DNA from: Glycocaulis albus
GTDB lineage: Bacteria > Pseudomonadota > Alphaproteobacteria > Caulobacterales > Maricaulaceae
Length of the DNA stretch: 64,000 nt
Direction: 5' to 3'
NCBI RefSeq assembly: GCF_014639075.1
Contig: NZ_BMFS01000001.1
Span: forward strand, 372,001 to 436,000
This document shows positions 1 through 64,000 of this stretch, piece by piece. Positions within the stretch are counted from its first letter, which is position 1. Each line of letters begins with the position of its first letter. The notes beneath the pieces are model-generated. The model ran no database searches and was not told the origin of the DNA. It saw only the letters and a program-made list of their open reading frames with translations. The position numbers and the translations under genes are program-made.

Positions 1-887
1 TCCTGCATGTTCGCGCCGACGCCGGGCATGTCGGCCTCGACCGATATGCCGTGCTCGCGCAGATGGTCCGCCGGCCCGATGCCAGACAGCATAAGCAAGT
101 GCGGCGTGTTGATCGCCCCGCCCGACAGGATCACTTCCCGGCGGGCGCTGACTACACAAGTCTCGCTTTCGGTCTCGATCTCGATGCCGGTCGCCCGGCC
201 TTCCTCGATAATCACCTTGCGCGCGAGCGCGCCCGTGATGACGGTCAGGTTTGGCCGCGTCATGGCGGGTTTCAGGAAGGCGTCCGCCGCCGAGCAGCGT
301 TTGCCGTCCTTTTGGGTCACCTGATAGACACCGAAACCTTCCTGCTTCTCGCCGTTGAAATCGTCATTCCAGGGCAGTTGCCGGCGGCGGCAGGCCTCGT
401 AATAAAGCTCGGTCAGCGGGTTGAGCGGGGAGATGGACTTGACGTTCAGCGGCCCGCCCTTGCCGTGCCAGGGCTCGCCATGGTTTTCGTTGTTCTCCAC
501 CCGCTTGAAGGCTTCGAGCGCCGCCTCGCGGCCCCAGCCGGTAGCACCGTAAGCCTTCTCCCACTCGTCGTAATTTTCCCACGCGCCACGCATATAGTGC
601 ATGGCGTTTATGGAGGATGAGCCGCCGAGCGTCTTGCCGCGCGGCCAGTAGAGCTTGCGGTTTTGAAGGTTTTTCTGCGGCTCGGTCCAGTAGTCCCAGT
701 TGATGGAGGGCTCGGTGATGGCGAACTGCAAGAGCATGGGTGTCTGAATGATCGCCTTCCTGTCCGAGCCGCCCGCCTCGATCACGCAGACCGTGACAGA
801 CGGGTCCTCGGACAGGCGGGCTGCCAGTACCGACCCGGCGCTGCCCGCGCCCGCGATCACATAATCGTACACGGACGCGGCGGACAT
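1..887 (-). CDS. GMC family oxidoreductase (choline dehydrogenase-like), C-terminus outside window
   Basis: FAD-dependent GMC oxidoreductase that would oxidise an alcohol substrate. The first 295 residues are visible. A dinucleotide-binding motif GAGSAGS lies at the N-terminus (after MSAASVYDYVIA), followed by the family segment WPRGKTLGGSSSINAM and then HYMRGAWENYDEW. The substrate-binding and C-terminal catalytic His/Asn region lies beyond base 1, so the substrate cannot be told. The start ATG overlaps the stop codon of the upstream serine-hydrolase gene (TAATG), which implies translational coupling and one transcript. Choline, alcohol or other GMC substrates are all possible. Confidence 0.9.
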   Translation of the reverse strand, partial: MSAASVYDYVIAGAGSAGSVLAARLSEDPSVTVCVIEAGGSDRKAIIQTPMLLQFAITEPSINWDYWTEPQKNLQNRKLYWPRGKTLGGSSSINAMHYMRGAWENYDEWEKAYGATGWGREAALEAFKRVENNENHGEPWHGKGGPLNVKSISPLNPLTELYYEACRRRQLPWNDDFNGEKQEGFGVYQVTQKDGKRCSAADAFLKPAMTRPNLTVITGALARKVIIEEGRATGIEIETESETCVVSARREVILSGGAINTPHLLMLSGIGPADHLREHGISVEADMPGVGANMQ

Positions 888-2206
888 TATTCGCTGCCCT
901 CTTCCGTTGCCTCCTCCAGAGGCTCCTCCTCGACACCCAGCGGAGCATCCAGAGCAGGTTCCTCGACATCCTCGACCGGTTCCGGCTCCACCTGAAGCGG
1001 CGAGACCGTTTCGGCAATCGCGCGCATAACGGCGAACACCTCCGAGCCGAGACGCCCCCAGGCCGGGTTACCGGCATTCTGGGCGATGACGACGCCGCGC
1101 CGCTCATCGACCCAGATATACTGGCCGTAGACGCCGGCGAAGAAATACTCCCCGTCATGGCCTTCAGGGATCCAGAAATGCAGGCCATAGCCGCGCGGTC
1201 CATAGGCGGGTGTCGCGCCTGTCTCATGGGCAGGCGAGACCGGGCGTGTGGCCTCCATCACCCAGCCTTCGGGCAGAAGGCGCTGCCCGTTCCACACCCC
1301 GTCCTGCAGATAGAACTGACCCATGCGGGCATAGTCCTCGCTGGTCGCCTGCAGGCAGCAATACCCGACCGCGACGCCGCGATCGCCCGGCACATGCTGC
1401 AGCCAGGTCGCGTCCGCGCCCATGCCGAGCGGCGTCCACAGGCGCTCCTCCACCACTTCGGCGAGCGAGCCGCCGAACACATTGCGGACAACGGCGGAGA
1501 GAACCTGCGTATTGGTGCTGGCATAGTGGAAATGCTCGCCGGGCACAGAATCGCTGGCGCCAAAAGCGCTGGCAAGCTGGTCCGGGCTGCGGCCCAGGAT
1601 GAAAGCGTTGAAGAAGAAGGGCCGCACATCGGACGGGCGGTCGGGTGAATATTCCTCGTTGAAATCCACGCCCGCCGACATCATGAGGAGGTGGCGCAAG
1701 GACACCGACCCGTAATAGGTGCCTGCATATTCCGGCGCATAGCGTTCTGCCGGATCGTCGAGGCTTTCGATTAGTCCCTCGCCGACGCCCATGGCGATCA
1801 GGGTGGCAACAAAACTCTTGCCGACCGACCATGAGGTGAAGCGGGTGGCTTCGTCCGCGCCGTGGAAGAAGCGCTGGTGGATCATTTCGCCGTTGCGCAG
1901 AACGGTGAGCCCTGTGACACGGCCGTTTTCCAGATACTGGTCGAGCGTTCGGGTCTCGCCTTCCCACTCATAGCTGACATCAAGGGGCTGGAGATTGCGC
2001 GGGAGGGCTTGCGGCGCCGCCGCGGCGATGGTGGCGCTGGGCAGGATTTCATCCATGCGCTGGAAGGTGGTCACATATTGTTCGGGGTCATCGAGCGCGC
2101 GCACGCTGGCAGGTGAAAAGTCCGACCAGGGCCGGTAGTACCAGCCGGCAGCCACCAGACCGGCAACAATGATAACGGCCAAAAGGCCGATCAGAATACG
2201 CTTCAT
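887..2206 (-). CDS. Serine hydrolase, class C beta-lactamase / penicillin-binding-like family
   Basis: A 439-residue protein of the beta-lactamase-related serine hydrolase family (esterase or peptidase-like, not necessarily antibiotic resistance). It has one N-terminal membrane segment (about residues 4-22), so the catalytic domain is probably periplasmic and anchored. The nucleophile motif is S127-V-G-K130 (SxxK) and a YAS motif lies at 228-230. The C-terminal about 45 residues are rich in Glu and Pro, an acidic tail outside the fold. The start was placed at the ATG preceded by AGGGGAGG rather than 25 codons upstream, because that Met begins the signal/anchor segment. It overlaps the following GMC gene by one base. 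Substrate unknown. Confidence 0.88.
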   Translation of the reverse strand: MKRILIGLLAVIIVAGLVAAGWYYRPWSDFSPASVRALDDPEQYVTTFQRMDEILPSATIAAAAPQALPRNLQPLDVSYEWEGETRTLDQYLENGRVTGLTVLRNGEMIHQRFFHGADEATRFTSWSVGKSFVATLIAMGVGEGLIESLDDPAERYAPEYAGTYYGSVSLRHLLMMSAGVDFNEEYSPDRPSDVRPFFFNAFILGRSPDQLASAFGASDSVPGEHFHYASTNTQVLSAVVRNVFGGSLAEVVEERLWTPLGMGADATWLQHVPGDRGVAVGYCCLQATSEDYARMGQFYLQDGVWNGQRLLPEGWVMEATRPVSPAHETGATPAYGPRGYGLHFWIPEGHDGEYFFAGVYGQYIWVDERRGVVIAQNAGNPAWGRLGSEVFAVMRAIAETVSPLQVEPEPVEDVEEPALDAPLGVEEEPLEEATEEGSE

Positions 2207-2273
2207 GCGCGCCTCCCCTAATGTTCCAAGTGCCGCGAGCGAATCCGTTTCCGCAGCCTTGTGTTTGGGGGAA

Positions 2274-2288
2274 GTGAACACCTTTCAC
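2274..2288. promoter_or_regulatory. GTGAA-N5-TTCAC palindrome upstream of serine hydrolase
   Basis: The sequence GTGAACACCTTTCAC is an inverted repeat with 5-bp arms and a 5-bp spacer, 68 bp upstream of the serine-hydrolase start. The same geometry recurs at 11760-11774 and 31330-31344. Binding protein unknown; a regulator operator is inferred. Confidence 0.35.
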
Positions 2289-2322
2289 GGCCCGAAGGCC
2301 AGCCCCTTCACTGAGCGGTGTG

Positions 2323-3477
2323 TCAGTCCGCCGGCGAGAGACGCAGGACCGCACCATTGGCATGGTCGGTGAGGACATAGACCAGCCCGTCAGGGCCGAC
2401 CCGCACATCACGTATGCGCGCGCCCTCATCTGCCAGCAGGATTTCCTCCGCTATCGCCTGGCCGTTTTCTACGCGGACCCGGTGCAGGGCCTGTCCGGCC
2501 AGCGCGCCGATCAGAAGATCGCCATTCCAGTTGGGGAACGCCTCGCCGCGATAGACCGCAAGGCCGGACGGCGCGATAGAATCCGGCAGCCATTCGCGCA
2601 AGGGCGCGGTGTAGTCCTGCCCGTGTTCGGTGAAGGGCGAGATGCGCGCACCGGAATAATCAAGGCCCGCCGTCACGATGGGCCAGCCATAATTATTGCC
2701 GCCTTCGATAATGTTCAGCTCGTCCCCGCCGCGCGGCCCGTGCTCATGCGCCCAGACAATGCCGGTCGCAGGGTCGATGGCGATGCCTTGCACATTGCGG
2801 TGGCCATAGGTCCAGATATCGGAAAGCGCGCCGTCTTCTCCCGCCAGCGGATTGCCGCTCGCCGGTGAACCGTCCGGGTTCAGCCGCACGATCGTGCCGA
2901 AATGGTTTTCAAGATTCTGGGCTTCCTCGCGGAACTCGAACCCGTCCCCCAGCGTGAGCAGCAGCGTGCCATCATCCATGAAGGCGATGCGCCCGCCAAA
3001 ATGCGCGCCGCCGGTCTTGTTCATCTGCGAGGTCCAGATCACTCCACCATCCAGCAGCGCGCCATCCTCGTAGCGCGCGCGGTAGAGCGCGGTGTTGTTG
3101 GACTGGGCCGTGCCGCTGGCGAAGGAGAGGTAGACAAGCGAGCTGGTCTCGAAGTCGGGCGGCAAGGCGATATCGAGCAGGCCGCCCTGCGAGAGTGCCA
3201 GCACCTCCGGCACGCCGCTGACCGGCTCTTCCGCCAGCGCGCCATCGCGGATCAGCCGCAGATCGCCTGTGCGTTCCGTCACCAGCATGCCGCCGCCGGG
3301 CAGGAAGGCGAGGCCCCAGGGGTGCTCCAGCCCCTCAATGACCGTCTCCACAAGGACGGCGTGGCCGGTGGCCGGCTCAGGCAGTTCCACCGCCTGGCGA
3401 TTGTCTGCACAGCCACTGGCGAGAAGACCGAGCGCGCAGATGACAAGGGCGGAACGATAGATTGCGCGTATTGACAT
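2323..3477 (-). CDS. PQQ-dependent sugar dehydrogenase-like lipoprotein (glucose/sorbosone dehydrogenase family)
   Basis: A 384-residue protein of the soluble aldose sugar dehydrogenase (YliI/Asd-like) beta-propeller family, which oxidises sugars in the periplasm using PQQ. The N-terminus is a lipoprotein signal with lipobox LLASGC, so it is likely membrane tethered. Family segments include GLEHPWGLAFLPGGGMLVTE near the start, GGRIAFMDDGTLLLTLGD in the middle and HEHGPRGGDELNII, which carries the His/Arg region associated with catalysis in the family. An AGGGG Shine-Dalgarno lies upstream of the ATG. It is on the same strand as the serine hydrolase but separated by 116 bp holding a palindrome, so it may be a separate transcript. 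Confidence 0.88.
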   Translation of the reverse strand: MSIRAIYRSALVICALGLLASGCADNRQAVELPEPATGHAVLVETVIEGLEHPWGLAFLPGGGMLVTERTGDLRLIRDGALAEEPVSGVPEVLALSQGGLLDIALPPDFETSSLVYLSFASGTAQSNNTALYRARYEDGALLDGGVIWTSQMNKTGGAHFGGRIAFMDDGTLLLTLGDGFEFREEAQNLENHFGTIVRLNPDGSPASGNPLAGEDGALSDIWTYGHRNVQGIAIDPATGIVWAHEHGPRGGDELNIIEGGNNYGWPIVTAGLDYSGARISPFTEHGQDYTAPLREWLPDSIAPSGLAVYRGEAFPNWNGDLLIGALAGQALHRVRVENGQAIAEEILLADEGARIRDVRVGPDGLVYVLTDHANGAVLRLSPAD

Positions 3478-3640
3478 GAGCCTGACCCCTGAGCGTTAAA
3501 AATGCGTCCGCGCAAAAACAGAGATTGGCCACGCGGCGCTTTGCGGGGCATCATGGCCGCAAATCAGCCATTGACCAAGACGGTTCCCGGGAAATGGCAA
3601 ACCGAGATGTCCGCCGGACACGAGAATGGGGAGGCGCCGC

Positions 3641-4081
3641 ATGGCATGGTTCAGATACCCGCTAGGAGTCGTGCTCGCCGCCGTGTTCATGGCGTTGGCG
3701 GGCGTCATCGTGCAGACACAGTTCGTCCTGTCCGCGCTGGCGCGGGCTGGCGCGCAGATTTCCACCGGAGACCGGATATCGATGACACTGGCCGATATCG
3801 CCGGCCTCGGCCCGCTCTATCTGGTCTTCATCCTCATCGGTTTCCTCATCGCCTTCCTGGCCGGCGCGCTGGTGGTACGCTTCGCGCCTCTGCCGCGCAC
3901 CCTGGTCTACGCGGCGGCCGGGGCAGTGTGCATGTTTGTCATGCTGATGCTGATGCGCGAGGTGTTCTTCGGCGTTCCCGTGATTGCGGGCGCACGCAGC
4001 CTGGCCGGCGAAATCTCGCAAGCCGTCTGCGGCGCGCTCGCGGGTGTGTTCTACGCACGGATCACAAACCGCCAAGGTTAA
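3641..4081 (+). CDS. Small four-helix integral membrane protein, unknown function
   Basis: A 146-residue hydrophobic protein that I do not recognise as a named family. Predicted membrane segments lie at about residues 7-29, 52-78, 87-106 and 126-141. The start is the ATG preceded by GGGGAGG with good spacing; another ATG 15 bases upstream would place that Shine-Dalgarno inside the gene and is less likely. It is divergent from the sugar dehydrogenase gene and upstream of a TonB receptor on the same strand. Confidence 0.72.
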   Translation: MAWFRYPLGVVLAAVFMALAGVIVQTQFVLSALARAGAQISTGDRISMTLADIAGLGPLYLVFILIGFLIAFLAGALVVRFAPLPRTLVYAAAGAVCMFVMLMLMREVFFGVPVIAGARSLAGEISQAVCGALAGVFYARITNRQG

Positions 4082-4233
4082 TTTCCGTATGAGTGTGACG
4101 GGAATGCCGCACTTGACTGACAGACCACTAAAGACCCGATGACAAACCCGTGAAATCGCGCCTACAGTGCGCACCGGAGCCAAGTGGACGCGCGAATCCG
4201 CAGGCTGAACATATCCAGAGGGGGAGGAACCCA

Positions 4234-6933
4234 ATGAAGCGTTTTTCAAGAGCCGCCGTGCTCGGTGCGACCGCGTTGGCCGCTGGCCTTGTCGGCACCG
4301 CTGCCCAGGCGCAAGTCGAAATCATCACCGTTACAGCCCAGAAGCGCGAGCAGACACTGCTGGAAGCGCCCGTCGCGGTAACCGCAGTTACCGGCGAAAC
4401 GATTTCCGAGGCGCAGATCCGCGACGCAGCCGATCTGCAGACTCTCGTGCCGTCTCTGACCGTGGGCGAGTTTGCCGCATCCACCAACCAGACCTTCAAT
4501 ATCCGCTCTCTGGGGTCGTCCTCGTTCAACCCTGGCGTCGAACCGTCGGTCGGTGTGTTCATTGACGGCGTCTATGTTCCGCGTCAGGGCGCGTCGATCA
4601 ACGACTTCCTGTCGCTTGAGCGCGTCGAGGTCATCCGGGGTCCGCAATCCACGCTGTTCGGCCGTAACACGCCTGCCGGTGTTGTCAGCTTCCACACCCG
4701 CCAGCCCGAATTCGAGTTCGGCGCCGAGGGTGAAGTGACGGTCGGCAATTACAACGCCCGTGTTGTTGGCGCGACGGTAACCGGTCCGCTGGTAGCCGAC
4801 CAACTCGCCTTCCGCCTCGACGGCTCGATCAATCAGCGTGACGGCTTCATCACCAATGTTGACGGGCGCGAGTTCAACAATCGCGACCGCTGGAGCGCGC
4901 GCGGCCAGCTGCTGTGGGATAGCGGCGGCGCCACGACGGCCCGCATCATCGCCAGCGCCGGCAATATTGACGAGAATTGCTGCGCGGCGCCGTTCTCCAA
5001 TGTCGCTCCGTCCGAGCTCTTTGCGTTCAACCAGCTAGGCGCGGTCGTCCCGTCCGGCGACCCGCATGACGGCACGACGGCCATTAACGGCCCGCTGGCT
5101 ACCCAGGTCGACACGTGGGGGCTGTCGGCAGAGATCAACCATGATTTCGGCGGCTTCACGCTGACCTCGATCACGGCCTATCAGAACTATGAGGAAGATC
5201 AGGTCATCGACGCTGACTTCACCACGCTCGATGCGGCCGGTGCCCGTCAGCAATATCAGGACTATAATGCCTTCACCCAGGAATTCCGCATCGCCTCGAA
5301 TGGCGGCGAGAATTTCGACTGGATGGCTGGCCTGTTCTATTACAATAACGAGCTGACCTTCCAGAACGAGACGCCCTACGGCTCGCAGCTGGCGGCTTTT
5401 GCCAACCTCGCCTCCTCGCTCGATCCGTCCGTCGCCGCGCTGGCGGCTGGCCTCGGCCTTGGGGCCGGTTCGGGCATTCCGGCGATCATGAACACGATCA
5501 TTGGCGGCAATAATGCCACTGGCGTTGGCACGCTGGCTCCGACGCCGTCGGGCAATGCCATTCCGATTGTGCCTGCCAATGGCTATCTCGGTGCGGGTCA
5601 GGGCCTGGTCAACGAGACGTATAACTACGATACCGAGGCCTGGTCGGCGTTTGGCCAGGTGGACTGGCGGGTCACCGACCGCTTCACGATCACGGCCGGC
5701 CTTCGCTATTCACGCGAGACCAAGGACTATACGCCGAACGTGACGATCAACGATCCGTTCTCGCAGCTGGATGCGGTGGCACTGGGTCAGGATCTGCGTC
5801 TGCCGAGTGCGGCAACCTGTCTTGCGTTTAACCCTGGGCCGCCCCCGAGTCCGATCGGCGACACGTGCGCCTTCTTCGTACCGGCAATCCTTGCCGCCGG
5901 GGGCGCTCCGTTCAATCCGGCGGTTCCGCTCACCCCGGCACAGGCGGCCAATCCGGCCATCAACTTCCTGCTGCCGCTGATCGAGGGGTCGGGCCTGCAG
6001 TTCAACGTGGTCAACGCGCCGTTCACGCCGGGCTCGCGGACCGACGAGAACGTCTCCGGCTCGATCATTTTCGGTTATGACTGGAGCGATACGCTCAACA
6101 CCTATCTGAGCGTCGGCACCGGCTACAAGCCGGGTGGCTTCTCGCTGAGCTCCAACTCGGCCGCGACCGGCCTCTTCCAGTTCGAGGAAGAGACCACGCT
6201 CAATATCGAGGTGGGTGTGAAGGGTACGGCGTTCGACAACCGTATGGTCTACGCCATCGCGCTGTTCGACCAGACCAACAAGGACTTCCAGACGGAAGTC
6301 TTCGTGGGCGGCGGCTTCTATCTCGACAATGCCGGCGAGATTTCGGTGCGCGGCCTCGAGGTCGAGGCAACCCTTGCCCCGACACAGAACCTCGTGCTGG
6401 CCGGCGGCTTCACCTGGCTGTTCCAGAACCGCTATGAAAGCTACGAATTCGGGCCTTGCCCGCGCACCTCGTCGCTGACCGAACCGGGTCTGGCGGGCAA
6501 TCCGCTGTTTGCGGACTGTCTGGCAACCCGCGTCAACCAGAACGGCTTCACGGGACGCTTCAACGATTTGTCGGGTGTTGATCGCGGCTCGCCGGAATTC
6601 ACCGGCTTCCTGACCGCCATGTATACCCAGCCTCTGGGCAACGGGCTTGAGTTGCGTCTGCGCGGCGAGACGTCCTACGTCTCGAGCCAGAACCTCAACG
6701 GTGCGCTGGCAGCCATGCCGAGCTTCGAGCAGGACGCCATTACGCTGGTCAACGGCTCGGTGGGTATCGGTGCCGAGGATGGTGCCTGGTCGCTGCAACT
6801 TTGGGGCCGCAACCTCACGGACGAGACCTACTACCGCGGTACGTTCTTCTCGGTCGGGACTATCGGTCCGAGCACGAACTCCTATCCCAGCAATCCGCGT
6901 ACCTACGGCCTCACGCTGCGGGCACGCTTCTAG
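4234..6933 (+). CDS. TonB-dependent outer-membrane receptor
   Basis: An 899-residue outer-membrane receptor for active uptake driven by TonB-ExbBD. A signal peptide ending near GTAAQAQ is followed by a TonB-box-like stretch (VEIITVTAQKREQ), then the plug domain with LVPSLTVGEF, NIRSLGSSS and the strongly conserved VEVIRGPQSTLFGRNTPAGV, then a large beta-barrel ending in RTYGLTLRARF with the terminal aromatic residue expected for BAM recognition. The start was chosen at the ATG behind GGGGAGGAAC; the frame stays open 28 codons further upstream without a signal peptide. Siderophore, sugar or aromatic ligand cannot be told from sequence. A strong terminator follows. Confidence 0.95.
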   Translation: MKRFSRAAVLGATALAAGLVGTAAQAQVEIITVTAQKREQTLLEAPVAVTAVTGETISEAQIRDAADLQTLVPSLTVGEFAASTNQTFNIRSLGSSSFNPGVEPSVGVFIDGVYVPRQGASINDFLSLERVEVIRGPQSTLFGRNTPAGVVSFHTRQPEFEFGAEGEVTVGNYNARVVGATVTGPLVADQLAFRLDGSINQRDGFITNVDGREFNNRDRWSARGQLLWDSGGATTARIIASAGNIDENCCAAPFSNVAPSELFAFNQLGAVVPSGDPHDGTTAINGPLATQVDTWGLSAEINHDFGGFTLTSITAYQNYEEDQVIDADFTTLDAAGARQQYQDYNAFTQEFRIASNGGENFDWMAGLFYYNNELTFQNETPYGSQLAAFANLASSLDPSVAALAAGLGLGAGSGIPAIMNTIIGGNNATGVGTLAPTPSGNAIPIVPANGYLGAGQGLVNETYNYDTEAWSAFGQVDWRVTDRFTITAGLRYSRETKDYTPNVTINDPFSQLDAVALGQDLRLPSAATCLAFNPGPPPSPIGDTCAFFVPAILAAGGAPFNPAVPLTPAQAANPAINFLLPLIEGSGLQFNVVNAPFTPGSRTDENVSGSIIFGYDWSDTLNTYLSVGTGYKPGGFSLSSNSAATGLFQFEEETTLNIEVGVKGTAFDNRMVYAIALFDQTNKDFQTEVFVGGGFYLDNAGEISVRGLEVEATLAPTQNLVLAGGFTWLFQNRYESYEFGPCPRTSSLTEPGLAGNPLFADCLATRVNQNGFTGRFNDLSGVDRGSPEFTGFLTAMYTQPLGNGLELRLRGETSYVSSQNLNGALAAMPSFEQDAITLVNGSVGIGAEDGAWSLQLWGRNLTDETYYRGTFFSVGTIGPSTNSYPSNPRTYGLTLRARF

Positions 6934-6959
6934 AACCTTTCTCCTTCGGGGGACAGGGC

Positions 6960-6994
6960 AGGGCCGGGAGGGAAACCTCCCGGCCCTTTCTTTT
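6960..6994 (+). terminator. Rho-independent terminator after TonB receptor
   Basis: A perfect 12-bp stem, AGGGCCGGGAGG with its complement, closed by a GAAA tetraloop and followed by TTTCTTTT. It lies 26 bp past the stop codon of the receptor. Confidence 0.93.
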
Positions 6995-7000
6995 GGTCCT

Positions 7001-7075
7001 CCCCCACATCCGTGGGGTCGGTCCTCGCTTGCCACTCGCTAAAGCTCGCTATCGCTGCGGGCGCGCGTTCGCGCT
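7001..7075. repeat. Composite intergenic repeat, copy A
   Basis: Begins with a CCCCAC-N4-GTGGGG hairpin and ends in the 19-mer GCGGGCGCGCGTTCGCGCT, which recurs exactly at 21638-21656 behind another C5/G5 hairpin. The two loci therefore share a layout as well as a word. The rest of the 289-bp gap up to 7222 shows only further GC-rich inverted repeats and no gene. Confidence 0.5.
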
Positions 7076-7222
7076 CTTCTCACGGCCCTTCGCCGTTCCC
7101 AAACCACAGTTTCTGAACTCCCGGAAGCGCGCAGCGCTATCCGGGACCTGGCGCAGTGTCATTCTGATAGAGGCCCCGGATATCGCTTCGCGGTTCCGGG
7201 GTTTCAGGTATCAGGAGAAAAT

Positions 7223-8098
7223 TTACTCCCCCTGGACGTTCCGCATCACATCCACCCGGTCGGTGATGATGCCATCGACGCCGCGGGCGATGAATGTCTC
7301 CATCTTTGCAGGATCATTGATCGTCCAGACCTGCACTGCGATGCCGCGCGCACGGGCGGCTTCAATCAGGCGCGGATGGAGAGCGTCGAGGCCGGAGGCG
7401 CGGGGCGGCAGCTGCATGGCCTGCGCCGGAGTGGGGTGGAATTTGGCGAGGCCGAGGCGGGCCATCACATAGAAGCTGAAAGCCTCGTTGCGGGCCATGC
7501 CGGTGGCGATTTCCGGGCAGGCCTCGCGAAAATGCCTCATGGCACTGTCATGGAAGGAACCGACGAGCACGCGCGTCTCCATGCCCGCTTCCCGGATCGT
7601 CTCGCACATCACGCGCGCAGCCTCCTCGGTGTCCGGCTTGATCTCGACAATCCAGCGCATGGCCGGGAAAGCCTCGAAGGCTTCGGCCAGCGCCGGCACG
7701 GTGATGCCGTTCGCGGCAAAGCGCTCTGCCGGTTCGCCCTCATAGCCGAAGGCAGCGTTGAGAGTGCGGATTTCAGCCAGCGTCAACGCGTCCACCCGGC
7801 CGGTACCGTCCGTGGTGCGGTCGACCGTGTCGTCATGCATCAGCACCAGAGCGCCATCGGCGGTCAGCTGGGCATCAACCTCCAGCACGTCCGCGCCGTC
7901 GGCAACCGCCCGTTCCAGCGCGGCGAGCGTGTTGGCGGGTGCCCGGCCAAGACCACCGCCATGGGCGATGCGCTCTGTGCGCTCGTCCGCCCTGCTTTCC
8001 AGCCACGGGTGAGAGACCGGTTCCGGGCCGGGCCAGAGCAGGGCTGTCCCGAAGGCTGCCGCCAGAACCAGCAATGTGATCAGCATACCGCGCATCAT
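7223..8098 (-). CDS. Glycerophosphodiester phosphodiesterase-family protein with altered HR motif
   Basis: A 291-residue GDPD-family TIM barrel; the family hydrolyses glycerophosphodiesters to glycerol-3-phosphate and an alcohol. An N-terminal hydrophobic segment (residues 4-20) suggests export or anchoring. The E-x-D pair (LEVDAQL) and the downstream His (MHDDTVDRTTDGTG) are present, but the usual HRG reads AHGGG, so the conserved arginine is replaced by glycine. Activity is thus less certain than for the second GDPD at 47.7 kb, which keeps HRG. Two in-frame ATGs (8098, 8095) follow a GGGGAGG site; either could be used. Confidence 0.85.
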   Translation of the reverse strand: MMRGMLITLLVLAAAFGTALLWPGPEPVSHPWLESRADERTERIAHGGGLGRAPANTLAALERAVADGADVLEVDAQLTADGALVLMHDDTVDRTTDGTGRVDALTLAEIRTLNAAFGYEGEPAERFAANGITVPALAEAFEAFPAMRWIVEIKPDTEEAARVMCETIREAGMETRVLVGSFHDSAMRHFREACPEIATGMARNEAFSFYVMARLGLAKFHPTPAQAMQLPPRASGLDALHPRLIEAARARGIAVQVWTINDPAKMETFIARGVDGIITDRVDVMRNVQGE

Positions 8099-8188
8099 CT
8101 ATCCTCCCCGCCCGGTTCCGGGGTTAGGATATGGCATGAAGGCATGTCAGTCAGGTGACGGGCAGGAGCGGGAGAAGGACCGGGGTCT

Positions 8189-9004
8189 ATGGCGCGTATC
8201 ATCCTTATCGGGGCCGGTATCCTTGCCGGCATTGTTCTGGTGGCCGCGCTCGCCGCCCTGATGATTGCCCGCTCGCTCTTTGCCGAACCGGGCGTTGAAC
8301 GCCTCATCGATCTGCGCGGCGAGCTGGGCGAGGCCGGACTGCTGTTCGTGTTTGCCCATCCCGATGACGAAATCACGTCCAATGCGCTGATGGCGCGCGG
8401 CGTGGCCGAAGGTGTGCCGGTCCATCTTTTTACCGCCACGCGCGGCGAGGCCGGCACGCAATATCCGCCTGTCGTGGACCAGCCGCATCTGGGTATTGTG
8501 CGCGAGGCGGAAGCCAGAAAGCACGGCTTCGCGCTGGGTGTCGCCTCTCACACCGTTCTCGATCTGGGTGACGGCCAATTGCGCTCACGCCCGTTCGATC
8601 AGCTGGTGGAGCGCGTCGCCGCGGAGATTGAACGCACGCGGCCCTCTGCTGTCATCACCTTCCATCCTGAAAGCGCGATCTCGCTCCACCCCGATCACAT
8701 GGCCATTGGAGAGGCCACCCGGCAGGCAGTGGAGACGTTGGACCAGGATGCGCCGCGCCTTGTCTATGTGCTCGCCCCGCGCCCGGGCCTGCGCCGGTTT
8801 GGCGGTGAACGCGGACGGCTGATAGCCGATATCCAGCCCGATCCGGACTTTGCCGTGCCGTCACCATCGCGTGACAAGCAGCGTGCCTGGCGCATCCATG
8901 AAAGCCAGTCGCGCTATCTGCAGGCGACCTATGGCATCGGCCCGCGCGTGATGTATGCGCTCTGGACGCGCGAATACTATGCCTTCGCGGATGCAACTGA
9001 CTGA
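8189..9004 (+). CDS. PIG-L / LmbE-like deacetylase family protein
   Basis: A 271-residue zinc hydrolase of the GlcNAc-PI de-N-acetylase-like family, which removes acetyl groups from N-acetylglucosaminyl conjugates. The N-terminal hydrophobic segment (about residues 4-27) anchors it to the membrane. The metal/catalytic motif AHPDDE is at 56-61 and the later ligand motif HPDH at 167-170. In family members His57, Asp60 and His170 would bind zinc. It is divergent from the GDPD gene with 90 bp between. Substrate unknown; no mycothiol or bacillithiol context is visible. Confidence 0.88.
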   Translation: MARIILIGAGILAGIVLVAALAALMIARSLFAEPGVERLIDLRGELGEAGLLFVFAHPDDEITSNALMARGVAEGVPVHLFTATRGEAGTQYPPVVDQPHLGIVREAEARKHGFALGVASHTVLDLGDGQLRSRPFDQLVERVAAEIERTRPSAVITFHPESAISLHPDHMAIGEATRQAVETLDQDAPRLVYVLAPRPGLRRFGGERGRLIADIQPDPDFAVPSPSRDKQRAWRIHESQSRYLQATYGIGPRVMYALWTREYYAFADATD

Positions 9005-9048
9005 GTGAACGCTCAGCGGCTTGCGCTCCGGCGGCAAAGACAGCAAGT

Positions 9049-9528
9049 ATGGGACGCATGGATGATAGCCCTCTAGCCATTCTCGCCGTACTGGCTGTGT
9101 CCGCCCTCGCGGTGAGCGGTCTCATCGTGCTCAACCGGCTGATTGGCGGCTGGCAGGATATCCGCTTTGACGATACTGCCCTGCCTTCACAGCGCCTGGA
9201 GGAAGACGTGGTGGGCTTTCGTGCGGGCGAGGGTGTGGTGTCGGCCAGCGGGCTCGCTGCGCTGGTGATGGAACAGGGCGAGGAAAGGCTGGGGCTGGTG
9301 CTGGCCCGCGCGAACCGCTGCGTGACACGCGTGATACGGCCCGGCGAAATTGACCGGCTGGAGGCGGACGGTCCGCGCTTTCACATCCATTTCAACGATT
9401 TCACCCTGCCGCGCGTGACTATCGATCTTGATGACGCGTCAGCGCAGGGATGGGGCGAGCGTCTGCGCCGCTTTGTCCGCCAGAGTGAAGCCCAAACACG
9501 CGGAGAGGGTCATGCCCGAGCTTCCTGA
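9049..9528 (+). CDS. Hypothetical protein with one N-terminal membrane segment
   Basis: A 159-residue protein that I do not recognise. Residues about 9-31 form one hydrophobic helix; the rest is soluble and mixed alpha/beta (GEERLGLVLARAN, FHIHFNDFTLPRVTIDL). The 3' end overlaps the start of the desaturase-like gene by 17 bases, which indicates translational coupling and a shared role or at least shared transcription. An alternative start at 9058 is possible. Confidence 0.65.
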   Translation: MGRMDDSPLAILAVLAVSALAVSGLIVLNRLIGGWQDIRFDDTALPSQRLEEDVVGFRAGEGVVSASGLAALVMEQGEERLGLVLARANRCVTRVIRPGEIDRLEADGPRFHIHFNDFTLPRVTIDLDDASAQGWGERLRRFVRQSEAQTRGEGHARAS

Positions 9529-10477
9529 TCCCATCCTGATCGCCATTCCGTTCTTCGTCGCGCTGATCGTCGCGGAGATGATTTATGCGCGCATGACGGG
9601 CAAGGCCGAGTTCGAGCCGAAGGACACCGCCGCCAGCCTTGCCATGGGGCTCGGCAATACCGTCTCGGGCGTGCTGCTCGGCTTCATCGCGCTCGCCTGG
9701 TTCGCCTATATCGAGCGCTTCGCCCTGTTTGACATAGGCTGGGCGTGGTGGGCGTTTGTCATCTGCTTCGTGCTGGACGATTTTCTCTATTACTGGTCGC
9801 ACCGCTTTGCGCACACCGTGCGCTGGTGGTGGGCCGATCATGTGATCCACCACTCCTCCCAGCACTACAACCTGTCGACCGCGCTTCGCCAGCCCTGGCT
9901 CAGCCCGCTCACCTTCAAGTTCATCTTCTTCGGCTCCTGGCTGGTGCTGCTGGGCTTCCCCATCGCGATGGTGGCCTTTGTCGGCGCGCTCAATCTCGTC
10001 TACCAGTTCTGGATCCATACCGAGGCGGTGAAGCGCCTGCCCGCGCCCATCGAATGGCTGTTCAACACGCCCTCGCACCACAGGGTGCATCACGCGACGA
10101 ACCCGCTTTATCTCGACCGCAATTATGCAGGCGTGTTCATCATCTGGGACCGGATGTTCGGCACCTTCCAGAAGGAGCTGGACGAGGAGAAGTGCCGCTA
10201 CGGTATTGTGAAGAATCTGGGCACCTACAACCCGATCCGCATCTGCCTGCATGAATGGGTGGGCATCGTGAAAGACGTGTCTTCGGCCAGGTCCTTACGC
10301 GATGCGCTTGGCTACTGGCTCGGCCCGCCCGGATGGTCGCCCGATGGCAGCCGTGAGAGCTCGAAAATCATCAAGGCGCGCTGGGCCGAGGAGCAGGCGG
10401 CAAGACGCGGCGAGACCGGCCCGGCCAGCCCGCGCGAGGCGCCTGCCGCCCAGCCGGCAGCGGCGCCCGCCGAATAG
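9512..10477 (+). CDS. Sterol desaturase / fatty acid hydroxylase family membrane di-iron protein
   Basis: A 321-residue integral membrane oxidase of the fatty acid hydroxylase superfamily, which uses a histidine-bound di-iron site to hydroxylate or desaturate lipids. The three histidine clusters are present: HRFAH at 97-101, HHSSQHYN at 113-120 and HHRVHH at 189-194. At least four hydrophobic segments lie between residues 6 and 170. The C-terminal about 40 residues are an Ala/Pro/Arg-rich tail outside the fold. The start is the ATG behind GGAGAGGG, overlapping the previous gene. Carotenoid, hopanoid or fatty acid substrates are all possible. Confidence 0.9.
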   Translation: MPELPDPILIAIPFFVALIVAEMIYARMTGKAEFEPKDTAASLAMGLGNTVSGVLLGFIALAWFAYIERFALFDIGWAWWAFVICFVLDDFLYYWSHRFAHTVRWWWADHVIHHSSQHYNLSTALRQPWLSPLTFKFIFFGSWLVLLGFPIAMVAFVGALNLVYQFWIHTEAVKRLPAPIEWLFNTPSHHRVHHATNPLYLDRNYAGVFIIWDRMFGTFQKELDEEKCRYGIVKNLGTYNPIRICLHEWVGIVKDVSSARSLRDALGYWLGPPGWSPDGSRESSKIIKARWAEEQAARRGETGPASPREAPAAQPAAAPAE

Positions 10478-10479
10478 GA

Positions 10480-11613
10480 TCACGGCCCCTCCACCACGTA
10501 GCCAGTTGCGGCAAGGCGGGCCTGAATACCGTCGTCTGACAGCCAGCCTGCTGCGCCGACCACGGCCAGCGTGACGCCGCCGGAGTTTACCGCCTCGCCA
10601 ATGGCTGCGGCCCATATGCCCGAATAGTCGATATCGCTGGTCGTCGCGCCGCCGAAGGTACGAAATCCGCCCATCTCGCGCTCCATGGCGTGCTGGCATT
10701 CCATCCCGGCACGGCGGCTGGCGAAGCCGCGCAACGTGTCCACGTCACCGCGCGCCCAGGCCTGCGCGCTGATCCATGCCGAGGGCAGATCGGAAGTGGC
10801 GAAAGTCACGGCTTCGGATATGCAGATCTCGTTGGTCTCGCGTGAGAAATCCTGCACCGAGCGGATGACGGCGGAAATGTCCGATACCGCCAGATCATAG
10901 CTCTGCACGGCGCGCACCGGCACACGGTTGCGGCGGGCCAGGCGCGTCACGCGGCCTTCAATGGCCGATGCGCCTTCCAGATCAACGCTCTCGGCGGCCC
11001 TGCCTATCAACGTCATTGCCTGAAAGAAGGGATGCATCCGGCCAGGTTCCAGATTGGCGAGGCGCTCGGCGAGCGCCGCCTCTTCCGGCTCATCCAGCAG
11101 GGCCTCTGCGCTCATGTCTCCATCGCCGCGCCGGGCCGCCCGCTGCAGGTCCCGGCGTCTCTGGTTGCGTTCTTCGGCGATAGCGCTGGCACGGTAGAAA
11201 TCCGCCGCCAGCGCCGCGTCCACCCGGTCGGCCAGCGTCGTGCCCCTGGGCATCATGATCCGGCTGCGGCTGAAGGTGATGGTGCGCAGCATCATGGCGG
11301 CCATGCGCGCCGTGCCGACGGCACCGGAATTGACCTCGAACTCGGTCAGGACCTCGCCTGCCTCCTCCAATACGCTGGCGACAGGGCGCTCATTCCATTC
11401 AAGGCTTGCCGGCAGCCAGGGGACGGTGATGAAGACATAGACCTCGCCGGTGTGGTCTGGATGGTGCACGCGCCAGAGCTGGGGGCCGGATCGTTCACCG
11501 CGCACCACAATCACTTCTGTAGTGACAGGTTCGTCGGCTGATGTGGCTTGCGCCGCGAGTGCGGCGGAGCCGATGGCAAGCGGGATGAAGACAGCACAAA
11601 GCACGCGCAGCAT
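10480..11613 (-). CDS. TraB/GumN-like protein lacking signature histidines
   Basis: A 377-residue protein with a signal peptide (to about residue 24, ALAAQA). The segment LWRVHHPDHTGEVYVFITVP matches the start of the TraB/GumN family, where active members read LLGTIHLL; the C-terminal LAVVGAAGWLSDDGIQARLAATGY matches the family's VGAGHLxGxxGxxxxLxxxGY. In both signature places the conserved histidine is missing (ITVPW and GAAGW). The family assignment therefore rests on overall layout, and the protein is probably not a working metallohydrolase of this type. The start ATG has CCGGAG upstream. It converges tail-to-tail with the desaturase gene, two bases apart. Confidence 0.6.
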   Translation of the reverse strand: MLRVLCAVFIPLAIGSAALAAQATSADEPVTTEVIVVRGERSGPQLWRVHHPDHTGEVYVFITVPWLPASLEWNERPVASVLEEAGEVLTEFEVNSGAVGTARMAAMMLRTITFSRSRIMMPRGTTLADRVDAALAADFYRASAIAEERNQRRRDLQRAARRGDGDMSAEALLDEPEEAALAERLANLEPGRMHPFFQAMTLIGRAAESVDLEGASAIEGRVTRLARRNRVPVRAVQSYDLAVSDISAVIRSVQDFSRETNEICISEAVTFATSDLPSAWISAQAWARGDVDTLRGFASRRAGMECQHAMEREMGGFRTFGGATTSDIDYSGIWAAAIGEAVNSGGVTLAVVGAAGWLSDDGIQARLAATGYVVEGP

Positions 11614-11755
11614 GGTCACTCCGGTTCCGGGGAGGCGATGGCGCAGCTTTGCCCGCGCCCGGTCCGGCCCGCCAGTGAATTCGAGTCCATGAATTTTCAC
11701 TGACTGGTTAGTCAGGGGTAGACAGGGAGGCCCTCCCGGAGTCATGCTCTGATCA

Positions 11756-11778
11756 GCGGGTGAACGGCGTTCACCCGC
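11756..11778. promoter_or_regulatory. Perfect 10-bp-arm palindrome in divergent promoter region
   Basis: Arms GCGGGTGAAC and GTTCACCCGC separated by GGC. It lies between the divergent TraB-like gene (start 11613) and the ferritin-like gene (start 11858), where a dimeric regulator could control both. The core GTGAACGGCGTTCAC (11760-11774) matches the palindromes at 2274 and 31330. Confidence 0.5.
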
Positions 11779-11857
11779 CACAGACGAGGACCGGGCAGCG
11801 CCCGGCAGGGTTTGCACGCGCTGCACCGGCTTCCCGCTAAGGAGGAGAGCTGAAGCG

Positions 11858-12943
11858 ATGACGGCCTTGCGCGACTTGTATCCGATGCCGGGGATTGATG
11901 ATCACTGGCACGTGCCCCAGCAGTTCGACGCGGTGTTTGACTGGCGCTTCGATGAGGGCCGCACGACGCTGATGCACCTCTACCAGAAGGGCAAGGACAT
12001 GCAATGGGATGCGCTCAGCCGCATCGACTGGACGCAGGAGCTCGATCCGGAAAACCCGATGCAGATGCCCGACGAGGCGGTGGCGATCTATGGTTCGGAT
12101 GTCTGGAACAAGATGACCAAGAAGGAACGCATCGAGCTGCGCCGCCATACGCAGGCCTGGAATATCAGCCAGTTCCTGCAGGGCGAGCAGGCGGCGCTGC
12201 TGGCCGCCTCGAAGATCGTGTCGTCAGTTCCCGATCTTGATGCGAAATTCTACGCCGCCACGCAAGTGATGGACGAAGCCCGCCATGTGGAGGCCTATCG
12301 CCTGTTGCAGGGCAAGTTCGGTGTCGCCTATCCGATGACCGATCCCTTGCAGGAGCTGGTCAATGACGCCTTGCGCGACTCGCGCTGGGACGTGACCTAT
12401 CTCGCCATGCAGGTGGTTATTGAGGGGCTGGCACTTGCCGCCTTCGGCACGATACGCGATCTGGCGCAGAACCCGCTGGCGCGCATGGTCAATGCCTATG
12501 TCATGGAGGATGAGGCCCGGCACGTCGCCTTCGGGCGGCTCTCGCTTCGCGATTACTACCCTCAACTGACCCAGAAAGAGCGTGACGAGCGCGAGGAGTT
12601 TCTGGTGGAGGCCTGCTATCTCATGCGTGACCGCATGACCCAGAGCCACGAACTTTATGACGTGCTCGATCTGCCGGCGGCCGAATGCAAGGAGTTCGTG
12701 GAAAACTCCGAGATCGTGAAGCTCTACCGCACGCTGCTCTTCCAGCGCATTGTGCCGATCGTGAAGGATATCGGTCTGTGGGGACCGCGTATCCGCAAGG
12801 CCTATGAGGATATGGGCGTGCTGCACTATGCCGAGCTGGACCCGCAAACCCTGCAGGATGAAGATGAGCGCATCGCCGCGCAGATCGACGCCAACAAGGC
12901 GCGCAGCGATTACGTCCACGCGGTCGCCGGGCTGGCGGAATAG
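11858..12943 (+). CDS. Ferritin-like di-iron protein (ribonucleotide reductase-like superfamily)
   Basis: A 361-residue helical protein with a complete carboxylate-bridged di-iron ligand set: Glu110, the ExxH pair E140-A-R-H143, Glu189 and the ExxH pair E219-A-R-H222. This is the pattern of R2-like oxidases and oxygenases, not of simple iron storage. The start ATG follows a strong AAGGAGGAG. No partner reductase or hydroxylase subunit is adjacent, so it may work alone or with a distant electron donor. Substrate unknown. It is divergent from the TraB-like gene with a palindrome between them. Confidence 0.82.
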   Translation: MTALRDLYPMPGIDDHWHVPQQFDAVFDWRFDEGRTTLMHLYQKGKDMQWDALSRIDWTQELDPENPMQMPDEAVAIYGSDVWNKMTKKERIELRRHTQAWNISQFLQGEQAALLAASKIVSSVPDLDAKFYAATQVMDEARHVEAYRLLQGKFGVAYPMTDPLQELVNDALRDSRWDVTYLAMQVVIEGLALAAFGTIRDLAQNPLARMVNAYVMEDEARHVAFGRLSLRDYYPQLTQKERDEREEFLVEACYLMRDRMTQSHELYDVLDLPAAECKEFVENSEIVKLYRTLLFQRIVPIVKDIGLWGPRIRKAYEDMGVLHYAELDPQTLQDEDERIAAQIDANKARSDYVHAVAGLAE

Positions 12944-12966
12944 GGGGCTCACCCGGTACCACTTTG

Positions 12967-13013
12967 CCCTCGTCCTTCGAGACGCTTCGCTGCGCTCGCC
13001 CTCAGGATGAGGG
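12967..13013. repeat. REP-like intergenic inverted repeat
   Basis: Outer arms CCCTCGTCCTTCGAG and CTCAGGATGAGGG are imperfectly complementary, with a second small inverted repeat inside (GACGCTTCGCTGCGC). It sits between convergent genes. Similar CCTCATCCTGAG/CTCGAAGGACGAGG units are common between genes in alphaproteobacterial chromosomes. Confidence 0.65.
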
Positions 13014-13020
13014 TCAGGCC

Positions 13021-13920
13021 TTACCCCTCATATGCCGCCTTCAGCGCCGCGATATCCAGCTTCTTCATGGCGAACATGGCCTGGCGGGCGCGGCTGCGCC
13101 CCGCCGGATCGGGGCCGTTGATATAGCCTGTCGCGCCTTCGGGGATGACTTGCCAGCTCAGCCCGTAGCGGTCGGCGAGCCAGCCGCACTGTTCGGCTTC
13201 GGGCACGCGGGTGAGCGCATTCCATACCCGATCGGTCTCTTTCTGGTCTGCGGTGAACACCTGCAGTGACTGACCCGGCGTGAAGCCGAAACCGTGATCG
13301 TTTGGCGAGTCAAAGGCGATGAAGGTCTGACCGGCGATCTTGTACTGGCCGTGCATCAGCAGGCCTTCATTGACCCCAGTGCCCGGCGGGTAGTGGTTCA
13401 CCTCAACAGGCCTGAAACCGCCCAGAATTTCACCGTAGCGCGCCATTGCCTCCTCGGCCTTTCCGGCTGCGCCTTGCGTGAACATGAGGGCCGGAACGAT
13501 CACCTGACCCAGCTCGCCCGGATCGGCCGTCATCAATTGCCAGCTGACGCCAAAGCGGTCTTCCACCCAGCCATAATGTTCGCACCAGGGGTAGCTGCCC
13601 AGCTCCATCATGGCCTTGCCGCCCTCGATGAGGGCCGCCCACAGCCGGTCGATCTGCGCCCGGTCATTGATAAAGACGAAGAAGGACATGGCGGGGTTGG
13701 GCGTGAATACCGGGCCGCCATTCAGGAGCGTGAAGGCCTGTCCGCCGAGCGTGAGCTCGATCACCATCACGCTGCCGTCCGGCTGGCCGTGATGCTCAAA
13801 GCCCTCCTTTGAGAAGTACGCTGTTTCGCCGATGGAGGCGCCGGGGAAGAGGCCGGTGTAGAAATTGGCGGCCTCTTCGACCCAGCCGTCCGACCAGATG
13901 CAGGCGCTGATACGGATCAT
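13021..13920 (-). CDS. PhnB-like VOC family protein, tandem domains
   Basis: A 299-residue protein made of two PhnB-like (3-demethylubiquinone methyltransferase-like) vicinal-oxygen-chelate modules. Module 1 (about 1-130) has SDGWVEEAANFYTGLFPGAS, LTLGGQAFTLLNGGP and CEHYGWVEDRFGVSWQLM; module 2 (about 145-275) repeats this with MFTQGAAGKAEEAMARYGEILG, FIAFDSPNDHGF and CGWLADRYGLSWQVIP. It is the last gene of the TetR-led operon, 13 bp after the DUF1428 gene. Enzymatic role unknown; the family includes glyoxalase- and resistance-like members. Confidence 0.85.
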   Translation of the reverse strand: MIRISACIWSDGWVEEAANFYTGLFPGASIGETAYFSKEGFEHHGQPDGSVMVIELTLGGQAFTLLNGGPVFTPNPAMSFFVFINDRAQIDRLWAALIEGGKAMMELGSYPWCEHYGWVEDRFGVSWQLMTADPGELGQVIVPALMFTQGAAGKAEEAMARYGEILGGFRPVEVNHYPPGTGVNEGLLMHGQYKIAGQTFIAFDSPNDHGFGFTPGQSLQVFTADQKETDRVWNALTRVPEAEQCGWLADRYGLSWQVIPEGATGYINGPDPAGRSRARQAMFAMKKLDIAALKAAYEG

Positions 13921-13933
13921 GGGTTGTCTCCCG

Positions 13934-14290
13934 TCAGAGGTCTACCACGGGGACGAACCCGCCATAGATCATGCGCTTGCCGTCAAAGGGCATCGGGTTG
14001 TTGGCGGGGTCCATGCGCGGGTCTTCCATGATTTTCGGCATGGCAGCATCCAGCGCCGCTTTAGACGGCCAGATATACCAGGAGAAGACCACCGTCTCGT
14101 CCGGCTTGGCCTTCACGGCCATCGGAAAGGAGGTCACTTCCCCGTCCGGCACATCATCGCCCCAGCATTCCACGCATTTGAGAACGCCATATTCCTTGAA
14201 GATTTCGGCAGCTTCCTTTGCATGCTTGATGAAGGTGTCCTTGTTGGCGGTGGGCACCGCCAGAACAAAGCCCTGTACGTAATAGCTCAT
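13934..14290 (-). CDS. DUF1428 domain-containing protein
   Basis: A 118-residue small protein of the DUF1428 family (dimeric alpha-beta barrel type). Recognised from MSYYVQGFVLAVPTANKD at the start, CWGDDVPDGEVTSFPMAVKA in the middle and FDGKRMIYGGFVPVVDL at the end. The start is the ATG 34 bp downstream of the VOC gene; the frame is open further upstream inside the VOC gene, but only this Met gives the family N-terminus. Function unknown. Confidence 0.88.
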   Translation of the reverse strand: MSYYVQGFVLAVPTANKDTFIKHAKEAAEIFKEYGVLKCVECWGDDVPDGEVTSFPMAVKAKPDETVVFSWYIWPSKAALDAAMPKIMEDPRMDPANNPMPFDGKRMIYGGFVPVVDL

Positions 14291-14324
14291 GGTTCCTGTC
14301 CTTCCCTGTTTGCCAATAGTGTGT

Positions 14325-14741
14325 TTATGCGCCGCAGCCTTCGGCCTCGTTGAACGCCCACTGGATCCCGAACGGGTCGCGCACCAGCCCCCACCGGTCG
14401 CCCCAGAACTGCATCTCGAAGGGCATGACGATCTCGCAACCTGCCTCGACCGCCCGGTCCCAGCGCGCCTGCGCGTCTCCGGCCACGATCTGCAGGTGAA
14501 AGCCCTCACGCTCCGCGGCCGCGTCGCGATGGTCGGTCATCATCAGTGTGCCGCCATTGATCTCTATCTGGCAGTGGGCGACGCGGCCCGCGCTCTGGCC
14601 CGGCACATGACCGATTATCTTCGCGTCAAAGGCTTTCTCGTAGAAGGCGGCCGCTTCCAGCGCCTTTCCGCCCATGTCGAGATAAGGGATAACCCCTTTG
14701 GTGGTTTCGGGATTGGTGATGGATGTCGTGAGATCAGCCAT
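14325..14741 (-). CDS. VOC family protein (glyoxalase/bleomycin-resistance-like)
   Basis: A 138-residue single-domain VOC protein. It starts with GVIPYLDMGGKALEAAAFYEKAF, then LMMTDHRD, and ends with FWGDRWGLVRDPFGIQWAF, the typical closing strand and metal-site region. Third gene of the TetR-led operon, 33 bp after the DHFR-like gene. Substrate unknown. Confidence 0.87.
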   Translation of the reverse strand: MADLTTSITNPETTKGVIPYLDMGGKALEAAAFYEKAFDAKIIGHVPGQSAGRVAHCQIEINGGTLMMTDHRDAAAEREGFHLQIVAGDAQARWDRAVEAGCEIVMPFEMQFWGDRWGLVRDPFGIQWAFNEAEGCGA

Positions 14742-14774
14742 GGGCAGCGGTTCTCTTTCTCAAGTGGGCGGGAT

Positions 14775-15389
14775 TCATTCATCGGTCTCTGCAAAGCTGC
14801 CGGTGCGTGCAGGTCCGGCCGGTTTGTAAGTGCTGATGACCACGCCGGATGCGGCGGGCTTTGAAGCGATCAGTGTCAGCCCGGTGGCCGCCGCCGTGTC
14901 CGAAAACACGCGCTTGCCCCTGCCGAGCAGGACCGGAAACATGAGGAGCATGACCTCGTCAGCCAGTCCGTGTTCGATCAGGGCGGATGTGATTGTCGAG
15001 CTGCCCCAGACAATGAGATTGGGACCGTCGCCCGCCTTGATGCGGCGGATGCCCTGCACGATGTCACTGCCAAGATCTTCCGCCGGTCCCCAGCCAAGGC
15101 TGTCCGGCCGGTGCGTCGCGACATATTTGCGTGCGGCGTTGAGCTGATTGGCCATTGGCCCGGTCTGGTGAGGCCAGTAGTCCGCCCAGATGTCATAGGT
15201 GCGCCGGCCCAGCAGAACATCGAAATGTTGGCCATGGGCGGCATCTATCGCCTCACCGACTGCCTCATCAAAGTGATGAAAGGCCCAGCCGCCATGTGCG
15301 AAGCCGCCATCCATGTCCTCATCCGGGCCGCCGGGGGCCTGGATCACGCCGTCCAGCGACATGTGCTCGATGATCCGGATCGTTCTCAT
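14775..15389 (-). CDS. Dihydrofolate reductase family protein (RibD C-terminal domain)
   Basis: A 204-residue NAD(P)H-dependent reductase-fold protein of the RibD-C/DHFR superfamily. Recognised from MSLDGVIQAPGGPDEDMDGGFAHGGW, LLGRRTYDIWADYWP, LIVWGSSTITSALIEHGLADEVMLL and PVLLGRGKRVF. Such proteins are often regulator-linked accessory genes rather than true folate enzymes. The start overlaps the stop of the TetR gene by four bases (ATGA), so the two are coupled. Substrate unknown. Confidence 0.87.
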   Translation of the reverse strand: MRTIRIIEHMSLDGVIQAPGGPDEDMDGGFAHGGWAFHHFDEAVGEAIDAAHGQHFDVLLGRRTYDIWADYWPHQTGPMANQLNAARKYVATHRPDSLGWGPAEDLGSDIVQGIRRIKAGDGPNLIVWGSSTITSALIEHGLADEVMLLMFPVLLGRGKRVFSDTAAATGLTLIASKPAASGVVISTYKPAGPARTGSFAETDE

Positions 15390-16054
15390 GCGGCGCTCCT
15401 GTCCTCTGCGCGCGTGGCGCTGCCCTCGAAAATGAAGGCGAAATAGCGTTTGAGGTGTGCGACGGCATCAAGGGCCGGTCCCTTGTGACCAGCGGCCTTG
15501 GCCGTGATGAACCCGCCCTGGAGGACGGTCTGGGTGAGGAGGGCGAGGCTCTGGGCGGTAAAGGGCGCGCCAACGCCGCGCATATCCATGGCGGCCTGAA
15601 TGTCGGCCTCCAGCGTGGCGGCATGCCCGGTGATACTGGCGTTGCAGGCCGCGCGGATCGCGTCGCTGGAGCCATAGGTCTCCTGCACCATCGTGCCGAC
15701 AAGGCAGGTAAACCCGGCGATCTCGCCATCGATCAGGGCGGCGCGGAAGTCGAGATAGGCAAACACCCGGTCGAGCGGGTCTTGCGGCGCGTGATAGGGC
15801 GCGTCCGCAAACATGGCCGAGGTCGTTTCCGACCAGTAATCGGCGGCAGCCGCTCCCAGCGCTTCCTTGCTGTCGAAATGGTGGAAGAAGGCACCCTTTG
15901 TGACGCCCGCCTCCTTGCACAGCGCATCAACACTTGTGGCGGCAAAGCCCTGCTCGCGGATCAACCTTAGCGCCGTATCCAGCAGGCGTATGCGTGCTTC
16001 GCCGCGTGGAATGCGCGTGGGGCGGGCGGGTTCGGGCGGGTTCGGCGTGTTCAT
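15386..16054 (-). CDS. TetR/AcrR family transcriptional regulator, operon leader
   Basis: A 222-residue regulator with an N-terminal helix-turn-helix (about residues 20-65: ARIRLLDTALRLIREQGFAA, DALCKEAGVTKGAFFHHFDSKE) and an all-helical ligand domain. It begins 11 bp from a perfect 18-bp palindrome that almost certainly is its own operator, so it should repress itself and the four coupled downstream genes (DHFR-like, VOC, DUF1428, PhnB). The start ATG was chosen because it gives the usual short N-terminus; the open frame continues upstream over the operator. Effector unknown. Confidence 0.9.
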   Translation of the reverse strand: MNTPNPPEPARPTRIPRGEARIRLLDTALRLIREQGFAATSVDALCKEAGVTKGAFFHHFDSKEALGAAAADYWSETTSAMFADAPYHAPQDPLDRVFAYLDFRAALIDGEIAGFTCLVGTMVQETYGSSDAIRAACNASITGHAATLEADIQAAMDMRGVGAPFTAQSLALLTQTVLQGGFITAKAAGHKGPALDAVAHLKRYFAFIFEGSATRAEDRSAA

Positions 16055-16064
16055 GCCGGAATAA

Positions 16065-16082
16065 ATACCAACCGGTTGGTAT
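16065..16082. promoter_or_regulatory. TetR operator, perfect 18-bp palindrome
   Basis: ATACCAACCGGTTGGTAT is a perfect palindrome 11 bp upstream of the TetR start codon. Position and symmetry are those of a TetR autorepression site. Confidence 0.8.
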
Positions 16083-16268
16083 GTTTGCAAGCCCGGAAGA
16101 CAGGATGACTTCAACGGGCGGAGGAAAGCAGCTCTTGCGTGCCCGTCGCGCCTGGATGCCTGTCGGGGGAGCAGGAGGCTGCCGAAGCAGGGCTGCACGG
16201 CCAGTCCGACTTGAGGGACAGGGGGGGAGCGCGCTAGCGCGGCGGCCATAACCAAAAGGGGTGGCGGC

Positions 16269-16739
16269 ATGTTCGAGATTCGCGAAGACGATATGACGGG
16301 CGAGGCTACGCGTGCGCTGCTCGCGCTACATCTGGCGGGCATGCATGCCAGTTCCCCGCCCGGCAGCGTCTTTGCGCTCGATCTGTCAGGCCTTCAGCTA
16401 CCAGGCATCACGGTCTGGACCGCGTGGCGCGATGAGCGGGTTGCCTGTGTAGGAGCGCTGAAGACGCTCAGCGCCACGCATGGCGAGGTCAAGTCGATGC
16501 GGGTGCATCCCGATTTTGCCGGACAGGGGGCCGGGGCAGCCATGCTCGACCATATCATCGGGTCAGCGTGTGATCGTGGCCTCACGCGGCTAAGTCTGGA
16601 GACCGGCAGGGGCCCTGCGTTCGAGGCGGCGGTGAGGCTCTATGCCCGGCGCGGATTCCTGCCGGGTGACGCCTTCGCGGACTACCCGCAAACCGCGTTT
16701 AACCAGTTCTTCCATCTCGATGTCGGCACCGGGCGCTAA
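16269..16739 (+). CDS. GNAT family N-acetyltransferase
   Basis: A 156-residue acetyltransferase. The acetyl-CoA site is seen in VKSMRVHPDFAGQGAGAAML (the R/QxxGxG/A motif) and motif B in ARRGFLPGDAFADYPQTAFNQFFHL. The N-terminal half matches the YsnE/PAT subgroup. The 3' end overlaps the convergent aminopeptidase gene by four bases. Acceptor unknown. Confidence 0.88.
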   Translation: MFEIREDDMTGEATRALLALHLAGMHASSPPGSVFALDLSGLQLPGITVWTAWRDERVACVGALKTLSATHGEVKSMRVHPDFAGQGAGAAMLDHIIGSACDRGLTRLSLETGRGPAFEAAVRLYARRGFLPGDAFADYPQTAFNQFFHLDVGTGR

Positions 16740-17740
16740 AGGCTGGCAATCACGTTCCTGACCACCTTGAAGACCGGCTCGCTCATGGCATGGCCATGGG
16801 CCGGCACGATGACGAGGCGGGCATCGGGTGCAGCATCCTTCAGATCGAAGGCCGATTGCAGCGGGCACACCATGTCATAGCGGCTGTGGACGATATGCAC
16901 CGGCATGTCCAGGCGATGCGCGTCGGTGATCAGCTGGCCTTCTTCGAGAAAGCAGCCATTGGAAAAATAGTGGGCCTCGATGAGTGCGGTGGAGACCAGC
17001 TTGTCACGCCCCTTGTTGCGCAGGTTTGCAAGGGCGCTCTGCGGGGTGGCTTCGAGATGCGAGAGGAGTTCCTCATAAGCGATCCAGCGGAAAATCATGC
17101 TGTCCCGGAGGGCTGCCTCGCCTGCCGGGTCGTCAAGATGGCGAAGGAGCGGCGCGCCGGCGGCCAGCTCGGTCTGCATGGCTTCGAGCGCCCAGCGCGC
17201 GAAGCCCGGCGGATCGTCATGCAGCGCTGGCGGCACGCCCTGCATGAGCCAGTCGTGGGCATCAGGATAGACCGCGCCTGCGCCGCCCTTGCCATGCCAC
17301 CAGCCCAGCTCGCGTCTGGTGGCCAGGAAGACGCCTTCCACGAGCACGCTGGCCACGCGTTCGGGATGCGCCTCGGCATATGCCAGCGCCAGCGTGGTGC
17401 CCCAGCTGGCCCCCATCACGCAATCGAAGTGTTCAAGGCCCAGATGCTCGCGCAAGGCCTCGATATCAGCGATGAGGTGAGCGGTTGTGTTGGCCTGCAG
17501 CTCGAACAGAGGCGCTGAACGCCCGCACCCGCGCTGGTCGAACTGTATGGTTTCCCAGATTGCCGGATCGGCATAGCGGCGGTGGCGCGAGCTGGCGCCC
17601 GAGCCCGGTCCGCCATGCAGGAAGAGCAGGGTGCGTCCCCCCTCCTTGCCTGACCTTTCCCAGTAAAGGCTGTGACCGTCCGAAACGGGCAGCAGTCCCG
17701 CCTCCCGGGCCGCAATATCCGGAAACAGCGCGCTATGCAT
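16736..17740 (-). CDS. pip: Prolyl aminopeptidase (alpha/beta hydrolase, peptidase S33)
   Basis: A 334-residue cytoplasmic peptidase that removes N-terminal proline from peptides. The oxyanion motif HGGPGSGA, the family signature DQRGCGRS and the nucleophile elbow GASWGTTL are all present; the acid and His residues fall in HSRYDMVCPL and VPAHGHAMSE. It starts 17 bp after the slipin stop codon, so it likely shares the nfeD-slipin transcript. Length fits the family. Confidence 0.9.
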   Translation of the reverse strand: MHSALFPDIAAREAGLLPVSDGHSLYWERSGKEGGRTLLFLHGGPGSGASSRHRRYADPAIWETIQFDQRGCGRSAPLFELQANTTAHLIADIEALREHLGLEHFDCVMGASWGTTLALAYAEAHPERVASVLVEGVFLATRRELGWWHGKGGAGAVYPDAHDWLMQGVPPALHDDPPGFARWALEAMQTELAAGAPLLRHLDDPAGEAALRDSMIFRWIAYEELLSHLEATPQSALANLRNKGRDKLVSTALIEAHYFSNGCFLEEGQLITDAHRLDMPVHIVHSRYDMVCPLQSAFDLKDAAPDARLVIVPAHGHAMSEPVFKVVRNVIASL

Positions 17741-17757
17741 GCCGGTAGTCAGTACGG

Positions 17758-18534
17758 TCAGCTCTGGCCTCCGCTTCGCGGCGCCGTGAGGTTCGCTATC
17801 AGATCGCCGGCCATCGGGAACACGATGGTGTTGGTGCCCTTCTGGCCTATATCGGCGAGCGTGCCGAGATAGCGCAGCTGCATCGCGCCTTCCTGTGTGG
17901 CGAGAATTTCGGCGGCCTCGGCGAGCTTGGCGGCGGCCTGCTGCTCACCCTCTGCGGCGATGACCTTGGCGCGCCGCTCTCGCTCGGCCTCGGCCTGCCG
18001 GGCGATGGCGCGGATCATCGACTGGTCGAGGTCGACATGCTTGATCTCGACATTGGAGACCTTGATGCCCCACGCCTCGGTCTGGGAATCGAGGATTTCC
18101 TGGATATCGGCATTGAGCTTGTCGCGCTGGGAGAGCATTTCATCGAGATCGTGCTTGCCGAGCACCGAGCGCAGCGTGGTCTGCGCCAGCTGGCTTGTCG
18201 CCTCGCGAAAATCGCTGACCTGGTTGATCGCGCGCTGCGGATCGACAATGCGGTAGTAGAGCACGGCGTTCACGCGCACAGAGACATTGTCCTGGCTGAT
18301 CACGTCCTGGCTGGGCACATCTTCCGCCACGATGCGAAGGTCAACCTTCACCATCTGCTGCACGATGGGGATGAGGATGATCAGGCCCGGCCCGGACGTG
18401 CCCGAATAGCGCCCGAGCGTGAACACCACGCCGCGCTCATACTCGCGCAGGATCTTGATTGCCGAGGACAGGAAGGCGAACACCACCGCGCCAAGGCCCA
18501 GAAGAAACCCGATATTCATGCCCAGTTCCGCCAT
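17758..18534 (-). CDS. Slipin, SPFH/stomatin-family membrane protein
   Basis: A 258-residue stomatin-like protein. One N-terminal membrane hairpin (about residues 7-27) is followed by the SPFH domain ([40 protein letters not shown]) and a charged coiled region ([24 protein letters not shown]). It forms scaffold oligomers on the inner membrane. An AAGGAG site precedes the ATG. It lies 33 bp after the NfeD protease gene, the classic slipin-NfeD pair in which the protease cleaves the stomatin. Confidence 0.93.
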
Positions 18535-18567
18535 AGCGTTCTCCTTGCTCGTGGTCTTGTGTACGGC

Positions 18568-20037
18568 CTAGCTGCGGCCCGATGATTTCACTTTTAGCGT
18601 CAGCCCGTCCACCGAAACGACCTTCACACCGTCGCCCGGTTGCAGATCATCAGATGATACCGCCTGCCAGCGTTCGCCCTCGACCTGGACATGGCCTGCG
18701 CCATTGGCCCAGCTCAGCACCGTTCCGATGGCTCCGGTCAGGCCCTCGCGGCCGGTGACGATCCTGCGCGCCTGAGCGGCAAGGCCGTAACTGCCCGCCA
18801 GCAGAACCGAAATGCCCATCACGGCGCTCATCACCAGTACCAGCGGCCAGTCAATGCGCAGGCCCTCCACATCGGTATCCACCAGCATCAGCGCGCCAAT
18901 GGCAAACGCCACCACCCCGCCGAGTGCCAGCAATCCGTACGAAGCGACGAAAACCTCCGCTATCAGAAGGCCCAGCCCCAGCACGATCAGCGCCGCCCCG
19001 GCATAGTTCAGGGGCAGGGTGTTGAGGGCGTAGAGCCCGACAATAATACAGATCAGGCCCGCCACGAATGTGACCGGCTCCAGCCCGTTATAAAAGCTCA
19101 CCAGCAGGCCGATAAAGCCGAGATTGAGGACCAGAAACGCAATGTTGGGATCGGTAATGACGGTGAGTATCTGGGTGGGCAGGCTCATTTCCACGCGCTC
19201 GACGCTCGCGCCTTCCAGCGCCAGCGTCACTTCACTGCCATCGCCCAGCATGACGGTGCGTCCGCTGGCCACGGTTAGCAGCTCTGTTGTCGATGCGGCC
19301 ACGAAGTCGGCGGCATTCTGCTCTACCGCCTCGCTATAGGTCAGGCTCACCCCTTCGCGCACGGCGCGCTCGGCCCAGTCGCCATTGCGCCCGCGCAGCT
19401 CTGCCAAGGCGCGGATATAGGCCACCGAATCGTTGACCATCTTGTTGCGCATGGCTTCGTCATTGCCCGGTGCCTGCGGCGATGCGGGCGCGGTGCGCTC
19501 GCGCGCGGCGTCTTCCAGGACATTGCCGTTATCGCCAGCCTCTCCCCCCTCGTCACCCTCGTCAGGCGTTTGCGGCGGACTGCCCGGTGCGCCGCCCATG
19601 GTGACGGGTGTTGCCGCGCCCACCGTAGTGCCCGGTGCCATGGCCGCGACGTGGGCCGCATAGAGGATATACGCCCCGGCGCTGGTCGCGCGCGCGCCCG
19701 TCGGCGCGACATGGACGATCACCGGCACAGGAGAGGCGAGAATGGCATTATTGATGTCGCGCATCGCATCGACGAGGCCGCCGGGCGTATCCATCTCGAT
19801 GATGACGGCGTCTGCTTCTCCTGCCGCACGCTCGATCACGCGTACGACATGGCCTGCCCGCGCGGGCCCGATAGCGCCCTGAAGGCTGACGAGGTGAACC
19901 GTCGCGGCTGCGCTTTCAGACTGCCGTGCCAGCGCACCGGCAGCGAGCATCACAGCACCCAGCGCAATCAGGCCCGCGCAGAACAACCGCACAGGCGTCA
20001 TCAGCATTTTGGCAGAGTATCGTCGCGTCACGGACAT
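18568..20037 (-). CDS. NfeD family membrane-bound ClpP-class serine protease
   Basis: A 489-residue partner protease of the slipin. After an N-terminal hydrophobic segment (about 15-36) comes a ClpP-fold domain with the nucleophile region GARATSAGAYILYAAHVAAM and a candidate catalytic lysine in MRNKMVNDSVAYI. Between them lies an acidic low-complexity insert rich in Gly/Glu/Asp. Four to five membrane helices follow (about 290-420), then the C-terminal NfeD OB-fold (LTGAIGTVLSWANG, VKVVSVDGLTLKV). The start at 20037 lacks a clear Shine-Dalgarno; 20007 is an alternative. Confidence 0.9.
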   Translation of the reverse strand: MSVTRRYSAKMLMTPVRLFCAGLIALGAVMLAAGALARQSESAAATVHLVSLQGAIGPARAGHVVRVIERAAGEADAVIIEMDTPGGLVDAMRDINNAILASPVPVIVHVAPTGARATSAGAYILYAAHVAAMAPGTTVGAATPVTMGGAPGSPPQTPDEGDEGGEAGDNGNVLEDAARERTAPASPQAPGNDEAMRNKMVNDSVAYIRALAELRGRNGDWAERAVREGVSLTYSEAVEQNAADFVAASTTELLTVASGRTVMLGDGSEVTLALEGASVERVEMSLPTQILTVITDPNIAFLVLNLGFIGLLVSFYNGLEPVTFVAGLICIIVGLYALNTLPLNYAGAALIVLGLGLLIAEVFVASYGLLALGGVVAFAIGALMLVDTDVEGLRIDWPLVLVMSAVMGISVLLAGSYGLAAQARRIVTGREGLTGAIGTVLSWANGAGHVQVEGERWQAVSSDDLQPGDGVKVVSVDGLTLKVKSSGRS

Positions 20038-20225
20038 GGAGGGGTTCCGTCAGCTGAAGGCCTTACAGCAAACCTAACCCGGAAATGGCGAAAGCCCAAT
20101 GCGGCGATGGGGGAGAACAGCGCTTTTCGGGCTCCGCGGCAACCAAGCGTGTGATTTCCCCAGCGCCGATCAGCTCTTCCCCTGAAGGGCCATGGCTTCC
20201 TTCTCTGCGACGCACTCCCGCCAGC

Positions 20226-20254
20226 TTGAAACGCTCAAAATACTCAAAAGTTGA
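20226..20254. promoter_or_regulatory. Cluster of TTGA/TCAA half-sites upstream of the RHH-RAMA gene
   Basis: In an AT-rich patch of otherwise GC-rich DNA, TTGA (20226), TCAA (20235), TCAA (20244) and TTGA (20251) form two facing pairs. It lies 58 bp upstream of the SeqA-like gene and in the divergent region with nfeD. A ribbon-helix-helix autoregulatory site is a guess. The remainder of the 274-bp gap shows no gene. Confidence 0.25.
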
Positions 20255-20311
20255 AAAATGCGGCAGAGCTGGGATGATGTGGAGTAGTTTCGCAGCGGAA
20301 GGAGTCGTGCG

Positions 20312-20761
20312 ATGGCGGAGATGAAAACCATCGAGATAGATTTCGAGGTTCACCAGCGGATCGAGGCGGCGCGAAAGGGATTTGGTGAGACCCCAAATAC
20401 TGTGTTGCGCCGCTTGCTGGAAATTGACCGGCCTGGCCGGGCAACGCCGCCGCCTGGACCGACACAAGCCTTGGGGCGAAGCAAGCGCGAGCCCCGGCCG
20501 TGGTTCGGCAAGGGTGTGACGCTGCCGCATGGGACACTGGTGCGGATGGATTATAATGGACGGGTCCATTCCGGGCAGATTGACGATGGCGGCTGGCTGG
20601 TTGAAGGCAAGCGGTTCAAGAGCCCGTCCGGAGCGGCAAGCGGTATTGCGGTCACTGGGCGGGGGGACAAGACCCGGCTGGATGGATGGAAATACTGGTC
20701 GGTGAAATTGCCTGCGAGTGATGTATGGCACCACATCTCAACACTTCGCCGGGCAGGCTGA
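20312..20761 (+). CDS. SeqA-like ribbon-helix-helix + RAMA domain protein
   Basis: A 149-residue two-domain protein. Residues 4-39 (MKTIEIDFEVHQRIEAARKG and GETPNTVLRRLLEI) closely resemble the N-terminal oligomerisation/ribbon-helix-helix part of SeqA. A Pro/Arg-rich linker (about 40-65) leads to a C-terminal RAMA-type module (LPHGTLVRMDYNGRVHSGQI, then GGWLVEGKRFKSPSGAASGI, then RLDGWKYWSVKLP). RAMA domains are associated with DNA methylation enzymes and modified-DNA recognition. The GATC-binding domain of SeqA is absent. AAGGAG precedes the ATG. A role in sensing methylated DNA is inference. Confidence 0.78.
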   Translation: MAEMKTIEIDFEVHQRIEAARKGFGETPNTVLRRLLEIDRPGRATPPPGPTQALGRSKREPRPWFGKGVTLPHGTLVRMDYNGRVHSGQIDDGGWLVEGKRFKSPSGAASGIAVTGRGDKTRLDGWKYWSVKLPASDVWHHISTLRRAG

Positions 20762-20780
20762 GCGGACGCAGAAGGCACCC

Positions 20781-21371
20781 ATGAACCTCGAAGCCCGCTT
20801 TGCGCGCTGGGCGCGCGGTGGACAATCGCGCCTGGCCCTGTTTGCCGCCTCCTTCCTGGAGGCGACAATCCTGCCTGTACCCATAGAGCTATTGATGATC
20901 CCGGTCATGCTGGCTGACCGCGCCCGGCTCTGGCAGGCCGCCGCTGCGGTGCTGGCGGGGTGCCTGGCCGGAGTGGCGGCGATGTATCTGGTGGGCGTGA
21001 TCGCGTTCGAGACGGTTGGCGCACCGGTCATTACGGCGCTGGGGCTGGAGGCGCGCTACGAGGCCTTCCTGGGCTATGCCGAAGACAATGGCGTGATGGC
21101 GCTCCTGATCATCAATGTGACACCGATACCGCTCTTCGTTGCGGCTCTGGGTGCGGCGGTGTCCGGGCTCTCGCCGGTGACCGTTTTCGGCATTATCGCG
21201 CTCACGCGCGCGGCGCGCTATTTCGGCCTGGCGCTTCTGGTCTGGCTGTTCGGCACGCGCATACTTGCCATGCTTGAGAACCTGCGTGACCGTCCGCGAC
21301 TGCGGCTGGCGGTCTGGGCGGCGGGCATCGCGCTGGCGGCAGCCGCGCTGGTACTGCCGGTCATCGTATAA
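20781..21371 (+). CDS. YqaA/DedA-like membrane protein (VTT domain)
   Basis: A 196-residue inner-membrane protein of the SNARE-associated/VTT superfamily. It begins with FARWARGGQSRLALFAASFL, followed by EATILPVPIELLMIP, the YqaA-type signature with a re-entrant loop, and at least four more hydrophobic segments. Members act in membrane homeostasis or lipid movement. The start at 20781 has GAAGG upstream; the open frame extends 21 codons into the previous gene. It lies 19 bp after the RHH-RAMA gene on the same strand, so it may share its promoter. Confidence 0.82.
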   Translation: MNLEARFARWARGGQSRLALFAASFLEATILPVPIELLMIPVMLADRARLWQAAAAVLAGCLAGVAAMYLVGVIAFETVGAPVITALGLEARYEAFLGYAEDNGVMALLIINVTPIPLFVAALGAAVSGLSPVTVFGIIALTRAARYFGLALLVWLFGTRILAMLENLRDRPRLRLAVWAAGIALAAAALVLPVIV

Positions 21372-21384
21372 GGCGAACAGGAAA

Positions 21385-21459
21385 TGGTGCCGCTAGAGTG
21401 AATTGAACACTCGACCTCTCCCTTACCAAGGGAACGCTCTACCCCTGAGCTATAGCGGC
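21385..21459 (-). tRNA. tRNA-Thr (GGU anticodon)
   Basis: Cloverleaf on the minus strand: acceptor GCCGCTA pairing with TAGCGGC, anticodon loop TTGGTAA (GGT), T-loop TTCAATT, discriminator A and an encoded CCA. Length is 75 nt with CCA. Confidence 0.97.
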
Positions 21460-21578
21460 CTTCGGCGTATGGGGCGGACGCCTCGCGCCTGCCTTGCCGG
21501 AGCGGGGCGTATAGCCCAAGTTTGCGGCCGCGCCAAGGGCACGCTTGCGGTCGTTTGCAGGGGGAGCTCTTCTGGTTC

Positions 21579-21598
21579 CGCAGCCCATCGGGGCTGCG
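21579..21598. repeat. CGCAGCCC-N4-GGGCTGCG hairpin repeat, copy A
   Basis: Eight-base arms with an ATCG loop, followed by GTTCAGCG. A near copy with the same arms, four-base loop and similar flank (TGTTCCGCG) lies at 28411-28430. Both are intergenic. Confidence 0.6.
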
Positions 21599-21610
21599 TT
21601 GTTCAGCGGA

Positions 21611-21656
21611 CCCCCACCTGCGCGGGGGCAGGCAGTCGCGGGCGCGCGTTCGCGCT
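21611..21656. repeat. Composite intergenic repeat, copy B
   Basis: A CCCCC...GGGGG hairpin followed by the 19-mer GCGGGCGCGCGTTCGCGCT, exactly as found at 7057-7075. Confidence 0.5.
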
Positions 21657-21835
21657 TTTCAGGCCACAAAGCGGCCTGTTGCCTTTGAGTACAACTCACC
21701 ACGCGTTTCACCGGCGCAAGCCGGTGCCCAGCAATTTTCTGGATCCCGGCTTTCGCCGGGAAAACGAAACAGATGGAAGCCGACGCAGGGCAGTGCCCGC
21801 TTGACCGGCCCCCCTCTTGGCGGCACACCAGATCC

Positions 21836-22006
21836 ATGAGCAAAAAGTCCGACAGGGGCTCACGCCCGCCAGAAGAGTCCGACAGCCGTGAGGCGCGTCT
21901 GGCAGAGGCCTTGCGCGCCAATCTGCGCCGGCGCAAGGCAGCCGCCAGACCGGCGAAAGGCGGCGCTGAAAAAACGTCTGGCACAAAGCCCGCCGGTCAG
22001 GGCTAG
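21836..22006 (+). CDS. Small basic protein upstream of murA
   Basis: A 56-residue Arg/Lys-rich protein whose core REARLAEALRANLRRRKAAA resembles short proteins often found beside murA in alphaproteobacteria. The N-terminus is polar and Ser/Glu-rich and the C-terminus is a disordered Ala/Lys/Gly tail. No membrane segment. No strong Shine-Dalgarno is visible. Function unknown; the amphipathic basic helix could bind RNA or DNA. Confidence 0.6.
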   Translation: MSKKSDRGSRPPEESDSREARLAEALRANLRRRKAAARPAKGGAEKTSGTKPAGQG

Positions 22007-22078
22007 GATAGGGACAAATCCCATCCTACATGGCAGGCATATCGCCGCCCTGCCTCACCCGTTTTCAGGACCGTTTTC

Positions 22079-23347
22079 ATGGATCGCATCGTCATTCGCG
22101 GGAAACAGCCACTTTCCGGCACCATTCAGATTTCCGGCGCGAAGAACTCGGCTCTGAAGCTGATGGCGGCAAGCCTGCTGACCGAAGGCGAGTTGCTCCT
22201 GGAAAACATGCCGCGCCTGGCGGATACGCGCTTCATGGCGCACCTTCTGGCCCATCTGGGCGTGGAGGCTGAAGAGCAGGCCGGCAACCGGCTGAGCCTC
22301 ACGGCTGCGAACCTTTCGGGCACGACAGCGCCCTATGATCTGGTGCGCAAGATGCGCGCCACCTTCAACGTGCTTGGCCCGCTTCTGGCGCGCGAGGGCA
22401 AGGCGAAAGTCTCCCTGCCGGGTGGCTGCGCCATCGGCGCGCGCCCTGTCGACCTGCACCTGAAAGCCATGGAGGCACTGGGCGCCAGGATCACGCTGGA
22501 AGAAGGCTATGTGCTGGCCGAGGCACCGGCGGGCGGGCTCAAGGGCGGCCATATCGTCTTTCCGTTTGTCTCGGTGGGCGCGACCGAGCACGCCATGCTG
22601 GCAGCGGTGCTGGCGAAGGGCACATCGAAGCTGGAGAATTGCGCGCGCGAGCCGGAGATTGAGGACCTGGCCAATTGCCTGGATGCCATGGGCGCGAAGA
22701 TCTCCGGCGCGGGCACCGGCACGATCATGATTGAAGGGGTTGCGAGCCTCAACGGGACGGTCTGGCCCGTCGTGGCCGACCGGATCGAGACCGGCACCTA
22801 TGCGATGGCCGCCGCCGCCGCGGGCGGCGATGTCACCCTGACCGGCATGGTTCCGGCGCATAATCAGGCGCTGTGGGCGGATTTGCGGGAGGCCGGCGTG
22901 ACGGTGGAAGAGGGTGAAACCTCGGTGCGTATCGTGCGCAAGGGCCCGATCAGGGCCGTCGACATGCAGACCGCGCCCTATCCGGGCTTTCCCACCGACC
23001 TGCAGGCCCAGTTCATGGCGCTGATGTGCCTGGCCGATGGGGCTTCTGTCATCCGCGAGACGATATTTGAAAACCGTTTCATGCATGCCCCGGAGCTGAC
23101 GCGGCTGGGCGCGCGTATCGATGTGCGCGGCAATGAGGCGGTGGTGCGCGGGCCTGCGCCGCTGAAAGGCGCGCCGGTAATGGCAACCGATCTGCGCGCT
23201 TCCGTTTCGCTGGTGATAGCCGGGCTGGCGGCGGAAGGGGAAACCATCGTGTCGCGCGTTTATCACCTTGACCGCGGCTTTGAACGGCTGGAGGAAAAGC
23301 TGTCGGCCTGCGGGGCTGATATCCGCCGCGAGAAGGAAGAGGCATGA
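22079..23347 (+). CDS. murA: UDP-N-acetylglucosamine 1-carboxyvinyltransferase
   Basis: First committed enzyme of peptidoglycan synthesis: transfers enolpyruvate from PEP to UDP-GlcNAc in the cytoplasm. 422 residues, the usual length. Active-site Lys22 lies in [10 protein letters not shown] and the fosfomycin-target cysteine is C117 in [16 protein letters not shown]. Later landmarks are [17 protein letters not shown] and [16 protein letters not shown]. It heads a tight run with DUF2948, UPF0262 and a phosphatase-like gene (overlaps of four bases). Confidence 0.98.
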
Positions 23348-23793
23348 GCACGAAGCCATTACGCCTCATCGGTCAGGACCAGGATGATGTCGCGCCGGTT
23401 TCGGCGGCGCTGCAGGATGCGATTGCGCGCATTGCCGACCTGAAATTCGAGGCGCGCGCCCGGCGCTTCACGGCCGTCTTCACGCGCTATCGCTGGGAAA
23501 AGCCTGCCGGCAAGGGTGAGCGCATACGCTCCGGCCTGCAGATCGGCTCGGTCACTGCGGCAAAGGCCCAGCGCCTGCGCAAGGGTGCGCCCGATGCCTT
23601 CGTCTCCCTGCTCTCGCTAACCTTTGAGCCGTCAGAGGGGCACGACGATCCGTCCGGCACGCTGGTATTCACCTTTGCTGGCGGCGGCGCGCTGAAGCTG
23701 GATGTAGAGTGCGTCGATCTGGTGCTCGCCGATGTGTCCGCGCCCTGGAAGGCGTCGGCACGCCCCGACCATGAAAGCGAAGGCGCGCCATGA
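23344..23793 (+). CDS. DUF2948 family protein
   Basis: A 149-residue protein of the alphaproteobacterial DUF2948 family, recognised from [30 protein letters not shown] and the C-terminal [15 protein letters not shown]. The ATG overlaps the murA stop (ATGA), so translation is coupled. This position after murA is conserved in alphaproteobacteria. Function unknown. Confidence 0.9.
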
Positions 23794-24275
23794 GCGAACA
23801 TGCCCCTGAAGACCGGCTGATCGCGATCGAGCTGGACGCGGCCAGTATCGGCAAGGCGGAAGAAAATGTCGAACATGAGCGCCGGGTGGCGATTGCCGAT
23901 CTGCTTGAAGCCAATCGTTTCCGCCCGGAAGACGGGCCGGGCGGCCCCTACCGGCTGCGCCTCGCCATCGAAGAACAACGCCTTGTCTTTGATGTCAGCG
24001 CCGAGGACGGCACGCCGGTGCGCCTGTTCGTCTTCTCGCTTGGGCCGCTGCGCCGCATTCTGAAAGACTATTTCCTGATCTGCGAGAGCTATTACGAGGC
24101 CGTGCGCGATGCCTCCCTCGCCCAGATTGAGGCGGTCGATATGGGGCGCCGGGGCGTCCATAATGAAGGTTCATCGCTCCTGAAAGAACGGCTGGAAGGC
24201 AAGATCGATGTCGATTTCGACACGGCACGCCGCCTCTTCACCCTGATCTGCGCCCTGCACCGGAGAGCCGGGTGA
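23790..24275 (+). CDS. UPF0262 family protein
   Basis: A 161-residue protein of the UPF0262 family, recognised from ENVEHERRVAIADLLEAN, LGPLRRILKDYFLICESYYE and AVDMGRRGVHNEGSSLL. It overlaps the DUF2948 gene by four bases and the next gene by four. Function unknown; cytoplasmic. Confidence 0.93.
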   Translation: MSEHAPEDRLIAIELDAASIGKAEENVEHERRVAIADLLEANRFRPEDGPGGPYRLRLAIEEQRLVFDVSAEDGTPVRLFVFSLGPLRRILKDYFLICESYYEAVRDASLAQIEAVDMGRRGVHNEGSSLLKERLEGKIDVDFDTARRLFTLICALHRRAG

Positions 24276-24691
24276 GCGCGCCCCGGGCTGTCTTTGTATG
24301 CGGGCGCAATTCGGTACGTTCGCCCATGGCCGAGGCGCTCTGGCGCGCGCGGTTTGGCGCAGGTGCGCGTGTGCAGTCGTGCGGTATCGAACCGGCGAGC
24401 TGCGCAGACGGTTTCATGATCGCGGTGATGGCAGAGCTCGGCAGCGATCTCTCCGGCTTCGAGCCACAAGGCCTTGAGGCGGTTCACGCCAGCGCGGATA
24501 CGCTCGTCATATGCCTTGCGCCGGAAGCCGATGAGGCCGCAAAAGCGCTGGCGAAAAGCGCCAAGGCGCGCATCGAGCACTGGCATTTCGCTGATCCGGC
24601 AGACATTGAAAGCAGCCGTGAGGCGCGCCTTGATGCCTACCGGGCCATACGCGATGCGTTGAAATCGCGCATCAATGCTGTGGTTTTGTGA
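24272..24691 (+). CDS. Low-molecular-weight protein-tyrosine-phosphatase-like protein
   Basis: A 139-residue protein with the LMW-PTP/arsenate-reductase P-loop C-x5-R-S near the N-terminus (VFVCGRNSVRSPMAEAL) and a general-acid-type DP in FADPADIE. It may dephosphorylate protein phosphotyrosine or act as a reductase. The start is GTG overlapping the UPF0262 stop (GTGA). Last gene of the murA run. Confidence 0.87.
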   Translation: MSAPRAVFVCGRNSVRSPMAEALWRARFGAGARVQSCGIEPASCADGFMIAVMAELGSDLSGFEPQGLEAVHASADTLVICLAPEADEAAKALAKSAKARIEHWHFADPADIESSREARLDAYRAIRDALKSRINAVVL

Positions 24692-24710
24692 GCCAATACT
24701 GCGCCAAGGC

Positions 24711-24739
24711 TCGACGTAAGCCCCATACAGGGACTATAT
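24711..24739 (+). promoter_or_regulatory. Putative housekeeping promoter of infA
   Basis: TCGACG and CTATAT separated by 17 bp, 84 bp upstream of the infA start, in the 132-bp gap after the murA run. A fit by eye only. Confidence 0.35.
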
Positions 24740-24823
24740 AGCCCGCCACGCGCCGCGCCGGGCAAGGGCTGATTCCGTCATGACGAGGGAAAAGGCCACC
24801 GGCAGCCAGACAAGAGGAGCTGC

Positions 24824-25042
24824 ATGGCGAAGGAAGAATTGCTGGAGTTTCCCGGTGAGGTCACCGAACTCCTGCCGAATGCCACTTTCCGGGTGAAGCT
24901 GGAAAACGATCACGAGATCATTGCCCACACCGCCGGCAAGATGCGCAAGAACCGCATCCGCGTGCTGGCCGGTGACAAGGTGCTGGTCGAGATGACGCCC
25001 TACGACCTGACCAAGGGCCGTATCACCTACCGCTTCAAGTAA
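24824..25042 (+). CDS. infA: Translation initiation factor IF-1
   Basis: A 72-residue single OB-fold protein that binds the ribosomal A site during initiation. Signature: [39 protein letters not shown] and [23 protein letters not shown] precedes the ATG. The maf gene follows after 5 bp. Confidence 0.99.
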
Positions 25043-25047
25043 TCGCG

Positions 25048-25638
25048 ATGACTGCCGATGCGCGCCTTGTCCTGGCGAGTGCCTCGCCGCGCAGGCGCGA
25101 CCTGCTGGCGGGGATAGGCTTCCCGCCGGACGCCATTGCCCCTGCCGATATCGATGAGAGCGAGCAGCCCGGAGAGCTGCCGCGCGATCTTGCCCAACGC
25201 CTGACGCGGGCAAAGCTCGCCGCTGCCACCGGCCACGAAAACGCCTATGTGCTGGCCAGCGACACGGTGGTCGGTGTTGGCCGGCGTATCCTGCCCAAGA
25301 CCGAAACCGAGGACGAAGCCCGCGCCTGCCTGTCGCTGCTATCGGGGCGCAATCACCGGGTCTTTACCGGCGTGGCGGTGCGCGCGCCTGATGGCCGGGT
25401 GGCGAGCCGGCTTTCCATGACGCGCGTGGCGGTCAAACGCCTGAGCGCGCAAGAGGTCGATGAATACATCGAAAGCGGCGAATGGCAGGGCAAGGCGGGC
25501 GGATACGGCATTCAGGGCCGGTTCGGCGCGCATATCATCCAGATCACCGGCAGCTATACAGGCGTGATGGGCCTGCCCGTCTACGAGACCCGCCAATTGC
25601 TGGTTGGCCTTGGCTACCGTCCGGGGAGCGCGTCCTGA
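25048..25638 (+). CDS. maf: Maf family nucleoside triphosphate pyrophosphatase
   Basis: A 196-residue house-cleaning enzyme that hydrolyses dTTP/UTP or modified NTPs. N-terminal LVLASASPRRRDLLAGIG, then VLASDTVVGVGRRILPKTE (catalytic Asp) and GYGIQGRFGAHIIQITGSYTGVMGLPV. It lies between infA and the RNase gene; its stop codon overlaps the RNase start (TGATG). Confidence 0.96.
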   Translation: MTADARLVLASASPRRRDLLAGIGFPPDAIAPADIDESEQPGELPRDLAQRLTRAKLAAATGHENAYVLASDTVVGVGRRILPKTETEDEARACLSLLSGRNHRVFTGVAVRAPDGRVASRLSMTRVAVKRLSAQEVDEYIESGEWQGKAGGYGIQGRFGAHIIQITGSYTGVMGLPVYETRQLLVGLGYRPGSAS

Positions 25639-26696
25639 TGCGCATTATCGTGGCAGAGCATGTGGGCGAAACCCGCGCCGCCATCTTTGAGGGCGACCGC
25701 GCGGTAGAGCTGCATGTCGAGCGCTGGAGCGAGCGCAGGAGCCGCGCCATTCGGGGCGAGATTTACCGTGCCCGCGTGCGCCGCATCGAGCCGCAGCTCA
25801 ATGGTGCCTTCCTCGATATCGGACGCGGCCCCGATGGCTTCCTGCCGTTCGGTGCAGCCGGCCGGCCGGCCGGCTTCCACGAGGGCGCTGCCATCGGCGT
25901 GCAGATCGCGCGCGAAGCGTTTCAGGAAAAAGGCCCGACGCTGACCCTGCATGAGGTGGACCCCGGCGACGCGCCAGAAGCCCTCCTCACCGCGCCGCCA
26001 CTGGCAGAGCGCCTGTCCGGGCTGAACGACGCGCCGATCGTGCCGGCGGTGAAGGCCGGGATTGATCTTGATGGCGAGTTCGAGGCCGCGCTGGAAGCCG
26101 ATGTGCCTCTGAATGGCGGCGGGCGGCTCATTATCGAGCCCGTAACGGCGCTGACAGCCATTGATGTCGATGCCGCCGGACGCACCGGCGGGAAGGGGAA
26201 CTTCGCCTTTGATCTGAACCGTACGGCTGCGCGCGAGGCGGCCCGCCAGATACGCCTGCGCGGGATTGGCGGGGTGGTCGCCATTGACTTCCTGCCCCTG
26301 AAGAAGAAGGGCGATCAGGCGGCGCTGGACGCGACGCTGAGATCGGCCTTCAAAAATGATACGGCCAAGGTGGATATCGCCCCCTCCTCGCGCTTTGCCA
26401 TTGTCGAGCTGGCCCGCCAGCGCCTGGCGCGCGCCCTGCACGAACAGATGTGGGAGCGCTTTGGCGTGGAGAGCCTTGAGACCCGCGCCCTTGCCGCCCT
26501 GCGCGCGCTGGAGGCCGAAGGCAGGGCCAGCCGTGCCAGCCAGCTCGTGCTGGAAGCTGGCCCGGACGTGTATGAGTGGCTCGCCCGCGATCCTATTGGC
26601 TGGAACAAGGCGATGGCCTCGCGGCTCGGCGCGCGCTTCACCCTGAAACTCTCTGACCGTCTGCCGCCGCGCGGCTTCGCTGCGGGGAGGGCATGA
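25638..26696 (+). CDS. Ribonuclease E/G family protein, short form
   Basis: A 352-residue member of the RNase E/G family, an endoribonuclease of RNA processing. An N-terminal S1-like RNA-binding segment (GEIYRARVRRIEPQLNGAFLDIG) is followed by the DNase I-like catalytic core with the metal-binding aspartates in LTAIDVDAAGR and GGVVAIDFLPL. It is clearly shorter than E. coli RNase G (about 490 residues), has no CPxC zinc-link and lacks the RNase E scaffold tail. The main RNase E is probably elsewhere. The start overlaps the maf stop. Confidence 0.9.
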   Translation: MRIIVAEHVGETRAAIFEGDRAVELHVERWSERRSRAIRGEIYRARVRRIEPQLNGAFLDIGRGPDGFLPFGAAGRPAGFHEGAAIGVQIAREAFQEKGPTLTLHEVDPGDAPEALLTAPPLAERLSGLNDAPIVPAVKAGIDLDGEFEAALEADVPLNGGGRLIIEPVTALTAIDVDAAGRTGGKGNFAFDLNRTAAREAARQIRLRGIGGVVAIDFLPLKKKGDQAALDATLRSAFKNDTAKVDIAPSSRFAIVELARQRLARALHEQMWERFGVESLETRALAALRALEAEGRASRASQLVLEAGPDVYEWLARDPIGWNKAMASRLGARFTLKLSDRLPPRGFAAGRA

Positions 26697-26869
26697 TGAG
26701 CGCGAAAGCCAGATGCCCGATCTGCAACAAGCCGGTGGTGCATGAATTCCGGCCCTTCTGCTCCAAGCGCTGCGCCGATCTTGATTTGCAGAAATGGCTG
26801 TCGGATTCCTATGCCGTGCCCGGTGAGCCGGTCTCGCCCGAGGCGCTTCCTCCGGAGGAGGGGGAGTAG
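26693..26869 (+). CDS. yacG: DNA gyrase inhibitor YacG, zinc-binding
   Basis: A 58-residue zinc-ribbon protein. The two zinc pairs are CPIC near the N-terminus and CSKRC in FRPFCSKRCADLDLQKWL; the tail is Pro/Glu-rich. YacG binds GyrB and blocks supercoiling in E. coli. The start overlaps the RNase stop (ATGATGA); a second ATG at 26696 is an alternative. It completes the infA-maf-rng-yacG run. Confidence 0.95.
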   Translation: MMSAKARCPICNKPVVHEFRPFCSKRCADLDLQKWLSDSYAVPGEPVSPEALPPEEGE

Positions 26870-26946
26870 GGTCCGCACCCCAAGCCTTTCCGCTGGCGCC
26901 GTGCCACGCTAAACACCCGCCAAACAATCAGACGGAGGAAATCGCC

Positions 26947-28368
26947 ATGGCCGATATTCGCAAATGTCAGGTTCTCGTTGTCGGCGGCGGACCGGGCGGT
27001 TATCCGGCGGCCATCCGCGCAGGCCAGCTCGGGCTTGATACGGTGATTGTCGACAAGCACGGACTCGGCGGCACCTGCCTCAACCGGGGCTGCATCCCCT
27101 CCAAGGCCTTCATCCATGCCGCCTCAAAGTATGAGGAAATGGCGGGCCATGTGGGCGAGGGGGCGCTTGGCATTTCGCTTAAAAATGCCCCGGTGCTCGA
27201 CATGGCAGGTGTCACCGCCTGGAAGGACACCATAGTTGGCAAGCTCACCAAGGGCGTCGGCCAGCTGCTCAAATCCGCCAAGGTGGAGGCCGTCTCCGGC
27301 TGGGCGACATTCTCCGATGCCAAGACCTGCACCGTCGAGATGGAAGATGGCAAGACCCTCACCATCGAGGCGGAGAATGTGATCCTGGCCACGGGTTCAA
27401 AAGAGACCGAGCTGCCCTTCCTGCCGTTCGGCGGGAAGGTCATCGGCTCCACGGCCGCGCTGGAACTGACCGAGCTGCCCAAGAAGCTCGTCGTTGTAGG
27501 CGCTGGCTATATCGGGCTGGAACTCGGCATTGCCTTCGCCAAGATGGGCAGCGATGTGAGCTTTGTTGAAGCCGCCGACGCCATCCTGCCGCTCTATGAT
27601 AGCGAGATGACGCGTCCGATCACGCAATGGCTCAAGCGTCACAAGATCAATGTGCATCTGAAAGCGCGCGCCAAGGGCGTGGAGGAAAAGGACGGCAAGA
27701 GTTTCCTCGTCTTCGAGGATTCCTCCGGCAAGGCGGAAAAGCTGGAAGCGGACCGCATTCTGGTGGCCGTGGGCCGCAAGCCGGTCACCGAAGGCTGGGG
27801 GCTGGAGAATATGGGCCTCGACATGGCGGGACCCTTCGTGAAGGTCGATGACCAGTGCCGGACGCCCATGCGCGGCGTCTACGCCATTGGCGATCTGGTG
27901 GGCGAGCCTCTGCTGGCCCACAAGGCGACCGCTCAGGGCGAACTCGTAGCAGAGGTGATTGCGGGCCATCGCCGCCGCTTTGATCCCAATGCAATCGCCG
28001 CCGTGTGCTTTACCGAGCCGGAGATTGTCGGCGTGGGTCTTGGCCCCGACGAGGCGAAGAAGAAGGGCGAAAACGTCATCACCGGCAAGTTCCCGCTGGC
28101 TGCGTCAGGCCGGGCGCTCTCCATGGAGGGCGGGGCCGATGGCGGCTTTGTGCGCATCACGGCGCGCGAGAGCGATCATGTGATCCTTGGCATTCATGCC
28201 GTCGGCAAGCACGTGAGCGAGCTGTCAGGGGAATTTGCGCTTGCCGTCGAGATGGGCGCGCGCCTGGAGGACATTGCCGGCACGATCCACGTCCACCCGA
28301 CCCTGACCGAAGGCTTTGCCGAGTCCGCGCTGGCGGCGCTGGGCCATCCCATTCATATCCCGGCCTGA
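26947..28368 (+). CDS. lpdA: Dihydrolipoyl dehydrogenase
   Basis: The E3 flavoprotein of the 2-oxoacid dehydrogenase complexes, which reoxidises dihydrolipoamide with NAD. 473 residues. FAD motif VVGGGPGGYPAA, redox disulfide C44/C49 in GGTCLNRGCIPSK, NAD motif VVGAGYIGLELGIAFAKMG and the catalytic C-terminal His-Glu in HVHPTLTEGFAESAL. No E1 or E2 gene adjoins it here. An ACGGAGG site precedes the ATG; a perfect terminator follows. Confidence 0.97.
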   Translation: MADIRKCQVLVVGGGPGGYPAAIRAGQLGLDTVIVDKHGLGGTCLNRGCIPSKAFIHAASKYEEMAGHVGEGALGISLKNAPVLDMAGVTAWKDTIVGKLTKGVGQLLKSAKVEAVSGWATFSDAKTCTVEMEDGKTLTIEAENVILATGSKETELPFLPFGGKVIGSTAALELTELPKKLVVVGAGYIGLELGIAFAKMGSDVSFVEAADAILPLYDSEMTRPITQWLKRHKINVHLKARAKGVEEKDGKSFLVFEDSSGKAEKLEADRILVAVGRKPVTEGWGLENMGLDMAGPFVKVDDQCRTPMRGVYAIGDLVGEPLLAHKATAQGELVAEVIAGHRRRFDPNAIAAVCFTEPEIVGVGLGPDEAKKKGENVITGKFPLAASGRALSMEGGADGGFVRITARESDHVILGIHAVGKHVSELSGEFALAVEMGARLEDIAGTIHVHPTLTEGFAESALAALGHPIHIPA

Positions 28369-28369
28369 T

Positions 28370-28405
28370 CCGCATTCCGGCAAAAGCCGGTATGCGGTTT
28401 CTTTT
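28370..28405 (+). terminator. Rho-independent terminator after lpdA
   Basis: CCGCAT-T-CCGGC, loop AAAA, GCCGG-T-ATGCGG, then TTTCTTTT. It begins two bases past the lpdA stop codon and could also help insulate the convergent TonB receptor. Confidence 0.92.
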
Positions 28406-28410
28406 GTTTT

Positions 28411-28430
28411 CGCAGCCCATCCGGGCTGCG
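28411..28430. repeat. CGCAGCCC-N4-GGGCTGCG hairpin repeat, copy B
   Basis: Same arms as at 21579-21598, loop ATCC. It sits in the 206-bp gap between lpdA and the convergent receptor; the rest of that gap holds more GC-rich inverted repeats and no gene. Confidence 0.6.
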
Positions 28431-28574
28431 ATGTTCCGCGAAAAGTCGCGGGCGGCCGGTCGGCCTTGCGGCCCCTGACGGGGCCGGATGGTCACCCCGG
28501 CGCGCAGCGCCGAAAAGCGCGACCGCGCGCCCGAGCCTATGCGAGGAGCGACGCCCGGATGGGCGGAGCATCAC

Positions 28575-31256
28575 TTAAAATTGTGCCCCCACGCGCACAT
28601 AGGCCACCCGCCCGCGCGGATCATGAACCTTGGTGTCATAGCCCAGCGGGGTCGGCACGAAGGGGGCAGACTCATCGGTGATGTTGAGCGCGCCCGCGGT
28701 GACGGTCACAGCCGCTCCGGCGAGGTCGAGCGTGTAACGCCCCTGCAGGTCGAGCACGGTCCAGCTTTCCACATCGCTGCCCGCGCCCTCATCATTGCGG
28801 TATCCGGCAATGTGGCGCACGCCAGCGCGGGCGCCGAATGCGCCGCTGGTCCAGTCCAGATACGCGCTGGCGCGCCAGTCCGGTACCGAGCGGGCAAAAT
28901 TGGTGAAGTTGCGATTGCCCAGAGCGTCAATCTCGCGATCAAGCACTGGGTCGACAATCGTGAACTCGCCGATCCAGCTGGCGTCCACGCCCCACCCCAA
29001 TGATCCGCCTGCCAGATCGAGCGGATCACCGCGCAAGGCGAGGTCAATGCCAGATGCATCGACGCGCGGCGCGTTGACGAAAGCGGCGCGCACCAGCACC
29101 ACGTCGCCCGCCGGGGACAGCTCGATGCGCGGATCGTCAAACTGGCCGTTGTCCGCCAGGTCTGCGGCGATGATCGCGTTCGCGCTTTCCCGCACGATCA
29201 GATCCTCATAGCGCACCCGCCAGCCGTCCAGCGTCGCGCTGATGCCGGCAAAACGCGCCGACAGGCCCGCGGAGAAGGTCTGGGCACGTTCCGGATCAAG
29301 GTCCGGATTACCCACCGTGCGCACCGGGCGGAACAAAGCCTGCGTGCCGATGGTCAGCGATTGCAGCGTGGTCGTCGCCGAGACCTCCTGATGGAGCGAC
29401 GGTGCGCGGTAGGAGCGCGACCAGGACGCGCGCAAGGTGATGGCGTCGTTCAGGTCAAACGCGGCGGCAATGCGCGGATCGGTGGACGAAAAATCGCCCT
29501 GACGCTCATGGCGGGCGGCAAGCTGCACGCGCAGCGCTTGCGTAACCGGAATAATTGCGTCGGCGAAGACTGCCTGTGCGCTGCGCGCTCCCGAATAGTC
29601 CGGCCCGCCGACGATGAACAGGAAATTGTCCGCGTTGAAATCATCGCCGTGATCCACACGCAGGCTCTCGCGGCGCAAATGCACGCCGAAGGCCGCCGAA
29701 ACCGGTCCGGCGGGCAGGGTTAGAAGCGCCTCCGTCGCGGCTGTGAACTCACCCGTGACGAGATCAGCGTGCGAATTGCGGATATTCTCGCCGATGATGT
29801 AGTCGATCACGGCAGGGTCGTTATAGCGCGGGTCGGACGCGTCGGTGACGAGCACGCCGGAGCCGAACGGGTTGAAGAAGAAGCAGCCCTGTGACGGGTC
29901 GCCGGCTGCGACGCCCTGCCCGGACGCCCGTACCGGGCAGTCTGCCCCGCCAAACCCGGCGAGGGCCGCGTTGAAATTGTCTGCCAGCGTATCGGTGATG
30001 GTCGCGCGCAAGCTGTTGCGCGAGTAAGTCAGATCGGCGCTCAGCGTCCAGTCGCGGTTCATGGTCTGAACATCTTGCTCAAGGCTCGCTTCGGCGCGCC
30101 AGGTACGGTGTTCAAACTCCCTCCGTGCGGCACCGGCGCTCTCGCCCAGAGGGCGGCCGAGCCAGACGACATCGCGCCCGAACGGGTTGCCCGGGTGGGT
30201 TTGCGGGATTACCGGAAAACGCAGGTTTGGCAGGGAGGGCGAGTTGCCGCGTTCGACGTCCTGCGCATTGCCGGCAAGGCGAAAGGCAAGGCGGGTGTCC
30301 CCGAAATCGCCGGACAGGGCGGCAAAGCCGGACAGGCGCTCCTCATCGGTCAGAACCGAGAAGAATTGTCCGAAATCCAGCCCGCACGAGCCGATCTGGC
30401 CGAAGGCAGTCTGTGCGCCGGTGGCAAGCGGGCGTCCGCCTGCGGCCACACAGTCGGGATCGAGCACCGGGGCCGGGCCGCCTGTGGCATTGGTCACTTC
30501 AAACCCGCCGCCGGGCGCGAGTATGTAGTAGGAGCCTGGGGATCCCAGCGATGAGAGGCCCGTACCCGGCGCAAACGGAGTCTCGAAGCCTTCCAGCCCC
30601 TGCCGGTCAAACCATTCGATCGCACCGGTGATATGCCAGTTGCCGCTTGCGCGGCCTGCGATGGCACCGAGCGTATAGCCCGCGCCTGAGCCGGAGAATT
30701 CTGTGGGCCCGCGCCATTCGGCGAAGGCTTCAACCCCCTCGAAGCGGTCGCGCGTGATGACATTGATGACGCCTGCCACCGCATCGGCCCCATAGACCGG
30801 CGAGGCTCCGTCGCGCAGGACTTCCACCCGCTCGACCGCCAGCGAGGGCACCAGCGCGTTGAAATCGACAAAGCTGGAGCCGTCATCTGCGGCCACGCTG
30901 GCAACCGTCTGCCGCTGGCCGTTGACCAGCACCAGCGTTGCGCCAAGCCCCAGCCCGCGCAAGTTTACGTTTGACGTGCCGGAGGTGTCATTCTGCGTGC
31001 CGGGATCCTCGTTGAACTCCGAGCCGGTGACGAAGGTCTCAAAGACAAGCGCTTCGCCGATGCGCGAAAAGCCGGCAGCATCGATTTCCTCGCGGCTGAT
31101 CGTGGACACGGGACGGTCTGCCCCGAGTGCGCCGGGCGCGCGTCCGCCAGTGATCGTAATCACATCGCGCGGCTCGCTGGCTAATTGGGCGAAAGCGGGT
31201 CCGGCGATCGCACAAAGGGCGGTGCTGGCCAGAAGGCCGCGAAGGATAGCTTGCAT
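28575..31256 (-). CDS. TonB-dependent receptor, long plug type
   Basis: An 893-residue outer-membrane receptor. A signal peptide ends near AGPAFAQ; the plug has VITITGGRAPG, SNVNLRGLGLGATLVLVNGQ and VERVEVLRDGASPVYGADAVAGVINVIT, the last being the signature of the subfamily common in Xanthomonas and Caulobacter for plant-polymer or peptide ligands. The barrel ends in GRVAYVRVGAQF. No transport or degradation genes adjoin it, so the ligand is unknown. Upstream lies the GTGAA-type palindrome with a repeated half-site, a likely control element. Confidence 0.95.
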   Translation of the reverse strand: MQAILRGLLASTALCAIAGPAFAQLASEPRDVITITGGRAPGALGADRPVSTISREEIDAAGFSRIGEALVFETFVTGSEFNEDPGTQNDTSGTSNVNLRGLGLGATLVLVNGQRQTVASVAADDGSSFVDFNALVPSLAVERVEVLRDGASPVYGADAVAGVINVITRDRFEGVEAFAEWRGPTEFSGSGAGYTLGAIAGRASGNWHITGAIEWFDRQGLEGFETPFAPGTGLSSLGSPGSYYILAPGGGFEVTNATGGPAPVLDPDCVAAGGRPLATGAQTAFGQIGSCGLDFGQFFSVLTDEERLSGFAALSGDFGDTRLAFRLAGNAQDVERGNSPSLPNLRFPVIPQTHPGNPFGRDVVWLGRPLGESAGAARREFEHRTWRAEASLEQDVQTMNRDWTLSADLTYSRNSLRATITDTLADNFNAALAGFGGADCPVRASGQGVAAGDPSQGCFFFNPFGSGVLVTDASDPRYNDPAVIDYIIGENIRNSHADLVTGEFTAATEALLTLPAGPVSAAFGVHLRRESLRVDHGDDFNADNFLFIVGGPDYSGARSAQAVFADAIIPVTQALRVQLAARHERQGDFSSTDPRIAAAFDLNDAITLRASWSRSYRAPSLHQEVSATTTLQSLTIGTQALFRPVRTVGNPDLDPERAQTFSAGLSARFAGISATLDGWRVRYEDLIVRESANAIIAADLADNGQFDDPRIELSPAGDVVLVRAAFVNAPRVDASGIDLALRGDPLDLAGGSLGWGVDASWIGEFTIVDPVLDREIDALGNRNFTNFARSVPDWRASAYLDWTSGAFGARAGVRHIAGYRNDEGAGSDVESWTVLDLQGRYTLDLAGAAVTVTAGALNITDESAPFVPTPLGYDTKVHDPRGRVAYVRVGAQF

Positions 31257-31329
31257 GGGAATATGTCTCGTCAGGCAGGGAACGGGTCGGGATCAGCCGG
31301 TTAGCAGTGCACATCGCGCCGGGCAAGGC

Positions 31330-31362
31330 GTGACCGGCGTTCACATAGTACGCGGCGTTCAT
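31330..31362. promoter_or_regulatory. GTGAA-N5-TTCAC-like palindrome plus repeated half-site
   Basis: GTGACCGGCGTTCAC (31330-31344) matches the 11760-11774 core at 14 of 15 bases. The half CGGCGTTCA recurs 18 bp away at 31353-31361. On the receptor strand, TTGCAC and TATGTG with a 15-bp spacer overlap the region, so a bound regulator could block or assist RNA polymerase. Confidence 0.4.
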
Positions 31363-31452
31363 GTGCAAAGCATGGGCGCAAGATGCGCCAACCCCCATGG
31401 ACAGGGGCAAAAACCGGTCCTATAAACCGCGCTTCCCGGCCCGCCCGGGTGT

Positions 31453-31528
31453 GCCCAGGTAGCTCAGTTGGTAGAGCAGCGGATTGAAAATCCGCGTGTC
31501 GGTGGTTCGATTCCGCCCCTGGGCACCA
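31453..31528 (+). tRNA. tRNA-Phe (GAA anticodon)
   Basis: Cloverleaf: acceptor GCCCAGG pairing with CCTGGGC, D-loop AGTTGGTA, anticodon loop TTGAAAA (GAA), T-loop TTCGATT, encoded CCA. 76 nt. Confidence 0.98.
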
Positions 31529-31592
31529 TTTTTCTGCTATCCCGTCTGTCCTGCTTGCTTTCCTCCCGTCCTGGCAGTAGCGGAGCCCGGCC

Positions 31593-32810
31593 ATGCTGGA
31601 TTTTATCCGCACCAATGCGCGCTGGCTTTCCGCCGGTCTGTTGCTGACCTTCGTCTCGTCCTTCGGACAGACCTTCTTCATCGGGCTTTCCGGCAATGAC
31701 ATGCGCGCCCGGTTCGGCCTGAGTGAAGGGGAGTTCGGGCTCATCTATATGCTGGCCACACTGGCCAGCGCCGCCATTCTGCCCTGGCTCGGGCGCTCAC
31801 TGGACCACGCCGATGCGTGGAAGGTGGCAGGCTTTTCCCTGCCGGCGCTGGCGGCGGCTTGCCTGCTTGTCGCCTTTGCGCCGCATGTGGCTGTGCTGGC
31901 GCTGGCCATCTGGCTGCTGCGCCTGTTTGGACAGGGCATGATGACACATATCGCGCTGACCCAGACCGGGCGCTGGTTCGCGGCCAATCGCGGGCGGGCG
32001 GTGTCGCTGGTCGTGCCGGGTCATCAGCTGGGCGAGGCGCTGCTGCCTGTGGTCTTTGTCTCTGCCGCCGCCCTTCTGGGCTGGCAGGGGGCGTGGATCG
32101 CGTCAGCGGCCCTGATCGCGCTTATTGCCTGGCCTCTTGCGGTGGCCCTGCTGCGGCGGGAGCGTGTGCCACAGGGGGATGACATTGCTGCATCAGCCGG
32201 AGACCGGCAGCGCCAGTGGACGCGCGGCGAGGTCTTGCGCGATCCGGTCTTCTACCTGCTGCTGACCGGTGTGCTGGCCCCGCCCTTTATCGGAACCACG
32301 ATCTTCTTCCATCAGGGCCATTTCATCGGCTTGCGCGGCTATGACCCTCTGGTCTTTGCCAGCGCCTTTCCGCTGATGGCGGTAACCACGATCATTTTCG
32401 GCTTTGTATGCGGCGCTCTGATCGACCGTTTCGGCACCGTGCGGATATTGCCCTTCTTTCTCGTCCCTCTTGCCATTGCGAGTCTGAGCGCAGGGCTGCT
32501 GACGCCGGTCTGGGGCGTCTATCTGTTCATGTTCCTGGTCGGGGTGAGCTATGGCTTTACCGCGACCCTGCTCGGTGCGCTCTGGCCGGATGTCTATGGC
32601 GTCACGCATCTTGGCGGCATACGCGCCATCATCGTATCGGCCATGGTGTTCTCCACTGCCCTGGGGCCGGGCCTGACGGGTGTGCTGATCGATCAGGGGA
32701 TCGATCTGCCAGACCAGCTGATCTTCATGGCCGGATGGTGCGTGCTGGCCTCGCTGTGCCTGTGGTTTGCGGCGCGCACCCTGCGGCGGAGGCAAGGCGG
32801 GCCTGAATAA
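31593..32810 (+). CDS. Major facilitator superfamily transporter
   Basis: A 405-residue inner-membrane carrier with about 12 hydrophobic segments. The loop 2-3 signature region is ILPWLGRSLDHADAWK and the equivalent loop in the second half is CGALIDRFGTVR. N-terminal NARWLSAGLLLTFVSSFGQTFFIGL resembles the oxalate/formate-like MFS subgroup. Substrate unknown. It lies between tRNA-Phe and the convergent isocitrate dehydrogenase gene. Confidence 0.9.
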   Translation: MLDFIRTNARWLSAGLLLTFVSSFGQTFFIGLSGNDMRARFGLSEGEFGLIYMLATLASAAILPWLGRSLDHADAWKVAGFSLPALAAACLLVAFAPHVAVLALAIWLLRLFGQGMMTHIALTQTGRWFAANRGRAVSLVVPGHQLGEALLPVVFVSAAALLGWQGAWIASAALIALIAWPLAVALLRRERVPQGDDIAASAGDRQRQWTRGEVLRDPVFYLLLTGVLAPPFIGTTIFFHQGHFIGLRGYDPLVFASAFPLMAVTTIIFGFVCGALIDRFGTVRILPFFLVPLAIASLSAGLLTPVWGVYLFMFLVGVSYGFTATLLGALWPDVYGVTHLGGIRAIIVSAMVFSTALGPGLTGVLIDQGIDLPDQLIFMAGWCVLASLCLWFAARTLRRRQGGPE

Positions 32811-32871
32811 ATCATGCATGCCGGCGGGCATGTCAGGAGCGCCATGGCCTCCGCTCCTGACACCGGGCTGT

Positions 32872-34359
32872 CTACTGTCCCTGGCCCAGGGAGAAGCCGG
32901 GCTTGCCATCGAAATTGTACAGCTGCTCGGTCTTGATGAAGTCGATCCCCTCGCGGGCAAGGCGGACCATCAGCTCGGCCACCATGCCGCGATTGCCCAG
33001 GCCGTCGAACATGAAGCGGCAGCGCCAGTGATCGGTCCTGAAGGTTTCCGGCAGGCCATCGGGCCAGACTTTCACGCCCCGGTTGGAGATCATCACCAGC
33101 TCCGGGCCGCCATCACGCACAGCGGCGCTGACGGCCCGGGCCAGCGTATCGGGATCGTCACCCGTCCAGTGAACGAAGACGTCTATGCCCGCCATCTCGC
33201 GCTTTTGCGGCGTGCGGCGGATGACGGAAGGAATGGCAGGCGCACCACGCCCGCTATCGGCACTGACGGCTGGAAGGTGTGAAGGCGTCTCGCCCAGCCG
33301 GGCAATGACGGCATCGGCAAACGCCGATGTGGTCACCATCTGGCGGGAAGTGGCGGCCCGGAAAATGTCATTGGTGTGGATGCCATCCTCGATCGTTTTG
33401 GCCCACGCGTTCTGGACGCGGGCCGCCGCCTCGCCCTGACCGATATGGGTGAGCATTTGCACGCCGGCGAGCAGGAGGCCGGACGGGTTGGCGCTGTTGT
33501 GGCCGGCGCGGCGCGGTGCGGAGCCGTGAATGGCCTCGAACATGGAACAGTGCTCGCCGATATTGGCCGAACCGCCGAGCCCGACCGAGCCGGTGATCTC
33601 GGCGGCCACGTCGGAGAGGATGTCGCCATAAAGATTGGCCATGACGATGACGTCGAACTGGCCGGGATTGGCGGCGAGCCTGGCTGCGCCGATATCGATG
33701 ATCCAGTGCTCGGCCTCGATCTCGGGATAGTCCGGTGCGATCTCGTCAAAGATGCGGTGATAGAGGCCGTCGGTCAGCTTCATGATATTATCCTTGGAGA
33801 AGCAGGTGACCTTGCGCCGGCCATTGGCGCGCGCGTACTCGAAGGCATAGCGGATGATCCGTTCGGTTGCCGGACGCGAGAAGAGTTTCAGGCACTGATA
33901 GACCTCGTCGGTCTGGCGGTGCTCGATCCCGGCGTAGAGATCCTCCTCGTTCTCCCGGATGATGACGACGTCCATGCCGGGGTGCTTCGTCTCGACAAAC
34001 GGATGCAGCGAAGCGCAGGGGCGCACATTGGCAAACATGCCCAGAGACTTGCGTACAGTGACATTGAGCGATTTGAAGCCGCCGCCCTGGGGCGTCGTGA
34101 TGGGCGCCTTGTAGAACACCTTCGTGCGCCGCAGGCTCTCCCAGGCTTCCGGCTCGATCCCAGCACTGACGCCGCGCAGATAGATCTTTTCGCCGATCTC
34201 GATGGGCTCGGGCGCTATACATGCGCCCGCCGCCTCGAGAATACGCAGGCACGCCTTCATGATTTCCGGACCAATACCGTCGCCGTGGGCAACCGTCACC
34301 GGGACGGGCACGCGCGTGGCGGTCCGGAACGCTGTCGAGGGACTCGGCTGGTGGTTCAT
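32872..34359 (-). CDS. icd: NADP-dependent isocitrate dehydrogenase, long Thermus/Rickettsia-type
   Basis: A 495-residue beta-decarboxylating dehydrogenase. N-terminal VTVAHGDGIGPEIMKACLRIL, substrate-binding NVTVRKSLGMFANVRPC, IIRENEEDLYAGIEH and the signature VIVMANLYGDILSDVAAEITGS. The C-terminal extension (about 340-495; VFVHWTGDDPDTLARAVSAA, CRFMFDGLGNRGMVAELM) is what marks this long class. It oxidises isocitrate to 2-oxoglutarate; close relatives that act on other malate-like substrates cannot be excluded. GGAG lies upstream of the chosen ATG. Divergent LysR gene 116 bp away. Confidence 0.88.
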   Translation of the reverse strand: MNHQPSPSTAFRTATRVPVPVTVAHGDGIGPEIMKACLRILEAAGACIAPEPIEIGEKIYLRGVSAGIEPEAWESLRRTKVFYKAPITTPQGGGFKSLNVTVRKSLGMFANVRPCASLHPFVETKHPGMDVVIIRENEEDLYAGIEHRQTDEVYQCLKLFSRPATERIIRYAFEYARANGRRKVTCFSKDNIMKLTDGLYHRIFDEIAPDYPEIEAEHWIIDIGAARLAANPGQFDVIVMANLYGDILSDVAAEITGSVGLGGSANIGEHCSMFEAIHGSAPRRAGHNSANPSGLLLAGVQMLTHIGQGEAAARVQNAWAKTIEDGIHTNDIFRAATSRQMVTTSAFADAVIARLGETPSHLPAVSADSGRGAPAIPSVIRRTPQKREMAGIDVFVHWTGDDPDTLARAVSAAVRDGGPELVMISNRGVKVWPDGLPETFRTDHWRCRFMFDGLGNRGMVAELMVRLAREGIDFIKTEQLYNFDGKPGFSLGQGQ

Positions 34360-34425
34360 CTTTCGGTCTCCATGATCGCTGGCGGGCGCGGCATGCGCCC
34401 TTGCGCGGGGACACTGCTTCAGGCA

Positions 34426-34438
34426 TTCAGATTTGAAA
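34426..34438. promoter_or_regulatory. Candidate LysR-binding site (T-N11-A)
   Basis: TTCAGATTTGAAA carries the dyad TTCA-N4-TGAA and the T-N11-A spacing typical of LysR sites, in the gap between divergent icd and lysR. A second dyad CCTCA-N5-TGAGG lies at 34453-34467, next to the lysR start. Confidence 0.45.
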
Positions 34439-34474
34439 AATTGAACAGCGCACCTCAATCAATGAGGAAAACTC

Positions 34475-35353
34475 ATGATTACCCTGGCCGACCGGATCGA
34501 TCTGGACCTTGTCAGCGCCTTTCTGGCGGTGGCACGCACGGGCAGTTTCACGCGCGCCGGTGAGGAGGTGCTGCGCACCCAGTCGGCGGTGTCCCTGCAG
34601 ATCAGACGGCTGGAGAGGGTGCTGGGCGTGCGGCTGTTCCGGCGCAATGCGAGGGCTGTCACCCTGACACCGGCGGGCGAGCGGTTCCTGCCGTTCGCGG
34701 AACGGCTGGCCAGCCTGCATGACGAGACGCTGGCCGCGTTCCGGACCGGTGATGTGACTGGCTTTGTGCGCCTGGGCACGCCAGAGGATTTCGCGACCGC
34801 CTATCTGCCGCGGGCGCTGGCCCGGTTCGCGAAAGCCTATCCGGGGGTGCAGCTGGAGGTGACGTGTGACCTGACGCTGAACCTCATGGACATGTATCGC
34901 GGTGGCAAGCTGGATGTGGTTCTGGTCAAGCGTGAACCGGCCTCGGGGGCCGATCCGCAGCGCGTATGGGCGGAAAGGCTGGTCTGGGTAGGCGCGGGAC
35001 CAGAGCTTTTCGAGCCGGGCGAGGTTACAGGCCTCGTCGTCAGCCCCGAGCCGTGCGTCTACCGCAAGCGGGCGGTGGAGGCACTGGCACGGGCCGGCCG
35101 GCGGGCGCGCCCGGCTTATGTGTGCGGGTCACTGGCGGGTTGCCTGGCGGCGGTGCGCGCGGGTCTGGGTGTGGCCGTTCTGCCGGAGGGGATGGCGCCG
35201 GACGATCTGTGCATTGATGCCGGCGAGCGCATGCCGGCACTGACTGATGCGGAGATCGTTCTTCTGAACCTGCCCGATGCCGGCTTGCCAGCGCGGCGGC
35301 TGGCCGATCATTTGGCGCGTGAACTTGAACAGGTGGCACGAGAGCGGGCGTAG
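34475..35353 (+). CDS. LysR family transcriptional regulator
   Basis: A 292-residue regulator. The N-terminal winged helix (LDLVSAFLAVARTGSFTRAG, VLRTQSAVSLQIRRLERVLG, LFRRNARAVTLTPAGERFL) is followed by a periplasmic-binding-like effector domain (VRLGTPEDFATAYLPRALARF). GAGGA precedes the ATG. It is divergent from icd with a T-N11-A dyad between, so it probably controls icd and itself. The effector may be a TCA-cycle acid, but that is inference. Confidence 0.93.
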   Translation: MITLADRIDLDLVSAFLAVARTGSFTRAGEEVLRTQSAVSLQIRRLERVLGVRLFRRNARAVTLTPAGERFLPFAERLASLHDETLAAFRTGDVTGFVRLGTPEDFATAYLPRALARFAKAYPGVQLEVTCDLTLNLMDMYRGGKLDVVLVKREPASGADPQRVWAERLVWVGAGPELFEPGEVTGLVVSPEPCVYRKRAVEALARAGRRARPAYVCGSLAGCLAAVRAGLGVAVLPEGMAPDDLCIDAGERMPALTDAEIVLLNLPDAGLPARRLADHLARELEQVARERA

Positions 35354-35563
35354 CCATGCCCAATATATCCTGAATGCGTGCATACCGGCCATGCAGGCCG
35401 GGATTCGCTCTTGCCATGGTGCGCCGCAGCATATAGAGCGGCGCTGAACAGCGCTCCCGCCCTTGCTGCGGCTTGGCGCGCAATCTGACATCGGTGTCCG
35501 GCGCCGTGGCTGCTTCTTTCAGGGACAGCCATAGGCCGGGCTCATGCCTTGCGAGGCCCGCAC

Positions 35564-37069
35564 ATGACATTGCCCGGTTTTGATTCCGAGATTCTCCGTC
35601 GCATTCGTAGCGAGTGGTTCGGTAATGTGCGAGGCGATGTACTGGCAGGCCTGGTGGTTGCGCTCGCGCTGATCCCCGAGGCGATTGCCTTCTCGATCAT
35701 TGCCGGTGTTGATCCGGCGGTCGGACTCTATGCCAGCTTTTCCATCGCGGTGCTGATCGCCTTCACCGGCGGGCGTCCGGGCATGATCTCGGCGGCAACG
35801 GCAGCGACGGCCGTGCTGATGGTCACGCTTGTGCGTGATCACGGCCTGCAATACCTGCTGGCCGCGACCGTGCTGGCAGGCCTTCTCCAGATCGGTGCGG
35901 GGGTGCTCAAGCTCGGCTTTGTCATGCGCTTTGTGTCGCGCTCGGTGCTGACCGGCTTCGTCAACGCGCTCGCGATCCTGATCTTCCTGGCGCAGATCCC
36001 CGAACTGACCAATGTGAGCTGGGTGACCTACGCCATGGTTGCCGGCGGACTCGCCATCATTTACGGCTTTCCGTATCTGACCAAAGCCATTCCCTCGCCG
36101 CTGATCTGCATCGTGGTGCTGACGGGGCTGGCGATATGGCTGGGGCTCGATGTGCGCACCGTATCGGATATGGGCGAACTGCCCTCCACCCTGCCGATGT
36201 TCCTGATTCCGGACATTCCGTTCAACTTCGAAACCCTGATGATCATCCTGCCCTACTCGGCGGCGGTAGCGATGGTGGGCCTTCTGGAATCGCTCCTGAC
36301 AGCGCAGATCGTCGACGATCTCACCGACACGCCTTCGGACCGCAACCGGGAGTGTATCGGGCAGGGCATTGCGAATACTGCCACCGGCTTTATCGGCGGC
36401 ATGGCGGGTTGCGCGATGATCGGCCAGTCGATCATCAACATCAAATCGGGCGGACGCGGGCGATTGTCCACGCTGATGGCGGGTCTGTTCCTGCTCTTCA
36501 TGATCCTGGTACTGGGCGATTGGGTGGGGCTGATCCCCATGCCCGCGCTCGTCGCCATCATGATCATGGTGTCCATCGGCACCTTCTCGTGGCGCTCGGT
36601 GAAGAATCTGCGCGATCACCCCAAAAGCTCCAGCTTCGTAATGATCGCGACGGTTGCCACGGTGATCTTCAGCCATAACCTCGCGATCGGGGTGGGCGTG
36701 GGCGTGTTGCTCTCCGGCATTTTCTTCGCCTGGCGTGTCTCGCGCAATTTTGCCGTCACTACCATCGCCAGCGAAGATGGCCGCGAACGCACCTACATTG
36801 TCACCGGACAGCTCTTCTTCGCCTCCTCGGAGGACTTCATAAAGGCGTTCGACTTCCGCGAAGCGCTGGACAAGGTGACGATTGACCTGTCGGCTGCCCA
36901 TATCTGGGACCTCTCCAGCGTGGCAGCGATCGACATGGCGGTGCTCAAATTCCGGCGTGAAGGCGCCGAGGTGGAAATCAAGGGCATGAATGATGCCAGC
37001 CGCACGCTTGTTGACCGGCTGGGCATTCACGACCAGCCGGGCGCGCTCGAACGCCTGATGGGCCATTAG
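35564..37069 (+). CDS. SulP family anion transporter with STAS domain
   Basis: A 501-residue inner-membrane transporter of the SLC26/SulP family (sulfate, bicarbonate or organic anions). About 11 hydrophobic segments; the family N-terminal segment is [20 protein letters not shown], then [24 protein letters not shown]. The C-terminal STAS domain (about 410-501) has [23 protein letters not shown]. The ATG at 35564 follows GAGG; a TTG five codons upstream is less likely. The universal stress protein gene follows after 10 bp. The 210 bp upstream show no gene. Confidence 0.93.
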
Positions 37070-37079
37070 GAGGCTGGAC

Positions 37080-37934
37080 ATGACCCATATCATCGCCCTG
37101 ATCGACGGTTCCATCTACGCAAGCAGCGTGTGTGCTCACGCAGGCTGGGTTGCCGGCAAGACAGGGGCCAGTGTCGAGCTGCTCCACGTGCTGGGACGGC
37201 GCGGCACGGCCAGCCAGCCCGTCAATCTCTCAGGCAATCTCACCCTCGGTGCGCGATCCGACCTGCTGGAAAAACTCGCGCAGCATGATGCTGACCGGGC
37301 AAAGCTCGCGAAGGAACGCGGACGGGTCATTCTGGACGCCGCCAAGGCAGAACTTGAGGCGGCGGGGATCACCAGCGCTACGGCACGCCTGCGCCATGGC
37401 GATATCGTTGAGGCGATACACGATGTCGAAGCCAGCGCAGACCTGATCATCATAGGCAAGCGCGGCGAAGCTGCGGACTTTGCCAAAGGCCATCTGGGCT
37501 CGAATCTGGAGCGTATCGTGCGCGCAGCTACGAAGCCCGTGCTGGCATCGTCGCGGGCCTTCCAGCCTGTTCAGCGCGCCCTCATCGCGTATGATGGCGG
37601 AGCCAGCGCCGACAAGGCTGTTGCTCATCTCGCCAATGGCAAGCTCCTTGCCGGCATACCCATCGATATCGTCTCGGTGGGCGAGGATGCGCCAGCGCGC
37701 CGGTTGAAGCTGGAAAATGCAGCCGGGATACTTCGCGCGGGCGGGCATGATGTGACGGCCGAGATCATCGCGGGCAAGCCGGAAGATGTTATCTCGCAGC
37801 GTATTGCGGTGCGCGGGATCGGCTTGCTGGTGATGGGGGCGTATGGCCATTCACGCATCCGCAATCTGGTGATTGGCAGCACGACCACTGAGATGCTGCG
37901 CATCTGCCCTGTGCCGGTGATGCTGTTTCGCTAG
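37080..37934 (+). CDS. Universal stress protein, tandem UspA domains
   Basis: A 284-residue protein made of two Usp modules. The first (about 1-150) ends in the ATP-binding-type sequence IIGKRGEAADFAKGHLGSNLERIVR; the second (about 160-284) ends in LVMGAYGHSRIRNLVIGSTT, with the G-x2-G-x9-G(S/T) motif. It is 10 bp behind the SulP gene on the same strand, a common pairing in which Usp may tune the transporter under stress. Confidence 0.92.
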   Translation: MTHIIALIDGSIYASSVCAHAGWVAGKTGASVELLHVLGRRGTASQPVNLSGNLTLGARSDLLEKLAQHDADRAKLAKERGRVILDAAKAELEAAGITSATARLRHGDIVEAIHDVEASADLIIIGKRGEAADFAKGHLGSNLERIVRAATKPVLASSRAFQPVQRALIAYDGGASADKAVAHLANGKLLAGIPIDIVSVGEDAPARRLKLENAAGILRAGGHDVTAEIIAGKPEDVISQRIAVRGIGLLVMGAYGHSRIRNLVIGSTTTEMLRICPVPVMLFR

Positions 37935-37945
37935 TATCGGGACTG

Positions 37946-38302
37946 ATGACGGACAAGAGCCACTCCCGCGAAACACTTGCTGCCCGTTTCCGCCCGCTGA
38001 TCGAGGCCGAGCTGGAGCAGTTGCGGGCGCTGACCGAGGCGGGCAATGCGGACCGCTCGCCGGTGGAGCTGGACCAGCAGAGCATCGGGCGCGTTTCGCG
38101 TATCGATTCGCTGCAGGTTCAGGCCATGGCCCAGGCCTCAGAGCGCCGCCGGACCGCACGCCGCAGGCAGTTGCAGGACGCCCTCTCCCGGCTGGAGGCC
38201 GGCGAGTTCGGCTGGTGCGATGAATGCGGCGAGGCTATTGCGGTGAAACGGCTGGAAATCGATCCGGCCGTGACGCGGTGTGTGGACTGTGTCCTATCCT
38301 GA
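37946..38302 (+). CDS. DksA/TraR family C4 zinc-finger regulator
   Basis: A 118-residue DksA-like protein, which binds the RNA polymerase secondary channel and alters promoter choice under stress. A long N-terminal coiled region (about 10-85) and the zinc finger CDECGEAIAVKRLEIDPA...CVDC at the C-terminus. It is shorter than canonical DksA (about 150 residues). It follows the Usp gene by 11 bp, so SulP, Usp and this protein look like one transcript. Confidence 0.9.
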   Translation: MTDKSHSRETLAARFRPLIEAELEQLRALTEAGNADRSPVELDQQSIGRVSRIDSLQVQAMAQASERRRTARRRQLQDALSRLEAGEFGWCDECGEAIAVKRLEIDPAVTRCVDCVLS

Positions 38303-38429
38303 AGCCGGCGGGTGAATTACCCCGGTTTACCGGCATCAAAGACTTGCTCTTGCGCTCAGTCCGGTGCTGGATAAGTGCCCGCCTTTCGGCTAGCACTGCA
38401 ATAAATCACAAAAGAGCTGGGGTCCCCTC

Positions 38430-38939
38430 ATGAGCAATTCCTCTTCTGCCTCCAAATCCTCCAAGATCGGCATTCCTGACAATGGCGAGGATCTCGCCTT
38501 CTTCATGGGCGAAAAATGTTCCGTGGAAGGTGCCGTCCTTGATGTTGATGGTGCCGCGCGCATTGACGGCCAGTTCAGCGGCAAGCTGCGCGCCGTCCAT
38601 CTGATCGTGGGCGAGAAGGGCCATGTCGCCGGCGACATCTCCAGCGAAACCGCCGATATCATGGGCAGTGTCGAAGACACGCTGGTGCTCTCGGGCAAGC
38701 TGACCATCCGGGAAGCCGGCCGCATTGAAGGCCAGATCACCTATGGCTCGCTGGAAGCCCATGAGGGTGCGCAGCTTGTCGGGCAGATCAATACGCAAGG
38801 GCGTGCCACGCGCACCGAAGGCACCTCGTCGCTGAGCAATCTGCGTTCGGCGATCTCGCAATCGGCACGCGACACCGGCTCGGCGCCCAAGCCCGCAGAG
38901 AGCTCCTCTCCGGCCGGCGATGACGACAGCGAATCCTGA
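38430..38939 (+). CDS. Bactofilin family cytoskeletal protein
   Basis: A 169-residue polymer-forming bactofilin that assembles nucleotide-free filaments at the membrane. The central beta-helix is seen in KCSVEGAVLDVDGAARIDG, VGEKGHVAGDISSETADI and AGRIEGQITYGSLEAHEGA. Both ends are polar, Ser/Pro-rich and disordered. In stalked or budding alphaproteobacteria bactofilins guide local wall synthesis. The ParA-like gene follows after 46 bp. Confidence 0.93.
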   Translation: MSNSSSASKSSKIGIPDNGEDLAFFMGEKCSVEGAVLDVDGAARIDGQFSGKLRAVHLIVGEKGHVAGDISSETADIMGSVEDTLVLSGKLTIREAGRIEGQITYGSLEAHEGAQLVGQINTQGRATRTEGTSSLSNLRSAISQSARDTGSAPKPAESSSPAGDDDSES

Positions 38940-38985
38940 TCTGCACACTGATCGTGGCAGTTGAGGAAAGCAGGACGGCAGGGCC

Positions 38986-39684
38986 ATGAGCTGCACCACC
39001 GTTATGTTCGCGAACGCCAAGGGTGGTGCGGGGAAGAGCACGCTTGCCTTCCTCAGCGCCATCCATTTTGCCGCGACGCATGATCTGCGCGTGTGCGTGA
39101 TCGATTTCGACCGGTTGCGCACCACCTATAACGCCGTTCGCCGGTTCTCCGGCTCGGGTGTGCAATCCTTCTATCTGGCCGATGAGCATGGCGAGGGGCA
39201 CAGGGTTGCGCCCGATGCCGTCAGGTCCGCCCTGGACAATCGCCGGGCTTCCAGCGATGTGCTGTTTGTCGATACGCCGGCGGGATTTCCTGCCGAAACC
39301 ATGGTGCCGGCCATCAGGCCGGACATCATCTTCGTGCCGGTTGCCGTCTCCGACGCCGATATCATGGCGACCAAGGCCTATCTGCCGGAACTGGAGGAGG
39401 CCGCCAGCCGCATGTCGGAGCCGACCGGCGTGAAGCCGCGCATCATGCTGGTTCCCAATCAGGTGTTCAGTGACGATCAGGCACTGCGGGTCCGCGATGC
39501 CTTCCGCGGGCATTCGGTGCGCATCGCGCCTGCGCTTGCGTTCTCGCGCACTTTGCGCGAAGTCTTCCACTTCGAGCCAGGCGATACCAATATCGCGTCG
39601 GTTTTCCTCGAAGATGGCGGCTTTTTCCGATGGATGTCGGCGGATATTTTCTCGCTGCGGCAGATGCGCTCCCGCGACGGCTGA
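38986..39684 (+). CDS. ParA/MinD-family ATPase next to bactofilin
   Basis: A 232-residue P-loop ATPase. The deviant Walker A box KGGAGKST is at residues 12-19, Asp in VCVIDFDRLR and Walker B in DVLFVDTPAG. No ParB gene adjoins, so it is an orphan ParA. In myxobacteria bactofilin scaffolds position chromosome-partition proteins; a similar link here is inference. Its 3' end overlaps the next gene by 55 bp if the long start of that gene is used. Confidence 0.87.
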   Translation: MSCTTVMFANAKGGAGKSTLAFLSAIHFAATHDLRVCVIDFDRLRTTYNAVRRFSGSGVQSFYLADEHGEGHRVAPDAVRSALDNRRASSDVLFVDTPAGFPAETMVPAIRPDIIFVPVAVSDADIMATKAYLPELEEAASRMSEPTGVKPRIMLVPNQVFSDDQALRVRDAFRGHSVRIAPALAFSRTLREVFHFEPGDTNIASVFLEDGGFFRWMSADIFSLRQMRSRDG

Positions 39685-40832
39685 CGGCCCTGCGGGCTGT
39701 CATCGGTGCCATGTTGGCACTGGCCTCGGTCAGCGCCTGCGCACCCACGCTTCGCGTATCGGACTTTGCCGAACTTCCCGGTGACGTGGCGCGCGAGCCG
39801 GTACTGACCGTATCCGCCCGGGCGCCGACACATGATGCGACGCTGTTCGGCCGGGAGCGCGCCGAGACACTGAGCTATGGCGTGCACACTGTCTCCGTTC
39901 CGCCGGACCGTGAGCCGGGCCGCATCCGCTATCCGCGCGGCACGCCGGACCCGATGCGCCATTTCACGCTCGCCTTTGCCGAGACGCTGCACGGGGAGGA
40001 GGCCTTCCTGGGCGCGCTGAACCGCAAGCTGTCCCAGCTCGACGAGGAGGAGCGCATCCTCGTCGTTTTCGTGCATGGCTATAACGAAACCTTCGGCAGC
40101 GGCCTGTTCCGCTTTGCCCAGATGATGCACGATTTCGAGATACCCGGCGTGCCGCTCTACTTCGCATGGCCGAGTGCCGGTGACCCGCGCTACTATGCCT
40201 ACGATCTCGACAGCGTCTTCATCAGCCGGGACGGGCTCGCCAGCACGCTGCGCCTTGCCTCACGGGCACAGGCCGACCGCATCATGATCATTGCCCATTC
40301 CATGGGCTCCATGCTGACGCTGGAAACATTGCGCGACCTGTCCGAGGCTGGCGATAGTGCGGTACTGAACCGGATCGGGCAGGTGGCCCTGATGTCGCCG
40401 GATGTTAGTGTGGACGTCTTCCGCAGCCAGCTCGCCACGATTGGTGACGCGTCCGACATTGATTTCATCGTCTTTACTTCTACCCGTGACCGGGCCCTGC
40501 AGGCATCGGCGGCTCTACGCGGACAGACCGACCGGCTTGGGTCACTCAGATCCATCGAGGAGGTGTCGGACTTGCGCCTCACCGTTGTGGACGTTTCCGG
40601 CTTCGATACGGCTGATCCGCTGCGCCACTCCACGCTGACCATGTCGCCGGAACTGATCGCGCTTTTCGCGGGCACGCGCGATTTCGGGGTCGAGGCCGCG
40701 CCCCGGGCGGGCGCCGTGCGCGGGCCCTTGAGCCTCTCGATCAATGTGGTGCGTCAGGCAACCGAGATCATACTGGCACCCGCTGCAGCGGCGGCCGGTG
40801 CCATTGAAGGCACCGGCGCACGCCAGCAATAA
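39630..40832 (+). CDS. DUF900-type alpha/beta hydrolase lipoprotein
   Basis: A 400-residue hydrolase. A signal with lipobox LASVSAC near residues 31-37 makes it a probable lipoprotein. The alpha/beta hydrolase core has ILVVFVHGYNETFG (oxyanion region), LYFAWPSAGDPRYYAYD and the nucleophile elbow IIAHSMGSMLTLE. The long start (39630) overlaps the ParA-like gene by 55 bases; 39711 is a shorter alternative that leaves too short an n-region. Likely an envelope esterase or lipase; substrate unknown. Confidence 0.85.
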   Translation: MDVGGYFLAAADALPRRLTALRAVIGAMLALASVSACAPTLRVSDFAELPGDVAREPVLTVSARAPTHDATLFGRERAETLSYGVHTVSVPPDREPGRIRYPRGTPDPMRHFTLAFAETLHGEEAFLGALNRKLSQLDEEERILVVFVHGYNETFGSGLFRFAQMMHDFEIPGVPLYFAWPSAGDPRYYAYDLDSVFISRDGLASTLRLASRAQADRIMIIAHSMGSMLTLETLRDLSEAGDSAVLNRIGQVALMSPDVSVDVFRSQLATIGDASDIDFIVFTSTRDRALQASAALRGQTDRLGSLRSIEEVSDLRLTVVDVSGFDTADPLRHSTLTMSPELIALFAGTRDFGVEAAPRAGAVRGPLSLSINVVRQATEIILAPAAAAAGAIEGTGARQQ

Positions 40833-42464
40833 TTACCCGCCCGGCATCTCGTAGAAGGTTGGCGAACCGGGGCCGACCGGCAGGCCGAGGCCGAATGTCC
40901 ACAGGAAGAACAGCGCGACCCAGGTGACGAGGAAAAAGATCGAATAGGGCAGCATCATCGCGATGACGGTGCCGATCCCGAGCTTTTTGTCATAGCGGGT
41001 CATCCAGGCGAGGATCAGGCCGAAATAGCTCATCATCGGGGTGATGATATTGGTGGAGCTGTCGCCAATCCGGTAGGCGGCCTGAATGACTTCCGGCGAG
41101 TAGCCGACCAGCATCAGCATGGGCACGAAGATGGGTGCGGTGACCGCCCATTGCGCGCTCGCCGAGCCCAGCATCAGGTTCACAAAGCAGCACATCAGGA
41201 TGAAGCCGACAAAGATGGCCGGGCCGGTAAGGCCGGTATCCTGCAAGAACTGCGCGCCGGTGACGGCGGTGATCGCGCCGAGGTTCGACCAGCCGAAAAA
41301 CGCCACGAACTGGGCTGCAAAGAAAACCAGCACGATATAGAGGCCGAGCGTGGAGATGGCAGACGCCATGCCGTCGATCACATCGCGGTCATTTTTCATC
41401 GTCCCGGCGGCGCGGCCATAGGCAAAGCCCACGATCAGGAAGAAGAGGAAAATCCAAGTCACGAAACCGGTAAAGAAGGGCGCCTGCTGGAAGATGGAGC
41501 CGGTGTCGGGATTGCGAAGCGCACCCCAGCCGGGCAGCCAGCTGGCCAGATCGATCTCTGGCATCAGCGTCCAGGCCATGGCCGCGAACACGGCCAGCGT
41601 GGCGATACCCGCCCAGGCAAGGCCCTTTTTCTCCGTGCCGGAGACGGGCTGCATCATGTTCTTGTCGAGCACGGCCGGGTCAGCGCGGCTGGAATCGTAG
41701 GGTCCGAGTTTCGGCTCCACGATGAAGATGGTGACCAGCGAACCGACAATCGTGATCATGAAGGTGGAGATCACCATGAAATACCAGTTGGCGGGCGCCG
41801 ACACGACATAGGCCGGGTCGATCAGCTGCGCGGCCTCGGTGGTGATGCCGGCCAGCAGCGGGTCAATCGTGCCGATCAGGAGGTTTGCGCTATAGCCGCC
41901 CGACGTGCCCGCGAAGGCGGCGGCCATGCCCGCCAGCGGGTGGCGTCCGAGCGCGTAGAACACGGCGCCGGCCAGCGGTACCAGCACGACATAGCCCATC
42001 TCCGAAGCGGTATTGGACAGCACGCCCGCAAACACCACGGCGACGGTAACGGTATGCCGGTTGGCACCCAGCACGATGGAGCGCACGGCGGCCGACAGAA
42101 GGCCGGATTTCTCAGCGACGCCGACGCCCAGCATCGCCACCAGCACCACGCCCAGCGGCGCAAAGCTGGTGAAATTGGTGGTGAGGCTGGTGAAAATGCG
42201 CCGGAAGCCATCCTCGTTCATCAGGCTGACCGCGCGGATCATGCCGTCGGCGGCGCGTCCGCTGGCGCCTTCGGGGCGCGGGTCTTCCACGGCGACTTCC
42301 AGAAGCCCGCCAAACAGGCCCGATGCCAGGATCATCAGGCCGGCCAGGATCGCAAACAGGGTGACAGGGTGGGGCAGGAGATTGCCCAGCCACTCCACAC
42401 CATCAAGAAAGCGGGTCATTACACCGCGCTTGTCGGCGCGCGTCGCAGGGCTCGTCTCTGTCAC
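40833..42464 (-). CDS. AbgT family transporter
   Basis: A 543-residue inner-membrane carrier of the AbgT family (p-aminobenzoyl-glutamate uptake; some members export sulfonamides). Family landmarks: FLDGVEWLGNLLPHPVTLFAIL at the start, FAPLGVVLVAMLGVGVAEKSG, AFAGTSGGYSANLLIGTIDPLL and FVNLMLGSASAQWAVTAPIFVPM. About 12 hydrophobic segments. The annotated start is GTG at 42464; ATG at 42419 is an alternative. It abuts the convergent DUF900 gene without a gap. Confidence 0.93.
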   Translation of the reverse strand: MTETSPATRADKRGVMTRFLDGVEWLGNLLPHPVTLFAILAGLMILASGLFGGLLEVAVEDPRPEGASGRAADGMIRAVSLMNEDGFRRIFTSLTTNFTSFAPLGVVLVAMLGVGVAEKSGLLSAAVRSIVLGANRHTVTVAVVFAGVLSNTASEMGYVVLVPLAGAVFYALGRHPLAGMAAAFAGTSGGYSANLLIGTIDPLLAGITTEAAQLIDPAYVVSAPANWYFMVISTFMITIVGSLVTIFIVEPKLGPYDSSRADPAVLDKNMMQPVSGTEKKGLAWAGIATLAVFAAMAWTLMPEIDLASWLPGWGALRNPDTGSIFQQAPFFTGFVTWIFLFFLIVGFAYGRAAGTMKNDRDVIDGMASAISTLGLYIVLVFFAAQFVAFFGWSNLGAITAVTGAQFLQDTGLTGPAIFVGFILMCCFVNLMLGSASAQWAVTAPIFVPMLMLVGYSPEVIQAAYRIGDSSTNIITPMMSYFGLILAWMTRYDKKLGIGTVIAMMLPYSIFFLVTWVALFFLWTFGLGLPVGPGSPTFYEMPGG

Positions 42465-42541
42465 GGGGCAAACTCGTCAGCTGTTCGGGGAAGCGCCTAC
42501 CATGCCCGGCGGGGCTGTACGGGTCCAGTCCTGCAAATGCC

Positions 42542-43633
42542 TCAGCTGCGCCAGCGCAGCGTGGCGGGTTGAACCGGGTTTTCGAACCCCGCGCGCATGC
42601 CGCCACCCTTTTCCCAGGCGTCCTTCAGGCGGAAATACCATTTGGCCTGCACATCGCTGTCATTGATGAGCATCAGGCGGGGATCAAATTTCAGCCCTTC
42701 CTTCTGGATGTTCACCATGTCGCCATCCTGCTTCAGGAAGGAGCGCACGAAGGGCCGCAGTACGGGCTTCAGCGCGCCCAGCACGGGCAGTGTCCAGTAG
42801 AAGCTCTGTGTCACCTCGGTGGAAGTTTCGGTGAGCGGGGTCACTGCGGTCAGTCCGACAACACGGCCGCGCGTGCCGGCCGTGATGTGCTCCACGCGCA
42901 CGCCCGGCAGGCGGAAGCTGATCGCGGTGGTCAGATTGCCGCCGAGGATTTTGTAAAAGCGCGAGTTTTTCGACGGCGTGTGCGGCAGCATTGTAAAGCC
43001 GAGCTCGCTGGGTCCGAACGCTTTTTCCTTCTCGTGCATGGATTTTTCCGACCGCCAGAAGACCGAGCGGTGGACATAAGGCCCGTGTGCCGGATCCATC
43101 AGGCCGATAACGGCGTGATCGACATGGCAGTCGAAGACCATGCGCTCGACCAGGGCAGGCATACGTTCGCCCACTTCCGGCATGACCGGGGGTTCGTGGT
43201 CGGGCTCTGGTGTATCGCCCAGCACAGGGCCGTCACTCGCCGTAGGCATCCATATCCAGAGATTGCCCTGCAGCTCGCGGACCGGATAACGCCGAACGCG
43301 GATCCTGCCGATATCCATCTCCTGGCCTTCAACCAGGCAGGGTATGGCCCGGCAGCTGCCATCGGGTCCAAAGCGCCAGCCATGATAGGGGCATTCGATC
43401 TGCGGCTCGGACAGGGTCTTTCCGTCAATCGTGCTGCCCTGCGCGCACAGCCGTCCGGCCGATAGCGGCACGCCGCGATGGGGACACAGATCGCGCAGGG
43501 CGAATACCTCGCCATCCCTTGCGCGCGCAATCACCACCGGTTCGCCCAGCAGGACCTTGTGCAGCATCTTGCCCGGCTTCACATCCCCGGCCGGGCAGGC
43601 ATAATACCAGATATTGCGCAGAAACATGGGCAC
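42542..43633 (-). CDS. Rieske non-heme iron oxygenase, alpha-subunit type
   Basis: A 363-residue aromatic-ring-hydroxylating or demethylating oxygenase. The Rieske 2Fe-2S ligands are C50-x-H52 (CPHRGVPL) and C81-x2-H84 (CPYHGW). The mononuclear iron site is D180-PA-H183-GPYV-H188. The start is GTG behind GGGAG; ATG at 43627 is possible. It lies 54 bp behind a TetR gene on the same strand and is probably controlled by it. No ferredoxin or reductase gene adjoins. A paralogue at 57.2 kb shares the catalytic domain but not the cluster. Substrate unknown. Confidence 0.92.
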   Translation of the reverse strand: MPMFLRNIWYYACPAGDVKPGKMLHKVLLGEPVVIARARDGEVFALRDLCPHRGVPLSAGRLCAQGSTIDGKTLSEPQIECPYHGWRFGPDGSCRAIPCLVEGQEMDIGRIRVRRYPVRELQGNLWIWMPTASDGPVLGDTPEPDHEPPVMPEVGERMPALVERMVFDCHVDHAVIGLMDPAHGPYVHRSVFWRSEKSMHEKEKAFGPSELGFTMLPHTPSKNSRFYKILGGNLTTAISFRLPGVRVEHITAGTRGRVVGLTAVTPLTETSTEVTQSFYWTLPVLGALKPVLRPFVRSFLKQDGDMVNIQKEGLKFDPRLMLINDSDVQAKWYFRLKDAWEKGGGMRAGFENPVQPATLRWRS

Positions 43634-43687
43634 GCCGGCTCCCGGTCATCACGGACGGACCGGTTATCGGAGGCTGGCGGCGCATTA

Positions 43688-44392
43688 TCAAGCCTTTGCT
43701 GCGAGACCGGTACCGAACAGGGTCACCAGATCGGCAAAGAAGCCGCTCATGTCGAGCGGGCGGGCCTCTTCGCCGTGCAGCAGGCGCTGGTGCAGTATCG
43801 CAAACAGCATGGTGGAATAGAGCGCCAGGGCGCTGTGGCGAACCCGATCAGGGCTTTGTCCGCCCGGATCGATGCCGGGGCCCAGGCGTGCCTCTATGGC
43901 TTTCAGGGACGGCTCGACGACGATGTCGAGATAAGCGCGCCCGACCACCGGGTCATGAATGGACTCCACCAGAGCGAAGGCGTGGGCCTGCACGAAGAGG
44001 GAGTTGTCAAAGCCCTGAAGCGCGAGATCGAGATAGCCCTTGACCGAGTCCTCCAGATTGCCGCCCGCTTCGGCTGACCTGGCGAGCCATGCCTCCGCCT
44101 GCCGCGCGAAATGGTGGAGGATGGCGATGACGACGCCCTGACGGTCCTTGAAGAAGTGCCGCAGCGTGGGCTCGGAAACGCCTGCCCTGATGGCGAACTG
44201 GCGCAAGGACACCGGCCCTGACCGGTCCGCCACGGCGGCGACCGACAGCATGTCCAGCAATTCGCGTTGACGCTCCGAATGCAGGACAGGGGATGCGGTC
44301 ATGGCCGTCTCCGGGCGAAGGGCATGCGGCGTGTTTGCCGTCTGGTTGTCGTTTCCGGGCGCAGGGAATCGCTCCGGTGCCAGTTCGTCCAT
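43688..44392 (-). CDS. TetR/AcrR family regulator upstream of Rieske oxygenase
   Basis: A 234-residue regulator with a helix-turn-helix at about 40-85 (LLDMLSVAAVADRSGPVSLR, then AIRAGVSEPTLRHFFKDRQG) and a C-terminal ligand domain. The ATG at 44392 follows AGGAGA; a shorter start at 44302 is possible. It precedes the Rieske gene and is divergent from an outer-membrane protein gene, so it may control both. The ligand may be the oxygenase substrate. Confidence 0.88.
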   Translation of the reverse strand: MDELAPERFPAPGNDNQTANTPHALRPETAMTASPVLHSERQRELLDMLSVAAVADRSGPVSLRQFAIRAGVSEPTLRHFFKDRQGVVIAILHHFARQAEAWLARSAEAGGNLEDSVKGYLDLALQGFDNSLFVQAHAFALVESIHDPVVGRAYLDIVVEPSLKAIEARLGPGIDPGGQSPDRVRHSALALYSTMLFAILHQRLLHGEEARPLDMSGFFADLVTLFGTGLAAKA

Positions 44393-44586
44393 TACGACAC
44401 TTCTCCTCGCAATGCACGCGGGGCATGGGTGGTCCGGGCAAGCGGCGGACTGTGTTCGGCTCCGCCTCCCGGATCACGCGTATCCGCACAACCGGCGAAA
44501 AAGCACACCACGCCCTTGTCCGGTCTATATACTATTGCATATCCGATACAGCATAACACTTTCAACCTTCCAAGAGGGAGACCGAG

Positions 44587-45381
44587 ATGAGCTTCAAATT
44601 CGGCAAACCGGCCCTGAAGGCCGGACTCACGGCGTCTGCGCTGGCCCTGGTGCTCGGCGCAGGCGCGTCCGCGCAGCAATATGTTTCGGCATCTGCCGGG
44701 TTCAATTTCCAGCGCGACAGCGCCAATTCCGGCAGCTTCACGCAGGACTTCACAACCGGCGACGGTGTCGCCGTGCCGGCAGGCACAGTGCTGCCGTCCG
44801 GTACGCCGCTGGGCTGGAGCACAGAGTTCGACACCGGCGCCTTTGTCAGCGCGGCCTATGGCTGGCGTCTTCAGAGCGGGCTGCGGATGGAAGCAGAAAT
44901 CGGCTATTCATCCAGCGATGTGGATACCCATACCGACGTCTCGGCCGGTGGCAATCCGATCGGCGGCGCTGATGCGGCCGTGCTGATTACCGGCTCCCCG
45001 GCGCTGGGCGTGACGGTGGCGGATCTCGTCGCTGACGGGCGCGGAGTGATCCGCAATACCAGCTTCATGATCAATGCCTATTACGATTTTGACCTGCAAG
45101 GTCCGCTGGGGCTCTATGCCGGTGCCGGTATCGGCGCGTCGAACGTGAAGGTCCGGTACAACCCGTCCGATGTCGACATCATCAATGACAGCGAAACCGT
45201 CTTTGCCTACCAGCTCATGGCCGGTGCGAGCTACGATGTGTCAGATCGCGTCCAGCTGTTTGGCGGCTATCGTTACCGCGCAACGCAGGACGTGGACTTC
45301 AACGTGAACCTGTTCCCGGCCACGCTGGATGTCGAAAACCAGTCCAACATTCTGGAAGTCGGCCTGCGCTTCTACTTCTAG
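44587..45381 (+). CDS. Outer-membrane beta-barrel protein (opacity/OmpA-like porin fold)
   Basis: A 264-residue protein with a signal peptide (cut near GAGASAQ). It has alternating amphipathic strands typical of an eight-stranded barrel: YVSASAGFNFQRDS, FVSAAYGWRLQSGLRMEAEIGY, LYAGAGIGASNVKVRYN, VQLFGGYRYRATQDVDFNVN and a closing strand ILEVGLRFYF with terminal Phe. GAGGGAGA precedes the ATG. Role unknown; such proteins are often structural or antigen-like. A terminator follows. Confidence 0.88.
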   Translation: MSFKFGKPALKAGLTASALALVLGAGASAQQYVSASAGFNFQRDSANSGSFTQDFTTGDGVAVPAGTVLPSGTPLGWSTEFDTGAFVSAAYGWRLQSGLRMEAEIGYSSSDVDTHTDVSAGGNPIGGADAAVLITGSPALGVTVADLVADGRGVIRNTSFMINAYYDFDLQGPLGLYAGAGIGASNVKVRYNPSDVDIINDSETVFAYQLMAGASYDVSDRVQLFGGYRYRATQDVDFNVNLFPATLDVENQSNILEVGLRFYF

Positions 45382-45400
45382 GCGGAAACGCTGACGCTTG

Positions 45401-45437
45401 AACGGCCCTGCCGGCAGCTTCGCGGACAGGGCCGTTT
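45401..45437 (+). terminator. Rho-independent terminator after outer-membrane protein
   Basis: A 10-bp stem AACGGCCCTG / CAGGGCCGTT with a 16-base loop that has its own GCCGGCAGC-type pairing, followed by a short T run, 20 bp past the stop. Confidence 0.7.
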
Positions 45438-45539
45438 GCCGTCCAGCAAGGCGCAGGGTTCGCGCATTGCCCTTTGCGGGCACCAGCCTTTATGGTCTCG
45501 CGCAACTGACCTGACCTGTTCGAGAGAGGACACCCCCAT

Positions 45540-46514
45540 ATGCGCGCTCTGATCTGCAAGGAATTCGGCCCTTACGAGAATCTGGAAGTGGCCGAGGTTG
45601 ATGCCCCGCCGCTGAACGAGGGCTTTGTGCAGGTCGATGTGAAGGCTGCAGGTGTCAATTTTCCCGACATTCTGCTGGTTGAAGGCAAGTATCAGGCCCA
45701 ACCGCCCTTCCCATTCATTCCGGGGACGGAATGCGCGGGCATCGTGTCCGAGCTTGGCAAGAACACCAGCGGCTTCCAGCCCGGTGACCGGGTGATCGTG
45801 GCGACCATGCTGGGCGGGTTTGCCGAGCAGGCCGTCGCGCCGGCTGCGCAAGTCATCCCGATCCCCGATTCCATGAGCTTTGAACACGCCGCCGCCTTCA
45901 CGACGATTTACGGTACCTCCTATCACGCGCTCAAGCAGCGCGCGAAGCTGCAGCCGGGAGAGACCGTGCTGGTGCTGGGCGCTGCGGGCGGGGTTGGGCT
46001 CGCCACGGTGCAGCTGGCCAAGGCCATGGGCGCGAAGGTGATCGCGGCGGCCAGCACGGCTGAAAAGCTGGAAATTGCCAAAGAGGCGGGCGCCGATGAG
46101 CTCATCAACTATACAGCTGAGGACCTGAAGGCCCGGGTGCGCGAGATCACCGCGAACAAGGGCGTCGATGTCGTCTATGATCCGGTGGGCGGCGATTATT
46201 CCGAAGCTGCCTTGCGGGCCACGGGGTGGGGCGGGCGCTATCTTGTCATCGGCTTTGCTGCCGGTCTGATCCCGAAAGTTCCGCTCAATCTGGCCCTGCT
46301 CAACAGCCGCGACATTCTCGGCGTGTTCTGGGGCGCCTGGGCGGGCCGCAATCCGCGCGAGAATGCGCAGAACATGAAAGAGCTTTTTGACCTCTATGAG
46401 GCCGGGAAGATCGTGCCGCACATTTCAGCGGCCTATCCGCTGGACGAATTTGCCAAGGCCTTTGCCGACATCATGGAGCGCCGGGTGAAGGGGAAAGTTA
46501 TCCTCACCTTCTGA
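45540..46514 (+). CDS. NADPH:quinone oxidoreductase-like MDR protein
   Basis: A 324-residue medium-chain dehydrogenase/reductase of the zeta-crystallin type, which reduces quinones or enones with NADPH. GroES-like N-domain with AAGVNFPDILLVEGKYQ and PGTECAGIVSELG; Rossmann motif LGAAGGVGLATVQLAKAMGA; no structural zinc cysteines. GAGAGAGGA precedes the ATG. Monocistronic by spacing. Confidence 0.92.
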   Translation: MRALICKEFGPYENLEVAEVDAPPLNEGFVQVDVKAAGVNFPDILLVEGKYQAQPPFPFIPGTECAGIVSELGKNTSGFQPGDRVIVATMLGGFAEQAVAPAAQVIPIPDSMSFEHAAAFTTIYGTSYHALKQRAKLQPGETVLVLGAAGGVGLATVQLAKAMGAKVIAAASTAEKLEIAKEAGADELINYTAEDLKARVREITANKGVDVVYDPVGGDYSEAALRATGWGGRYLVIGFAAGLIPKVPLNLALLNSRDILGVFWGAWAGRNPRENAQNMKELFDLYEAGKIVPHISAAYPLDEFAKAFADIMERRVKGKVILTF

Positions 46515-46559
46515 TTTTCAGCTATTCTGACCTGCTGCCAGCCAGTCATGGAGTTGACG

Positions 46560-47636
46560 ATGATCCGTGTCCTGACCGCCTTTGTTTTCCTCGCCCTTGC
46601 CGCCCCTGCCGCCGATGCGCGGAACGAGAGCGCAGGCGAGCTGGAATGGTCGATCATCATCCACGGCGGTGCCGGGGTGATCGAACGCGGAGCCATGGAT
46701 GCCGAAACCGAAGCGGCCTACCGTTCCGCCTTGCAGGCCGCGCTGGAGCTGGGCGGTGCCATGCTCTCCGGCGGAGCGGACGGGACAGAGGTCGTGGAGG
46801 CGGTAATCCGCGTCCTTGAAGACGATCCGATGTTCAATGCCGGGCGCGGCGCGGTGTTCACGGCCGACGGCCGGGTGGAACTCGATGCTTCGATCATGGT
46901 GGGTGATACGCGCGCTGCCGGTGCCGTCGCCGGGGTGACAGGTGTGCGTCATCCGATCTCACTGGCGAGAGCCGTGATGGAACACAGCCCGCATGTCATG
47001 CTGGTCGGTGACGGGGCGGAAGGCTTTGCCGCTGAACGCGGACTGGAAACCGCCGACCAGGCCTTTTTCTTCACCGAGCGCCGCTGGCAGGCCATGGAAC
47101 GCCAGGTGCAGCGCATGGGGCTGCCCGTGCCGCCGCGCCCTGAAGGCGCGCCTGCCCCCGAGCCGGTCCGCGAGGGCGCGCTGGACCTGATGGAGCGCGA
47201 ACACCGCTTCGGCACGGTCGGCGTGGTTGTGATGGATACCAGTGGCGTGACAGTAGCGGGTACGTCCACAGGCGGCACGACTGCCAAGCGCTGGGGCCGC
47301 GTGGGCGATACGCCGATCATCGGCGCGGGCACCTGGGCGGACGATCGTTGCGGGCTCTCGGCCACCGGCACGGGCGAATACTTCATCCGCTTCAATGTGG
47401 CAGCTGCCATCTGCCATGAGGCCAACCGGCTGATGTTCGAGCAGCACAGCTTTGAGGAAGCTGCCCAGATCGCCGCCGACCGCATGATGGAAACCCTTGA
47501 GGCCGATGGCGGAGATGGCGGCATCGTCATGCTGTTCGTTGGCCAGCCCGTCTGGGCAATGAACACACCCGGCATGTACCGGGCGAGTTGGGGCGAGGGC
47601 CGCGAGCCATACGTCGCCATCTATGATGATGAATAG
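46560..47636 (+). CDS. Isoaspartyl peptidase / L-asparaginase family Ntn hydrolase
   Basis: A 358-residue exported member of the threonine Ntn-hydrolase family that cleaves isoaspartyl dipeptides and asparagine. A signal peptide (1-20) precedes the alpha chain starting WSIIIHGGAGV. The autocleavage site and nucleophile are Thr219 in HRFGTVGVVVMD, with GTSTGGTTAKRWGRVGDTPI and GAGTWADDRCG downstream. The start at 46560 was chosen because it opens directly into the signal peptide behind GGAG. Confidence 0.92.
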   Translation: MIRVLTAFVFLALAAPAADARNESAGELEWSIIIHGGAGVIERGAMDAETEAAYRSALQAALELGGAMLSGGADGTEVVEAVIRVLEDDPMFNAGRGAVFTADGRVELDASIMVGDTRAAGAVAGVTGVRHPISLARAVMEHSPHVMLVGDGAEGFAAERGLETADQAFFFTERRWQAMERQVQRMGLPVPPRPEGAPAPEPVREGALDLMEREHRFGTVGVVVMDTSGVTVAGTSTGGTTAKRWGRVGDTPIIGAGTWADDRCGLSATGTGEYFIRFNVAAAICHEANRLMFEQHSFEEAAQIAADRMMETLEADGGDGGIVMLFVGQPVWAMNTPGMYRASWGEGREPYVAIYDDE

Positions 47637-47715
47637 GGTTGCCGCCCGTCATATAGCTGTTGCGTGAACCGGCTATCGGGTCCGGTGGCCGCTATAATCT
47701 TGTTCCGGAGCTCTC

Positions 47716-48750
47716 ATGCGCCTGTTTGATCCTGCAATTTTGAAACTTGCCAGCGTCTCGGCCCTGTCCCTGTTTCTGGCTGCCTGCCCGGAGCCGGTGG
47801 GCGAAATTGAAATGCCAGAGCCGTCCGGCGAGCTGTCGGAAGCCGAGCGGCGTCTGGCGGAAGCGGCGCCAGCGTCCGACACGCTGCCCGAGCCCCTGGT
47901 AGCGGCGGTGGCGCCGGACGGGCAGTCCATTCCCGATGTGCTGCGCTGCCTGATGGACCGCGATGTAACGCTGGTTAGCGCGCACCGGGGCGGTGTGGAG
48001 CCCGGTTATCCCGAGCACGCGATCGAAACCTTCGCCAACACGCTGTCGGGCGGACCCATGCTGCTGGAAATGGATGTACGGCGTACCGCCGATGGCGTGC
48101 TGGTGATGATGCATGATGAGAGCCTTGACCGCACGACGAACGGAACCGGCAATATTTCCGAGATGACCTTTGCCGAGCTGTCGGCCTTCCAGCTCATCGA
48201 CAATGAGGGCGAGCTGACGCCCTACCGTATTCCCAGCCTGTCAGAGGTGCTCAGCTGGGCGCGCGGGCGGGCCTTCGTCCAGCTTGACCTGAAGCGCACC
48301 GTGCCGGTTGAAGATCTCGTGGAGGCTATCGTCGCCAATGATGCGCTCTCCTATGCCATGGTCATCACCTATGAGACCGAGGACGCGCTGCGCGCTGCGG
48401 CGGCCAGTGACGAGGTGGTGATCTCCATCCAGCTGACTGACCCTGAACGCCTGGAGACGCTGACCGAAGCCGGCATTGACCCGGCCCGTCTTGTCGGATG
48501 GGCAGGGGTGCAGCGCGAGCTGGACCCGACTGTCTGGGCGCATCTGCTCGAGGCGGGTATTCCGCCGGTTGCCGGCACGCTCTGGCATATTGACAGCGAG
48601 GTGCTGGAAAGCGGCGATACGTCCATCTATGCCGGATTTGCCGATGCAGGTGTTGCCATGATTGCATCCGACCTGCACTGGACAGTCTATGAGGCGCTCG
48701 AAGCCCGCCAGGACACGGTGGCGTCCTTCCGCGCGTGCACGGCGCAATAG
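47716..48750 (+). CDS. Glycerophosphodiester phosphodiesterase lipoprotein
   Basis: A 344-residue GDPD-family protein with a lipoprotein signal (lipobox LAAC). All key motifs are present: AHRGGVEPGYPEHAIETF, EMDVRRTADGVLVMMHDESL and DRTTNGTGNIS, then QLDLKRTVPVEDLV. It would hydrolyse glycerophosphodiesters in the periplasm. The region between the signal and the catalytic barrel (about 25-70) is Glu/Pro/Ala-rich. Unlike the GDPD at 7.2 kb, it keeps the HR motif. Confidence 0.92.
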   Translation: MRLFDPAILKLASVSALSLFLAACPEPVGEIEMPEPSGELSEAERRLAEAAPASDTLPEPLVAAVAPDGQSIPDVLRCLMDRDVTLVSAHRGGVEPGYPEHAIETFANTLSGGPMLLEMDVRRTADGVLVMMHDESLDRTTNGTGNISEMTFAELSAFQLIDNEGELTPYRIPSLSEVLSWARGRAFVQLDLKRTVPVEDLVEAIVANDALSYAMVITYETEDALRAAAASDEVVISIQLTDPERLETLTEAGIDPARLVGWAGVQRELDPTVWAHLLEAGIPPVAGTLWHIDSEVLESGDTSIYAGFADAGVAMIASDLHWTVYEALEARQDTVASFRACTAQ

Positions 48751-48830
48751 GGCGTCCGCCCGCCTTTGCCAGCCTGCCAGCGTTCAGGCACACTGACGTC
48801 ATGCAACCCCCTTGCCGGGAAGCCCCTTCC

Positions 48831-48854
48831 ATTTAGTTTCAGATGTAACTAAAT
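48831..48854. promoter_or_regulatory. Palindromic operator upstream of homogentisate dioxygenase
   Basis: Arms ATTTAGTT and AACTAAAT with an 8-bp spacer; the inner part AGTTTCAGATGTAACT is also near-symmetric (AGTTwCA-N2-TGwAACT). It lies 29 bp upstream of the dioxygenase start, a repressor position. MarR-type control is an inference from the motif shape. Confidence 0.6.
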
Positions 48855-48883
48855 TGATGACCCGGCAGAACGGAGAATGTGTC

Positions 48884-50032
48884 ATGGCGCGCAAATGGAT
48901 CTACACCTCCCGCAGCGAAGGCGATGCCTCGCGCCAGGCCCATGCTGATTTCCCGGAACATGCGCCCTATGAGCGCGAAATGTCCAAGGAGGGGTTTTTC
49001 GGCCCCGCGGCCTTCCTGCATCACAAGCGCCCGCCCACCGGCTGGGTGAAGTTTGAAGGCCCGCTGCAGCCGCGCGCGTTTGATCTGGCGCGGCTGAACC
49101 GCCCGGATGATGTGCCGTGGTCCAGCCCGTCCGTTCTGCACAATAATGGCTGCGATATCCGTTTCTGGAAGCTGGAAAAGCCGATGACAGGCCTTGCCCG
49201 CAACGGCGATGGCGACCAGCTTCTCTTCATCCATACCGGCAAGGGCTCGCTGTTCTGCGACTTTGGCCATCTGGCTTACGAGGCGGGTGACTACATCATC
49301 CTGCCGCGCGCCACGATGTGGCGGCTGGTGCCGTCTGAAGCCACGGCCGTTCTGATGGTGGAGGCCACCAACACCCACTACACCCTGCCTGACCGGGGCC
49401 TGCTCGGCCCGCATGCGATCTTCGATCCGGCGGTGCTGGATGTGCCGGCCATGGACGAAGCCTTCCGCGCGCAGCAGGCAGATGACGACCATGAATGGGT
49501 GGTGCATGTGAAGAAGCGCGGAGCGGTGAGCCGCATCACCTATCCCTATAATCCGCTGGATGCTGCCGGCTGGCATGGCGAGCTTTATCCGGTGCGCCTG
49601 AATGTGCGCGATATCAGGCCGCTGATGAGCCATCGCTATCATGTGCCGCCGAGCGCGCACACGACCTTCCTATCGGACCGGTTTGTGGTGTGCACCTTCG
49701 CGCCGCGCCCCTTCGAGACCGATCCGGGCGCGCTCAAAGTGCCCTTCTTCCACAACAATAACGACTATGATGAAGTGCTGTTCTACCACGCGGGCGATTT
49801 CTTCAGCCGCGACGGCATTGATGCGGGCATGATGACCTTCCACCCGGCAGGCTTCACCCACGGCCCGCACCCGAAAGCGCTCGCCAACATGTTCACGCAG
49901 AAAAAGCCCGCGACGGACGAGTATGCGGTGATGATCGACACCCGCGATCCGCTCGATGTGGGTGAGGGGGCAGCGAGTGTGGAGAATCTCGACTACGTTC
50001 ACTCCTGGAAGCCGAAACAGGCGGCTGAGTAG
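48884..50032 (+). CDS. hmgA: Homogentisate 1,2-dioxygenase
   Basis: A 382-residue ring-cleaving dioxygenase of tyrosine/phenylalanine catabolism: homogentisate to maleylacetoacetate. Recognised from MPxP-like early segments (FEGPLQPRAFDLARL), the cupin GDGDQLLFIHTGKGSLFCDFG and the iron-site region VLFYHAGDFFSRDG...GMMTFHPAGFTHGPHP with its clustered histidines and glutamate. The start follows CGGAG; the frame is open 24 codons upstream across the operator. First gene of a five-gene same-strand run that ends with fumarylacetoacetate hydrolase. Confidence 0.9.
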   Translation: MARKWIYTSRSEGDASRQAHADFPEHAPYEREMSKEGFFGPAAFLHHKRPPTGWVKFEGPLQPRAFDLARLNRPDDVPWSSPSVLHNNGCDIRFWKLEKPMTGLARNGDGDQLLFIHTGKGSLFCDFGHLAYEAGDYIILPRATMWRLVPSEATAVLMVEATNTHYTLPDRGLLGPHAIFDPAVLDVPAMDEAFRAQQADDDHEWVVHVKKRGAVSRITYPYNPLDAAGWHGELYPVRLNVRDIRPLMSHRYHVPPSAHTTFLSDRFVVCTFAPRPFETDPGALKVPFFHNNNDYDEVLFYHAGDFFSRDGIDAGMMTFHPAGFTHGPHPKALANMFTQKKPATDEYAVMIDTRDPLDVGEGAASVENLDYVHSWKPKQAAE

Positions 50033-50058
50033 GCATAGTCGGAGCCGGGGGGCGGGGC

Positions 50059-51060
50059 ATGGATATTTTCACGCTGGCGGAAGCCAATCTGATCTCCCCG
50101 CCCATCCTGTTCTTCGTGCTGGGGCTGATCGCGGCGTTCGTCCGCTCAGACCTCTCCATTCCGGAGGCCATCGCCAAGGCGCTATCGCTCTATCTGGTGA
50201 TGGCGATCGGCTTCAAGGGTGGGGCGGAGATGGCCGTCGGCGACCTGAACTGGTCGGTTGGCGGAGCGATCCTGTCCGGTATCGTGCTCTCGGCGCTGCT
50301 GCCGGTGCTGGGCTTTGGCCTCTTGATGCTGACCACGAAGGTAGGGCGCATTGATGCGGCGGCCATCGCGGCCCATTACGGCTCCATCTCCATTGTTACG
50401 TTTATCGCTGCGAGCGACGCGGCGCGCTTTCTCGAAACGCCGGGTGAAGGCTTCATGGTGGCGGTTGCCGCCGCCATGGAAGCGCCTGCCATCGTTACCG
50501 CGCTGATCCTGGCGGGCTCGGCTGCGCGCGCCTCCAATGGCGGGGAGGGGCATGCCGAGAGCAGGCTTTCGGTCCTGAAGGAGATTGCGGCTAACGGCTC
50601 GATCGTCCTCCTGATCGGGGCGTTTTTCATCGGCTGGATGACCGGCCCGCGCGGCATGACGGCTGTTGCCCCTTTCTTCAACGACATCTTCCGCGGCGTG
50701 CTCTGCCTGTTCCTGCTCGATATGGGGCTGGTGGCGGGCCGGGGCCTTCTTCGCAACTGGCGCGTCCTCAAACCCGGCGTCATCGGCTTCGGCCTCTACA
50801 TGCCGCTGATCGGTGCACTGGCAGGGCTGGGAACAGGGCTTCTCGCCGGGCTGGATGCGGGCAGTCTGGGCTTGTTGATGACGCTCGCGGCCTCTGCAAG
50901 CTATATCGCGGTGCCGGCGGCCTTACGCCTTGCCCTGCCCGAAGCGCGCCCGGCGATTTCGCTGACGCTGGCGCTGGGGATCACTTTTCCGTTCAATCTG
51001 GTGGCGGGTATTCCGCTCTATTTCTGGATCGCCCGGCTTGTAACCGGCACTGGAGGCTAG
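50059..51060 (+). CDS. SbtA-like sodium-dependent bicarbonate transporter
   Basis: A 333-residue inner-membrane protein of the sodium-dependent bicarbonate permease family (SbtA), with about 10 hydrophobic segments. Recognised from ANLISPPILFFVLGLIAAFV, LYLVMAIGFKGGAEMA, IAAHYGSISIVTFIAASDAA and GLLMTLAASASYIAVPAAL. It begins 26 bp after the dioxygenase and 4 bp before its PII-like partner. It would import HCO3-; why this sits in a tyrosine pathway is open. Confidence 0.9.
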   Translation: MDIFTLAEANLISPPILFFVLGLIAAFVRSDLSIPEAIAKALSLYLVMAIGFKGGAEMAVGDLNWSVGGAILSGIVLSALLPVLGFGLLMLTTKVGRIDAAAIAAHYGSISIVTFIAASDAARFLETPGEGFMVAVAAAMEAPAIVTALILAGSAARASNGGEGHAESRLSVLKEIAANGSIVLLIGAFFIGWMTGPRGMTAVAPFFNDIFRGVLCLFLLDMGLVAGRGLLRNWRVLKPGVIGFGLYMPLIGALAGLGTGLLAGLDAGSLGLLMTLAASASYIAVPAALRLALPEARPAISLTLALGITFPFNLVAGIPLYFWIARLVTGTGG

Positions 51061-51064
51061 ACCG

Positions 51065-51376
51065 ATGCAGACCAGCCTGAAAAAGCGACTGGAGATCATT
51101 ATCGAGATGCCGGCCGTCCCGCGCCTTGAGAGCGTGCTGGAAAAGGCGGGTGTAAAGGGCTGGACCGTGCTGCCCGCCAAGTCCGGCCGGGGCAAGAATG
51201 GCAGCTGGGCGCGCGAGGGGCAGATCACCGAAGCCGGGCGCATGGTGATGGTGCTGGCCGTTATCGATCCGGCCGTGCTCGATACCGTGCTGGAGCGTGT
51301 CTACGCGCTTCTGGAGCGTCAGATCGGCATTGTCATGGTCTCGGACGTGCAGGTGGTGCGCGCCGAACGCTTCTGA
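51065..51376 (+). CDS. SbtB/PII-like signalling protein
   Basis: A 103-residue PII-fold protein. The ferredoxin-like core is LEIIIEMPAVPRLESVLEKA, GWTVLPAKSGRGKNGSWARE (T-loop region) and MVMVLAVIDPAVLDTVLERVYALLERQIG. The T-loop lacks the uridylylation tyrosine of GlnB, as in SbtB, which binds cAMP/adenine nucleotides and gates SbtA in cyanobacteria. Gene order SbtA-SbtB supports that role. Confidence 0.88.
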   Translation: MQTSLKKRLEIIIEMPAVPRLESVLEKAGVKGWTVLPAKSGRGKNGSWAREGQITEAGRMVMVLAVIDPAVLDTVLERVYALLERQIGIVMVSDVQVVRAERF

Positions 51377-51421
51377 CCCGCCCGCTTGCCGCCCGGCCCA
51401 TCGAAGGCTAGACCGCCAGAC

Positions 51422-52066
51422 ATGATACCTGACCGTCTGCATGAGGGCTTTGCCCGTTTCCGCGCCGAGCGTTTCGAGCGCAAGCAACGCATCTGGCAGA
51501 ATCTCGCCAAGGGGCAAAAACCCCATGCCCTGGTGATCGGCTGCGCGGATAGCCGTGTCGACCCGGCGGCGATCTTTGATGCCGGACCGGGCGAGCTGTT
51601 CATCATCCGCAATGTCGCCAATCTGGTGCCGCCCTATGAGCCGGACGGCGCGCATCACGGCGTCTCGGCCGCGCTGGAGTTCTCCGTCAAGGCGCTGGGC
51701 GTTCCCCATATCGTCGTGCTGGGTCACAAGAGCTGTGGCGGGGTGCACGCAGCGGCGACGGGCGGAGCGGCTGGCACGCAGTTCATCGAGCGCTGGCTCG
51801 ACCCGCTAAAACCGGTGCTCGACGAGGCCGTTCGCGAGCTCGGCGAAGATGCCGATACTGACCATCTGTGTGATGCGATGGAGCTCGGCTCGATCAAGCG
51901 GTCGCTGGAGCGGCTGATGTCGTTCCCCTTCATCTCCGAGGCGGTGCAGGCCGGTACGCTGACCCTGCATGGCGCGCGTTTCGGCATTGCCGATGGCGAG
52001 CTGGAATGGCTCCATTCCGATGGCCGCTTCGCCGCCGTTTCACCCGATAATTTCCTCGAAGCCTGA
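51422..52066 (+). CDS. Beta-class carbonic anhydrase
   Basis: A 214-residue zinc enzyme interconverting CO2 and HCO3-. Zinc ligands C41 (CADSRVDP, with Asp43), H102 and C105 (GHKSCGGV). It is 45 bp after the SbtB-like gene and 28 bp before the fumarylacetoacetate hydrolase gene. With SbtA/SbtB it makes a complete bicarbonate uptake and conversion set. A TTG start 12 codons upstream is possible but gives no family sequence. Confidence 0.95.
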   Translation: MIPDRLHEGFARFRAERFERKQRIWQNLAKGQKPHALVIGCADSRVDPAAIFDAGPGELFIIRNVANLVPPYEPDGAHHGVSAALEFSVKALGVPHIVVLGHKSCGGVHAAATGGAAGTQFIERWLDPLKPVLDEAVRELGEDADTDHLCDAMELGSIKRSLERLMSFPFISEAVQAGTLTLHGARFGIADGELEWLHSDGRFAAVSPDNFLEA

Positions 52067-52094
52067 CCGCGCCCGGCGCGAAAGGAGCAATCCG

Positions 52095-53108
52095 ATGAAA
52101 CTTGCCAGCCTGAAGAATGGTACGCGCGACGGCCGTCTTGTTGTCGTCTCGCGGGATCTCGCCTGGTGCACTGACGCCTCCCATATCGCGCCGACCCTGC
52201 AGGCGGCGCTCGATGACTGGGCTGCGATCGCGCCGAAGCTGGAAACCCTGTCGGACGAACTGCACCGCGAGACCATTCCGCGCGAGCGCTTTCATGAGCA
52301 TGACGCGCTCTCGCCCCTGCCGCGTGCGTATCAATGGGCGGACGGCTCGGCCTATGTGAACCATGTGGAGTTGGTCAGGAAAGCGCGCGGCGCGGAAATG
52401 CCGGAAAGCTTCTGGACCGATCCGCTCATGTATCAGGGCGGCTCTGATGCCTTTCTGGCGCCGCGCGATCCCATTCCGCTGGGTGATGACAGCTGGGGTC
52501 TCGATTTCGAGGGTGAAGTGGCCGTCATCACCGGCGATGCGCCCATGGGCTGCACGGCCGATGAAGCAGCAAAGGCCATCCGCCTCATCATGATCTGTAA
52601 TGATGTGTCGCTGCGCGGCCTGATCCCGGGTGAGCTCGCCAAGGGTTTCGGTTTCTTCCAGTCCAAGCCGCCGACAGCCTTTTCACCCGTCGCCGTGACG
52701 CCTGACGAGCTGGGCAAGGCGTGGGACGGGGCGCGCCTGCACCTGCCGCTGCGCTCTCAATATAACGGCCAGCTTTTTGGCGAGCCGGATGCCGGGGTCG
52801 ACATGACATTCGGCTTCCCGGAGCTGATCGCGCATCTGGCGAAGACCCGGCCCGTGACGGCTGGCACCATTGTCGGCTCCGGCACGGTATCAAACAAGCA
52901 AGATGACGGTCCCGGCAAGCCGGTTAGCGAAGGCGGCAAGGGCTATTCGTGCATCGCCGAGATCCGCATGATCGAGACGATCAATGACGGCAAGCCGAAA
53001 ACGCCCTTCATGACGCCGGGCGACACGATCCGCATCGACGTGCGCGACGGCAGCGGCAAGTCGATCTTCGGCGCTATCGAGCAGGAAGTGGTAGGTTACG
53101 GCCGGTAG
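52095..53108 (+). CDS. Fumarylacetoacetate hydrolase family protein
   Basis: A 337-residue FAH-family enzyme; in tyrosine degradation it cleaves fumarylacetoacetate to fumarate and acetoacetate. Metal-site region LDFEGEVAVITGD (E-x-E) and FQSKPPTAFSPVAVTPDELG. AAAGGAGC precedes the ATG. It shares the strand with hmgA, and maleylacetoacetate isomerase is not between them, so that step is encoded elsewhere or a GSH-independent route is used. Other FAH-fold hydrolases are possible but the hmgA context fits. Confidence 0.88.
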   Translation: MKLASLKNGTRDGRLVVVSRDLAWCTDASHIAPTLQAALDDWAAIAPKLETLSDELHRETIPRERFHEHDALSPLPRAYQWADGSAYVNHVELVRKARGAEMPESFWTDPLMYQGGSDAFLAPRDPIPLGDDSWGLDFEGEVAVITGDAPMGCTADEAAKAIRLIMICNDVSLRGLIPGELAKGFGFFQSKPPTAFSPVAVTPDELGKAWDGARLHLPLRSQYNGQLFGEPDAGVDMTFGFPELIAHLAKTRPVTAGTIVGSGTVSNKQDDGPGKPVSEGGKGYSCIAEIRMIETINDGKPKTPFMTPGDTIRIDVRDGSGKSIFGAIEQEVVGYGR

Positions 53109-53441
53109 CTAGTTCGCCCTGGAGGCGATCTCGGCCTTCACCTTGTAGCGGGCACCGTCAAAACCTTCGAATACAGCGGCTGCTTCCGGGTGGCCGATCG
53201 GGCCGTTATGGGCGTCGGGCAGCAGGTTCTGCTCGGAGACATAGGCCGTGTAGTAGCTCTGCTCATTCTCGGCCAGCACGTGGTAAAAAGGCTGCTCCTT
53301 GTGCGGGCGGATACGTTCGGGGATGGACTGGTACCATTCCTCGGTATTGGCAAATTCCGGGTCGACATCGAACACCACGCCCCGGAAGGGGAAGAGCCGG
53401 TGACGGACCACATCACCAATCGCAAAACGCGCGCTACGCAC
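53109..53441 (-). CDS. hspQ: Heat shock protein HspQ
   Basis: A 110-residue protein of the HspQ/YccV family, which binds hemimethylated DNA or acts as a Lon specificity factor. Recognised from FAIGDVVRHRLFPFRGVVFDVDPEF, EEWYQSIPERIRPHKEQPFYHVLAEN and YVSEQNLLPD. The start is GTG behind AAAGGAG; an ATG further upstream would place this site inside the gene. It abuts the convergent FAH-family gene. Confidence 0.94.
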   Translation of the reverse strand: MRSARFAIGDVVRHRLFPFRGVVFDVDPEFANTEEWYQSIPERIRPHKEQPFYHVLAENEQSYYTAYVSEQNLLPDAHNGPIGHPEAAAVFEGFDGARYKVKAEIASRAN

Positions 53442-53670
53442 GGAAATCTCCTTTTTTCCCAGTCTTTTACCGTTCAAGTATGGCGCTGGCGCCGTAAATC
53501 CAGCCCTGTGCTGCATGACACACTCGCAAGCCTAATACCTGTCATCTTGTCACGATCGTGTTATCATTGTCTTCAACACACGAACCAGACCGGTCTTGCC
53601 GGGCAACGGGCTGCGCGCCGGAAGGTTGCGCGCCTTGCCAGACAGGCCGGGCAACAGGACCAGACAGTTC

Positions 53671-54801
53671 ATGGATACGCATGACCCCGGCGCACGCCCG
53701 GGGACCGATTCGCGCAAGACATCCAAAGGCCGGCACCGGCACGATGTCATTTACGGTGCGATAGACCTTGGCACCAATAATTGCCGTATGCTGATGGCTC
53801 GCCGCGCGGCGCGCGGCTTTCGCGTGGTGGAAAGCTTTTCGCGCATCGTGAAGCTGGGCGAAGGGCTGGGCGCCAGCGGCGTCCTTTCCGAGGAGGCGAT
53901 GGACCGTGCCGTCGAGGCGCTGGGTGTGTGCGCCCAGAAGCTGGAACGGCGCAAGGTGACGAAATTGCGCGCCGTGGCGACGCAGGCCTGCCGCATGGCG
54001 TCCAACGGGCAGGCATTCCTTGACCGGGTGGAGCGGGAAACCGGCCTGAAGCTGGACCTGATATCGCCGGAGGAGGAGGCCCGCCTGGCTGTCCAGGGCA
54101 GTCTGGATCTGCTTGATGACAGCTTCGATGCCGCTGTTGTGGTCGATATTGGCGGAGGGTCTACCGAGCTGTGCTGGCTGGATCTGGCTGAATGGCGCGA
54201 ACGCGGCGGCTATCCCGATGCAGGGCGGCCGGGTATTCGCGGCTGGACAACCATTCCGCTGGGTGTTGTCACCTTGTCCGAACGCTGCCCCGAACCGGAA
54301 AACGCCACACCTCAGGAGCGTGCGGCCTGGTATGAGGCGATGAAGGCCGAAGTGCGCAAGGAGACACGCATCCCGAAGGGCGCGCGCCGCCTGCGCCCGC
54401 TGTTTGAACAGGGCAAGGCCCATATGGTCGGCACATCGGGCACGGTTACCTCGGTGGCCGGGGTTCATCTCGATCTGGTGCGCTATGACCGCAATCGCGT
54501 GGACGGGCTATGGATGGAGGCGCATGAGGCGCGCGCGGCCTGTGACCGGCTGTCAGGCAAGGACGCTGAAGGACGTGCGGGCGAGGGCTGTATCGGCACC
54601 GAACGGGCCGATCTGGTGGTGGCAGGTTGTGCTATCCTGGAAACCGTGATGGATGGCTGGCCGGTGCCGCGCCTGCGTGTCGGGGACCGGGGGCTTCGTG
54701 AAGGCCTGCTGCTCAATCTGATCTATCCCAGACGAAAACGCGGCCGCCGCGGCCGCAAGGGACGGACACGCAAAGCCGGCCCGGCAGGAGTTGAAGCATG
54801 A
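53671..54801 (+). CDS. Ppx/GppA family phosphatase
   Basis: A 376-residue actin-fold phosphatase acting on polyphosphate or pppGpp. ATPase-like motifs: [33 protein letters not shown] and [16 protein letters not shown]. The N-terminal about 30 residues are charged and disordered, and a basic tail ([13 protein letters not shown]) ends the protein. Its stop overlaps the rlmE start (ATGA). The short form lacks the C-terminal HD-like domain of E. coli Ppx. Confidence 0.92.
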
Positions 54802-55529
54802 GTTCCGGCAAGGATGATGCCCCGCCCGAGGAAAAACGCCGCAGACGCTCCGGCCCGGTCACCAAGGGCGGCAGCAAGCGCGCTGACAAGCAGTTCCACG
54901 AGCGCGTCAAAACCGCCAAGAAGCGCAAAGTGTCGTCCCAGCGCTGGCTGGAACGCCAGCTGAACGATCCTTATGTCCAGCGTGCGAAGGCTGAAGGGTA
55001 TCGTTCGCGCGCGGCCTACAAGCTGATCGAGCTGGACGACAAATTCGGCCTTTTGAAGCCCGGCATGCGTATTGCCGATCTGGGCGCCGCGCCCGGCGGC
55101 TGGGTGCAGGTGGCCCTCAAGCGCGGGGCCAGCCATGTCGTCGGTATCGACCTTCTGGAGATGGATCACATCGCGGGTGCCGTCCTGATGACGATGGACT
55201 TTACCGATGCGGGCGCGCCCGAAGCGGTGAAAGAGGCGCTGGGCGGACCGGCTGACCTTGTCATGTCCGACCTCGCCCCCTGGACCACCGGTCACAAGAG
55301 CACCGACCATTTGCGTATCGTCAATCTGGTGGAGGCGGCGGCAGACTTTGCGCTGGAAACGTTGAAACCGGGCGGGGCCTTCATCGCCAAGGCGTTCCAG
55401 GGCGGCACCGAGAGCGAAATCCTTGCACGGCTGAAGCCGCGCTTTGACAAGGTCAAACACGCGAAGCCCGCCGCCAGCCGCGCCGACAGCTCGGAGACCT
55501 ATCTGGTGGCTCTGGGGTTCCGGGGATAG
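54798..55529 (+). CDS. rlmE: 23S rRNA 2'-O-methyltransferase RlmE (FtsJ)
   Basis: A 243-residue SAM-dependent enzyme that methylates U2552 in the A-loop of 23S rRNA. An N-terminal basic extension (about 1-45) precedes [22 protein letters not shown], the SAM motif [33 protein letters not shown] and FIAKAFQGG, which supply the K-D-K-E tetrad. Translationally coupled to the Ppx/GppA gene. Confidence 0.96.
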
Positions 55530-55927
55530 GGCTACATCATTCCCGCTACAAAGCCCTGGCCAGCGCCCGATGCCCCGATGACTAAGCCCAGCGCTGTGAG
55601 GGCAGCGACCATGGAGCCACCGGACACGGTTGCCGGGTGCAGCTTGCCCAGGGAGCGAAGGTCGTGGGCCGCCATGGCCGCCAGAAGGAGTAGCGACACG
55701 ATCAGCGCGATCGGCATGGCAGGCAGGTCAGGCGCAAACCCGTTCACGATGCGGAAGGTGGCCGGCAGCATGAAGGCGATGCTCGCCATCATCATCAGGC
55801 GCTTGTGTGCGGCACCGGTCTGACGAAACACAATCGCGAGGGCCACCAGCAGGCCGAACGCCACCAGGGCGAGAATATCAAACCAGATCAGCACCGAAAT
55901 GACCGGCAGAACCGTTTCGGCCTCTAG

Positions 55928-56761
55928 GTTCTGTACCCATAAACGGGATTCCCAAATCAGCTGGGTCGTGATTCAAGCTCCTTGAAGGGAGTTTGATCAT
56001 GGCCCGATTTGATTTGAGTGATGCGGAGTGGTCGATCATCATGCCGCTCCTGCCGAACAAGCCGCGCGGCGTGCCGCGCACGGACGACCGGCGTGTGCTG
56101 AACGGGATTTTCTATATTTTGCGGACGGGATCGCCCTGGCGCGATCTGCCGGAGCGCTACGGCCCGTACACGACGGTCTATAACCGCTTCAACCGGTGGG
56201 CGAAGGCGGGGGTATGGGTGAATGTTTTCAATGCTCTGGCCGACCAGTCTCCAGAGTCGATGACGTTTATCGACAGCTCCATCATCCGCGCTCACCAGCA
56301 CGCTGCAGGCGGAAAAAAGGGGGGCCGGATCACGCCATCGGTCTCTCTCGCGGGGGACTGAGCACCAAGATCCACGCCATCGTGGACGATCAGGGCTTGC
56401 CCATCCGCCTGGCCCTGTCTCAAGGCCAGGCCGGCGACAAGAGCGCCGGCGCCGAGCTGATATCCACCCTGCGACGCGCCCGCCATGTGGTGGCCGACCG
56501 CGGCTACGACGCCCGCGCCCTTGTGGAGCAGATCGAAGCCATGGGCGCCACAGCTCACATCCCGACCCAGAAAGACCGAAAGGTCCAGAGGTCCGTCGCG
56601 CCGCACATCTATCGCCAGCGCAATCTCGTCGAGCGCTACTTCTGCAAACTCAAGCACTTCAGACGATGCGCCACACGCTTCGAAAAGCTGGCCAGAAACT
56701 TCCTGGCCGCCATCGCACTCGCATCAGCAAGACTCTGGGTCAGAGCTTATGAGTCCACGCC
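55928..56761 (+). mobile_element. IS5-family insertion sequence (834 bp)
   Basis: Flanked by direct CTAG copies (55924-55927 and 56762-56765), matching the YTAR target type of the IS5 family. Terminal inverted repeats are imperfect: left GTTCTGTACCCATAA, right (reversed) GGCGTGGACTCATAA, 10 of 15 matching. It encodes one transposase in two overlapping frames. The interrupted reading frame closes exactly on removal. Confidence 0.92.
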
Positions 56762-56765
56762 CTAG
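55999..56765 (+). CDS. IS5-family transposase, two frames joined by -1 frameshift
   Basis: Frame 1 runs 55999-56361 and frame 2 continues to 56765; together about 255 residues, the family length. The slip site A-AAA-AAG lies at 56313-56319. DDE residues: Asp in FIDSSIIRAH, Asp in VVADRGYDA and Glu in NLVERYFCKLK. The N-terminal domain MARFDLSDAEWSIIMPLLP is the DUF4096-type helix-turn-helix. The stop codon TAG lies inside the duplicated target CTAG, so the element borrows its stop from the host. Confidence 0.9.
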
Positions 56766-57228
56766 ACCGGCGGCGATCAGGCGCGGGGCGAAGCCCGTGA
56801 TCACCGGAATAGCGGTCGCAATCATGGCCACGGCTAGACCGAGGCCGAACACCCCCATCATCTTGTGCAGGCCATAGGCGCGCCGCCCGATGAGGAATGT
56901 CTGGACGGCGAGCAGCACGTACCAAGCAGTCATCACTGAGCCGTGGATGTAGAGTTCGCGCGTCATGAACGCGTCAGTCATGAAGGGGGCCTGCTCAAAG
57001 AAGGCGCGCAGGTAAAACGTCTTGGAGAAACCTGCCAAGACCAGCGCGAGCAGGGTCAGCGACATGTAGAGGAAAAAGCGCGATCCAGCCGGATTATCCG
57101 GCACATCGCCCGATGCGGTATCCAGTACAGTATCAGCCATCCTTTCGCCCTTCCCAACCTATTACAGGGCGGACGTTCCAAGCTGACCGGTGCCGTGTCA
57201 AGTTTTGTTGGAGAGGTGACCGTGTGTA

Positions 57229-58188
57229 TTACGTCCGCCAACGCAAGGTCGCGGGCTTAACCGGGTTCACGAACTCGCGCCCCTGGGCGCGGGAATCGAG
57301 AATTTCCTTCTTGATGCGCTGGTACCAGATGAAGAGTTGGTCGGCGTCGCGGATCAGCATGCCCTTCGCGCCGAAGGCGAGACCCTTCTGGCGCAGCGCC
57401 ATGATGTGCACGTCCTGTTGCAGGAAGGGCCGGGTGAACAGGCGCGCTATCGGCTTGATGGCGGTGAGGACCGGCGTGTCCCAATAGAAAACCTGGCGGA
57501 TCACGGTGCGGCTCGCGTCGATGGGTGTGAGGACGGTGACACCGAGAACCGTGTGCTTCTCGTTCCAGATCCGCTCGATGCGCAGGCCCGGCAGACGGAA
57601 GGCGATCAAGACCCGGATCGAGCCGCCAATAATGTTGTAGAGCTTCGAGTTAACCGGCTCATGCGGAACCATGGTGAAGCCCAGCTCGCTTGGCTCGTAG
57701 GATTTCGCCTTGTCTTTGAGTGTCTTGGAGCTGCGCCAGATCGGGCTGGCATGGACGTAAGGCCCATGGGCCGGGTCCAGCAGGCCATAGGCGGCGTCAT
57801 CAATATGGCAGGGCAGCAGGGCTTCCTCGACAAAGCGCACCTTCGCGCTGCCCGGCCCTTCGAACGCGGGCGGCGCGCTTGCCGGTGCACTGCCGGGCTT
57901 TTCCGGGATGAAGACCCAGATCAGGCCTTCCTGCTCGGCGACGTGCAGGGCTTCACCATTGCCGGACTGTCCGGTCACCGGGTCTGCAGCATCGCCGGTG
58001 CGCGTCAGTTCGAGGGCAAGGCCGCAAACGCTCAGGCTCTGGCTGCGCCCGGCTTTCAGTTCGCGCGCAGGCAGGGCAACATACCAGAAATCACGCAATA
58101 TGCCGTCATCAGCCAACGGGCAGGCAGCGTCGAGCGTAGCATCGGGTGTGTCTTGAAACATGGGAGATACCGGGAAGGGCGCGGTCAT
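57229..58188 (-). CDS. Rieske oxygenase-like protein lacking the Rieske cluster
   Basis: A 319-residue paralogue of the oxygenase at 42.5 kb. The C-terminal catalytic domain matches throughout: CHIDDAAYGLLDPAHGPYVH (iron site D138, H141, H146), YEPSELGFTMVPHEP, AFRLPGLRIERI and the ending FVNPVKPATLRWRT. The N-terminal region (about 30-95) keeps the flanks LRDFWYVALPARELKAGR and GLIWVFIP, but the CxH and CxxH loops and about 35 residues around them are gone. So the iron site remains but the electron-entry cluster is lost. Start codon ATG without a strong Shine-Dalgarno. Role unknown. Confidence 0.85.
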   Translation of the reverse strand: MTAPFPVSPMFQDTPDATLDAACPLADDGILRDFWYVALPARELKAGRSQSLSVCGLALELTRTGDAADPVTGQSGNGEALHVAEQEGLIWVFIPEKPGSAPASAPPAFEGPGSAKVRFVEEALLPCHIDDAAYGLLDPAHGPYVHASPIWRSSKTLKDKAKSYEPSELGFTMVPHEPVNSKLYNIIGGSIRVLIAFRLPGLRIERIWNEKHTVLGVTVLTPIDASRTVIRQVFYWDTPVLTAIKPIARLFTRPFLQQDVHIMALRQKGLAFGAKGMLIRDADQLFIWYQRIKKEILDSRAQGREFVNPVKPATLRWRT

Positions 58189-58420
58189 CGACCGCGTGAA
58201 TCAGAGAGGGCTAAAGGCGCTGGTGAGCGCGTCTCACATCCGGTTTGCTCCCCCATGCTATGCACAGTGTTACCGGTCTGTAATCCAGGCTGCAAGCCGT
58301 AAGCGCTGAGTGACCGGCCTCGCCGGTGCAATCGGTCCGCCTTCACCCCTGCCGATTGCCCCAAGGCGTGCTAGTTTTGTTCGCTCCCGTTCGAATCGAC
58401 TGCTCAGCATCAAGGCCGCC

Positions 58421-60727
58421 ATGAATTCTGTCCCCTTGTCCCAACAGGCCTCTGCCCGTCCGCCATCTGGCGGAGAGACGGGGCTGCCGGGCTATCTGAA
58501 GGGATTGAACGCAGAGCAGCGCGCCGCTGTGGAGGCGACTGACGGGCCGGTTCTCGTGCTCGCGGGGGCAGGCACCGGCAAGACGCGCGTCCTGACCACC
58601 CGGCTTGCTCATATCCTTGCCACAGGCCGGGCCAATCCGTGGGAAATCCTCTCGGTGACCTTCACCAACAAGGCCGCGCGCGAGATGAAGGAGCGTGTCG
58701 GCGCCATTATCGGTGAGGCAGTGGAGGGCCTGCCCTGGCTTGGCACCTTCCACTCCATCGCCGCGCAAATCTTGCGCCGGCATGCCGAGCTGGTGGGGCT
58801 GAAACCCTCCTTCACCATCCTGGATACCGATGACCAGCTGCGCCTGATCAAGCAGATCCTCCAGGCCGAGGGGATAGACGACAAGCGCTGGACGCCGCGC
58901 CATCTGGCCAGCCTCATCGATGGCTGGAAGAACCGGGGCATCCGCCCTGAAAAGCTGGGCGAGGAGGACCGCTGGACGTTCGCGGACGGCAAGGCTGATG
59001 TGCTCTACCGACTCTACCAGGAGCGGCTGAAAGTCCTCAATGCCTGCGATTTCGGCGATCTCCTGCTGCACAATCTGACGATCTTCACCGAAAATGCCGA
59101 TGTGCTGGCGCTTTATCACCGGCGCTTCCGCTATCTTCTGGTGGACGAGTATCAGGACACCAATGTCTGCCAGTATCTCTGGCTGCGCCTCTTGGCGCGC
59201 GGGTCTGGCAATGTGTGCTGTGTGGGCGATGACGACCAGTCCATCTATGGCTGGCGCGGCGCGGAAGTGGACAACATTCTGCGCTTCGAAACCGATTTTC
59301 CCGGCGCCACCGTGATCCGTCTGGAACGCAATTACCGCTCTACGGGGCATATTCTCGGCGCGGCCTCCGGCCTCATCAGGTCCAACCGCTCGCGTCTTGG
59401 CAAGACGCTGTGGACCGAGGATGATCCCGGCGAGAAGGTACAGGTGCGCGGCCTGTGGGACGGGGATGCGGAAGCGCGTTTCGTCGCCGACGAGATCGAG
59501 GCCTTTGTCCGCTCCGGCAACCAGCACAATGATATCGCCATTCTGGTGCGTGCGTCCTGGCAGATGCGCGCGTTTGAAGACCGCTTCATCATGCTGGGCC
59601 TGCCCTACAAGGTCATTGGCGGTCCGCGCTTCTTTGAACGCGCGGAGGTGCGTGATGCCCACGCCTATATGCGCCTTGTGCGCTCGGCCGAGGACGATCT
59701 GGCATTCGAGCGGATCGTGAACGTCCCCAAGCGGGGGATTGGCGAGACCAGCGTGCAGAAGATCGCCGCAGCGGCGCGCTCAGCGGGTGTCTCGATGAGC
59801 GAGATGGCGGGCCTGATGGTCCAGACCGACGAGATACGCGGCAAGGCGCGCACCGCCTTGCAGGTTTTCCTGCGCGATGTCGAGCGCTGGCGGGCGCAAG
59901 CCGACACGATGCGCCATGACGAGCTGGCCGAGATCATCCTCGATGAAAGCGGCTACACGGCGATGTGGCGCGAGGACAAGAGCCCGCAGGCCGCAGGCCG
60001 GCTTGATAACCTCAAGGAGCTCATCCGCTCCATGGGCGGGTTTGACACGCTGGAAGCCTATCTGGAGCATGTCTCGCTGGTAGCGGATCTCGATCAGGCA
60101 AGCGATGGCGATGAAGTGTCCCTGATGACGCTGCACGCCGCCAAGGGGCTGGAATTTCCGCTGGTTTTCCTGCCCGGCTGGGAGGAGACGGTGTTTCCCT
60201 CGCAGCGGTCTCTGGATGAGGGCGGCACGGCGAGCCTGGAGGAGGAGCGCCGCCTCGCCTATGTCGGCATTACCCGCGCGAGGGAGCGCGCCATCATCTC
60301 CTTTACGGCCAACCGGATGATTTTCGGGCGCTGGCAGTCCGTCCTGCCCTCACGCTTCATAGACGAGCTGCCGCCCGAACACGCCGAAGCGAAGTCCGAA
60401 ACCGGCTATTATGATGCAGGCCCCGGTTTTGCCGGCGTGTCAGAGCCTGCCGATCCCTTCCGCTCGGCCTATGACAGTCCGGGCTGGAAACGCTTCAAGG
60501 CGGCGCAGGAAAGCGGAGCCCGCCGCGATCCGGGCGTGATTGAAGGCAAGGCAAAGCTGATCGAGAGCGGGGACAATGGCGCTGGCGGGTTCAAGCGCGG
60601 AGACAGGGTCTTCCACCTGAAATTCGGCTATGGCCGGATTCTGGTGGCCGATGGCGCCAAGCTGACCGTCGCCTTCGACAAGGCAGGCGAGAAGAAGGTC
60701 GTGTCGAGCTTCGTGGAGAAGGCGTGA
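58421..60727 (+). CDS. uvrD: UvrD/PcrA-type superfamily 1 DNA helicase
   Basis: A 768-residue 3'-5' DNA helicase for excision and mismatch repair. Walker A GAGTGKT (49-55), motif Ia SVTFTNKAAREMKERV, motif II VDEYQDTN, motif III DDDQSIYGWRGAE, motif IV RLERNYRST, motif V VSLMTLHAAKGLEFPLVF and motif VI RRLAYVGITRAR. The C-terminal PcrA-like Tudor tail (RVFHLKFGYGRI) is present. The start is ATG at 58421; the frame is open to 58310 with a GTG. No clear LexA box upstream. Confidence 0.95.
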   Translation: MNSVPLSQQASARPPSGGETGLPGYLKGLNAEQRAAVEATDGPVLVLAGAGTGKTRVLTTRLAHILATGRANPWEILSVTFTNKAAREMKERVGAIIGEAVEGLPWLGTFHSIAAQILRRHAELVGLKPSFTILDTDDQLRLIKQILQAEGIDDKRWTPRHLASLIDGWKNRGIRPEKLGEEDRWTFADGKADVLYRLYQERLKVLNACDFGDLLLHNLTIFTENADVLALYHRRFRYLLVDEYQDTNVCQYLWLRLLARGSGNVCCVGDDDQSIYGWRGAEVDNILRFETDFPGATVIRLERNYRSTGHILGAASGLIRSNRSRLGKTLWTEDDPGEKVQVRGLWDGDAEARFVADEIEAFVRSGNQHNDIAILVRASWQMRAFEDRFIMLGLPYKVIGGPRFFERAEVRDAHAYMRLVRSAEDDLAFERIVNVPKRGIGETSVQKIAAAARSAGVSMSEMAGLMVQTDEIRGKARTALQVFLRDVERWRAQADTMRHDELAEIILDESGYTAMWREDKSPQAAGRLDNLKELIRSMGGFDTLEAYLEHVSLVADLDQASDGDEVSLMTLHAAKGLEFPLVFLPGWEETVFPSQRSLDEGGTASLEEERRLAYVGITRARERAIISFTANRMIFGRWQSVLPSRFIDELPPEHAEAKSETGYYDAGPGFAGVSEPADPFRSAYDSPGWKRFKAAQESGARRDPGVIEGKAKLIESGDNGAGGFKRGDRVFHLKFGYGRILVADGAKLTVAFDKAGEKKVVSSFVEKA

Positions 60728-60795
60728 AACGGGCAACGACTTGTTGCCAGCGCACACTATCGACCTTGCGCCGCAATGGCTCTAAACCTTTGTCC

Positions 60796-61440
60796 ATGAG
60801 CACGAAAACACAAGTCCGCCCGGCGCGGACCAATGAGCGAGAGGCGCAGAGAGAGGCGACGCAGAGCCGTATCCTCGATGCGGCCATTCCGCTGTTTGCC
60901 CAGCGCGGGTTTTCCGGCGCGTCGGTGAGCGATGTGGCGCGCGCCTGCGGTGCGCCGGTACCGCTCATCATGTATCATTTCAAGTCCAAGCAGGGCGTGT
61001 GGGAAGCCGCGGTTGAACGGCTTTATGCGCGGGTCAATGCCAAGCTGCAGGACGAGATGGCCGCTCTGGAGGGGCTTAGCGGCCTGCCGTTCTACAAGGC
61101 TGCCATAAGGGCCCATATAGCCACGCTGGCGGCATACCCGGAGCACATGCGGCTATTGCTGCAGGAAGGCGCCGAGCGCACGCCGCGCCTGGAATGGCTG
61201 ATTGCGCATCATCAGAAGCCGCTGAACGATCTCATCATCTCGTTGATCAGCGCCGCACAAGGCGAGGGCCTGATCGCTCAGGGTGACCCCGAACACCTCA
61301 AATTCGTGCTATCCGGCGCGTTCTCCCTGCCCATCGTGCTCGCGCCCGAATACGAGATACTGACCGGCAAGAATCCGATCGAGCCCAGCCAGATCGAGGC
61401 GCATATCGATGCCTGCCTTGAGCTGATCCTCAAGGCGTGA
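60796..61440 (+). CDS. TetR/AcrR family regulator
   Basis: A 214-residue regulator. Helix-turn-helix at about 20-65 (QSRILDAAIPLFAQRGFSGA, VSDVARACGAPVPLIMYHFK) and a ligand domain of the CerR/BetI-like type (AERTPRLEWLIAHHQKPLND). It lies 68 bp after uvrD on the same strand and converges on prmA. Targets unknown; the nearby ABC-2 exporter would be a natural candidate, but it is on the other strand two genes away. Confidence 0.9.
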   Translation: MSTKTQVRPARTNEREAQREATQSRILDAAIPLFAQRGFSGASVSDVARACGAPVPLIMYHFKSKQGVWEAAVERLYARVNAKLQDEMAALEGLSGLPFYKAAIRAHIATLAAYPEHMRLLLQEGAERTPRLEWLIAHHQKPLNDLIISLISAAQGEGLIAQGDPEHLKFVLSGAFSLPIVLAPEYEILTGKNPIEPSQIEAHIDACLELILKA

Positions 61441-61446
61441 TGCCGG

Positions 61447-62319
61447 TCAGCCTGCTTTCAGCGTCAGGATCGCCCAGCCCTCGATGATATCGGTGTGTTC
61501 GGTAACAAGGCCAGCCCCGGCATAGGCCGCCTCGACGCCTGTAATCTGCTCTTCGAGCAGGCCGGACAGGACGGCCCGGCCATCGGGCGCCAGACGCTCC
61601 GCCAGTGCGCGCGCCAGCTCCTGCAGCGGTCCTGCGAGGATATTGGCAAAGATCAGGTCAAACACCGCGCCCTCGAAAGCGGGGTGATCAAACCCGTCCG
61701 CCGTGATGGCCTCAATCCGGTCAGCCACGCCATTCTTGGCGTTATTGATCGCGGTTTCCGCCACGGCTTCGGGATCAATATCGGTCGCGAGAATATCGGC
61801 ATCGGGCCAGACAAGAGCCGCCGCGATGGCGAGTGCGCCCGTCCCGCAGCCCAGGTCCAGCACGCGTGCGGCTTTCAGCCCTTCGCGTTCCAGCCTGTCG
61901 CAGGCGATGAGGCAGCCTTTGGTGGTTCCGTGATGGCCAGTGCCAAAGGCGGGGCCGGCTTCTATCTCTATCCCGATTTCGCCGGGGGCCAGTTCCGCTT
62001 TCGCATGCTCGCCATAGATAACGAAGCGACCGGCCTTGACCGCGGGCAGGCCGGCGAGCGACAGGCGCACCCAGTCCTCTTCGGGAAGCGGCGCGAACTG
62101 GACATCAATATCGGCGCCCGTCAGCCCGATTCCGGCCAAAAATCGGTCTACATCAATCTGCTGATTGAAAAGCACATCAAGCCGCCAGACCTCCTCGCTG
62201 CCATCTTCAAAGAAAGACCAGGACAGCATCGGCCCGTCTTCCCACGCATTCAGAGCCGCGTCGGCGGCCTTCATGGGCGCGGCAGGACCGATGGCGAGCA
62301 GGCGCCAGAGCGTGGACAT
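61447..62319 (-). CDS. prmA: Ribosomal protein L11 methyltransferase
   Basis: A 290-residue SAM-dependent enzyme that trimethylates ribosomal protein L11. SAM motif VLDLGCGTGALAIAAALVWPDA, then LATDIDPEAVAETAINNAKNGV, and the catalytic-domain ILAGPLQELARALAERLAPDG. The N-terminal substrate-recognition domain (about 1-110) starts WRLLAIGPAAPMKAADAAL. It lies 18 bp behind the ABC permease gene, same strand. Confidence 0.93.
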   Translation of the reverse strand: MSTLWRLLAIGPAAPMKAADAALNAWEDGPMLSWSFFEDGSEEVWRLDVLFNQQIDVDRFLAGIGLTGADIDVQFAPLPEEDWVRLSLAGLPAVKAGRFVIYGEHAKAELAPGEIGIEIEAGPAFGTGHHGTTKGCLIACDRLEREGLKAARVLDLGCGTGALAIAAALVWPDADILATDIDPEAVAETAINNAKNGVADRIEAITADGFDHPAFEGAVFDLIFANILAGPLQELARALAERLAPDGRAVLSGLLEEQITGVEAAYAGAGLVTEHTDIIEGWAILTLKAG

Positions 62320-62337
62320 GGCAAGCGTTTCCCTGTG

Positions 62338-63171
62338 CTAGCGCTCGCGCCGGTAAAGCCACATCGTCACGGGTCCGAAGACCGCAGCGATGAGGCCAGG
62401 CGCGAGCAGGGCCAGCAATATAGCGCCAGCGTCCGGTGTGCCAGCCATGATATCGCGTATGGCACTGACCAGCAGCGAGACCGGATTGACCGACACCACG
62501 GCCTGCAACCAGCCGGGCATGGTCGCCGGGTCGACATAGATGTTGGAGGCGAAGGTAAGCGGCATCAGCACCAGCCAGGCGAGCGTCATCACCGTGGACG
62601 GCGTGCGGACAGAAAGCGCCAGCGCGGTGAATATCCAGCCAAAGCCGAGCGCAAACGCGTTCATCAGCATGAGGGCGGGAATGACGGCGATGAAACCGCC
62701 TTCGGGCCGGTAGCCCATCAATGTGCCGATAATGAAAACGATCACACCGGATGCCGTGAAGCGGAACACATCGGCCAGCATCGCACCCGCGATCGGGCCG
62801 GGGCTCCACACGGGCAGCGAGCGGAAACGGTCAAACACGCCCTTGGAGATATCGGTGTTGAGTGTGAAGCCGGTATAGACGGACGTAAAAACAATCGTCT
62901 GAACCAGAATGCCCGGCAGGAGGAATTGCAGATAGGCGTCTGTAGACCCTGCCAGCGCGCCGCCGAACAGATAGGTGAACATCACCGTGAACATGATGGG
63001 GGTGACCACCACGTCGAAAAGCTGTTCAGGCATATGCTTGATCTTCAGGAGCGCCCGCCAGGCATAGGTGAGGCTCACCGATACGGGGCGCGGCGGGCGC
63101 GGCGCGATGGCCGGGGCTGACAGCACCGCGTCCTGCGCCGCCTGCTCCAGGGGCTTGGTCATCTCGCTCAT
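62338..63171 (-). CDS. ABC-2 type exporter permease (DrrB-like)
   Basis: A 277-residue membrane subunit with six hydrophobic segments of the ABC-2 drug/lipid exporter type. DrrB signature: PEQLFDVVVTPIMFTVMFTYLFGGAL, FLLPGILVQTIVFTSVYTGFTLNTD and KGVFDRFRSLPVW. The start overlaps the ATPase stop (ATGA). Substrate unknown: drug, polyketide or lipid. Confidence 0.9.
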   Translation of the reverse strand: MSEMTKPLEQAAQDAVLSAPAIAPRPPRPVSVSLTYAWRALLKIKHMPEQLFDVVVTPIMFTVMFTYLFGGALAGSTDAYLQFLLPGILVQTIVFTSVYTGFTLNTDISKGVFDRFRSLPVWSPGPIAGAMLADVFRFTASGVIVFIIGTLMGYRPEGGFIAVIPALMLMNAFALGFGWIFTALALSVRTPSTVMTLAWLVLMPLTFASNIYVDPATMPGWLQAVVSVNPVSLLVSAIRDIMAGTPDAGAILLALLAPGLIAAVFGPVTMWLYRRER

Positions 63172-64000
63172 AGCGCGGCCTCCGAATCCGTCGCGTCGTC
63201 CTTCCCGCTTTCCTGCCCATTCTCCGGCTCTGGCGGGCGTCCGGTCAGGGCAAAGAAGACCTCATCGAGGCTGGGCTGGCTGAGGCTGTAGCCCGTCAGC
63301 GCTATGCCAGCGGCGGACAAGGCGCCGAGCGCCGCCAGACCGGCGGCGGGATCAGCGACGTCCACATTCAACGATGCCGCGTTGCCGCTCGCGCGTACCT
63401 CGCCCACCAGCATGTCAGACAGGATGCGGGAGGCATCCTCGCGCCGTTCAGCGCTGGTGAGATGGATCTGCAGCACGCCGCCGCCGACTTTCGCTTTCAG
63501 CTCCGCGCTGGTGCCGCGCGCAATGATGCGGCCATGATCGACCACCGCAATTTCGCCGGCCAGCTGGTCGGCTTCTTCCAGATATTGCGTGGTCAGAAGA
63601 ATGGTCGTGCCGCTGGCCGCGAGCCCGCGCACAATGTCCCACACCTGATTGCGCGAGCGCGGATCAAGCCCGGTGGTCGGTTCGTCCAGAAACAGCAGTT
63701 CAGGCCGCCGGATAAGGCTGGCGGCAATATCGAGCTTGCGGCGCATGCCGCCGGAATAGTCTTTGGCCTGCCGGGCCGCCGCGTCGGACAGGTCGAAGGC
63801 GGCGAGAAGCCCCATCGTCCTGTCCTTCGCTTCTGACCCTTTCAGGCCCGACAGGCGCGACAGCAATAGCAGGTTTTCATAGCCTGTGAGGTCTTCGTCC
63901 ACCGAAGCGAACTGGCCCGTCAGGCTGATCTTGCGGCGTATCTCGCGCGCCTCGCGTTCGATGTCGTGGCCGAGCACGCGTGCGCTGCCGCCGGTGGGAC
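63168..64000 (-). CDS. ABC transporter ATP-binding protein (DrrA-like), N-terminus outside window
   Basis: At least 277 residues of a daunorubicin-resistance-type ATPase are visible; the Walker A region lies beyond base 64000. Visible motifs: PTGGSARVLGHDI (the frame is open to the window edge), Q-loop SLTGQFASVDEDLTGYENL, signature YSGGMRRKLDIAASL, Walker B LLFLDEPTTGLDPRSR and the H-loop region (TTQYLEEADQL). The C-terminal tail is acidic. It powers the permease encoded just downstream. Confidence 0.92.
   Translation of the reverse strand, partial: PTGGSARVLGHDIEREAREIRRKISLTGQFASVDEDLTGYENLLLLSRLSGLKGSEAKDRTMGLLAAFDLSDAAARQAKDYSGGMRRKLDIAASLIRRPELLFLDEPTTGLDPRSRNQVWDIVRGLAASGTTILLTTQYLEEADQLAGEIAVVDHGRIIARGTSAELKAKVGGGVLQIHLTSAERREDASRILSDMLVGEVRASGNAASLNVDVADPAAGLAALGALSAAGIALTGYSLSQPSLDEVFFALTGRPPEPENGQESGKDDATDSEAAL

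Follow-up and report, generated by a model that had tools for sequence, protein, structure and literature searches.

The gene studied here lies in a 64,000-nucleotide stretch of DNA (the window) and encodes a 149-aa protein that joins a SeqA-like ribbon-helix-helix head to a RAMA-type tail. The plus strand carries the coding frame at 20312-20761, and this frame is kept by homologues from unrelated bacteria. A plausible Shine-Dalgarno sequence sits just 5' of the open reading frame, and the gene is present as a single copy in its own genome. An antisense open reading frame (20063-20734) was considered and set aside as unsupported, both the homology and the family conservation being on the plus strand. 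The gene and its parts are as follows.

20251..20278, plus strand: weak sigma-70-like promoter match 5' of the gene (consensus match only, 9/12 positions)
20302..20306, plus strand: single GAGTC (GANTC, the CcrM target type), overlapping the likely Shine-Dalgarno sequence (motif count)
20312..20761, plus strand: SeqA_N-RAMA fusion gene, 149 aa, ATG start (open reading frame, Pfam, homologues)
20321..20425, plus strand: SeqA-like ribbon-helix-helix domain, residues 4-38, with the acidic strand E8/D10 and R33/R34 (Pfam, PDB profile, conservation, Foldseek)
20435..20500, plus strand: variable, low-confidence linker, about residues 42-63 (pLDDT about 53-64 over residues 41-60, alignment gaps)
20501..20752, plus strand: RAMA/CcrM-C-terminal-like domain, about residues 64-147 (Pfam, alignment with the host CcrM by hhalign, conservation, AlphaFold model)
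within 20501..20752, plus strand: RAMA-like domain residues of note S104, S106, D124, W126, W129 and R146 (conservation)

The N-terminal head resembles that of SeqA

The original prediction likened the start of this protein to SeqA and proposed that the GATC-binding domain of SeqA had been replaced by a RAMA-type module, and both parts of this claim are borne out. SeqA_N (Pfam PF17206) matches residues 4-38 with E=4.5e-8 and 32.7 bits, above the curated cutoff of 23, and in a sequence search of the PDB the SeqA entries 1xrx and 3fmt are the only solved chains to match meaningfully (residues 4-46; E=0.0016 from the single sequence, 1.7e-5 from the family profile). The likeness covers the N-terminal 35 residues and includes the register of the start (MKTIE.D), an acidic ribbon strand and a conserved LRR.L helix. 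Beyond the head the two proteins differ: the hemimethylated-GATC-binding C-terminal domain of SeqA (PF03925) has no Pfam match in the 149 residues even at E<=10, a RAMA domain standing in its place, and the NCBIfam SeqA equivalog model reaches 20.2 bits against a cutoff of 185, covering residues 4-40 only.

Within the ribbon strand, E8 is kept in 71/78 family members, D10 is invariant (78/78) and position 6 is T or S; the strand of E. coli SeqA has an acidic pattern that matches E8/D10. In regulators of the MetJ/Arc type, the DNA-facing ribbon positions are usually Arg/Lys or polar (PMC10853773), whereas the family carries T/S6, E8 and D10 there, E8 and D10 departing from that pattern; we assign these residues as outward-facing by analogy with the Arc pattern. 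Because the strand is acidic, as it is in SeqA, the head most likely pairs or oligomerises while the tail grips DNA, a likely division of labour as judged from the sequence.

The C-terminal tail resembles that of CcrM

RAMA (Pfam PF18755) matches residues 75-136 with E=3.9e-6 and 27.2 bits, which is under its curated cutoff of 35.2. A search of both halves with profile models therefore places the head above its threshold and leaves the tail below, although relatives pass: an actinobacterial/viral pair (L022 and L033) score 53.3 and 52.7 bits with the domain covered almost end to end, and another relative scores 37.3 bits. The high scores and almost complete coverage in this pair remove most of the doubt about the tail. 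RAMA is matched at E<=0.01 in 72 of the 78 aligned members, SeqA_N in 38. Alignment of the family tail to the tail of the genome's own CcrM by hhalign gave a probability of 94.4 (E=9.5e-8), the NCBIfam CcrM model is matched in two family members, and what appear from their frames of about 390 aa and RAMA-only coverage to be CcrM proteins surface as weak matches in genome scans that use the family profile.

In CcrM, Ser315, His317, Asn330, Trp332 and Arg350 contact DNA phosphates or hold the domain together; the W332A mutant is inactive and S315A does not bind DNA (PMC6787082). The hhalign register places these residues at S104 (conserved in 57/78), S106 (76/78), D124 (54 N and 24 D), W126 (76/78) and R146 (67/78), respectively, so that a like residue is kept at 4 of the 5 positions, His317 being replaced by Ser. 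Besides this profile homology, the tail shares with the C-terminal RAMA domain of CcrM (PDB 6PBD) the NGWxYW core, with both Trp residues, and the LR phosphate contact, but the protein differs in having no methyltransferase domain (no N6_N4 match by Pfam in the 149 aa) and in carrying the putative dimerisation module instead. The RAMA domains of CcrM and of MPND contact the DNA phosphates or backbone independently of sequence and with no clear preference for 6mA (PMC9963953, PMC6787082), and in one study binding by MPND was unchanged by 6mA (PMC9963953). The Pfam models DUF2924 and DUF4357 also overlap the tail, in 31/78 and 26/78 members respectively, and appear in the NCBI product names of some plasmid copies, but these names describe the tail alone and leave the SeqA-like head outside their definition.

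Structure prediction supports the whole more clearly than the isolated tail. The full-length single chain, modelled with AlphaFold2 from 78 sequences, has a pLDDT of 88.9, with values of about 95 or more across most of the C-terminal half, above 90 in most of the head and low in the linker. A Foldseek search of the PDB with this model returned the RAMA-DNA complex of MPND first and SeqA chains, the best matches for the N-terminal half, second to fourth, all with probability 1.00; the E-values are no better than 0.02-0.4, which halves this short would lead one to expect. The match to MPND (PDB 7ydw), a eukaryotic protein in which RAMA is fused to an MPN domain, is partial (TM 0.54 on the target, rmsd 5.5). 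When the C-terminal half was modelled alone (pLDDT 91), Foldseek retrieved no RAMA structure, of MPND or CcrM, from the PDB. The fold evidence for the tail is therefore mixed, and its assignment rests on the sequence profiles. A viral fold library gave no useful match.

The fusion belongs to a sporadic and mobile family

We found about 100 homologues that share the order of SeqA-like head, linker and RAMA, the full architecture being present in about 95 of 104 distinct loci by profile coverage. Full-length relatives at 30-60% identity, found by tblastn and genome scans, occur in Alphaproteobacteria, other Pseudomonadota, Acidobacteriota, Chloroflexota, Nitrospirota, Myxococcota and others, some of the non-Proteobacteria assignments being metagenome bins that may be misbinned, as well as on plasmids (including those of Rhodococcus), in Rhizobium phage RHph_X2_26 and in IMG/VR contigs. 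Only three of 385 alphaproteobacterial genomes are positive for SeqA_N, and all three hits are members of this family. The family tree rests on too few alignment columns for the position of the window copy to be resolved; its sole well-supported group is a phage-rich clade. No description of a SeqA_N-RAMA fusion was found in the open-access literature, where the single paper to name both SeqA and the RAMA domain does not connect the two, and the family is apparently undescribed. It also departs from SeqA in its distribution: SeqA is a core gene and seqA is reported as confined to Dam-bearing Proteobacteria (PMC4285127), whereas the SeqA-RAMA family is sporadic and mobile and extends outside that limit.

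The immediate surroundings of the window copy are themselves variable.

20115..21381, no strand: variable segment with the SeqA-RAMA and yqaA-like genes, absent from congener G029 (genome comparison)
20782..21371, plus strand: yqaA/DedA-like membrane protein gene (open reading frame, congener comparison)
21385..21459, minus strand: tRNA-Thr (GGT), the 3' end of which borders the variable segment (tRNA search)

In G029, the positions equivalent to window 20114 and 21382 are joined with about 14 bp between them, and both the SeqA-RAMA gene and yqaA are missing; another genome, G014, keeps yqaA and lacks the SeqA-RAMA gene. The 3' end of a tRNA gene is a common side for integration; no att-like direct repeat was found flanking the segment at tRNA-Thr. 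A full-length copy is present in 0 of 98 other genomes of the host's family, 0 of 5 congeners included. A gain by the window copy is a simpler explanation than losses in the congeners, and is favoured because full-length copies are rare and sporadic across the class (about 10 of 385 alphaproteobacterial genomes). The architecture, the family and its horizontal mobility are established computationally.

The yqaA/DedA-like gene also varies among the congeners, being absent from G029, G049 and G059, and the region on this side of tRNA-Thr is thereby marked as variable. Between tRNA-Thr and murA (window about 21567-21780) lie dispersed repeats of 45-130 bp, an intergenic family that numbers dozens of copies in this genome and its congeners, at 71-98% identity.

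Adenine methyltransferase genes lie near some copies

That the protein is linked to DNA modification, as had been proposed from the sequence, agrees with the neighbourhoods of its relatives, which adjoin adenine methyltransferases, among them phage Dam-like genes, a type II system and four type I systems. Genes with adenine-methyltransferase motifs make up 10 of 280 neighbours at most two genes away and 4 of 892 farther out (p=2e-4; p=0.002 without near-duplicates), a distance cut set after the data had been seen, with one- and three-gene cuts giving p=3e-4 to 0.007. All ten methyltransferase-motif proteins tested were confirmed by Pfam as N6_Mtase, Eco57I, D12 or N6_N4. In four loci (L023, L040, L048 and L096), which fall in two separate regions of the tree, a type I restriction operon (hsdM/hsdS) is placed head-to-head with the SeqA-RAMA gene at a spacing of 91-125 bp. 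Phage copies have Dam-like or N6_N4 methyltransferases as neighbours, or else terminase/portal genes close by: Dam-like genes adjoin the SeqA-RAMA gene in L019, L111 and L115 (co-directionally in the latter two), and an N6_N4 methyltransferase is adjacent and co-directional in L113. In L052 the gene is followed by a co-directional M.Eco57I-like enzyme and by what looks by eye like a phospholipase-D-type nuclease, and L041 appears by eye to be a SIR2-HerA defence locus.

These associations involve a minority of copies. A methyltransferase lies at most three genes away in only about 11 of 104 loci, and most copies are solitary, with unrelated genes around them. Over the family loci no single partner gene recurs except phage genes and methyltransferases, no toxin gene is a recurrent neighbour, and the promoter regions share no common inverted-repeat element.

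The host has CcrM, and GANTC is depleted in the window

The host was predicted to use CcrM rather than Dam, and its genome fits this expectation: it encodes a CcrM with its own RAMA tail (G000:C6) and contains no Dam-type (D12) match. GANTC occurs 64 times in the window against 263 expected, a 4-fold depletion of the kind typical under CcrM. The GAGTC at 20302..20306 is the sole GANTC from 19432 to 21874. About 55 kb from the gene, at G000:C1 ~447300-450600 (L174, L177), lies a type IIG-like restriction-methyltransferase fusion of more than 1,000 aa with an NPPY motif; it and CcrM are possible writers of a mark in this host.

Upstream of the family genes, GANTC was observed 26 times against 21 expected from composition-matched dinucleotide shuffles, which is not significant. 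An apparent enrichment in a first control (p=0.015) was discarded as biased by poor start calls, GATC also being strongly depleted there, and as the "other" comparison group had wrongly held alphaproteobacteria.

Proposed function and alternative explanations

Our preferred reading, held tentatively and at a little under even confidence, is that the protein is small and non-enzymatic, binds DNA as a dimer or oligomer, and belongs to a mobile family that works alongside adenine methylation. The SeqA-type head would pair subunits as in SeqA without itself reading DNA, and a flexible linker would connect it to a RAMA domain of the CcrM type, which would hold the DNA backbone, giving a dimer two grips. 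The family protein would, most likely, bind DNA depending on its methylation state; in phage and restriction-modification loci it may control or assist the adjoining methyltransferase genes, and in the host it would act as an acquired, solo copy, possibly on marks written by CcrM or the type IIG-like enzyme. These parts are not equally firm. We infer dimerisation and DNA binding; that the protein senses methylation is a conjecture whose chances we would put about level, and regulation of neighbouring methylation genes is likewise conjectural.

A less likely reading is that the protein binds or bridges DNA irrespective of sequence and modification, as a small nucleoid-like factor in which RAMA-bearing SeqA-type oligomers coat or bridge DNA, and that its association with methylation genes reflects mere shared residence in mobile elements and defence islands. 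The sequence-independent phosphate contacts of the CcrM and MPND RAMA domains (PMC6787082, PMC9963953) fit this, as do the many copies that have no methyltransferase neighbour and the recurrence of portal and terminase genes as neighbours as often as methyltransferases. However, the methyltransferases are concentrated nearest the gene and not spread evenly through islands, and the four head-to-head type I operons keep a narrow spacing.

That same arrangement of hsdM/hsdS, together with the co-directional M.Eco57I-like, N6_N4 and Dam-like genes, would also suit a controller or subunit for restriction-modification or phage methyltransferase genes, resembling a C protein and recognising its operator or partner irrespective of methylation. 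We consider this rather improbable, as many copies, that of the window included, have no such partner and a divergent gene upstream is in any case frequent (49 of 105 family loci). A classical ribbon-helix-helix repressor or antitoxin that lays its beta-ribbon on an operator, and in which RAMA plays an accessory part, draws on weak matches to VAPB_antitox or DUF7557 in a few members and is very unlikely given the acidic ribbon, which differs from DNA-binding ones (PMC10853773), and the lack of a recurrent toxin partner adjoining the gene.

Least probable, and very unlikely, is a SeqA equivalent that captures GANTC in its hemimethylated form and sequesters it, at the origin or at promoters: the presence of CcrM, the missing Dam-type match, the rarity of GANTC and the single site at the gene's own ribosome-binding region speak for it, but the gene is accessory (0/98 relatives), the family reaches beyond CcrM lineages to other organisms and phages, and GANTC is not enriched upstream family-wide. 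The suggestion in the original prediction of a reader serving replication control fares no better as a general role in the CcrM lineage: a conserved role of this kind is unlikely because the gene is accessory, missing even from the congeners, and the family extends to phages, plasmids and phyla beyond Alphaproteobacteria.

More speculatively, and in our judgement doubtful, the family may be one of mobile methylation readers that time or insulate the expression of phage and restriction methyltransferases, and possibly the source pool from which the SeqA of Gammaproteobacteria arose by a C-terminal swap. SeqA is usually treated as a specialty of Dam bacteria, and here its module is reused with another DNA-binding half in CcrM lineages, phages and plasmids. 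Through this family, mobile elements may be able to sense DNA methylation or to control it; if adenine methylation is indeed sensed, the family would fill the place of a class of bacterial 6mA reader that is so far missing outside SeqA, and phages and restriction systems would gain a way of reading their own marks. Whether RAMA senses 6mA is unsettled in the literature, and the fusion offers a minimal natural protein for asking this.

Related proteins with other arrangements

A same-family genome encodes a 256-aa protein (L003, 1492-2262, plus strand) that has a SeqA-like head, a RAMA-like middle and, as judged by eye, a winged-helix tail, and that has no Pfam match at 1e-3. L005 (1456-2304, plus strand) encodes a 282-aa protein that is unrelated apart from its SeqA_N-like head and has a repeated Ser/Pro-rich linker. 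RAMA also occurs in type IV modification-dependent nucleases, whose RAMA or winged-helix domains serve as readers, and RAMA-nuclease fusions have been published (PMC11037411); the SeqA-RAMA protein differs from these in having no nuclease domain. A putative nuclease of this sort, with a helicase/REase_MTES_1575 region, a GreA/GreB C-terminal domain and a RAMA tail, is encoded in L011 (1489-2868, minus strand), and its RAMA is close to that of the window protein, being of the same subtype and 53% identical.
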